Below are positions 1 to 37,614 of a DNA stretch of 37,614 nucleotides, piece after piece (positions within the stretch are counted from its first letter, which is position 1; every line of letters begins with the position of its first letter). Under the pieces are notes generated by a model. The model was not told the origin of the DNA. It was given only the letters and a program-made list of their open reading frames with translations, and made no database searches. Position numbers and translations under genes: made by a program. This DNA comes from an uncultured Alphaproteobacteria bacterium (lineage in GTDB: Bacteria; Pseudomonadota; Alphaproteobacteria; Caulobacterales; Parvularculaceae). The stretch spans positions 1 through 37,614 of the forward strand of contig CADEDN010000033.1 in NCBI GenBank assembly GCA_902826095.1, given 5' to 3'.

Positions 1-48
1 CCCGTGCGCGCTGCAGCACGAAGCGCTGCCGCGCAGACACGGGATCCC
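1..48. repeat. Dispersed intergenic repeat, family A1 (truncated by window edge)
   Basis: Bases 1-48 match the reverse complement of about 14474-14522 almost base for base, with only a short variable stretch after the first 20 bases. The sequence folds on itself: the outer CCCGTG pairs with CACGGG, and a CTGCAGCACG-like stem lies inside. The 14474-14522 copy is the inner part of the MITE-like element at 14383-14554. The terminal GAAACC ends of that element are not visible here, so this is either a truncated copy or the element continues left of the window. No coding function is expected. Confidence 0.75.
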
Positions 49-86
49 GTGCGGCCGGCGCTTCAATCTCACCGGATCCCGGATCA

Positions 87-164
87 GCGCCGCAGCCCTC
101 ATCCTGAGGAGCCGCCGTCAGGCGGCGTCTCGAAGGACGCGCTGCAGCGCGTCCGGAATGACAG
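87..164. repeat. Dispersed intergenic repeat, family A2
   Basis: Bases 87-152 are identical over 66 nt to the reverse complement of 37549-37614, and similarity continues with a few mismatches to about 164. The unit contains two short palindromes: a GCCGCC/GGCGGC stem with a GTCA loop near 111-124, and an 18-nt perfect palindrome GACGCGCTGCAGCGCGTC at 136-153. This composition and nested symmetry are typical of REP/BIME-like repeats in alphaproteobacterial intergenic DNA. The short reading frame running through it looks like repeat sequence, not a gene. The rest of 165-228 shows no recognisable signal. Confidence 0.85.
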
Positions 165-228
165 AGTGTGGCGAAGGGGCAGCGGTTGAGAGATCAGGCG
201 GAAACAGCCCCAATCCCATCATGGCGCT

Positions 229-1023
229 TTAGCGCGCGCCCCAGGCGATGAAGTGCGGATTGTCGAAGCCGCGCGGCAATTTGCCGTAGCGCAGCGGCTC
301 CTCGCCGCCGAAGACGACGACGCGGCCGCCGGCGGCTTCGAGCACGGCCTGACCGGCGCCGGTGTCCCATTCCATGGTTCGGCCGAGCCGCGGATAAACG
401 TCGGCGAGGCCTTCCGCGATCAGGCAGAATTTGAGGGAGGAGCCGGCCGCCGCAAAATCCGCGACGTCGAGCGTTTCGAGAAATGCATCGGTTTCGGGTC
501 CCCGATGGCTGCGGCTGGCGACGGCGATCAGCCCGCGCGTGGGCGTTTGACGCGCATTGATCGGAGCCGTCGCGCCAGGCCGTCCCTCGGCGATTTTCGT
601 CAGAGTGGCGCCCTTGCCGACGACGCCGCGATAGAGCTTGCCGATCGCCGGCGCGAAGACGACGCCGAGGACGGGCGCGCCATTGCGGACAAGCGCGATG
701 TTGACCGTGAACTCGCCGGTCTTGGTCACGAACTCCCTGGTGCCGTCGAGCGGATCGACCAGAAAAAACTCATTCCCCAAAGACGGGATTTTTCCTTCGG
801 ACGCCGCTTCTTCGGCGAGTACGGGGATGTGAGGGGCGAGCCGGTCAAGGCCGCGGAGAATGATCGCCTCGCCGAGCCGGTCGGCCTCGGTGACCGGCGA
901 GGCGTCGCCTTTCGCCTCGACCGCGAAATCGCTTTCATAAATCGCCATCGCGAGGCGCCCAGCCTCGAGGGCGAGCGACGCCATCGCGTCGATCATCGTG
1001 ACGTCGTCGGGCCGGGCCGCCAT
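229..1023 (-). CDS. cysQ: 3'(2'),5'-bisphosphate nucleotidase CysQ
   Basis: The 264-residue protein belongs to the inositol monophosphatase superfamily. It carries the metal-binding signature VDPLDGTREF, an upstream EEAASEG acidic pair and the C-terminal WDTGAGQAVLEAAGG motif. CysQ-type enzymes remove the 3'-phosphate from PAP(S), a by-product of sulfate assimilation and of phosphopantetheine transfer. The TREF after the DGT triplet is typical of CysQ and not of inositol monophosphatase, although substrate cannot be proven from motifs. The ATG at 1023 is chosen because GAGGA lies five bases upstream; a TTG four codons further upstream would ignore that site. A small gene on the same strand ends 17 bases upstream, so the two are probably co-transcribed. 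Confidence 0.9.
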   Translation of the reverse strand: MAARPDDVTMIDAMASLALEAGRLAMAIYESDFAVEAKGDASPVTEADRLGEAIILRGLDRLAPHIPVLAEEAASEGKIPSLGNEFFLVDPLDGTREFVTKTGEFTVNIALVRNGAPVLGVVFAPAIGKLYRGVVGKGATLTKIAEGRPGATAPINARQTPTRGLIAVASRSHRGPETDAFLETLDVADFAAAGSSLKFCLIAEGLADVYPRLGRTMEWDTGAGQAVLEAAGGRVVVFGGEEPLRYGKLPRGFDNPHFIAWGAR

Positions 1024-1040
1024 GGCGTTCCTCAAATCGG

Positions 1041-1262
1041 TTATTTGAACGCGATGATGGTAAACGCAGCGCTCTGGCGCGGCGTCAAGCCGGAGCCCGG
1101 GATCACCTTGTCGATGATCCAGCCTTCTTCCGCGAGAATGTTGAGCTTGGTCTCAAGCGCGTCCGCCGCCGCCCGCCCCAGGGCCTCGTCGCCTTCGAAC
1201 AGGATCGGGCGCTTTTTCGAGTCGCGCCATGAAACATGAAAGGCGGCGTATTGTTTCGACAT
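1041..1262 (-). CDS. Small conserved-looking protein of unknown function
   Basis: A 73-residue protein starts with MSKQYAAFHVSW and ends in AFTIIAFK. It has no signal peptide or membrane segment. It alternates short beta-like stretches with one amphipathic helix (about residues 30-45) and looks like a compact alpha/beta fold. I do not recognise the family. The ATG at 1262 has AGGTG just upstream; a further-upstream in-frame start adds five residues but lacks a better ribosome site. It lies 17 bases before cysQ on the same strand, suggesting one transcript. A link to nucleotide or sulfur metabolism would rest on that proximity alone. Confidence 0.7.
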   Translation of the reverse strand: MSKQYAAFHVSWRDSKKRPILFEGDEALGRAAADALETKLNILAEEGWIIDKVIPGSGLTPRQSAAFTIIAFK

Positions 1263-1467
1263 GGCACACCTACGCACAGGACAATCGCCCGGCCCGACGG
1301 GCGCGGTCGCTCCTTAAGGGCCCGCAGCAAGCCTGAGGCCATAAACGACCGGGACGGCCTTGCCTACCGTGCTGCATTGCGAAATTATTAGCCGCAAGGC
1401 CGTTAGAGTTACTGATTGTTTGCGCGGCGCGTGTTAGACCGCGCGGGCTTCAAGTGCCGGCAGAGTT

Positions 1468-2964
1468 GTGCGTTCAGTAGAGGAGCGGCGTTCCGGCGCC
1501 GGTGATGGGGTGAGCGAAGCACCGGGTTACGTCGAGGAGTTGTCGGCCACGGAAGTCAGCCGCCGCACGCCGTTTTCCCGGGCGGTCTATGGCGACCTCG
1601 TCCAGTTCTCCGACTTCGTGATGGTGACCTTCGCCTCGGTCCTCGTCGCTTATCTCTATCATCATTACGTTCTCGTCATCCCGACCGACGTTCAGCGATT
1701 CGGCGCTGCGGGGATCGTCGGCGCGACGGGTCTTACCGCGCTGCTGCGCCGCGACGGTTATTACGAATTCGACGCGATCTTGTCGTCGAGCCGCGCAATG
1801 CGCGCGGTCATCGCGCGCTGGGCGCTCATCGTGCTCGGACTGATCGCTTTCGGCTATGCGCTGAAGGTCTCGGAACATTTCTCGCGCTTCTGGCTCTTTG
1901 CATGGACCGCGGTCGTCGCGGTCTCGCTCGTCACGGCGCGGATCGTCGCGGCGACCGTCTTGCGCCGCGCCGTGCGCGAAGGCGGCGTCTTTTCACGCAG
2001 GATCGCGATCGTCGGCGCCAATGAGATCGGCAGCCGCTTCGCCGAGCATGCGGCAAATCCCGAGCGCGCGATTTCGATTGTCGGCGTCTTTTCCGCGGGG
2101 CCGGAAGACGCATCAAGCGGGTTCGGCTATCCTTCCGTCGGCGATCTGCGCGCGCTCGAACGCGCCGCGCGCGCCGGCGAGATCGACGATGTCGTCATCG
2201 CCATGCCGAAACTGACGAAGGAGGGCATGGCGTCGCTGGTCAACCGGCTGTCGACCTTGCCGGTCAGCCTCGCCATCTGTCCGAACGCGCATTGGCTCGA
2301 CCACACCGGCGGCGACGTCATCCGGATCGGCGGCGCGCCCTTGCTGACCTTGTATCGCCGGCCGCTCGAAGGGTGGGGCGGCGTCTTGAAGACGGTCGAA
2401 GACTACCTCGTCGGCGTACCGGCGTTTTTGCTGCTCGCGCCGCTGATGCTGGCGATCGCTCTAGCGATCAAGCTTGAGGGCAAGGGGCCGATCCTCTTCA
2501 CCCAGCAGCGCCACGGCTTCAACCACAAGGTGTTCCGCATCTACAAATTCCGTACGATGACGGTCCTGGAGGACGGCGCCGAGGTCGAACAGGCCAGGAA
2601 ACAGGACCCGCGGGTGACGCCGCTCGGCGCGTTCTTGCGGCGCTACAGCCTCGATGAGCTGCCGCAGATCCTCAATGTGCTGCGGGGCGACATGTCGCTC
2701 GTCGGGCCGCGCCCGCACGCGCTCGCGCACAACCACCAATATGCGCTGACGATCGAGAATTACTCGGGACGCCACAAGGTGAAGCCCGGCATGACCGGGT
2801 GGGCGCAGGTGAACGGCTATCGCGGCGAAACGTCCGAAAGAGAGCGGATGGCCGATCGCGTCCGCTACGATCTTGAATATATCGACAATTGGTCGCTGTG
2901 GTTCGATTTCAAAATCATGGTGCTGACTTTCGCCGCGGTGCTCTTCCCAAAGAACGCCTATTGA
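1468..2964 (+). CDS. Undecaprenyl-phosphate sugar phosphotransferase (WcaJ/PssY/HfsE-like polyprenyl glycosylphosphotransferase)
   Basis: This 498-residue inner-membrane enzyme would transfer a sugar-1-phosphate, probably glucose or galactose, to undecaprenyl phosphate, the first step of exopolysaccharide or holdfast-type polymer assembly. Hydrophobic segments fill roughly residues 45-155. A CoA_binding_3-like nucleotide fold (IAIVGANEIGSRFAEHA) follows. A further membrane helix near 315-335 precedes the bacterial sugar transferase domain, with KFRTM, RRYSLDELPQILNVLRGDMS, LVGPRPHA and KPGMTGWAQVNGYRG. Length and order fit the family. The start is a GTG at 1468; a GTG at 1510 is possible, and neither has a convincing ribosome site. 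UDP-glucose dehydrogenase follows 138 bases downstream, consistent with a shared polysaccharide role. Sugar specificity cannot be read from the sequence. Confidence 0.92.
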   Translation: MRSVEERRSGAGDGVSEAPGYVEELSATEVSRRTPFSRAVYGDLVQFSDFVMVTFASVLVAYLYHHYVLVIPTDVQRFGAAGIVGATGLTALLRRDGYYEFDAILSSSRAMRAVIARWALIVLGLIAFGYALKVSEHFSRFWLFAWTAVVAVSLVTARIVAATVLRRAVREGGVFSRRIAIVGANEIGSRFAEHAANPERAISIVGVFSAGPEDASSGFGYPSVGDLRALERAARAGEIDDVVIAMPKLTKEGMASLVNRLSTLPVSLAICPNAHWLDHTGGDVIRIGGAPLLTLYRRPLEGWGGVLKTVEDYLVGVPAFLLLAPLMLAIALAIKLEGKGPILFTQQRHGFNHKVFRIYKFRTMTVLEDGAEVEQARKQDPRVTPLGAFLRRYSLDELPQILNVLRGDMSLVGPRPHALAHNHQYALTIENYSGRHKVKPGMTGWAQVNGYRGETSERERMADRVRYDLEYIDNWSLWFDFKIMVLTFAAVLFPKNAY

Positions 2965-3102
2965 TATTATAGGGCCGTTTGAGAAGCCGGCGCGACGCGG
3001 CGGCGGTTTCTCAGGCGGACCAAAGGGCGAAATCCGGCGCGGCGATTGCATCGGTCGGCCGCTCATTCGTCATACGTTGCGGTTAACCAAGAGGGGAATT
3101 CC

Positions 3103-4440
3103 ATGCGCGTCGCCATTGTCGGAACCGGCTATGTCGGCCTTGTCTCGGGGGCGTGTTTCGCGCATTTCGGGCACAATGTGATTTGCATCGACAAGGACGC
3201 CGCCAAGATCAAGCGGCTTGAAGGCGGCGAGATCCCGATATTCGAGCCGGGCCTTGACGCGCTGGTCGCGGAGAACGTCGCGGCCGGCCGGCTGGCGTTC
3301 ACGACGGACCTCAAGGCGGCGATTCCAAACGCCGACGCGGTGTTCATCGCGGTCGGAACGCCGTCCCGGCGCGGCGACGGTCATGCGGACTTGACCTATG
3401 TTTACGAGGCGGCCGAGGAAATCGCCGCGGCGATGAACGGCTATACGGTCGTCGTCACCAAATCGACCGTGCCTGTCGGCACCGGCGCCGAGGTTGAGGC
3501 CAAGATCAAGAACGTCCGGCCGGACGCGCAATTCTCCGTCGTGTCGAACCCTGAATTCCTGCGCGAGGGCGCGGCGATCGAGGATTTCAAGCGCCCGGAC
3601 CGGATCGTCGTCGGCGCCGAGGACGAGGGCGCGCGCGAAGTGATGCGCGAGCTTTATCGCCCGCTGTTCATCAACGAAACGCCGATCGTTTTCACCAACC
3701 GCGCGACGTCGGAGCTGATCAAATACGCGGCGAACGCGTTCCTCGCGACGAAGATCACTTTCATCAACGAGATGGCGGATCTTTGCGAAAAGGTCGGCGC
3801 CAATGTTCAGGAAGTCGCGCGCGGCATCGGCCTAGACGGCCGGATCGGATCGAAATTCCTGCACGCGGGTCCGGGCTATGGCGGCTCATGTTTTCCAAAA
3901 GACACGCTGGCGCTCGTCAGAACCGCGCAGCATGTCGGCGCGCCCTCCAAGATCGTCGAGGCGGTCGTCGAGATCAACGCCCGCCGCAAGCGCCAGATGG
4001 CGGAGCGCATCATCGCGGCCTGCGGCGGCACTGTGAAGGGAAAATCGATCGCCATCCTCGGGCTGACGTTCAAACCGAATACGGACGACATGCGCGACAG
4101 CCCGTCTCTCGACATCATTCCGGCGCTGCAGGCGGCCGGAGCGAGGGTCCGCGCGTTCGATCCCGCGGGCATGGAAGAATCAAAGAAGTTGCTGACCGAC
4201 GTTTTTTATTGCGACGGCCCGTATCACGCGATGGACGGCGCCGACGCGGTCGCTCTCCTCACCGAATGGGACGAATTCCGCGCGCTCGACTTCCGCCGCG
4301 CGAAAGATCTGCTGAAAGCGCCGATTTTCGTCGATTTGCGCAATGTCTACCGCCCGGCTCACATGGCGGAACTCGGCTTTCAGTATCATTCGATCGGCCG
4401 GGGGTCGGAGGGCGGCGATCCGCGAAAAGCGCCGCGCTAG
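3103..4440 (+). CDS. ugd: UDP-glucose 6-dehydrogenase
   Basis: A 445-residue cytosolic enzyme that oxidises UDP-glucose to UDP-glucuronate with two NAD+ per sugar, supplying uronic acid for surface polysaccharide. The N-terminus MRVAIVGTGYVGLVSG is the Rossmann dinucleotide fold. The catalytic cysteine is C263 in GPGYGGSCFPKD, and the C-terminal UDP-binding domain includes LGLTFKPNTDDMRDSPS. The ATG at 3103 follows GAGGGG at good spacing and gives the canonical N-terminus; an open frame extends upstream without a better site. The stop shares the four bases CTAG with the stop of the converging gene on the other strand. The preceding sugar phosphotransferase suggests a small polysaccharide locus. 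Confidence 0.96.
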   Translation: MRVAIVGTGYVGLVSGACFAHFGHNVICIDKDAAKIKRLEGGEIPIFEPGLDALVAENVAAGRLAFTTDLKAAIPNADAVFIAVGTPSRRGDGHADLTYVYEAAEEIAAAMNGYTVVVTKSTVPVGTGAEVEAKIKNVRPDAQFSVVSNPEFLREGAAIEDFKRPDRIVVGAEDEGAREVMRELYRPLFINETPIVFTNRATSELIKYAANAFLATKITFINEMADLCEKVGANVQEVARGIGLDGRIGSKFLHAGPGYGGSCFPKDTLALVRTAQHVGAPSKIVEAVVEINARRKRQMAERIIAACGGTVKGKSIAILGLTFKPNTDDMRDSPSLDIIPALQAAGARVRAFDPAGMEESKKLLTDVFYCDGPYHAMDGADAVALLTEWDEFRALDFRRAKDLLKAPIFVDLRNVYRPAHMAELGFQYHSIGRGSEGGDPRKAPR

Positions 4441-6011
4441 CGCCGGCTGACAAAATTCCTCACCGCTTCGACGAACGCGGCCGACGCCGGCTCGCGGCCG
4501 AGCAGCAGGTGATTGTCGCTCTCGAGCGTCAGGAACTCGGCGCCCTTGATCGCGGCGGCGATTGAGCGGCCGGTCGCGACGGGAATGCGCTTGTCGCCGC
4601 GCGCGTGGATGACGAGCGTCGGCGCCGTCACCTTTGACAATCGGTCGCGAACGTCGATGTCGCCGAAGGCGGAAAGAAACCGGACGGCGTTCTCCGGCGA
4701 CGTCGTCCGCCGCTGGAACTCGTTGAACCAGTCAAGCTCGGCGTGGGTCGCTGTCGGCATGAAAGTTGAGGAAAATATCTGCCGGTAGGCGGGGTTGTCC
4801 TGGCCCCAGCCGGTTTTCGTCAGCACCATGACGGCTTCGCGCTCCGCGATCGTCGCCTGATCAGCGCCGATGCGCCAGCCCGCCTGATAGCCGCCGAAGA
4901 TGACAAGATGCGATACCCGCGCCGGATGGCGCACCGCATATTCGATCGAAACGGCGGCGCCTTGCGAAATGCCGAGCAGCGGAAAGCGATCAAGGCCCGC
5001 CGCGTCGACGACCGTCTCAAGATCGGTCACGAACGCGTCGAACGAAATATCGTCGACCTCCCAGTCCGAAAGCCCGTTGCCGCGCTCGTCATAGCGGACG
5101 AGGCAGCGATCCCGGGCGAGCTCGCGGAAAAGCGGCGACCAGATCGGCGCATCCCAGTCGAGTTCGAGATGATTGAGCCAATTCGCGGCCTTCACGATCG
5201 GCGGGCCGTCGCCGACAGTCGCATAGGCGATCGTCGCGCCGTCATTGGCTCGGCAGAATTGAATGCGCTGGCGTTCGAGCAAGCTGCGATCGCGCCAGGT
5301 TTGTCCCTCGCGCGCGCCGCCGACCGCGTTCGCGATTGAAAGCCCGGCTTCGGCAAAACGCGAATTGAGCGCCGCTTCGACATCGGCGGCGCGGCCCTTG
5401 GCGCCGATCCGACGATGGGCGTCGATCAGACAACGCGCGGCATCGACGTTGAAGGGCGAGGATTCGAGCCACGCCTCGGCGTAGGCGACCGCGCGCTCCG
5501 GCGCTGTTTGCGGATCTTGCGCGAGGCGAGCGGCCGCCGCGGCGAACAGGCGTTCGGTTTCAGCGCGCTCCGCCGTGAGCCATGACTGAAATCGCTGATT
5601 GTCCGGTTCGTCCGCGCCGTCGAGCAGGGGCGACTTCAGCATTTCGAACGCGCCGGCGAGATTTTGATGGGACGTCTCCGGATTTTTGACCGCGCGACGC
5701 GCCTCGATGATATCGACCGTCGCGCCAGCCGGCAAAAACTCGACGCGCTCGCGGTCGGCGACAAGCCTTTCCGTCACGTCGTCATTCACGATCGGGCGGA
5801 GTTTCGACAGCGACCAGCGCAGCGCGGCGCGCGGGTCGTCAGGAATGTCCCAGAACAATTCGCACAGCGAATCGCGCCGTTGCGGGCGGGCGTTGAGGGC
5901 GAGATAGCCAAGCAGCGCGCGGGTCTTGCGCGAGGCCGGAAGCGGCTCAACCGCGCCGTTCCGCTTGACGGTGAGTTCGCCAAGGACGCGAATGTCTAGT
6001 GCGGCCGCCAT
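4437..6011 (-). CDS. SARP/BTAD-type DNA-binding module fused to alpha/beta hydrolase
   Basis: The 524-residue protein has two parts. Residues 1-95 resemble the OmpR-like winged helix of SARP/AfsR regulators (IRVLGELTVKRNG, RKTRALLGYLALN, SLCELFWDIPDDPRAALRWSLSKLR). Residues about 98-235 are helical and match a bacterial transcriptional activation (BTAD) TPR region. From about 250 to the end runs an alpha/beta hydrolase with nucleophile S349 in GISQG, acid D473 in HARGDKRIP and H501 in SDNHLLLG. This is a complete catalytic triad, so the enzyme part is probably active. The start ATG at 6011 has AAAGG seven bases upstream. It could be a regulator that senses or hydrolyses a ligand, or an enzyme using the BTAD part for protein contact. 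Its targets and substrate are unknown. Confidence 0.85.
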   Translation of the reverse strand: MAAALDIRVLGELTVKRNGAVEPLPASRKTRALLGYLALNARPQRRDSLCELFWDIPDDPRAALRWSLSKLRPIVNDDVTERLVADRERVEFLPAGATVDIIEARRAVKNPETSHQNLAGAFEMLKSPLLDGADEPDNQRFQSWLTAERAETERLFAAAAARLAQDPQTAPERAVAYAEAWLESSPFNVDAARCLIDAHRRIGAKGRAADVEAALNSRFAEAGLSIANAVGGAREGQTWRDRSLLERQRIQFCRANDGATIAYATVGDGPPIVKAANWLNHLELDWDAPIWSPLFRELARDRCLVRYDERGNGLSDWEVDDISFDAFVTDLETVVDAAGLDRFPLLGISQGAAVSIEYAVRHPARVSHLVIFGGYQAGWRIGADQATIAEREAVMVLTKTGWGQDNPAYRQIFSSTFMPTATHAELDWFNEFQRRTTSPENAVRFLSAFGDIDVRDRLSKVTAPTLVIHARGDKRIPVATGRSIAAAIKGAEFLTLESDNHLLLGREPASAAFVEAVRNFVSRR

Positions 6012-6178
6012 TGTTGCGCCTTTCCCGGAGAATCACGCGCTGACAGGCGAAATTCAACGCTTCGGAGCCATATTACAACGCTTACTCCATCGCCCGCTCA
6101 AACGGGCCGCCGCCAAAAGCGGTTTGCAAGGAGGCTGGGAGAGACCCCCGGCGCCTTTGTTCAACCATTGAGGGCGTT

Positions 6179-6397
6179 ATGATGAATTTGACCACAGCTC
6201 GGCTCGCCTTGCGCACGCTTCTTGAAGCGGAAGGCGCGAATTCAATTTGGATCACCGCCAATGTGGTGCAGGCGCGCTCCGCGAAAGGCGCGGTCATGAC
6301 GCTGGTCCGATCGCCGGATGAGGCTTTTGAGGAGCTTTTGAGCCGCGCCGTCGCCGCCTATCGGTCGGTTGAAGAAAATCTCGCGAAAGCGGCCTGA
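6179..6397 (+). CDS. Small hypothetical protein
   Basis: A 72-residue protein beginning MMNLTTARLALRTLLEAEG, without signal peptide or membrane segment. It is predicted as helix, short beta pair (NSIWITANVVQA, GAVMTLVRS) and helix. Two adjacent ATG codons at 6179 and 6182 could both serve; GAGGG lies a few bases upstream. It is transcribed divergently from the SARP-hydrolase gene, whose start is 167 bases away, and converges on marC with nine bases between stops. I do not recognise the family. The coding call rests on the ribosome site, compact packing and amino-acid composition. Confidence 0.6.
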   Translation: MMNLTTARLALRTLLEAEGANSIWITANVVQARSAKGAVMTLVRSPDEAFEELLSRAVAAYRSVEENLAKAA

Positions 6398-6406
6398 GCG
6401 ATCCCG

Positions 6407-7045
6407 CTACGCGGCGACCCGTTCGAGGATTCCGACGCGAATGCCGTCGAACACATATTGGGTTGAGAGCGCCATCAGCAGCATCCCGAGAATTCTCGTG
6501 ATGGCGTTCATGCCGGTTCGTCCGAGCGCATCGCCGATGCGGCTGGCGAATGTCATCATCAAGACGCCGATCGCCAGCACGACGACTGAAGCGGCGAGCG
6601 CCGACATTTTCTCCATGGCGTTCGCGCCGGGTCCCATCAGCAGCATGATGGTCGCAATCGCGCCAGGTCCCGCAAGCATCGGGATCGCAAGCGGGAAGAA
6701 GGCGATGTTCTCGCGCGCCGACGCTTTGGGCCCCGGCGTTTTCGCCTGCGCCTCGCTGTCTGGATCAAAGAACATCCGGAACCCCATGATGAAGAGAATG
6801 ATTCCCATCGCGGCGCGGAAGGCGGGCAGGGTGACGCCCATATGATGCAGCACCGCGTTTCCGGCGAAACCGAACAAGGAAAGAATGACGATCGAATAGA
6901 CCGCCGCCATGAAAGCGATCCGAAGGCGCGCGCGCGGCGTTTCGTCCTTGGTGAGCGACGCGAAAATCGGCGTGACAAGGATCGGATCAATGACGATGAA
7001 AAGCGTCACGAACGCGGTGAGGGCGGTCTGGAAAATCGGATCCAT
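6407..7045 (-). CDS. MarC family integral membrane protein
   Basis: A 212-residue polytopic inner-membrane protein. It opens with MDPIFQTALTAFVTLFIVIDPI and continues with about six hydrophobic helices. It carries family features such as the IDPI(L/G)VTPIF segment, PAFRAAMGIILFIMGFRMFF and FFPLAIPMLAGPGAIATIMLL. The family (PF01914) is widespread. The original link to multiple antibiotic resistance was not upheld, and transport function remains unproven. The ATG at 7045 is preferred over an adjacent GTG because GGAAGG then has a proper spacer. It stands alone; upstream lies the repeat-rich gap. Confidence 0.92.
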   Translation of the reverse strand: MDPIFQTALTAFVTLFIVIDPILVTPIFASLTKDETPRARLRIAFMAAVYSIVILSLFGFAGNAVLHHMGVTLPAFRAAMGIILFIMGFRMFFDPDSEAQAKTPGPKASARENIAFFPLAIPMLAGPGAIATIMLLMGPGANAMEKMSALAASVVVLAIGVLMMTFASRIGDALGRTGMNAITRILGMLLMALSTQYVFDGIRVGILERVAA

Positions 7046-7101
7046 CACGTCCTTCCTGCCGCAGGTCGGCGATGCCGCGCAAGGCGGCTTCTAGCGGTCC
7101 A

Positions 7102-7122
7102 AATCATTCAAAAGGAATGATT
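7102..7122. other. Short hairpin in marC upstream gap
   Basis: AATCATTC (7102-7109) and GAATGATT (7115-7122) form a perfect 8-bp stem with a five-base loop, just upstream of marC. The following bases to about 7249 show no gene; on the minus strand they give a short open frame that continues into the repeats. It may be a remnant of a duplicated gene end or a regulatory fold. The evidence does not separate these. Confidence 0.35.
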
Positions 7123-7249
7123 CCTCGCCCGTCCGTTCTTGGTGACGCCTCGCTTCGCGAGGCTCTTCAAGGATGCGGGCCTTGATCCATCCGGTTCGAT
7201 TGAAGCGGGCTGCTAGCGCCAGCTTTTGCAATTGCACGACGGCCCCCCA

Positions 7250-7458
7250 CCGGCTCGCTGCGCTCGCCTCCTCCCCCGCTGCGCGGGGGAGGAAAGGCAG
7301 GCGGCGAAACATTTCCTCCCCCGCGAAGAGGGCGATCGCATTTGGCGCGCCACCCTCTCCCGCTTGCGGGAGAGGGTGGCGCGCCAAATGCGATCGCTCT
7401 GCCCCCGAAGCGGGGGAGGCGGCGGCGAAGCCGACGGAGGGGGTGTGTCACCCCATCA
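7250..7458. repeat. Composite of REP-like palindromic repeats (family B)
   Basis: The marC upstream gap contains several copies of a CCTCCCCCGC...GCGGGGGAGG unit, one of them a clean stem at 7270-7279/7283-7292. At the right end lies a unit reading, in reverse, ACCCCCTCCGTCGGCTTCGCC followed by CCTCCCCC, and at the left end a related inverted copy starting CCCCCCACC. The same unit occurs inside ileS at 23894-24009. This type of CCTCCCCCGCAAGCGGGGGAGG repeat is common in alphaproteobacterial genomes. A nearly perfect long hairpin (7332-7397) sits in the middle, as if a second element had inserted into the first. Confidence 0.88.
7332..7397. repeat. Perfect 32-bp inverted repeat with 2-nt spacer
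   Basis: Bases 7332-7363 are exactly complementary to 7366-7397, leaving TT as spacer; sterically the loop would be four bases. The arms begin GCGATCGCATTTGGCGCGCC and end CCCTCTCCCGC. There is no run of T on either side, so it is not a classic terminator. It lies inside the composite repeat between the two family B units. The absence of any mismatch suggests recent formation or maintenance by a replication-linked process. Confidence 0.95.
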
Positions 7459-7470
7459 TGATTCCGAGCG

Positions 7471-8058
7471 CTAGAGTCCGACCGCCGCCTTCATCGCCGC
7501 CTTTTCATCCGCGTCGAGGCCGTTTTCGTCGTCGATGAATTTCGCCGCCTCGCCGGGGTCCGCGCCCATGATGCGAATGACGCGGCGTTTCTCGCCGTCG
7601 TCGGCGTCGCCATTGAGAATGACCATGTCGCGATCCGAATCGTCCCCGGTTTCGATGATGATCTCCCGATCGTCGTCTTTCCCGTTTTCGCGGCGGGTGA
7701 CGATTCGCACCTCCTTGTCGGCGCGGATGTCGTTTTCATCCTCTTCATAGTCCATCTTGTGAATGACGATCTTGCGCTTGCCCTTCGCGTTGCGCGCGGC
7801 CTTGTCGCCATCGAGATTGATGTCGATATCGTTTTGCGCATCGATCACCGCGAAGGCGGATTTGGCTTCTTCGCCTGAGAGCAATTGAAGATCGTCGCCG
7901 CCTTCCGCAATGGCGAATGCGCCGGTCGCTGCGTTCCGGACGGCGAAAGTCTTCTCGCCATTGCGATCGTCGAGCATCAACTCAAAATTCGGGGCGTCCA
8001 TCGCCCCGGCGGCGACGGTGGAAAGCGAAAAAACTGCGGAAATGACAAGAACGCCCAT
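7471..8058 (-). CDS. Secreted highly acidic protein of unknown function
   Basis: A 195-residue protein with an apparent Sec signal peptide (hydrophobic residues 2-19, likely cut near AGA-MDAP). The mature part is very rich in Asp, Glu, Lys and Arg, with clusters such as DYEEDENDIRADKE, ENGKDDDREI and DDSDRD, alternating with short Ile/Val beta strands. The C-terminus GLDADEKAAMKAAVGL looks like a helical EF-hand-like or docking tail, but no complete calcium-binding loop is evident. GGAGG six bases before the ATG at 8058 fixes the start. It is divergent from the LysM lipoprotein across a 186-base intergenic region, so the two may share regulation. The family is not recognised; a periplasmic location is inferred. 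Confidence 0.8.
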   Translation of the reverse strand: MGVLVISAVFSLSTVAAGAMDAPNFELMLDDRNGEKTFAVRNAATGAFAIAEGGDDLQLLSGEEAKSAFAVIDAQNDIDINLDGDKAARNAKGKRKIVIHKMDYEEDENDIRADKEVRIVTRRENGKDDDREIIIETGDDSDRDMVILNGDADDGEKRRVIRIMGADPGEAAKFIDDENGLDADEKAAMKAAVGL

Positions 8059-8244
8059 TGATCGCCTCCAAGGCTTTTGATGCTACATCTGTAACAGAGC
8101 CTGCTCGCCTGGACAGGCGCAATTTATTACATTTTGGTAACCATCCGGGCGGTCAAACTCGACGTGGGCGGGATGTGCGCGGGGGCAAAAATGGTTAATA
8201 TGGTCTGAAGCAACGCCCAGAATCAGTTCCAGGGGAGCGTAACA

Positions 8245-9396
8245 ATGACAAGACATTCAATGCTGTTCGCCTGCGGCTCCGCCGTCGCGCTTTTGGCCGC
8301 CGGCTGTGCGAGCGCGCCCGACCGAACGGCCGGCGGCGATCCGTACGCCGCCGCTCTTTATACCGGCGCGCCGCAGCCAGACCGCGCCGATCACTTCGCC
8401 TATCTCTATGCGCCCGAGCAAACGTCAAAGAACGGAACGCCGTTTGAAATCGTCTCCTACGCCGGAATTGACGGCGCGCGCCGCGCGCATGAATTGTATA
8501 CGGACGAAGAGGCGGAAAAGCTCGACGGAAGGTGCGAGCGCTATGTCGAGGCGAGCGCGACCGAGTCGTTGATCGACGTCGCCAATCTCTGCGACATCCC
8601 GCTTGAAATGCTGGTCGACTTCAATCCCGACATCAAGAGCGTCAGCTACGCGGCGTCCGGCGCGATGATCGAGATCCCGGGCGGGACCTTGTCGCCGCGC
8701 GGCGCGTTCGCCATGACGGACGCGCTCGCCGATCTCTACACGGTTCAGCCGGGCGACACGCTTGAATCGATCGCCTACCGACTCAATGTTTCCGAGACGT
8801 CGATCAAGAACCTCAATCCCGGCGTCTACTGGTCGGATCTGACGGAAGGTCAGGCTATTCGCCGTCCCGCGACGACGCCAAGCGAGATTGCGGCTTCGGC
8901 GCCGCGCTATGCGCCGCCGGTCGATGCGCCCGCCTGGGAAGGCTATTCGGGCGGGACGGGACTCGGCGCTTCTTCCGCTGGAACGGCCGTCGGGACATCG
9001 CATGCGCCCTATCAGCTGAAACCGGTCAAATCCTACGCCTACCCGGCCGGCGTCTATCCGGAAGCAAAGCTCGTCGTTGACCGCGAATTTGTGAAGGAAG
9101 GCGAAAGCGTCAAGGTGAAAGCGAAAGCAAATCCTGACGAGGAAGTGACGTTCTATGCTGGCGACGAGCCCCGCAAAATGAAAAAATCGACAACGGCGCG
9201 CGCCGACAAGAATGGCGACGCCGTCGCGTCGATCAAGGTCAAGAAGAATTCCGACATGGGAGGCGTCATTTTCGGCGCGCGCCCGGAAGGATCGAACGAA
9301 ACGCAATTTTCCGATCGTGTCGGCGTCGTCAAGCTGAAAGAGACCGACGACGAAGCGGCGGCCGAAGAAGAAACCGACGAGACCGAGTCGGAATAG
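8245..9396 (+). CDS. LysM-domain lipoprotein
   Basis: A 383-residue predicted lipoprotein: signal peptide with lipobox LAAG-C (C21). A degenerate LysM-like segment lies around residues 98-145 (ESLIDVANLCDIPLEMLVDFNPDI). A clear LysM follows at about 170-210 (LYTVQPGDTLESIAYRLNV, NLNPGV, GQAIRRP). A Pro/Ala/Tyr-rich linker leads to a beta-rich C-terminal part (about 270-365) and an extremely acidic tail rich in Glu and Asp. LysM modules bind peptidoglycan, so a role tethering outer membrane to wall, or sensing it, is likely. GGGGAG precedes the ATG at 8245. A strong terminator follows at 9428-9462. No catalytic domain such as peptidase M23 is present. Confidence 0.85.
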   Translation: MTRHSMLFACGSAVALLAAGCASAPDRTAGGDPYAAALYTGAPQPDRADHFAYLYAPEQTSKNGTPFEIVSYAGIDGARRAHELYTDEEAEKLDGRCERYVEASATESLIDVANLCDIPLEMLVDFNPDIKSVSYAASGAMIEIPGGTLSPRGAFAMTDALADLYTVQPGDTLESIAYRLNVSETSIKNLNPGVYWSDLTEGQAIRRPATTPSEIAASAPRYAPPVDAPAWEGYSGGTGLGASSAGTAVGTSHAPYQLKPVKSYAYPAGVYPEAKLVVDREFVKEGESVKVKAKANPDEEVTFYAGDEPRKMKKSTTARADKNGDAVASIKVKKNSDMGGVIFGARPEGSNETQFSDRVGVVKLKETDDEAAAEEETDETESE

Positions 9397-9427
9397 TCGC
9401 CGCTCCTGATCGCCGAAAAAGCGACAT

Positions 9428-9462
9428 GGAACCGCTCCCTGGATGGGGCGGTTCCTTTTTTT
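9428..9462 (+). terminator. Rho-independent terminator after the LysM lipoprotein gene
   Basis: GGAACCGCTCC (9428-9438) pairs with GGGGCGGTTCC (9445-9455) as an 11-bp stem with one G-T pair and a six-base loop, followed by seven T residues (9456-9462). It lies 31 bases after the stop. The converging glycosyltransferase gene ends at 9469, and the stem could also help stop transcription from that side, though the T-run in that direction is weaker. Confidence 0.92.
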
Positions 9463-9468
9463 GGGCGG

Positions 9469-10515
9469 TCAATTTTTCCGGATCGTATCCCAGCGCGCGC
9501 CTTCCTTGGCGCGATCGCGCAATTGGCGCGACGCGTCATAGGCGATGGCGAGATCAAAGGCGACCGATCCAAGGATCAGCGGCGCTTTGATGATGTTTTT
9601 CAAGGACCAGTTGTCGCGGCGGCGCAGGCGCCGAAGGGCGTAATTCTTCGGCACGGCGATGACGCCGCTCGATTTGACGCGCTCGGCGATGAGCGATTCA
9701 AGCCATGCCGGGTTTGCGGCGTTCCTCTTCCTGATTTCGTCCGCGACGTCGACGCCTCGCACGCGCCAGCGGCGGAACTCGTCATAAAGAAAGCGATTGA
9801 TCGTTGTGCCGACGGCTTGCCGCCGCTCATAGCGGCAGATCGCGGCGAAACTCTCATAGGGCGCATAAAAATGCCTGACGCCCGGCGCGCGGCGGATGCG
9901 GGCGAGCGTCTCAGGCTCGGTGAAATTCCGCGTCAGCGTCATCGCGCGCAGGAAGCCGTCTTCAACGACGACGCCGGTCGGCATGATAATCGACCGCAAC
10001 GCCGCGGCGCGCGCGGCGTAGAGCTGGCCCGACAGCGCGTGATCGTCATCATTGCCGGTCTTTTGCAGGGCGCGGATGACGGGTCGCAGGGCGCCGCCGG
10101 CGTCGCTGAATTTTTTCACGGGCTGGTCCGGCGCGATCTCGATTTCATCGTGCCGCTGCAGATGGGCGAGCAGCTTTGCAAGCGCGTCCGGCGAGGCGAA
10201 TTCGATGTCGGCGTCGAGCAGGATGAAATAGTCCGTATCCGGCGCGCTCGCTTCATGAATGAAAACGTTCCAGGCGTTCGCCTTGCCGGGCTCCTTGACG
10301 TCGCGGACAAGGCCCGCGCAATTCGCCGCGCCTTTCATATCCGCAAGCGCTCGCGCGGCGGCGTCGACGGTCCGGTCGGCGCATCCGTTGGCGACGACGA
10401 TGATTTCCTTGTCGAAGGCCGGGTCGGCGATGATCGATTGCGCGAGCAGCGAAGCGATTGTCGCGCCGATGAACGCCTCTTCATTATGGGCGAGAATGCC
10501 GATCGAAATTTTCAT
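9469..10515 (-). CDS. Glycosyltransferase family 2 protein
   Basis: A 348-residue enzyme of the GT-A fold. It starts MKISIGILAHNEEAFIGATIASLL, has the donor-binding stretch EIIVVANGCADRT, and contains the DxD-type metal site in YFILLDADIEFASPDAL near residue 110. A basic C-terminal region contains short hydrophobic stretches (LILGSVAFDLAIAYD) that may associate with the membrane. The acceptor and sugar cannot be deduced. The gene begins 15 bases after the stop of the exosortase-EpsI gene on the same strand, so they are probably one operon. A role in the polysaccharide or glycoprotein processed by the exosortase system is inferred from this. The ribosome site upstream is weak. Confidence 0.88.
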   Translation of the reverse strand: MKISIGILAHNEEAFIGATIASLLAQSIIADPAFDKEIIVVANGCADRTVDAAARALADMKGAANCAGLVRDVKEPGKANAWNVFIHEASAPDTDYFILLDADIEFASPDALAKLLAHLQRHDEIEIAPDQPVKKFSDAGGALRPVIRALQKTGNDDDHALSGQLYAARAAALRSIIMPTGVVVEDGFLRAMTLTRNFTEPETLARIRRAPGVRHFYAPYESFAAICRYERRQAVGTTINRFLYDEFRRWRVRGVDVADEIRKRNAANPAWLESLIAERVKSSGVIAVPKNYALRRLRRRDNWSLKNIIKAPLILGSVAFDLAIAYDASRQLRDRAKEGARWDTIRKN

Positions 10516-10530
10516 GTCGCGATCGCCGCG

Positions 10531-12141
10531 TCACTCCGGCACATAGGCCGGCAGGAAAGTCTCGATGCGGCGCGTCATCGCCTGGAGTTTCGCGTCCGCC
10601 TCCTCAATCCGCATATCGCGGCTGACCGGCGTGATGAGGCGGACCATCGCGCCGTCGGACCGCTTGCGAATGACGGCGTCGACAATCAGCCAGAACTTCA
10701 TGACGAACTCGTTGGCGACTTTGCGCCCGCGCTGATCATACCAGTAATAGACTAGCTGACGGTGATCGCCGTTCTCGATGATCATGCGGTTGTAGTTGAA
10801 CGCCCGATCGTCGCCGCTGCGCGCCTTGACGACGTCATGGCGCGTGATCTTCCAGCCGCCGCCCGGAATGCACTGGCGGGGGCTGTGCCAGGAGCGCCCG
10901 TCGCGCTGCGCGTCGAGATAGGCCATATACAGATTCAGCTGGTCGCCGTCGGGCGTCTTGAAATCGACGACGATCGAATCGTCGGCGCCGAGAACTTCGG
11001 CGACTGTCGGATCAATCGGCCGGATTGTCTTCTCCCAGCCGGCGAATTCCGAAGGGATCCCGTCAAAATCCTTGCGGTCGGGGATGATCAGCGAATCCGT
11101 CGTGATCAGTTTCGACCCGCCGATCGCAAGCGCGGCCGCCGCGATGACCGAGGCGAGGACCGCCGATTGCGGCGCGCGGGCCGCGCTCGGCGCGACGGTC
11201 GGAAGGTCCGGCGTCGTCAGCGCGTCGAGCGGATTGACGCGCGGGGAAGACCAGCGCGCGAAGATCGCGATGACGGCGAACAGCGCGACGAGACAAAACA
11301 GGAAAACGACCCATCCCTCAAAGAAATGCAGCGCGCCTTCCGCATGCTCGACGCCATAGGCCTGCACCATCGCGCCGGTCGCCGCGATCCGGAACGAGTT
11401 CATGAGGATCGTGATCGGAACCGTCGAGGCGACAATCGCCAGGCGCTGCCAGAGCTTGCCGCGATACATGTAGGCGGCCATGACGCCGAGGCTGAGGAAC
11501 GGAAAGAGATATCGAAGCCCGCTGCAGGCTTCTGCGACCTGAAGCTTATAGTCGCCGAGATCGATGATGTTGCCCGAAAGATGCACCGGAACGCCCATCA
11601 GCTCGATCATCGCGACGCCGAGCACGGACGACATCTGCTGGAACTTCCAGGACAGCACCGTGATCAGCCAATAGGGCGGCGGGACAGCGAAAACCAGGAA
11701 CGCGACCGGCGCCGCCGTCGTGCGCAGCAGCGAACGGCCGCCGAACGCGGCGACGACGCCGGCGACGGCGACGACGAGACCCAAATGCTGGAAAAGGAAA
11801 ATGCTGGTGAGCTGGCCGAGCAGCAACAAGGCGAGCGCGGCGATCAAGATCACGGCGCCGAGGAAAGAGGGCGCGCCGACGCTCTTCTTGACCGTCTCAC
11901 GGTTAATCCAGACGAGGTAGAGCGAAATCAGCGGAATGAAATAGCTGTGCGAAAGCTCTTGCTGCGCGCCCCAGCGGAGCCACAAATTCGCGATTGCGTC
12001 CCGGAAGAGAACAGCGAGGATGAGAAGCGTCGCGACGAGCGCGATCAGCTTTAAGGGCGGCGCGCCGCCCGCGCCGGCTGGAACGCGCGAAGATGCCTTG
12101 AGCGGGGCAGGCTCTGGCGATTGGGTCGTCGGGGCGTCCAT
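10531..12141 (-). CDS. Exosortase fused to EpsI domain (XrtD-like)
   Basis: The 536-residue inner-membrane protein has an N-terminal exosortase with about eight helices (residues 30-295). Its catalytic triad is visible: C206 in AEACSGLRYLFPF, R251 in MNSFRIA and H272 in LHFFEGW. From about 325 a periplasmic EpsI/DUF3485 domain follows (IPSEFAGWEKT, SWHSPRQCIPGGGWKI, VYYWYDQRG). Exosortases cleave C-terminal sorting tags (PEP-CTERM, VPLPA-CTERM) and are linked to exopolysaccharide loci. Exosortase-EpsI fusion is the known architecture of the VPLPA-type XrtD and related alphaproteobacterial types; the exact subtype is inferred. No protein in this window ends in a recognisable sorting tag, so substrates must be elsewhere. 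A glycosyltransferase gene follows at 15 bases. Confidence 0.92.
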   Translation of the reverse strand: MDAPTTQSPEPAPLKASSRVPAGAGGAPPLKLIALVATLLILAVLFRDAIANLWLRWGAQQELSHSYFIPLISLYLVWINRETVKKSVGAPSFLGAVILIAALALLLLGQLTSIFLFQHLGLVVAVAGVVAAFGGRSLLRTTAAPVAFLVFAVPPPYWLITVLSWKFQQMSSVLGVAMIELMGVPVHLSGNIIDLGDYKLQVAEACSGLRYLFPFLSLGVMAAYMYRGKLWQRLAIVASTVPITILMNSFRIAATGAMVQAYGVEHAEGALHFFEGWVVFLFCLVALFAVIAIFARWSSPRVNPLDALTTPDLPTVAPSAARAPQSAVLASVIAAAALAIGGSKLITTDSLIIPDRKDFDGIPSEFAGWEKTIRPIDPTVAEVLGADDSIVVDFKTPDGDQLNLYMAYLDAQRDGRSWHSPRQCIPGGGWKITRHDVVKARSGDDRAFNYNRMIIENGDHRQLVYYWYDQRGRKVANEFVMKFWLIVDAVIRKRSDGAMVRLITPVSRDMRIEEADAKLQAMTRRIETFLPAYVPE

Positions 12142-12221
12142 GGAGCAGGCCTAGCTGATCCCCGAAGGCCGATGCAATATTTGTTCTCGCCCGATGCGAT
12201 CGGACGAGGCGCCGGCCGCCG

Positions 12222-14336
12222 TCAAATCGGCCCAAAGCCGTTAACCAGCAGAAATCCGGCGAGCGCGGCGGCGGAAGCTCCGGTGAGGATTAGGCCGAGC
12301 AATGTTCCGATCGGCAGCGCCTTCTGCGCGCGCGCTTTGACCGTCAGAAAGAGGACGCCGAATCCGAGGACGCCTGAAAGGACGCCCGCGATCGAGAACC
12401 AGCGCGCCCAGCCGAGCAACCCGCCGAGCAGCAAAACCTCGTTCGCCTCGAAAGTCGCATAGGCGGCGTAACCAAGACCGCCGACGCTCGCTACGCCAAG
12501 AAGCGCGGTCAGGAAAGCGAGCGGCCGCGCGCCAAGCGTCGGCATTGTTTCGCCGCGGTTCACGAGGCGGGCGACGGGCGCCAGCGCATAGATGATCAAT
12601 CCGATCGTCAAGATCAGCGCGGGCAGGGCGAACCAGAGCGCGGGGCCGGCGACTTTCTTTTCATCCTCGGCGGCGAGCGCTGCGAGCTTGAGCAGTCCCG
12701 TCGTGCGGAAGAGGGGCCCCGCGAATTTCGGCGCCTTGATTTCGTCGGCGCAGGACGTGTCGACCTTGGCATCCGGCGCATCGAAGAATTTCGTCAGGAA
12801 GTCTCCGCCGCATTTTTGCGAGCGGGTCGGTCCGTGTCCGGAATAAGGGAATTCGACATAAGTCGCTTTGGAGAATCCCGGGAGGATCGCCCTGGCGAGC
12901 GGCGGCGGCGTGATCGGGTCCATGGCGCCGTTGGCGATGACGCTTGGAATGTCGGTGACGACCGCCGCATAATCGCTTTCGGGCCGGGGCTTCATCCCAT
13001 AGCGCTTGCAGGCCGCCGCGATCTCGTCGATCAGCGCCGGGTCCGGCAGAAGGCTCGCCAATTCCGGATGGTCGATCTTGTCCTTTGCGACCGCGTCGTG
13101 AAGCTGTCCGAACCAGCCGTCATTGCAGGCGATGGCGTTGTACATGCCCTGGCTGATCTGCGCGCCGCCGCCGCCCGGTCCGCCGGCCGTCAAAGCGCGC
13201 CAGGCGCCGAAGTCCGATTTTTCGACGGTCCTTGAAATCGCATCAATGAAGGCGGGAAGCGTCGGGTAATTGTCCTGCTCATAAAGGGACGCGAAGGGAA
13301 GGCCGCCGACGAGGTCGCCGAAGAACCAGCCCTTGCCGGCGGGAAACAATTCTGAATCGATTGCCTCGACTTCGATCGGCGTCGCCGTCGCGTTCGCAAT
13401 CGCCGCCTTGAGGCGTTTCTGGAAATCCGGAAACGCCTTCGCGCAGGTCTTATTTTCCGTGCACGCCTTTTCAAGCAGATCGAGATCGCGCTGATAATGC
13501 GTGCCGATGCGCTGGAAATGCGGGCCGGGTTCAATCGGCACGATGGCGTCGAGAACGACCGCGCGGATGCCTTTGGGATCCTGCTTGATATAGGCTTGGC
13601 CGAGGATCGATCCGTAGGAAATCCCCCAGACGTTCCACTGTTCAAAGCCGAGCGCGCGTCGAAGCGCTTCAACGTCGCGGGCGTTTTCAATCGTGTTGTA
13701 TCCGGAGAGGTCGACTTTGGCCGCCTTCGCCGCGGCAAAGCAATTTTCGATCGCGGCGAGACCGGCGCGCTGATAGGCGTCGAAATCGCGGGTGTTGCCG
13801 ACCGAAGGATCAAAGAGGCCGAATTTCGGGCAGAAATCTTCCGAGAAGCCGATGCCGCGCTGTTCGAGAATATAAAGATCGCGGACGTCGCGCGCGCCGT
13901 GGTCTTTGAGGCGCTTCACATAGCCGACCGCCTGCGCGCCCGGGCCGCCCGTCAGATAGATGATCGGATCTTCGCGCTTCTTCCACTCGCCTTTTTCCTT
14001 TTCATCCCATTTTTCCGGCTTTCGCGCGTGGAGTTTCACGAAGTGAAGCCTGAGCGCGCGCGACCGCGACTTCTCCCGGTTTTCCGGCACAGTCAGCAGG
14101 CCGCAGGAAATCTCGCCAGGCTTGTATTTCACCGCGCCCTTGAACGGGCAGACGATTGTCTCGACGGCGAATTTGTCGCGCGCGAAATAATCGGCCGAAG
14201 CGCCGGCGACGCTTTCCTCGGTCGCGGCGTCATCATTCGTTTCAGCGACGGCGTCTTCAGTCGTCTCGCCTTGCGCGAGCGCCGCGCCAATGGACATGAG
14301 GACGGCCGCAGCCGCGCCCGAAAGGATCCGCTTCAT
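12222..14336 (-). CDS. Secreted alpha/beta hydrolase (TAP-like, peptidase S33 type) with C-terminal membrane segments
   Basis: A 704-residue protein with a Sec signal peptide (residues 1-22, ending AALAQ), then a hydrolase related to tripeptidyl aminopeptidases. Visible features are the oxyanion motif YLTGGPGAQAVGY near 128-139, nucleophile S240 in VWGISYGS, D473 in ANGAMDPITPP and H501 in YSGHGPT; the last two lie in a TAP-like C-terminal domain. After residue 565 there are about four hydrophobic helices (roughly 566-590, 605-628, 633-666, 674-700) that anchor it in the inner membrane. Such a tail is not part of the usual secreted TAP enzyme. It probably acts on peptides or esters in the periplasm. 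GGGGG precedes the ATG at 14336. The next gene downstream starts a separate unit (80-base gap). Confidence 0.88.
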   Translation of the reverse strand: MKRILSGAAAAVLMSIGAALAQGETTEDAVAETNDDAATEESVAGASADYFARDKFAVETIVCPFKGAVKYKPGEISCGLLTVPENREKSRSRALRLHFVKLHARKPEKWDEKEKGEWKKREDPIIYLTGGPGAQAVGYVKRLKDHGARDVRDLYILEQRGIGFSEDFCPKFGLFDPSVGNTRDFDAYQRAGLAAIENCFAAAKAAKVDLSGYNTIENARDVEALRRALGFEQWNVWGISYGSILGQAYIKQDPKGIRAVVLDAIVPIEPGPHFQRIGTHYQRDLDLLEKACTENKTCAKAFPDFQKRLKAAIANATATPIEVEAIDSELFPAGKGWFFGDLVGGLPFASLYEQDNYPTLPAFIDAISRTVEKSDFGAWRALTAGGPGGGGAQISQGMYNAIACNDGWFGQLHDAVAKDKIDHPELASLLPDPALIDEIAAACKRYGMKPRPESDYAAVVTDIPSVIANGAMDPITPPPLARAILPGFSKATYVEFPYSGHGPTRSQKCGGDFLTKFFDAPDAKVDTSCADEIKAPKFAGPLFRTTGLLKLAALAAEDEKKVAGPALWFALPALILTIGLIIYALAPVARLVNRGETMPTLGARPLAFLTALLGVASVGGLGYAAYATFEANEVLLLGGLLGWARWFSIAGVLSGVLGFGVLFLTVKARAQKALPIGTLLGLILTGASAAALAGFLLVNGFGPI

Positions 14337-14382
14337 GATTTCGCCCCCGCTGACAGTCTTGCCCCGCCAGCACGATATCAGA

Positions 14383-14554
14383 GAAACCTCTGCGAAACAC
14401 GAGCAATTGTCATCCCGGGCGCAGTGCAGCGCGAAGCGGTGCGCTGCAGACCCGGGATCTCAAGCAGCTTCGCGGGATCCCGTGTCTGCGCAGCAGCACT
14501 CGCGTGCTGCAGCGCGCACGGGATAACACGGAAGGCGAGTTTCGCAGAGGTTTC
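14383..14554. mobile_element. MITE-like element, 172 bp, with 16-bp terminal inverted repeats
   Basis: The ends GAAACCTCTGCGAAAC (14383-14398) and GTTTCGCAGAGGTTTC (14539-14554) are perfect inverted repeats. The element is flanked by the direct repeat TATCAGA (14376-14382 and 14555-14561), as expected for a target-site duplication. The interior holds two hairpin units: ATCCCGGG...CCCGGGAT (about 14412-14459) and ATCCCGTG...CACGGGAT (about 14477-14524). The second unit recurs in inverted orientation at 1-48. There is no transposase, so any movement would need one in trans. It fills most of the 351-base gap between the TAP-like hydrolase and groEL; the rest of that gap holds only the groEL terminator. 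Confidence 0.82.
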
Positions 14555-14627
14555 TATCAGAGCGGGCGACGCCGGCCAATGTCGATTCGCCGCGAACCGA
14601 TTTCGCTGCACTGCAAGGTTGTGACTG

Positions 14628-14657
14628 AAAAAAAACGGCGACGCTTTCGCGCCGCCG
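14628..14657 (-). terminator. Rho-independent terminator after groEL
   Basis: Read on the minus strand, CGGCGGCG (14657-14650) pairs with CGTCGCCG (14643-14636) through an 8-bp stem with one G-T pair and a six-base CGAAAG loop, followed by eight T residues (14635-14628). It lies 30 bases beyond the groEL stop and should end the groESL transcript. Confidence 0.9.
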
Positions 14658-14687
14658 CTTCCACATTCTTGAGGCGAAAGGACTTCC

Positions 14688-16364
<1,677 letters not shown>

Positions 16365-16373
16365 TTATGCGGA

Positions 16374-16658
16374 CTAAGCGATGACGCCGAGAATGTCTGA
16401 CTCTTTCATGATGAGGAGATCCTCACCGTCGATCTTGACTTCGCTGCCGGACCATTTGCCGAAGAGGATCTTGTCGCCCTTCTTGACGTCGAGCGCGACA
16501 ATCTTGCCGTCGTCGCCGCGGGCGCCGGGGCCGACCGCGATGACTTCGCCCTGCTGGGGTTTTTCCTTGGCGGTGTCCGGGATGATGATCGATCCGACTT
16601 TCGAATCCTCTTCGATCCGGCGGACGAGAACCCGGTCGTGAAGCGGTCTGAATTTCAC
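16374..16658 (-). CDS. groES: Co-chaperonin GroES (Hsp10)
   Basis: The 94-residue lid of the GroEL chamber. Visible are the N-terminal [13 protein letters not shown] strand, the mobile loop around [22 protein letters not shown] with the GroEL-binding Ile residues, and the C-terminal [15 protein letters not shown]. The start is a GTG at 16658, set by GGAG eight bases upstream and by the canonical N-terminus. It is the first gene of the groESL operon; the HrcA operator lies 55 bases upstream of its start codon. Confidence 0.98.
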
Positions 16659-16713
16659 AGGATTGTCTCCATTTTTCGTTCAAAACAATGAGTTAAAGCG
16701 CGGTGCGCGCAGT

Positions 16714-16740
16714 TTGGCACTCACCAGCGGCGAGTGCTAG
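16714..16740. promoter_or_regulatory. CIRCE element (HrcA operator) for groESL
   Basis: TTGGCACTC (16714-16722), nine bases, then GAGTGCTAG (16732-16740) matches the CIRCE consensus TTAGCACTC-N9-GAGTGCTAA, with one change in each arm. CIRCE is bound by the heat-sensitive repressor HrcA. Its placement just upstream of groES is the standard arrangement, so heat-inducible groESL is expected. hrcA itself is not in the window. The rest of the gap to 17004 carries no gene and presumably holds the promoter of the OmpA-family gene. Confidence 0.93.
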
Positions 16741-17004
16741 CAGGCATCTAGGGAGCCCGGTCGCCGGCGTCAAGGGCCGGCGCGCCGGTTCCTTTGGCGG
16801 TCTCGGCCGGATCCGCTCCCGCCAAATTGAAGTCGCCGCCGCATTTTCGCCGCCCGGCGCGGGAATTTCCGGCGCAATTACTCGTTTTTAATGGGTGACG
16901 AACGGCGTTACGGCGATATTTCCGTCGCGCTTTAACCAACGGCAGACGCCGCCGCTCTTAAGACCCTCCGGCGGCCGCGGCCGCCATTTGAAAGGAAAGA
17001 ATTC

Positions 17005-17673
17005 ATGCGGAAAGCAGTCATCCTCGGGGCCGTGGCGATTTTCGCCGTGGGCTGCACCACCAATCCCTACACCGGCGAAAAGCGCGCCGGGCGGGTCGTC
17101 ACGTCGGGCGCCGCGGGCGCTGCGGCCGGCGCCGCCGCCGGCGCGGTCATCGGCGCTGCGACCGGCGGGGCCGGCAAGGGCGCGGCGATCGGCGCCGCGG
17201 CGGGCGCCGTCATCGGCGGCGGCATCGGCGTCTATCAGGACCAGCAACAAGCCAAACTCCGCGAACGCCTCGTCAACGCCGGCGTTCAGGTTCAGCGCGA
17301 AGGCGACAATATCCGCCTCATCATGCCGTCGGACATCACGTTCGATACGGCGCAGTCGGACGTCAAGGACAGTTTCTTCCAGACGCTGAACGCGGTCGCC
17401 GAAGTCCTCGACGAATTCGACAAGACGAGCGTGACGGTCGCCGGCCACGCCGATGCGCGCGGATCGGACAGCTACAATATGGACCTGTCGCAAAAACGCG
17501 CGCTGTCGGTGTCGAACTATCTCTCGTCGCACGGCGTCGATCCGGCGCGCCTCAATTCGATCGGCTATGGCGAGACGCGCCCCGTCGGCGACAATGCGAC
17601 GGCGGCCGGCCAGACCGCCAATCGCCGCGTCGAAATCACCATCGACCCGGTCGAGAGCCAGTTCCAGGGCTGA
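17005..17673 (+). CDS. OmpA-family lipoprotein with glycine-zipper segment
   Basis: A 222-residue outer-membrane lipoprotein resembling YiaD-type proteins. The lipobox FAVG-C puts the lipidated cysteine at residue 17. A long Ala/Gly-rich glycine zipper (about 33-75) is followed by an OmpA/Pal peptidoglycan-binding domain (about 105-218) with TVAGHADARGSDSYNMDLSQ-type motif, RALSVSNYLSSHGV, GYGETRPVGDN and TANRRVEI. The ligand-binding Asp and Arg of the family are kept. AAAGGAAAG precedes the ATG. It is followed by its own terminator, so it is monocistronic. Likely role: linking outer membrane to peptidoglycan. Confidence 0.92.
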   Translation: MRKAVILGAVAIFAVGCTTNPYTGEKRAGRVVTSGAAGAAAGAAAGAVIGAATGGAGKGAAIGAAAGAVIGGGIGVYQDQQQAKLRERLVNAGVQVQREGDNIRLIMPSDITFDTAQSDVKDSFFQTLNAVAEVLDEFDKTSVTVAGHADARGSDSYNMDLSQKRALSVSNYLSSHGVDPARLNSIGYGETRPVGDNATAAGQTANRRVEITIDPVESQFQG

Positions 17674-17698
17674 TCGCTTTTCTAATCGGCGCGCCTCA

Positions 17699-17727
17699 AG
17701 CCGCCCGGCCAAACCGGGCGGCTTTTT
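17699..17727 (+). terminator. Rho-independent terminator after the OmpA-family gene
   Basis: AGCCGCCCGG (17699-17708) and CCGGGCGGCT (17714-17723) form a perfect 10-bp stem with a CCAAA loop, followed by a T-run (17723-17727). It starts 26 bases after the stop codon. Confidence 0.94.
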
Positions 17728-17806
17728 CATGTCCTTGTTCACGCCCCATTAAGACCCCAATTAAGCCAAGTGAAACGGCTCTTTAGTAGCTTCCCTGAAT
17801 GCCCGC

Positions 17807-18910
17807 ATGGAGATCGTCTTGAATCCCCGCCAGCGCAGTTCCCGTTATGGTTTCGCGGTTCATTTCGCCGCTGGCGCTGCGAGCGTCATCTTGCTGATCG
17901 TCGCCTTGGTGCAGGGAATGCCGCCCTTTCTCGAATATGCGCTCGGCGCGTCGCTTCTCGTCATCTTGATCCTTCACGCGCGGATGGGATTTGCGCTTGG
18001 TCGGCTGCAATCTGAAGTCGAAATCATGCGGCGGCTGAGCGCCCGCTCAAGCGAAACGGCGCCGATCGCCGCGAGAGAGGCCGCGAGCGCGCTGACTGCG
18101 CCGGCGAATGCGTCGCTCTCCGAGAAAGAGGCGACCATGCTGCAACGCGTGCGCGACGCGATCGAAAGCGGGCGGATCGATCTTTACCTGCAGCCGATCG
18201 TCAGCCTGCCGCAGCGAAAGCCGCGCTATTTCGAGGCCTTCTCCCGTCTGCGCGACGCTGAAGGCAAAGTGCTAAAGCCGATCGATTATCTCGATGCGGC
18301 GGAAAGCGCGAACAAGATCGGCGTCATCGACAACATGATCTTGATGCGCTGCATCCAGGCGCTCAGAGAGGAGCGCAAGCGCGCGCCGCGCCTCGCGGTT
18401 TTCTGCAACCTCTCGCCGGCGACGATTTACGACACGGATTTCTTCAACCAGTTCACGGATTATCTCGAGGCGAACGCGGATCTTGCGCCCAATCTCATCT
18501 TCGAATTCACCTACCCCGCGATCCAGACCATGCATCCGCGCGTTCAGGAGAATTTGAGCGCGATCGCGCGCAAGGGTTTTGAATTCTCGATCGACCACGT
18601 CCATTCGATCGACCTCGATTGGGAGGGGCTGAAGGCGAAGAATTTCCGCTTCGCGAAAGCGCCGTCGAGCCTCCTCCTCGCCGCCGGCCGCGGCGACGAG
18701 GCGTCGGTCGCCAAGCTGCGCGCTTTCAGGAAGCGGCTCAGCGACGTCGGCGTCGATCTGATCGCGGAGAAGATCGAGTTTGAAAACCACATGCCGGAAA
18801 TTCTGGCGCTCGGCATCGACTACGGTCAGGGCAATCTTTTCGGCGCCGCGCGCCCGGCGGAATTCTATCTCGGCGACCACGCGCCGAACGGCGATCGGGC
18901 GGCGGCGTGA
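17807..18910 (+). CDS. Membrane-bound EAL domain protein, partly degenerate (TipF-like)
   Basis: A 367-residue protein: two membrane helices (about residues 18-36 and 41-58), a short helical linker, and an EAL domain (about 112-355). The signature EAL reads EAF (143-145). Predicted metal and substrate residues N201, E233, D263, K284, E321 and Q341 are kept, but the second Asp of the usual DDFGTG loop is His (D263-H264-V-H-S). Phosphodiesterase activity is therefore doubtful, and it may be a c-di-GMP receptor. The two-helix plus linker plus EAL layout recalls TipF, the flagellar positioning factor of Caulobacter; this is a suggestion only. The ATG at 17807 is used. A TTG at 17819 has GGAG six bases upstream and may be the real start. 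Confidence 0.82.
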   Translation: MEIVLNPRQRSSRYGFAVHFAAGAASVILLIVALVQGMPPFLEYALGASLLVILILHARMGFALGRLQSEVEIMRRLSARSSETAPIAAREAASALTAPANASLSEKEATMLQRVRDAIESGRIDLYLQPIVSLPQRKPRYFEAFSRLRDAEGKVLKPIDYLDAAESANKIGVIDNMILMRCIQALREERKRAPRLAVFCNLSPATIYDTDFFNQFTDYLEANADLAPNLIFEFTYPAIQTMHPRVQENLSAIARKGFEFSIDHVHSIDLDWEGLKAKNFRFAKAPSSLLLAAGRGDEASVAKLRAFRKRLSDVGVDLIAEKIEFENHMPEILALGIDYGQGNLFGAARPAEFYLGDHAPNGDRAAA

Positions 18911-18981
18911 CGCAAGACGCGGCGCGGGGCGCGACACTGGGCGCTTGACCGGGCCGCGGCGCGCGCCCTACGCCTCGCGCC

Positions 18982-19833
18982 ATGACGCCCCCGACTTTCA
19001 TCAGCCGGCTTTCGGACATCGCCGACCATTATGACGCGCTGCTTTGCGACGCCTGGGGCGTCATTCACGACGGCGTGCGCGTCTTTCCGGGGGTCGACGA
19101 GGCGTTGCGCCGGTTTCGCGCCGGACGCGGCCCGATCATCGTGCTGACAAACGCGCCGCGCCCAAGCGTCGTCATCCCGCCGCAACTCGACCGGATCGGA
19201 CTTTCGCGCGACGCCTATGACGCCGTCGTCACATCAGGCGATGCGACGCGGTCGGCGATCGAGCGCATGCTGCCCGGCGCTCTTTACAAGCTTGGTCCGG
19301 ACAAGGACGAAACGCTCTATGCGGGGCTTGATGTCGGCTTTGCGCCGCTTGACGCCGCCGATTTCATCGTTTGCACTGGTCTCGTCGATGATTCCCGCGA
19401 AACGCCCGACGATTATCAGGATTTGCTCGCCCGCGCCGCGGCGCGACGCCTGCCGATGATATGCGCCAATCCCGACATTGTCGTTCGCTGGGGCGGGCGG
19501 CTCATCTATTGCGCCGGGGCCCTCGCGGAGGTCTATGAGCGGCTCGGCGGGGAAGTGATTTACGGCGGCAAGCCGCATCCGCCGATCTACGATCTCGCAT
19601 TGGCGAGCATCAACCGCTTCGCCGGGCGCGGCGTCGATCGCCGGCGCGTTCTTGCTATCGGCGACGGCGTCAACACCGACATCGCCGGCGCCAATCGCAA
19701 TCGGCTCGACGCCCTGTTTGTCGCGGGGGCGGGGGGCGTGCATGAAGGCGGCTCGGACGAGGCGGCGATCGCGGCGGCGCTTTCGCGCGCCGGCGTGCAC
19801 GCTGAATTCGCATCGACCGGTCTTTTATGGTGA
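18982..19833 (+). CDS. HAD-superfamily class IIA hydrolase, TIGR01459 type
   Basis: A 283-residue NagD/GPH-like phosphatase. Motif I is LLCDAWGVIHDG, motif II VLTNAPRP, the conserved Lys is in YGGKPHPPIYDLA, and motif IV AIGDGVNTDIAGANRN. The cap lies between motifs II and III, as in class IIA. Substrate is unknown for this subfamily, which is common in Alphaproteobacteria next to ribF. Here the stop overlaps the ribF start (ATGGTGA), indicating translational coupling. This suggests a connection with flavin or nucleotide phosphate metabolism, for example dephosphorylation of a riboflavin-pathway intermediate, but the sequence alone does not prove it. Confidence 0.88.
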   Translation: MTPPTFISRLSDIADHYDALLCDAWGVIHDGVRVFPGVDEALRRFRAGRGPIIVLTNAPRPSVVIPPQLDRIGLSRDAYDAVVTSGDATRSAIERMLPGALYKLGPDKDETLYAGLDVGFAPLDAADFIVCTGLVDDSRETPDDYQDLLARAAARRLPMICANPDIVVRWGGRLIYCAGALAEVYERLGGEVIYGGKPHPPIYDLALASINRFAGRGVDRRRVLAIGDGVNTDIAGANRNRLDALFVAGAGGVHEGGSDEAAIAAALSRAGVHAEFASTGLLW

Positions 19834-20732
19834 CGGATGGTCCAATCATCGCCGCGATCGGCAATTTCGACGGCGTCCATCGCGGTCACCGCGTCCTGAT
19901 CGAAAAGACCGCGCTGATCGCCCGCGACCGCGGCGGCCTTCCGGGCGCGGTGGTTTTCGATCCGCATCCGCGCCGCTACTTCCGGCCGAACGATCCGCCG
20001 TTCCTGATCACCACCGCGGCGACCCGCAACCGGCTGCTGCGCGAGGCCGGGATTGAAGAAGTCCGGCCGCTGACATTCAACGCCGCGCTGGCGTCGCAAA
20101 CGCCGGCGCAATTCATTGGCGATACGCTGAAGGCAAAACTTGGCCTTGCCGGCGTCGTCGTCGGCGCTGACTTTCGCTTCGGCAAGGGGCGCTCGGGCGA
20201 CGCCGCCGAACTCGCGTCGATCGGCGCGTCGCAAGGGCTCTTCGCCGCCGTCATTGAGCCGCTCGCGGAGCGCGGGCACTCGGACAAGATCGGCTCGACC
20301 GCGATCCGGGAGGCGATCCTGCTCGGCGAGTTCGACCGCGTCGCCGCGATGCTGGGGCGCCGGTGGAGCGTCTCAGGAATCGTCGAATCGGGAAGGCGGC
20401 TCGGCCGAACCCTTGGTTTTCCAACCGCTAATCTCAGACTTGGCGATCTTATCGAACCGCGCCGCGCCGTCTACGCGGTCCGCGCCGACATCGGCGGACG
20501 CGTCATCGACGCCGTCGCCAATTTCGGCCGCAAGCCGACCGTCGGTTCACAGGCGCCGCTGCTCGAAGTTCATCTCTTCGATTTCAGCGAGGACCTCTAC
20601 GACAAGGAAATCGAGGTCGAGTTCGTCGCCTTCATCCGCGACGAAATGAAATTTGAGAGCCTTGACGCGCTGAAGGCGCAGATCGCCGCGGATTGCGTCG
20701 CTGCGCGGGCATTGCTCGCGTTCTCAGAATAA
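19827..20732 (+). CDS. ribF: Bifunctional riboflavin kinase/FAD synthetase
   Basis: A 301-residue enzyme that converts riboflavin to FMN and FMN to FAD. The N-terminal FAD synthetase (nucleotidyltransferase) part has IGNFDGVHRGHR, FDPHPRRYF, VVGADFRFGKGRSGD and the KIGSTAIREAI segment. The C-terminal flavokinase domain has GRRLGRTLGFPTANL, NFGRKPTVG and EVHLFDF. Length and order are standard. The start at 19827 overlaps the preceding HAD gene by seven bases. Its last nine bases overlap the end of the converging DUF2799 lipoprotein gene. Confidence 0.97.
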   Translation: MVTDGPIIAAIGNFDGVHRGHRVLIEKTALIARDRGGLPGAVVFDPHPRRYFRPNDPPFLITTAATRNRLLREAGIEEVRPLTFNAALASQTPAQFIGDTLKAKLGLAGVVVGADFRFGKGRSGDAAELASIGASQGLFAAVIEPLAERGHSDKIGSTAIREAILLGEFDRVAAMLGRRWSVSGIVESGRRLGRTLGFPTANLRLGDLIEPRRAVYAVRADIGGRVIDAVANFGRKPTVGSQAPLLEVHLFDFSEDLYDKEIEVEFVAFIRDEMKFESLDALKAQIAADCVAARALLAFSE

Positions 20733-21377
20733 AAGCCCCTTGGCGCTGAGTTCGGCGCTGAAGGCGGCGAGCGCCGCGCTGCTGTCTTCGACCGCATCGA
20801 GCATTTTCGGAAGGTTCGTCTCAAGGCGCGCGATTTCACGGCGACGAAACTCGATGTCCTGCCGCTCATGCTCGCGGTCCTCATTGCTGATCGACGGCTT
20901 GGCGTAGCGTTTTTCCGCAACACTCAGCAAATAATGGTGCTGGTCGAGGCTTGCGACCGCCGCCTCATAGGCGGCCGCCGCCTTTTCGCTTTCGCGCTTC
21001 AGCGCGGCTAGTCTTGCGCCGAACGCGTAATGCTCCAGAAACGTCTGTTCTGTCTCCGGCGGGCAAACGTCGAAATATTCGGCCGCCGCGGCTCCCGCTT
21101 TGAAGCCGCCCTCCGGCGTGCAGTAAGCTTGGAGCCCCTTCGCCTTGCCGGCACTATAAGCTGCGGCGTCGACGACGTAGCCGTGTTTCAGGCAGCTCCG
21201 GCTTTGCTCGGTGAAGGATTTCGCCGATGCGCCAAGTCTGCCGTCCGCTTCGCCGAGCGCGGCCCAGTCCATGGTCGAACAATCGGCCGCGTTCATGCCG
21301 CTCGCGCAGCCGCTGACAATCGTCGCGATGAGCGGCGACAGAACGGTCTGGACGGTAAAGCGCGCGCGCGTCTGCAT
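20724..21377 (-). CDS. DUF2799 family lipoprotein
   Basis: A 217-residue predicted lipoprotein: the start MQTRARFTVQ leads into a hydrophobic stretch and lipobox IVSG-C (C24). The mature part carries the DUF2799 pattern: MDWAALGEADGRLG, a Cys in SRSCLKHGYVVDAAAYSAGKAKGLQAYC and a spaced C in YFDVCPP. A long charged, probably coiled-coil helix region (about 115-200) follows. Function of the family is unknown. An open frame extends far upstream but gives no signal peptide, so the ATG at 21377 is chosen; its ribosome site is weak. The gene may follow the small secreted protein upstream (115-base gap). It converges on and overlaps ribF by nine bases. Confidence 0.82.
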   Translation of the reverse strand: MQTRARFTVQTVLSPLIATIVSGCASGMNAADCSTMDWAALGEADGRLGASAKSFTEQSRSCLKHGYVVDAAAYSAGKAKGLQAYCTPEGGFKAGAAAAEYFDVCPPETEQTFLEHYAFGARLAALKRESEKAAAAYEAAVASLDQHHYLLSVAEKRYAKPSISNEDREHERQDIEFRRREIARLETNLPKMLDAVEDSSAALAAFSAELSAKGLLF

Positions 21378-21492
21378 CGAGGCGCAGTGTGGCGCGGATC
21401 GGCCAGGCATGACAAGGGCGCGCGCTTCAACGCCAGGGCGAAACGGGCGTCGGCGTCGGGGGGGAGAGCCGACGCCGACTTTCGTCCTGCTT

Positions 21493-21903
21493 TTAACGCA
21501 ACGAGCAGGCGAGCGGACCGACACGGACATTCGTCCCGCTTCGCACGGCGGGGAAATTCGCCGGGAACGGATTGCCATCGTCGACGCGCGTGTCGAATTC
21601 GAGATCGCCGATGATGTCTCTGCTTGCGGCGTCGCGAATGAGGCGCATTGAACCGACATTGACCCCAGCCACCCGGACAGTCAGGAACTGACCGGCCGAA
21701 AAACCAAGATTCGGCGCGGCCTCGAATGAGGCGTCGAACTTCTTGCGCGCGCCGCGCTGTTCGAAACGGGCCGAGATGCTGTGATCGGTCGCGCCGTCCG
21801 CCGTGCATAGCAGGCGAAGGCGAGAGGCGGTCTGCGCATTCGCGGGCGAAATCGCAGTGAGCGCGGATATGGCCGCGAGAGCGGCGAGAGCGGCGAATTT
21901 CAT
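21493..21903 (-). CDS. Small secreted protein of unknown function
   Basis: A 136-residue protein with a clear Sec signal peptide (MKFAALAALAAISALTA, cut near ANA-QTAS) and a beta-rich mature part of about 113 residues. It has two Cys residues (near the start, LLCTADG, and at the end, PLACSLR) that could form one disulfide. GGAG lies six bases before the ATG at 21903, a strong start. It precedes the DUF2799 lipoprotein gene on the same strand. I do not recognise the family; a soluble periplasmic beta-sandwich is plausible. Confidence 0.78.
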   Translation of the reverse strand: MKFAALAALAAISALTAISPANAQTASRLRLLCTADGATDHSISARFEQRGARKKFDASFEAAPNLGFSAGQFLTVRVAGVNVGSMRLIRDAASRDIIGDLEFDTRVDDGNPFPANFPAVRSGTNVRVGPLACSLR

Positions 21904-22205
21904 TCAGGTCTCCATCGATTGCTTGCCGACGGACCAGCGCCGCCGGATCGTTAACATGCTGAAGACGGCGCAGCGCGCGGTTTTCTTCCCTTGCCGGTCG
22001 GAATTAACTAGAATGTCATCTGGAGATCGGCGCGCGACCAGAAAGCAGCCGCCGGCGCCCTCGGGAAATCACCATCCGGCGCGGCGCGTTCTGGCGCACG
22101 ATCGCGTGTTTTCGCGGGCCGCCGCGCCCGTCGCCGCAAATTCGCCAAAAATTGGGCGAGACTCCGCGCCCGAAGGCGCATGCCTGCGTCGGTTGGAGCG
22201 TGTTC
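21904..22205. other. Intergenic region between divergent genes, no feature recognised
   Basis: These 302 bases separate the divergent secreted protein and the Asp/Arg/Tyr-rich protein genes. No gene, repeat copy or terminator was recognised. A weak imperfect inverted repeat (TTCGCCAAAAATTGGGCGA, near 22140) lies about 50 bases before the downstream start. Both promoters presumably lie here. Confidence 0.5.
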
Positions 22206-22997
22206 ATGTCGGTGAAACTGCGGTCAGTCCTGTCGCGCGGCGCGCTTGTCGCGGCGGCGATGTCAACAGCGGCGCTGGCGCCGGCACCGGCGTTCGCCGG
22301 CGGCAGGGATCGCTATTACGACAATTACGGCCGCCATTACGACTACAGCTACCGAAATGATTACGGACGGCATCGCGGCTATTCCGACTATCGCCATCGT
22401 CGACGCGGCCATATCAGCGCCGGCGAAGGGGCGTTGATCGCGGCTGGAATTATTGGCGGGGTCATTTTGATCGATCGCGCGCTCGACAGCGGCAACCGCT
22501 CCGGCGATCGTCGCTATGATGACCGACGGTACGATGACCGACGGTATGATGGCCGGTACGATCGCGGCTACGATGATCGGCGCGATCGCCGCGGCGCCAT
22601 TGACGACGATTATTATTATCAGCGGGACGATCGTCCTTATGACGATCGACCGCGAGGCGGCCGGGATGAAGATTATCGCTCTGCCGGATCGGACCGCGAC
22701 ATCGACGATATTCTCCTTGGCGATGATGACCGGCGCCTCGACAGCCGCGCTGACTTGCGCGCCATTCCGGCGGACGCCGCCTTCCGCGAATGCGTCGCTG
22801 AAACCAGGGGCGCCGCCGGCGCCGGCGGGATGAGCGTCGCCATGCCGGGCGCGCCGACCGAGGTCGAGCGCCTCGCCGACGGGTCGGTCCGAATGACCGC
22901 GCAGTTCCGCGCGTCAAACCCGAGGGGCGAAAGCTGGACCCGGCGCTTTGTGTGCGAAGCGGACGATCAGGGTGTGCGCTTCCTCCAGGTCGACTAG
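22206..22997 (+). CDS. Exported Asp/Arg/Tyr-rich low-complexity protein
   Basis: A 263-residue protein with a signal peptide (MSVKLRSVLSRGALVAAAMSTAALAPAPAFA). A Tyr/Arg/Asp-rich segment follows, then a short hydrophobic glycine-rich helix (GEGALIAAGIIGGVILIDRAL, about 78-98). Next come RYDDR-type repeats (about 103-130) and a further charged stretch. The folded C-terminal domain of about 80 residues has two Cys (FRECVAET and RRFVCEAD) that may pair. TTGGAG precedes the ATG at 22206; an upstream in-frame extension is rejected because it would bury the signal peptide. Proteins of this build are common in alphaproteobacterial envelopes, without known function. Its repeat DNA is listed separately. 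Confidence 0.78.
   Translation: MSVKLRSVLSRGALVAAAMSTAALAPAPAFAGGRDRYYDNYGRHYDYSYRNDYGRHRGYSDYRHRRRGHISAGEGALIAAGIIGGVILIDRALDSGNRSGDRRYDDRRYDDRRYDGRYDRGYDDRRDRRGAIDDDYYYQRDDRPYDDRPRGGRDEDYRSAGSDRDIDDILLGDDDRRLDSRADLRAIPADAAFRECVAETRGAAGAGGMSVAMPGAPTEVERLADGSVRMTAQFRASNPRGESWTRRFVCEADDQGVRFLQVD
22515..22556 (+). repeat. 15-bp in-frame tandem repeat
   Basis: TATGATGACCGACGG (22515-22529) and TACGATGACCGACGG (22530-22544) are followed by a partial third unit TATGATGGCCGG. Each full unit encodes YDDRR, so copy-number change keeps the reading frame. The looser YDR-rich surroundings suggest older, decayed units. Confidence 0.85.
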
Positions 22998-23174
22998 CGC
23001 CGTTTTGCCTGCTAATAGCGCCTTCATGGCGCAAAAGGTCATTTTCCCGGCTTTCACGGCGGGCCCGCGAATTACCGGCCCGGGCCGCGATTGAGCGCAA
23101 GCTTTACGCTTGACGCGCGGCGCGGCTGCGGGTTTCTCCTCCTCCCGGCAACCCATTTCGAGAAAGACTGACCG

Positions 23175-26100
23175 ATGCCGACTGCATCGACAAAAGGCGC
23201 ATCGCCAAAAGACGCGACAGCCGACGCGAATGCGCGCGACTACAAGTCGACGCTGTTCCTCCCCGAGACGGACTTCCCGATGCGCGCGGGGTTGCCGAAA
23301 GCCGAGCCGGAATTTCTGAAAGCGTGGGAAGCGGCCGACATTTACGGTCAGCTGCGGAAGGCTTCCTCGGGACGCCCGAAATATGTCCTCCATGACGGGC
23401 CGCCCTACGCCAACGGCCATCTCCACATGGGGCACGCTTTCAACAAGATCCTGAAAGATCTCGTCGTTCGCTCGCGCCAGATGATGGGGTTTGACTCCAA
23501 TTACGTGCCAGGCTGGGACTGCCACGGCCTGCCGATCGAATGGAAAGTCGAGGAAGACTTCCGCGCCAACAACCGCGCCAAGCGCGACGTGCCGAAGGCC
23601 GAGTTTCGCGCCGCCTGCCGGGCCTATGCCGAGCGTTGGGTCGCCATCCAGCGCGAAGAGTTCAAGCGCTACGGCGTCGTCGGCGACTGGAACAATCCGT
23701 ATACGACGATGGCGTTCGAGGCGGAAGCGGCCATCGTCGCCGAATTGCTGAAATTCGTCGGCAACGGCCTCGTCTATCGCGGCTCGAAACCGGTGATGTG
23801 GTCGCCGGTCGAACAGACGGCGCTCGCCGAAGCCGAGATCGAATATCACGATCATCAGTCGACGACGGTGTGGGTGAAGTTTCCGGTCGCCGCCGCTTTC
23901 CTCCCCCGCTTGCCGGGGAGGTCCGACGCAGCCGGGGTGGGAGCCCGTCATGGCGCCCCCCCTCCGTCGCCTTCGGCGACGCCTCCCCCGCAAGCGGGGG
24001 AGGAAAGCGCGTCGATTGTCATCTGGACGACGACGCCATGGACGATCCCCGGCAACCGCGCGATCTGTTTCGGGCCGAAGATTTCCTACGGCCTTTACGA
24101 AGTGACGGCGATGGAAAAAGTCGTCGACCCGAAGAGCGGCGCCGAACTGACGCCATGGACGAAAATCGGGGAAAGACTGATCGTCGCCGACAAACTCTGG
24201 GAGAGCGTCAAGGCGGCGTCGAAGGTCGCCGAATTCAAGCGCCTTGGCGACGTCGATCCGGCAGGCTTTGCCTGCCATCACCCGCTCAAAGGTTTCCACG
24301 GCGGCTACCATTTTCAAGTGCCGCTTCTCGCCGGCGATCACGTCACCGACGACGACGGCACGGGCTTTGTCCACACCGCGCCCGGCCACGGACAGGAAGA
24401 CTACATCGCCTTCGTCTCGGCTTTCGGGACGCGAGCCGAAATTCCGCATACGGTCGATGAGTTCGGCGCGTTCACTGACGAGGCGCCGGGATTCGAAGGC
24501 AAGAAGGTGCTCGTCCTTGAAGGCAAGAAAGCGGGCGAGGACGGCGACGCCAACAAGGCGGTGATCGACGCGCTGATCCAGCACAATGCGCTGCTTGCGC
24601 GCGGGCGCCTCAAGCATTCCTATCCGCATTCCTGGCGCTCGAAAGCGCCGGTCATTTTCCGCAATACGCCGCAATGGTTCATCAGCCTCGACAAGAAGAA
24701 ACCGGACGGGCGCACCTTGCGCGAGGACGCGCTCGCGGCGATTGACGCAACGACGTTCACCCCCGCGGCCGGGAAGAACCGCCTATGGTCGATGATCGAG
24801 GGCCGTCCCGACTGGCTCGTCTCGCGCCAGCGCGCCTGGGGCGTGCCGATTGCGATCTTCGTCAACAGGAAGACCGGCGAAATCCTCAATGACCCCGCCG
24901 TCAACAAGCGTATTGTCGACGCCGTCAAGGCGCGCGGCGCCGACGCCTGGTTCGAGACGCCTTCGCAAATCTTCCTTGGCTCGGCCGGCTCCGACAATGA
25001 GTATGAAAAGATCGAGGACATTCTCGACGTCTGGTTCGATTCAGGATCGACCCACGCCTTCACGCTTGAAGGCCGCAAGGATCTGAAGTGGCCCGCCGAT
25101 CTTTATCTTGAGGGCTCGGACCAGCATCGCGGCTGGTTTCATTCGTCGCTCCTTGAAAGCTGCGGCACCAGAGGCCGCGCGCCCTATGACGGCGTTTTGA
25201 CCCACGGCTTCGTCCTCGACGAAGAGGGGCGCAAAATGTCGAAATCGCTCGGCAATGTCGTCGACCCTGCCGACATCATGAAGGAATACGGCGCGGATAT
25301 CCTTCGCATCTGGGTCGCGAGTTCCGACTATGCGGACGATCTGAGGATCGGCAAGGAGATCATGGGCTCCTCGGTCGACGCCTACCGCAAGGTCAGGAAC
25401 ACGATCCGATATCTTCTGGGCGCCCTCAACGGCTTTACGGAGGCTGAACGCTTGCCGGCGGCGAAAATGCCGGCGCTTGAGCGCTACATGCTGCATCTCG
25501 TCGCAAAGCTCGATGACGAGGTGCGCGCCGGATATGAGGCGTTCGACTTCAAGGGCGTCTGGCGCAAGGTTTTCGATTTCATGACGCTCGATCTGTCGGC
25601 GTTCTATCTCGATATAAGGAAGGACAGCCTCTATTGCGATCATCCGTCGGCGGATCGCCGCCGGGCGGCGCGCACGGTGATGGATGCCGTCTTCGATCAC
25701 CTGACCGCATGGATCGCGCCGGTGCTTGTTTTCACCATGGAGGAGGCGTGGGGCTTTCGCCACGGGACGGACAAGGGGTCGGTTCATCTTCGCCTCCTGC
25801 CCGAGCCGCAGCCGGCCTGGCGCGACGAGGCGCTGGCGACGCGCTGGCGGTCGCTGCGCGACATCCGCCGCGTCGTCACCGGCGCGCTTGAGGTCGAACG
25901 CCGCGAAAAGCGCATCGGCGCGAGCCTTGAGGCCTCGCCCGTTCTTTATCTTGCGGACGACGCGCTCATCGCCGCCGTAAAGGGCGTCGATCTCGCCGAA
26001 CTGTTCATTTCCTCGAATGTGAGCGTTGAAAAAGGCGAAGGGCCGGCGGCGGCCTTTCGGCTTCCTGAAGCCCCCGGCGTCGCGGCGCTCGCCGCCGCGA

Positions 26101-26225
26101 GCGCCCACAAAAAATGCCAGCGCTGCTGGCGGTATACGGATGATGTCGGCGCGAAAGCGGGTCATCCGGACGCCTGCGCGCGCTGCGCGGACGCGGTCGA
26201 CAGGCTGGACGGCAAGGCCGCGTGA
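23175..26225 (+). CDS. ileS: Isoleucyl-tRNA synthetase
   Basis: A 1016-residue class I aminoacyl-tRNA synthetase charging tRNA-Ile. The HIGH-type motif is HMGH (84-87) in [12 protein letters not shown]. The editing domain begins with [18 protein letters not shown] near 280. KMSKS is at 687-691, and the C-terminal zinc site has C981, C984, C1001 and C1004. It is some 40-60 residues longer than usual. The excess is explained by residues about 241-278, encoded by a palindromic repeat (23894-24009) inserted in frame just before the editing-site strand; that segment is Pro/Ala/Gly-rich and unlike any IleRS. All other landmarks are intact, so the enzyme is presumably active. The stop overlaps the lspA start region. 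Confidence 0.98.
23894..24009. repeat. REP-like palindromic element inserted in frame in ileS (family B)
   Basis: A perfect 19-bp terminal inverted repeat, CGCTTTCCTCCCCCGCTTG at 23894-23912 and CAAGCGGGGGAGGAAAGCG at 23991-24009, bounds a 116-bp segment. The interior CCCCCCTCCGTCGCCTTCGGC followed by GACGCCTCCCCCGC resembles the repeats at 7250-7458. It contains no stop codon in the ileS frame and keeps that frame. It is read as a low-complexity peptide ([18 protein letters not shown], then a [14 protein letters not shown] stretch). Confidence 0.93.
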
Positions 26226-26761
26226 CAATGAACGTCCGGACCATTCAGTCAAAAGCCGCCGATTGGTTCGCCGAGGCGCGCGCCAATCCGCTGTTCCTTT
26301 TCGGCCTGCTTGGCGCCGCCGCCGTCGCCGCGCTCGATCAGGCGACGAAATACTGGATCGTCAATATCGTCGAACTGCCGATCCATCGCCGGATCGAAAT
26401 CTCGCCGATTTTCGACCTCACTTATGTGCAAAATCGCGGCGCGAGCTTCGGCATGCTGGCCGGCGGCATGGGCTCGCGGGTGCTGCTGTCGACAATTTCG
26501 ATCGCGATCGCGACGGTGATGATCGTCTGGCTTGGGCGCCTTAAACGCCGGTTCGCGGCGGCAGGCGCGGCGCTGATCATTGGCGGCGCGATCGGCAATC
26601 TCCATGACCGCGTCCGCTACGGCTATGTGGTCGATTTCCTGGATTTCTCCGGGTTGATGTTCCCCTGGGTCTTCAATGTCGCCGACACCGCGATCAATGT
26701 CGGTTTCGCCTGCCTTATTCTTGACGCCGTCCTTCACAAGGATGGAAAAACGCCGGCGTGA
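26222..26761 (+). CDS. lspA: Lipoprotein signal peptidase (signal peptidase II)
   Basis: A 179-residue inner-membrane aspartic protease that cuts the signal peptide from prolipoproteins after lipidation. It has four membrane helices and the family motifs [42 protein letters not shown] (catalytic D138) and [11 protein letters not shown] (catalytic D155). Start is GTG at 26222 (overlapping ileS by four bases) or ATG at 26228; both fit, and neither has a strong ribosome site, so translation may be coupled to ileS. It is followed by two lipoprotein genes that would be its substrates. Confidence 0.96.
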
Positions 26762-26825
26762 GCGGCTTTGCGCTCGCCGTCGGCGACGGCTATATACAAT
26801 CCAAATCAACCGGAGCAGTCGCGTA

Positions 26826-27380
26826 ATGAAATCGGCTTTCCTTCTGACAGGCTTTGCTTGCGCCGCCCTTGCGATGACGGGCTGCGCGGGCATCGGCAAG
26901 GCGCTCGGCAGCGGCAAAAACCCGCCGGATGAGTTCGCCATTGCGACCAAGGCGCCGCTGGTGGTGCCGCCTGACTACGCCCTTCGGCCGCCAAAGCCCG
27001 GCGAAACGCGCCCGCAGGAACTGACCCCGTCCGAACGCGCCCAGCAGGTCCTCCTCGGCGACCGCACCGCCGCCCCGCCGACCGGCGGCGAACAGAAATT
27101 GCTGGCGCAGGCGGGCGCGACGACGGCGGACCCCAATATCCGCGCGGTGCTTGATGCGGAAAATGGCGGGCGGGTCGAAAAGGATCGCAGCTTCGCCAAC
27201 CAGCTGATGTTCTGGAAATTCGTCGACGGCAAAGTCGACGACAAGGCGGCGCCGCTCAAAGTCGACGATCCGGCGGCGTGGCACGCCGAGCGCGTCCGCG
27301 CGATTGAAAATGTCACCGGCGAAAAGGCGACCGTTACGATCGAGAATGACGACGCGCTTGAGCTGCCCGGCGTTTTCTAG
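26826..27380 (+). CDS. DUF3035 family lipoprotein (BamF-like)
   Basis: A 184-residue predicted outer-membrane lipoprotein with lipobox AMTG-C (C20). It has the DUF3035 N-terminal pattern NPPDEFAIATKAPLVVPPDY followed by LRPPKPGETRPQ. The rest is hydrophilic, with helices and an acidic C-terminus. In Alphaproteobacteria, proteins with this PPDEF/PPDY stretch downstream of lspA have been compared with BamC and named BamF in the outer-membrane assembly complex. I infer that role from the motif and context. The ATG at 26826 has GGAG ten bases upstream and is preferred to an in-frame extension lacking a signal peptide. A second lipoprotein follows 11 bases later. Confidence 0.85.
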   Translation: MKSAFLLTGFACAALAMTGCAGIGKALGSGKNPPDEFAIATKAPLVVPPDYALRPPKPGETRPQELTPSERAQQVLLGDRTAAPPTGGEQKLLAQAGATTADPNIRAVLDAENGGRVEKDRSFANQLMFWKFVDGKVDDKAAPLKVDDPAAWHAERVRAIENVTGEKATVTIENDDALELPGVF

Positions 27381-27391
27381 GAGTTCCCGCA

Positions 27392-27781
27392 ATGCGGCTT
27401 CATGTTTCGGCGGGCGTGTTTGTGCTGTCGCTGGCTGTCTCCGCCTGCGCCTCGATGACGACCGTCCACAAGACGCCGGGGCGCGATGTCGTCGCCGATC
27501 TTCTGGTCGACGACCTTCAATGCCGCGATACGGCGGAGAAAAAATGCGACCCGGCGCTGCAGCCGAAATCCGTCAAGCTCACCCGCCTCGATTGCGACGC
27601 GCTGCCGCTACGGGCCGCCGCCCGCGAAGCGGCGCATGCGGCCTGCGCCTTTTCCGGCGAGATCGAACGCGTCAACGGTTCGGCAGCGCCGCTTCCGGAG
27701 GGAACGCGCGAGTTTTCGCTGATGGATCTGACGCCGGGCGTTCGCGTTCCCGAGCGCGTCTGGCTGCTCGTCCCGAAATAA
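27392..27781 (+). CDS. Small lipoprotein of unknown function
   Basis: A 129-residue predicted lipoprotein; the lipobox AVSA-C puts lipidation at residue 19. The mature part has five further Cys, spaced as LQC, KKC, LDC, AAC and close neighbours, compatible with disulfides in the periplasm. The C-terminus is beta-like (REFSLMDLTPGVRVPERVWLLV). AGGAG precedes the ATG and the gene starts 11 bases after the DUF3035 gene, so they share a transcript. Family not recognised. Confidence 0.78.
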   Translation: MRLHVSAGVFVLSLAVSACASMTTVHKTPGRDVVADLLVDDLQCRDTAEKKCDPALQPKSVKLTRLDCDALPLRAAAREAAHAACAFSGEIERVNGSAAPLPEGTREFSLMDLTPGVRVPERVWLLVPK

Positions 27782-27790
27782 TCGGCGGGC

Positions 27791-28132
27791 TCAATCGCGG
27801 CGAAGCCTGCCGGAAAGCGCGATTGCGCCGGATTGGCGCACGTCGATCCGGTCCGCCGGCCGCAATTCCGGAATCTGGTCGCCGCGCGCGGTGTCGAAGC
27901 CGATGTCGCATGCGCCGTCTGATATTCGAACCGACCGCCAGCTTGCGCCGTTGATAAGGATTTCAGCATCGCCGTCGGCGACGCCGCGCAATTCGAATTC
28001 GACCTTGCGGGCGTCGGTTCCGAGCATTTCATAGTCAAATTCGCCGCGCCCGGCGGCGCCCGCGACCGCCTGAAGGTCGGCTTCAAGTTCGACCCGCGTC
28101 GCGGCGAATGACTTCCTCAGGAAAGAGAACAT
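27791..28132 (-). CDS. Hypothetical protein
   Basis: A 113-residue protein starting MFSFLRKSFAATRVELEADL. The N-terminus is amphipathic and could touch the membrane, but there is no signal peptide. The rest is beta-rich with charged residues (FDYEMLGTDARKVEFELRGVADGDAEILING), consistent with a small beta-barrel or sandwich fold. GGAG lies five bases before the ATG at 28132. It converges on the preceding lipoprotein gene with nine bases between stops and is divergent from mutL. Not recognised. Confidence 0.68.
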   Translation of the reverse strand: MFSFLRKSFAATRVELEADLQAVAGAAGRGEFDYEMLGTDARKVEFELRGVADGDAEILINGASWRSVRISDGACDIGFDTARGDQIPELRPADRIDVRQSGAIALSGRLRRD

Positions 28133-28236
28133 GGCGGCTCCGTTGATCCTCGTCCGGGAAACGCTAGGGTCGATTGGTGAATCAGCCCTGAATCGCGTTT
28201 TTGGCGCAGGTCGGAGCCGTGGCCCGAGATGAAATC

Positions 28237-30078
28237 ATGAAGGATTCCGCGCCGCTGCGGCCGGCCGCCTTGCGACCCGTCATTCGCCTTCTGCCGGCGG
28301 ACGCGGTCAACCGCATCGCCGCCGGCGAGGTGATCGAGCGGCCGGCCGCCGTCGTCAAGGAGCTCGTCGAGAATGCGATCGACGCCGGCGCGAGGGAGAT
28401 CGCGGTCGCGATCCGCCAGGGCGGCAAGGCCGAGATCGTCGTCGAGGATGACGGCTGCGGCATGGGGCCGGAGGATCTCGTTCTCGCGGTCGAACGGCAT
28501 GCGACGTCGAAACTCGCGGCGGACGAGGACGGCGCCGTCGATCTCCTGAACATCTTGACGCTCGGTTTTCGCGGCGAGGCGCTGCCGTCAATCGGCGCCG
28601 TCGCCAAGCTCGACCTCGTCTCGCGCCGCGCCGGCGACGCCGCAGGCGCGCGCTTGTCCGTCCACGGAGGAAAAAGCGACGGGCCGTCGCCGCACGCCTT
28701 CGGCGGTTCGGGAACGCGCGTCGCCGTCGCCGAGCTCTTTTACGCGACGCCCGCCCGCCTCAAATTCCTGAAGTCGGACCGATCGGAACAAGACGCCGTC
28801 GCCGATGCGCTAAAACGCCTCGCCATGGCTCATCCGGCCGTCGCGTTTTCATTGACGTCCGACAGCCGAAGAACATTCGCCTGCGCCGCTGAGGCGGCCG
28901 GCGAGGCGGGGCGGCTTCGCCGGCTCGGCGCCGTCATGGGGCGCGAATTCGAGGAAAACGCGGCGCCGATCGACGCCGCGCGCGACGGCGCGCGGCTTAC
29001 AGGTTTCGCCGGCCTTCCGACCTATAATCGCGGCCTGCCGGACCGGCAGTTCCTGTTCGTCAACGGAAGGCCGGTGAGGGACAAGCTGATCGTCGGCGCC
29101 GTTCGCGGCGCTTACGCGGATTTTCTCGCGCGCGACCGCCATCCCGCCGTCGCCCTCTTTGTCGAGATCGAGCCGCAGCTTGTCGACGTCAACGTGCATC
29201 CCGCCAAAACCGAAGTGCGCTTTCGCGACGCCGCCAATATGCGCGGGCTGATCGTCGGCGCGCTGCGGCATGCGCTCGCCGGGGCGGGCCATCGCGCGTC
29301 GACGACGACAAGCGCGTTCGCCCTCGGGCGCATGCAGTCATCAGGCTTCATGCCGTCCTCTGTGCGGTCCAACCCCTTTCGGACCGATGCGGCGGCGTTC
29401 GGGGCCCTGCATGACAGGCCGCGCGATTATGACCCGCCGCTCGTCGACGCCGCGCCCTCGGCGAGGCTTGAGCCGGTCGATCACGCTCCCGTCGCCGACC
29501 ACCCGCTCGGCGCCGCGCGCGCGCAGCTTCACGAGACCTATATCGTCGCGCAAACCGCGGACGGTCTCGTCATCGTCGATCAGCATGCGGCGCATGAACG
29601 CCTCGTCTATGAACGGATGAAGCAGGCGCTTGCAGACGGCGGCGTCGCGCGGCAGGGCCTTCTCATTCCCGAAATCGTCGCCCTCGAAGCGGCGGAGGCC
29701 GAGCGCCTCGACGCGCGGCGCTCTGAATTCGCGGAACTCGGCCTCGTCCTTGAGCGTTTTGGCGAGGACGCGATCATCGTTCGCGAGACGCCGGCGCTTC
29801 TCGGGCAAGCGGATGTCGCCGCGATCATTCGCCGCCTCGCGGATGATTTGTCCGAGATCGGCGACGGGCTGGCGCTCAAGGAAAAACTCGAAGACGTCTG
29901 CGGCTCGATGGCCTGCCGCGGATCGGTGCGGGCAGGGCGCCGTCTTTCGGCGGAAGAAATGAACGCGCTCCTTCGCCAGATGGAAGCAACGCCCCATTCC
30001 GGCCAATGCAACCACGGACGGCCGACCTATGTCGAACTGAAGCTCGCCGACATCGAACGGCTCTTCGGGCGGAAATAG
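28237..30078 (+). CDS. mutL: DNA mismatch repair protein MutL
   Basis: A 613-residue GHKL ATPase that couples MutS mismatch recognition to strand removal. The N-terminal motifs [27 protein letters not shown] and [11 protein letters not shown] are intact, as are [14 protein letters not shown] and [14 protein letters not shown]. The C-terminal domain contains [12 protein letters not shown], which fits the DQHA(x)2E(x)4E endonuclease motif, plus [10 protein letters not shown] and [11 protein letters not shown]. This MutL is therefore probably a latent endonuclease, as expected for bacteria without MutH. The ATG at 28237 is chosen; upstream GTG (28219) and TTG (28201) are possible. A promoter for the next gene begins five bases after the stop. 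Confidence 0.96.
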
Positions 30079-30082
30079 CCGA

Positions 30083-30120
30083 TTGACCCGCAAATTTATG
30101 TAACCTATAAGGTACATAAA
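30083..30120 (+). promoter_or_regulatory. Sigma70-type promoter with palindromic operator over the -10
   Basis: TTGACC (30083-30088), a 17-base spacer and TATAAG (30106-30111) form a near-consensus promoter. A palindrome spans 30095-30120: TTTATGTAACCT against AGGTACATAAA, mismatched by one extra A. It covers the -10 and presumed start region, a placement typical for a repressor operator. The start codon of the lipoprotein gene lies at 30137. The regulator is unknown and no regulator gene is adjacent. Confidence 0.8.
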
Positions 30121-30136
30121 ACCACAGGAGAAGTCG

Positions 30137-30754
30137 ATGAGAAAGGCGTTCATTCCGCTTGCTTGCGTGCTGGCCTTCGCGGGCTGTTTAAAGCCGGCGG
30201 AGAAACCGCCGGAAGCCGCGTCACAAGCCGCAGAAGAGCCAGCCGCGGCATCCGCGCCATCGGCGCCTCCCGCGGCGGCGCAAATCGTCCCTGCCTATGA
30301 ACCGCTGGCGGCGTTCGCGCCCTTTTCCGGCAAGATTTTCCGCGGCGAATGGACGGATCCGGACGGAAAGAGAATTGTCGACATCGCGAAATATCGACTG
30401 ATCCTCAACGGCCGGGCGCTGCAATCGACGCATCGTCTCGAAGGGTCGGATTATGGCGGCCGGACGATCATCTTTTTTGATGAGGGGGCCAAATCCTACG
30501 TCTTCCATTATTTCACGACCGGCGGATTTCATACGTCAGGGACGATGCGGCTCGTCGAAGGGGGCCTCGTCAGCGAGGAAAAGGTCGAGGGCCATGCGAC
30601 GATCGGTTCGGTTCGCTCGAATGTGACATTCAGACCGGATGAAATTCTCGTCGACGTCGTCTATGTCGGCAAGGACGGGTCGCAAACTCCTGACATCCAG
30701 CGCGTCTACAAACCCATCGCCGACCCGGGACCGCTCTTTCCGGATACTGAATGA
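30137..30754 (+). CDS. Lipoprotein with beta-rich C-terminal domain
   Basis: A 205-residue predicted lipoprotein: lipobox AFAG-C (C17), an Ala/Pro/Glu-rich linker to about residue 55, then a beta-rich domain of about 145 residues. That domain resembles small lipocalin- or DUF1579-like barrels (FSGKIFRGEWTD, YRLILNGRALQSTHRL, YVFHYFTTGGFHTSGTM, RSNVTFRP); the likeness is by pattern only. AGGAGA precedes the ATG. Its TGA overlaps the next ATG (ATGA), so it is translationally coupled to the deiodinase-like flavoprotein. Both are driven by the promoter at 30083. Ligand and role are unknown. Confidence 0.8.
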   Translation: MRKAFIPLACVLAFAGCLKPAEKPPEAASQAAEEPAAASAPSAPPAAAQIVPAYEPLAAFAPFSGKIFRGEWTDPDGKRIVDIAKYRLILNGRALQSTHRLEGSDYGGRTIIFFDEGAKSYVFHYFTTGGFHTSGTMRLVEGGLVSEEKVEGHATIGSVRSNVTFRPDEILVDVVYVGKDGSQTPDIQRVYKPIADPGPLFPDTE

Positions 30755-31434
30755 CAGACTTTCCAGCGACGACCCTTTCGGCGCTTGCCGATTTCGACGA
30801 GCGCTCGCTCGACGAAATGCGCGCGCGATCAGCGGCGTTCTTCAACGAGATCAAGCGGCGGCATACGATCCGGGATTATCGACCGGATCCGGTGCCGCTC
30901 GACGTCATCGAAAATTGCGTCGCGGCGGCCGGCCGCGCGCCGTCGGGCGCCAACCATCAGCCCTGGCATTTCTGCGTCGTCGGCGATCCGCGATTGAAGG
31001 CGCAAATCCGCGCCGCGGCGGAAGAGGAAGAACGCGCGTTTTACGCCGGCCGCGCCGGCGATGAATGGCTCGAAGCGCTCGCCCCGCTTGGCACCGATCC
31101 CGAAAAACCGTTTCTCGAGATCGCGCCATGGCTGATCGCCGTCTTCGCCCAAAAGCGCGGCGGCCTTGAACCGGGCGATTCGAAGAAGAACTACTATATC
31201 AACGAAAGCGTCGGCATCGCCTGCGGGTTCCTGCTCGCCGCCCTGCATCATGCGGGGCTGGCGACGCTCACGCACACGCCAAATCCGATGAATTTTCTCT
31301 CAAAGGCGCTCAATCGTTCGTCGACCGAAAAGCCTTATCTGCTCGTCGTCGTCGGCCGCCCGCAGCGCGACGCGCCGGTGCCGCTGCACGCGCTGAAGAA
31401 GAAAGCGCTGAAGGACATCATGACGGTCTATTGA
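30751..31434 (+). CDS. Nitroreductase-family flavoprotein, iodotyrosine deiodinase-like
   Basis: A 227-residue FMN enzyme. The family signature RRHTIRDYRPDPVP is followed by AAGRAPSGANHQPWHF, EEERAFYAGRAGDEWLEALAPLGTD, FLEIAPWLIAVF and the long SKKNYYINESVGIACGFLLAALHHAGLATLTHTPNPMNFL stretch seen in segments. The pattern APSGANHQPW plus WL-x-x-L-x-PLGTD plus LATLTHTPNPM matches bacterial homologues of iodotyrosine deiodinase better than generic nitroreductases or BluB. The activity may be reductive dehalogenation of halotyrosines or halophenols, but homologues can also reduce nitroaromatics. The ATGA overlap couples it to the upstream lipoprotein. It converges on zapA with a 17-base gap. Confidence 0.85.
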   Translation: MTDFPATTLSALADFDERSLDEMRARSAAFFNEIKRRHTIRDYRPDPVPLDVIENCVAAAGRAPSGANHQPWHFCVVGDPRLKAQIRAAAEEEERAFYAGRAGDEWLEALAPLGTDPEKPFLEIAPWLIAVFAQKRGGLEPGDSKKNYYINESVGIACGFLLAALHHAGLATLTHTPNPMNFLSKALNRSSTEKPYLLVVVGRPQRDAPVPLHALKKKALKDIMTVY

Positions 31435-31451
31435 GAAGGCGCCCGGCGCGC

Positions 31452-31781
31452 TTACGCCTCCGCCATCCGCCCGGCCATGCCTTCGATGCGGCCCGCCGCC
31501 GCTTCGATGACGCGGGTCGCGCCGCCGACCGTCTCGGCGTCAAGCGTTTCCGCGCCGCGCTCGACCTCGATCAGCTTCGCCCTGGCTTCAAAGAGTTCGT
31601 CCGCGACCGTCAGCGCGGCGAGCAGCATCACGCGGGCGTCGCCGATCTGGCCGAGTTCGGCGACAAGCGATCGCACATGCCGGTCAATATGGTCGGCCAA
31701 TCGGTGCAGCCGCTGCTCCTGCCCGTCATCGCAGGTCACTTTGTAGACGCGGTCATTCACCACGATGTCGATCTCAGCCAT
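31452..31781 (-). CDS. zapA: Cell division protein ZapA
   Basis: A 109-residue cytosolic protein that bundles FtsZ filaments. The N-terminal globular part (MAEIDIVVNDRVYKVTCDDGQEQRLHRLADHIDRHV) and the ARVMLLAALTVADELFEAR coiled-coil start are typical. GGGAGG eight bases before the ATG overlaps the end of zauP, three bases upstream, so the two are one operon. The C-terminal tail is helical and acidic. Confidence 0.94.
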   Translation of the reverse strand: MAEIDIVVNDRVYKVTCDDGQEQRLHRLADHIDRHVRSLVAELGQIGDARVMLLAALTVADELFEARAKLIEVERGAETLDAETVGGATRVIEAAAGRIEGMAGRMAEA

Positions 31782-31784
31782 CGC

Positions 31785-32009
31785 TCAAGCCTCCCTTCCG
31801 GATGCAAGAAGTCCCTTCAACTCGCGAATGGCGTCGGCGAGGTCTTCAGCGGCGGCCGCGGCCTGGGTTTTCGCCGTGCGCGCCCGGAGCTTCGCCTGCT
31901 CGATCGATTCGGATCTCGCCGAGGATTCGCTTTTTTGCTCTTCAAGACGCGACTCAAGCGCGTCGAGCGCGCCAGCCAGCCTTTGCACCGATTTTTCGAG
32001 CGAACTCAT
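31785..32009 (-). CDS. zauP: ZauP-like coiled-coil protein (ZapA-upstream protein, DUF4164)
   Basis: A 74-residue, entirely helical coiled-coil protein (MSSLEKSVQRLAGALDALESRLEEQ, then ARTAKTQAAAAAEDLADAIRELKGLL). In Caulobacter, ZauP is encoded directly upstream of zapA and binds it to link ZapA to the focused Z-ring; the position, size and coiled coil here fit that. The ATG at 32009 lacks a good ribosome site, and an open frame continues upstream, but that extension is basic and non-helical. The gene is divergent from tkt across 179 bases. Confidence 0.8.
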   Translation of the reverse strand: MSSLEKSVQRLAGALDALESRLEEQKSESSARSESIEQAKLRARTAKTQAAAAAEDLADAIRELKGLLASGREA

Positions 32010-32188
32010 CAGGATGCCGTTCCACCCATGCGTGCAAATCCTGAGCGTTGTCGGCCGTCCTTGTCCACCCGAAACGGCGCGGATTTGTCGCCCTTGACCC
32101 TTACTTCTCTGCAAGGCATGAAGCCCGGAAATCAGGCTGGGCGCATGCCGGCGCCGCTTTTCTCCTCGCGTCGGCGCTAAGGATCAAC

Positions 32189-34228
32189 ATGGCGGCGGAG
32201 ACGACGGGGAATGGCGCCGGTGGAATTGGCGCCGCCAGCGCGGAGGCCGCCGTCGACGATCGTCTCTTCGCCCGGATGGCGAACGCCATTCGCGCGCTGT
32301 CGATGGATGCGGTCGAAAAGGCGAAATCAGGCCACCCCGGCATGCCGATGGGAATGGCCGACGCCGCAACGACGCTGTTCGCTGAATTCCTGAAATTCGA
32401 CGCCGCCGATCCCGCCTGGCCGGACCGGGACCGGTTTGTGCTTTCGGCCGGCCACGGCTCGATGCTGATTTATTCGCTGCTCTATCTTCTCGGCTATGAG
32501 GGGATGGGGATCGAGGATCTAAAGCGCTTTCGCCAGCTCGGCGCGAAGACGGCGGGCCATCCGGAATTCGGGCACGCGCCGGGGATCGAGACGACCACCG
32601 GCCCGCTCGGACAGGGCCTTGCGAACGCCGTCGGCATGGCGATCGCGGAGGCGCATCTTGCGGCGCGGTTCGGCGACGGGCTCGTCAATCACAAAACCTA
32701 TGTGGTCGCCGGCGACGGCTGCCTGATGGAAGGCGTTTCGCAGGAAGCGATCTCGCTCGCCGGACATCTGAAGCTCCGTAAGCTGATCGTTCTCTGGGAT
32801 GACAATTCGATCACCATCGACGGCGCGGTCAGTCTCGCGGATTCGACCGATCAGTTGAAGCGGTTCGAAGCGTCAGGCTGGCGCGCGACGCGCGTCGACG
32901 GCCATGATCGCCGCGCCGTGTCTATGGCGCTCGCGGCGGCGCAAAAATCCGATCGGCCGACCTTGATCGCGGTGAAGACGATCATCGGCATGGGCGCGCC
33001 GAAAAAGCAAGGCACGGCGGCGACGCATGGAAGCCCGCTTGGCGCCGAGGAAGTCGCCGGCGCGCGGGCGGCGCTCGACTGGCCGCACGCGCCGTTCGAG
33101 ATTCCGGACGATGTTCTCGGCGCCTGGCGCCAGGCGGGCGCGCGCGGCCGCAACCAGCGAACGCTCTGGAATACGCGGCTCCTCGGCGCGCCGGATCGCG
33201 CTCTATTTGACGCCGCGCTTAAAGGCGACGTCGCCTTGACCGTCGACGCGGCGATCAGGTCCTTCAAGAAAACGCTCGCCGCCGAGCCCGCGAATGTTGC
33301 GACGCGCAAGGCTTCTGAAATGGCGCTCGAAATCGTCAACGAAGCCGTCGCCGAGACGATCGGCGGCTCGGCGGATTTGACCGGCTCCAACAACACGAAA
33401 ACGAAGTCCCTGGCGCCGCTGACGGCTGAGTATTACGCCGGGCGCTACGTCTATTACGGCGTGCGCGAGCACGCCATGGCGGCGGCGATGAACGGCATGG
33501 CGCTGCATGGCGGCGTCATCCCCTATGGCGGCACCTTCATGGTGTTTACGGATTATTGTCGGCCGTCGATCCGGCTGTCGGCGCTGATGGGGCTGCGCGT
33601 CATTTACGTGATGACCCACGATTCGATCGGATTGGGCGAAGACGGCCCGACGCACCAGCCGGTCGAGCATCTGGCGAGCCTTCGCGCCATGCCCAATCTT
33701 CGCGTATTCCGCCCGGCGGACGCCGTCGAGACGGCGGAATGCTGGGCGCTGGCGCTCGCCGCGAAGACGACGCCGTCGATCCTGTCGCTGACGCGTCATA
33801 ATCTCGCGCCGGCGCGTCTTCAGTACACGGACGAAAATCTCTGCGCGAAGGGCGCCTATGTCCTCGCGGACGCGCCTGATCCCGAAATCGTCCTCATCGC
33901 GACGGGCTCGGAAGTCGAGATCGCGCTCGACGCGCAGAAGAAACTCGCCTGCGACAAGGTCCGCGCGCGCGTCGTCTCCGCGCCTTCCTTCGAGCTGTTC
34001 GCGGCTCAAAGCGAGCAATACCGCAAGGCCGTGCTCGGCAAGGCGCCGCGGATCGGGATCGAGGCGGGCGTCCGCCAGGGCTGGGACCTTTTCCTGCGCC
34101 GCAAGGACGCCTTCGTCGGCATGTCGTCGTTCGGCGCGTCGGCGCCGGCCGGCGATCTTTACAGGCATTTCGGATTGACCAGCGACGCCGTCGTCATGGC
34201 GGCGAAGAACCTGACCTTGAGGGAGTGA
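32189..34228 (+). CDS. tkt: Transketolase
   Basis: A 679-residue thiamine-diphosphate enzyme of the pentose phosphate pathway moving two-carbon units between sugar phosphates. Landmarks: MANAIRALSMDAVEKAKSGHPGMPMGMAD, SAGHGSMLIYSLLYLLGY, the ThDP site VAGDGCLMEGVSQEA to LWDDNSITIDG, and the pyrimidine-domain segments YYGVREHAMAAAMNGMALHGG and DSIGLGEDGPTHQPVEHLASLR. AAGGA lies five bases before the ATG at 32189; the preceding 47 in-frame codons are not typical transketolase. It begins a tight operon, with gap starting four bases after its stop. The N-terminus has a short Gly/Ala-rich extension. Confidence 0.97.
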   Translation: MAAETTGNGAGGIGAASAEAAVDDRLFARMANAIRALSMDAVEKAKSGHPGMPMGMADAATTLFAEFLKFDAADPAWPDRDRFVLSAGHGSMLIYSLLYLLGYEGMGIEDLKRFRQLGAKTAGHPEFGHAPGIETTTGPLGQGLANAVGMAIAEAHLAARFGDGLVNHKTYVVAGDGCLMEGVSQEAISLAGHLKLRKLIVLWDDNSITIDGAVSLADSTDQLKRFEASGWRATRVDGHDRRAVSMALAAAQKSDRPTLIAVKTIIGMGAPKKQGTAATHGSPLGAEEVAGARAALDWPHAPFEIPDDVLGAWRQAGARGRNQRTLWNTRLLGAPDRALFDAALKGDVALTVDAAIRSFKKTLAAEPANVATRKASEMALEIVNEAVAETIGGSADLTGSNNTKTKSLAPLTAEYYAGRYVYYGVREHAMAAAMNGMALHGGVIPYGGTFMVFTDYCRPSIRLSALMGLRVIYVMTHDSIGLGEDGPTHQPVEHLASLRAMPNLRVFRPADAVETAECWALALAAKTTPSILSLTRHNLAPARLQYTDENLCAKGAYVLADAPDPEIVLIATGSEVEIALDAQKKLACDKVRARVVSAPSFELFAAQSEQYRKAVLGKAPRIGIEAGVRQGWDLFLRRKDAFVGMSSFGASAPAGDLYRHFGLTSDAVVMAAKNLTLRE

Positions 34229-34232
34229 GCAT

Positions 34233-35240
34233 ATGGCGTTGAAAGTCGCGATTAACGGTTTTGGAAGGATCGGGCGGCTGACGCTGCGGTCGATGATCGA
34301 GAACGGCCGCAAGGGGATCGACGTCGTCGCGATCAACGATCTTGGCCCGGTCGAGACCAACGCCCATCTTCTGCAGTATGACTCAGTACACGGACGGTTC
34401 CCCTCCGCCGTCAAGACCACCGCCGACACGATCGACGCGGGCGCCGGCCCGATCAAGGTCTTCGCCGAACGCGATCCGGCGAAGCTTCCCTGGCGGGATC
34501 TCGGCGTCGACATCGTCTTCGAATGCACCGGAATCTTCACGTCGAAGGAGAAGGCGTCGGCGCACCTTGCGGCCGGGGCCAAGCGCGTCCTCGTCTCCGC
34601 GCCCTGCGACAATTCCGACAAGACGATCGTCTACAAGGTCAATCATGAGACGCTGACGAAAGCGGACGTCGTCGTCTCGAACGGGTCGTGCACGACGAAC
34701 TGCCTCGCGCCGGTCGCCAAGGTCCTTCACGCCGCGATCGGCATCGAGCGCGGCTACATGACGACGATCCACTCCTATACGGGCGACCAGCCGACGCTCG
34801 ACACCATGCATAAGGATCTTTACCGCGCCCGCGCGGCGGCGATGTCGATGATCCCGACCTCGACCGGCGCGGCGAAGGCGCTGGGGCTCGTCATTCCCGA
34901 ACTCAAAGGCAAGCTCGACGGCTCGTCGATCCGCGTGCCGACGCCGAACGTCTCGGTCGTCGATCTCGTCTTCACGCCGAAGCGCGCGACGTCGGTCGAT
35001 GAAATCAACAAGGCGATCAGGGAGGCGGCGGACGGCCCGATGAAGGGCGTCCTCGCCTACACCGACAAGCCGCTCGTCTCGTCCGACTTCATGCACGATC
35101 CGCACTCGTCGACCTTCGCGCTCGCCCAGACGCAGATCGTCGACGGCGGCCTCGCGCGCATCCTCACCTGGTACGACAATGAATGGGGCTTCTCGACGCG
35201 CATGGCGGACGTCGCGCTCGTCATGGGAAAGCTCCTCTAG
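34233..35240 (+). CDS. gap: Glyceraldehyde-3-phosphate dehydrogenase, type I
   Basis: A 335-residue glycolytic dehydrogenase. The Rossmann start is [16 protein letters not shown], catalytic Cys153 is in [12 protein letters not shown], and the family's [29 protein letters not shown] and [12 protein letters not shown] segments are present. D35 in VVAINDLG, at the end of the second strand, indicates NAD+ preference. It lies four bases after tkt and ten before pgk in the same operon. Confidence 0.98.
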
Positions 35241-35250
35241 GAGACGGCGA

Positions 35251-36444
35251 TTGTCAGCCTTCAGAACAATTGACGATCTTGCGGTTGAGGGAAAGCGCGT
35301 GCTGGTCCGCGTCGACTTCAACGTGCCGGCGAAAGACGGCGTCGTCACCGACGCGACGCGCATCGAACGCGCCCTCCCGGCGATCGAGGAGCTGTCGAAG
35401 AAGGGCGCGAAGATCATTCTGCTGTCGCATTTCGGCCGTCCCGGCGGAAAACGCGACGAAAAGGAATCGCTCCGCCCTGTCGCGAAAAAGCTTGAAGCGC
35501 TGCTCGGCCGCAAGATCGCTTTCGCCGACGACTGCATCGGCGAAGCGGCGGCGAGCATCGCCGAGGCGATGAAGAACGGCGACGTCGCGATGTTCGAAAA
35601 CACGCGGTTTCACAAGGGCGAGGAAAAAAACGACCCCGACTTCGTCAAGGCGCTTGCGGCGAATGGCGATCTTTACGTCAACGACGCGTTTTCGGCGGCG
35701 CATCGCGCGCACGCGTCGACGGAGGGGCTTGCGCATCTCCTCCCCGCCGCGGCCGGCCGCGCGATGGAGAAGGAGCTCGCCTACCTCGCCGCGGCGCTCG
35801 CCGCGCCGCAGCGGCCGCTGATCTGCATCGTCGGCGGCGCGAAGGTCTCGACGAAAATCGAATTGCTGCTCAACCTCGTCGGCAAGGCGGACATGCTGGT
35901 CGTCGGCGGCGGCATGGCCAACACATTCCTGTTCGCCAAGGGGACGCCGGTCGGGAAATCGCTGTGCGAGCCCGACCTCGCCGCGACAGCGCGCGAGATC
36001 ATGGAGACTGCGCGCGCCAAGGGCTGCGACATCGTCCTTCCGGACGACGTCGTCGTCGCGAAGGAATTCAAGGCGAACGCGGCGCATGAGGTCCGCGCTT
36101 CGGACGCGGTGAAAGCGGACGAGATGATCCTCGACATCGGCCCCGACAGCGTCGATGCGATCGCCGCCAAAATTGAAAGCGCGAAAACGCTGGTCTGGAA
36201 CGGACCGCTCGGCGCGTTTGAAACGACGCCATTCGACACCGCGACCGTCGAAGCGGCGCGGTTCGCCGCAAAGCGCGTCAAGGCGGGAAAACTCGTCGCC
36301 GTCGCCGGCGGCGGCGACACCGTCGCCGCGCTCAGCCATGCCGGCGTTGAAGATGATTTCACTTATGTGTCGACGGCCGGCGGCGCGTTTCTCGAATGGC
36401 TGGAAGGGAAAGACCTTCCGGGCGTTGCGGCGTTGAAGCGGTAG
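35251..36444 (+). CDS. pgk: Phosphoglycerate kinase
   Basis: A 397-residue enzyme making ATP from 1,3-bisphosphoglycerate. The motifs [41 protein letters not shown]-type [38 protein letters not shown] and [10 protein letters not shown] to [12 protein letters not shown] are all visible. The start is TTG at 35251, with GGAG seven bases upstream and the expected N-terminus SAFRTIDDL. The upstream ATG lies inside gap and gives a non-homologous Arg-rich extension. fba starts 17 bases later. Confidence 0.97.
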
Positions 36445-36461
36445 AGTTTTTGGAGGAGCAA

Positions 36462-37502
36462 ATGAATCTCGATGCATTGAACAAAATCGCTACGGCCATG
36501 GTCGCGCCGGGCAAGGGCATTCTCGCCGCCGACGAATCGTCGGGCACCATCAAGAAGCGCTTCGACCAGATCAAGGTCGACTCGACCGCCGACAATCGGC
36601 GCGACTATCGCGAGATGCTGTTCCGCACGAAAGAAGCGATGGAGAAATGCATCTCCGGCGTCATCCTCTATGACGAAACCATCCGCCAGAATGCGAAGGA
36701 CGGAACGCCGCTCGTCAGACTGATCGTTGAGGCGGGATCGATTCCGGGAATCAAGGTCGACGCCGGCGCCAAGGCGATGGCGGCGTTTCCAGGCGAGCAG
36801 GTGACGGAAGGCCTCGACGGCCTGCGCGAGCGCCTCGCCGAGTACTACAAGCTCGGCGCGCGCTTCGCCAAATGGCGCGCTGTGATCGATATCGGGCTTG
36901 GCGGCGACCGCGCAATTCCGACCTATGGCTGCCTTCGCGCGAACATGCACGCGCTCGCGCGATATGCCGCGCTCTGCCAGGAAGCCTCGATCGTTCCAAT
37001 CGTCGAGCCGGAAGTCCTGATGGACGGCGATCACGACATCGACCGCTGCTTCGAGGTCACCGAGCTGACGCTCGGCCTTCTATACGAAGAACTCTATTTC
37101 GCCCGGGTGCCGCTGGAAGGCACAATCTTGAAGCCGAACATGGTGATCGCCGGCAAGAAATCCGCGAAGCAGGCGTCGACGGCCGAAATTGCGGAAAAGA
37201 CCGTGAAGTGTTTCCGCCGCGCCGTGCCGGCGGCGGTACCGGGCATCGTGTTCCTGTCGGGCGGCCAGTCGGACGAGGAGGCGACGGAGAATTTGAACGC
37301 GATGAACGCCGGCTACCGGAAAATCATGCCCTGGGCGCTCTCCTTCTCCTACGGCCGCGCGCTGCAGGCCGCGCCCCTGAAGGCGTGGAGCGGCAAGGCG
37401 GAAAACGTCGCCGCCGGCCAGCGCGCCTTCCTCCACCGCGCCAAAATGAACGGCCTCGCCCAACTCGGAACGTGGTCGGCGGCCCTCGAAAAAGCGGCGT
37501 AA
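36462..37502 (+). CDS. fba: Fructose-bisphosphate aldolase, class I
   Basis: A 346-residue Schiff-base aldolase of the animal/plant-like class I type. Motifs: GKGILAADESSGTIKKRF (D24), FAKWRAVI (K137), IVPIVEPEVLMDG (E182 and E184), and LEGTILKPNMV with the Schiff-base Lys K224. Length is close to that of eukaryotic enzymes, and the usual bacterial class II zinc motifs are absent. GGAGGAG precedes the ATG. It ends the tkt-gap-pgk-fba operon; no strong terminator was seen before the repeat that starts near 37538. Confidence 0.97.
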   Translation: MNLDALNKIATAMVAPGKGILAADESSGTIKKRFDQIKVDSTADNRRDYREMLFRTKEAMEKCISGVILYDETIRQNAKDGTPLVRLIVEAGSIPGIKVDAGAKAMAAFPGEQVTEGLDGLRERLAEYYKLGARFAKWRAVIDIGLGGDRAIPTYGCLRANMHALARYAALCQEASIVPIVEPEVLMDGDHDIDRCFEVTELTLGLLYEELYFARVPLEGTILKPNMVIAGKKSAKQASTAEIAEKTVKCFRRAVPAAVPGIVFLSGGQSDEEATENLNAMNAGYRKIMPWALSFSYGRALQAAPLKAWSGKAENVAAGQRAFLHRAKMNGLAQLGTWSAALEKAA

Positions 37503-37537
37503 GCGCCCCCTTCCGCCGGAGCGGCTTTCCCTCCCCC

Positions 37538-37614
37538 TGTCATCCAGCACGCGCTGCAGCGCGTCCTTCGAGACGCCGCCTGACGGCGGCTCCTCAGGAT
37601 GAGGGCTGCGGCGC
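37538..37614. repeat. Dispersed intergenic repeat, family A2 (inverted copy, truncated)
   Basis: Bases 37549-37614 are the exact reverse complement of 87-152, and the similarity extends to CTGTCATCC at about 37538. The copy runs off the end of the window. It sits directly downstream of fba. Together with the left-end copy it gives inverted repeats at both ends of this 37-kb window, but both are probably members of a family with many genomic copies. Confidence 0.85.

Follow-up and report, generated by a model that had tools for sequence, protein, structure and literature searches.

How does an essential gene come to contain a long palindrome, and is the palindrome read as protein? This question is raised by the ileS gene of an uncultured bacterium of the Parvularculaceae (Alphaproteobacteria). 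We analysed a stretch of 37,614 nucleotides, called the window in the following, together with the draft genome to which it belongs (G000; 3.79 Mb in 58 contigs, 98.67% complete) and the genomes of relatives.

The palindromic repeat in ileS

The ileS gene (23175..26225, plus strand) is intact. Its open reading frame encodes an isoleucyl-tRNA synthetase (IleRS) of 1016 amino acids, which scores 806 bits against the TIGR00392 isoleucine--tRNA ligase model (cut-off 621). The downstream neighbour is lspA, coding for signal peptidase II (26222..26761, plus strand; open reading frame and family match). Within ileS we confirm a palindromic repeat dimer at 23894..24009, recognised by its inverted repeats. 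The dimer touches IleRS residues 240-279. Read in the ileS frame it is free of stop codons, and the gene stays in frame behind it. The in-frame position claimed by an earlier, sequence-only reading is therefore correct. That reading had also described the 116-bp segment as bounded by perfect 19-bp inverted repeats. Inverted repeats do bound the segment, but the arms are 28 nt long (left arm 23894..23921, right arm 23982..24009) and pair at 27 of 28 positions, with one mismatch and the outer 20 positions perfect.

The window holds two places with exact inverted pairs of 20-mers separated by not more than 200 nt, namely the ileS insert and 7332-7400. Among 20 block shuffles of the window, 18 contained no such pair and two contained one. 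The insert folds as RNA with -90.1 kcal/mol (z = -9.1), which none of 200 shuffles equalled. A scan of the window against Rfam gave no match above the gathering score.

The dimer has a core of 104 bp (23900..24003). The right half of this core is an intact half-unit (23958..24003, plus strand) with CCCCCTCCGTC, a small hairpin and then the CCTCCCCCGC hairpin; the pattern search lists 23958-23990, and the rest was read from the sequence. In the left half (23900 to about 23945) the intact tag is gone. The strand directly after the insert, with its codons at 24027..24056 (plus strand), presumably has an editing role in IleRS.

Aligned against the 7-9 residues of the solved IleRS structures 8c9e and 1ffy, our IleRS has 37-39 residues at this place. 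An AlphaFold model of the IleRS (37 sequences, mean pLDDT 82.7) has bacterial IleRS as its best PDB matches. The pLDDT falls under 50 at residues 1-16, 247-276 and 619-621, although the 37-row alignment is shallow and low pLDDT is expected in any unaligned insert, whatever its true structure. Residues 247-276 lie between the predicted strands 222-238 and 279-285. The segment is predicted to be disordered, with a beta strand on each side, where the editing domain begins.

A dispersed repeat family

The sequence-only reading had related the insert to repeats at 7250-7458. This kinship is borne out by 52 nt which match at 79% in inverted orientation and by a half-unit of the same family at 7411..7443 (minus strand). 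The latter was found with the exact half-unit pattern and is crossed by no frame open for 50 residues on both sides. A related hairpin type (CCTCTCCCGC..GCGGGAGAGG) forms a long palindrome at 7329..7400 and is dispersed in the genome too.

A BLAST search of the bacterium's own genome with the ileS insert returned at least 63 rows at E 0.001 (best 40 of 100 candidates), counting both strands of palindromes and the ileS copy itself. With the exact asymmetric pattern of the half-unit we obtained 62 matches, against one for the reversed control. These 62 half-units cluster into 36 loci, which is a lower bound because diverged copies escape an exact pattern. The half-unit consists of CCCCCTC, a small hairpin and the CTCCCCCG hairpin, and many loci have two inverted half-units. 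Individual half-units carry CCCCCTCCGTC, CCCCCTCCGGC or CCCCCTCAGTC; for the terminal CGTC tag of REPs, PMC3733652 admits the variants TGTC and CCTC. The main stems of the family start with CCTCCCCC or GCTCCCCC.

A search for the Y1 transposase PF01797 at E 0.001 gave no match in the own draft genome, with the control being positive in 5 of 14 genomes; such a gene may lie in the part missing from the draft or may have been lost. One match above the cut-off is present in G009, a relative which also carries an ileS insert (see below).

Copies within other genes

A frame that stays open for 50 residues or more on each side is found at 15 of the 36 loci, and after family scans 11 of the 15 were counted as coding. 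The notion that such elements are normally confined to intergenic DNA does not hold in this genome, with 11 of 36 loci in frame inside genes. The search for further coding copies which the sequence-only reading had proposed was thus fruitful: ten in-frame copies exist besides the one in ileS. They are found in the genes for LeuRS (L121; N-terminus cut by the stretch taken), UvrA (L184), DnaE (L185; a single unit between the PHP and polymerase domains), squalene-hopene cyclase (L118, minus strand), an SO2930-type diheme cytochrome (L118, plus strand), pyruvate dehydrogenase E1 beta (L127), pyruvate dehydrogenase E2 (PdhC, L127), another E2 (L130), an amidohydrolase (L122) and a DUF11 protein (L120). 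The weakest of the 11 cases are the amidohydrolase, with modest scores above the cut-offs, and the DUF11 protein, in which no domain is recognised past the insert. Left out of the count were C1:247126, C4:67701 and C5:8395, where the open reading frames were unscanned or unconvincing by eye, and C7:103442, an open reading frame of 624 residues with no Pfam match.

Coding copies were recognised by their open frame, so broken insertions may be under-counted. A partial control comprised 20 open reading frames beside 12 of the 25 other loci and one place outside the 36; both flanks were covered at 7 of the 12 loci, and 5 of the 20 frames had no Pfam match. Among the matched frames at those 12 loci we found no gene split out of frame by the repeat. 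We also considered whether the element is unusually stop-free and found no support for this idea. Open frames numbered 37 of 60 in ten coding dimers, a set chosen as open in one frame, and 29 of 72 in 12 other dimers; 18 of these 22 dimers lay below the mean of their own shuffles and four above. The dimers have open frames because of their GC content.

The copies in PdhB, PdhC, the other E2 and UvrA sit between recognised domains. In squalene-hopene cyclase the insert coincides with an alignment gap against 1gsz, 46 query residues standing against 5. LeuRS has three palindromic inserts, at residues from about 199, 737 and 816, and two dispersed families are represented among them. Two of them are a second palindromic repeat, for which the own genome gave at least 58 rows (best 40 of 111 candidates, both LeuRS copies included). 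The PdhC insert is common to the congener G001. Its 35 codons show 11 nucleotide differences, with five synonymous and four replacement codons and neither frameshift nor stop, and a one-codon gap lies directly before it. The identity is 0.895 in the insert, 0.927 in the flank before and 0.854 in the flank after it.

Two side observations may be added here. The pyruvate dehydrogenase E1 beta and E2 genes are near each other (L127:1786-3270 and L127:3761-5077), with the repeat past the lipoyl domain in both. In G022 a repeat hairpin lies within the frame of a ValRS gene (L212), close to residue 558.

The IleRS loop in relatives

All 61 genomes searched had an IleRS match at E 0.001, the best match in G032 and G044 being weak and maybe another synthetase. 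Of 151 further loci encoding a relative, 80 were added. Counted from the F of FPV, the loop has 44 residues in the window and 8-60 over 111 aligned rows, among them duplicates and two copies of the window's gene. The nearest relatives are the congeners L038, L009 and L024, with a best identity of 88% in the columns used for the tree; they are without the segment and have unrelated loops of 23, 25 and 11 residues. The sequence-only reading had suggested an alignment to look for a clean gap at residues 241-278. Only one half of this expectation was met with: the segment is absent in the nearest relatives, but unrelated sequences of widely differing length stand in place of the loop, and for this reason no exact empty site can be named. 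The same reading had proposed a tolerant loop at the entry of the editing domain. This proposal is supported by the very variable length in relatives and by the predicted disorder between two strands.

A family search matched 54 of 62 genomes; ileS loops were read in fetched loci only. The match starts from the first query residue only in the window and in G009 and G022. In these three genomes the core is 104 bp long and is found at one common offset in ileS (L041/L014 in G009, L015 in G022). The ungapped identity of the core is 76% between window and G009, 69% between window and G022 and 84% between G009 and G022. A class-wide pattern with the repeat end placed before the WTTTPW codons was found in 6 of 385 genomes, where only the window's letters read as repeat; this is a weak negative, as the pattern needs exact codons and one repeat type. 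Loops of 42-43 residues in L012, L044 and L056 were inspected by eye as possible eroded repeats, with no support.

Origin of the ileS inserts

Do the three ileS inserts go back to one event? Random insertion and tolerance alone are insufficient to explain a core of identical length at an identical offset in three distant ileS genes. This exact agreement would suit an old single insertion, which was inherited, or spread to other species through local recombination, and which most lineages have since lost. In line with such a history the L041 and L015 inserts score 112 bits with each other, against 69 for the next copy found in their two genomes (G009: best 40 of 56 candidates). The trees, however, speak against it. 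On the ileS tree, which comprises 51 rows (89 before removal of near-duplicates) and leaves the loop out, the three carriers need three changes. For the whole gene the AU test rejects a clade of L041 and L015 (p = 3.3e-9) as well as a clade of these two with the window (p = 1.5e-80). The editing domain alone also rejects all three together (p = 5.5e-7), whereas L041 with L015 is not rejected there (p = 0.13), a further point in favour of a shared insertion. Moreover, the window insert is nearer to a copy in its own genome (109 bits) than to the L041 insert (89 bits), and the identity of L041 and L015 after the loop (0.94, 0.90) gives no sign of an exchange. On balance we hold the old single insertion to be possible but rather unlikely. 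At least two origins look likely, though the inserts may instead go back to an exchange of the loop alone or to an early insertion that many lineages lost.

An exchange of the editing domain between L041 and L015 was considered and rejected, as in the blocks after the loop L015 is equally similar to L054, which adjoins it on the tree (0.91, 0.90). Separately, we noticed that in the ileS block from window residue 286 the identity of L056 to its tree neighbour L015 is 0.77, with 0.91 for L054; a local replacement in L056 is possible.

The UvrA loop

UvrA of the own genome and of G022 has the repeat at one common loop. The UvrA family search matched 59 of 62 genomes, and 12 matches (the own one included) cross the loop without a break. 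In G001 the match ends at a contig end inside the repeat. We read 28 of 30 fetched UvrA loci (L225-L236 included), which are the best-scoring ones and hence enriched for inserts: 12 loops have 26-55 residues and 16 have 8-22. Per nucleotide, the 12 long loops fold with -0.38 to -0.64 and the 16 short ones with 0 to -0.55; one short loop is as low as most long ones, and the palindromes were therefore judged from the letters of the DNA.

As seen by eye, the inserts of G000, G017 and G022 are of a CTCCCCCGC type and those of G011, G064, G019, G068, G071, G066 and G013 of a CTTCGAGACGC/CTCCTCAGG type. A CCCTCTCCC type is seen in G009, with a hairpin resembling one common in the window's genome, and a GGGACTCG type in G003. 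The long UvrA inserts thus appear, as judged by eye, to be of at least three unlike palindromic kinds in 12 of the 59 matched Parvularculaceae genomes. Dispersal was checked for the CTCCCCCGC type alone, in G000, G009, G022 and G001. In an even draw of the class UvrA was matched in 63 of 72 genomes, and the match runs through the loop in the window's own genome and in two others. One of these two, G097 from another family, has a palindromic CACCCCAGC insert at the UvrA loop.

Discussion

We consider it very probable that the segment in IleRS is a tolerated copy of a dispersed palindromic repeat dimer, which could be read through in a loop of this essential enzyme. We suggest that the GC-rich dimer is composed of two inverted half-units with the tags pointing inward, and that one copy landed in ileS. 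Ribosomes should read through the stop-free dimer and would thereby add roughly 30-38 residues to IleRS. The addition would be located in a surface loop where the CP1 editing domain begins. Since the length of this loop seems to matter little, selection could have left the insert in place. We infer that the peptide is produced and does no harm.

Other explanations have to be weighed against this reading. The hairpin could work in the mRNA and be retained for this effect, either by slowing ribosomes as they reach the editing domain or by tuning the expression of ileS and lspA. Its very stable fold (z = -9.1) and the several coding copies between recognised domains (PdhB, PdhC, the other E2, UvrA) would be in keeping with such a role; regions between domains, however, are also simply tolerant, the nearest relatives lack the insert and its left half lacks the tag, and we regard this role as improbable. 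Still further from our expectation is a segment missing from the protein, through ribosomal hopping over the hairpin or through removal. It is true that known bypassing elements use GC-rich hairpins. A bypass, though, needs neither frame nor open codons, yet 11 coding copies, in a set chosen by open frame, are in frame and stop-free. We give equally little credit to an assembly artefact or a dead second ileS copy. Repeats do cause mis-joins and the genome is a draft of 58 contigs, but both flanks of the insert belong to one gene in one open frame, there is no second G000 match among the matches listed, down to about E 1e-19, and similar inserts occur at the same ileS site in two other genomes.

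Beyond the tolerated copy in IleRS we propose tentatively, and with more doubt than conviction, that certain surface loops of core enzymes are recurrent landing sites of several unrelated palindromic families across the Alphaproteobacteria. The IleRS editing-domain loop, one loop of UvrA and perhaps the linkers of E2-type proteins would repeatedly receive such repeats in frame and would keep supplying essential proteins with new translated segments. If the peptides are made, this lineage would be a natural experiment in which selfish-looking DNA becomes protein, with eleven genes of a single genome holding one repeat and with the same enzyme sites filled in different species by different repeats. 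The inserts map insertion-tolerant sites in IleRS, LeuRS, UvrA and other proteins. They also call for caution, since they may pass for errors or for functional domains.

Comparison with known systems

The closest parallel drawn by the sequence-only reading was to the Rickettsia palindromic elements. According to PMC10969869 and PMC3733652 these elements are dispersed, sit in the reading frames of unrelated genes and can be translated, and peptides encoded by such repeats have already been described there. The parallel stands, as the repeat described here is likewise palindromic, dispersed and in frame in genes of unrelated function. The likeness is one of description; our repeat is GC-rich, belongs to the Parvularculaceae and has IleRS, LeuRS and UvrA among its hosts. 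MITEs, as portrayed in PMC10969869, are similarly short and dispersed with inverted ends.

The GTAG/CGTC REPs come close in architecture. In PMC3733652 they are dimers of short hairpins with spacers of mostly 20-100 bp, and the CGTC REP stem has 8-9 bp, with A-T pairs almost always first. Like our repeat they form inverted hairpin dimers with a short spacer and many copies. The same source reports intragenic REPs in several bacteria, in tRNA synthetases of three species, in uvrA and in DNA polymerase genes, and a recB REP at about one site in two Xanthomonas. Unlike these REPs, our stems begin with CC or GC, not A-T, and the tag varies. A further difference to REPs with a RAYT is that no RAYT-type (PF01797) gene was found in the own draft genome. 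In the literature searched we found no closer precedent than PMC3733652 and PMC10969869, and no description of one enzyme loop filled in frame by several unlike repeat families. In summary, palindromic repeats that lie in frame within core genes are already known from these systems; the interesting part is the repeated use of the same site.
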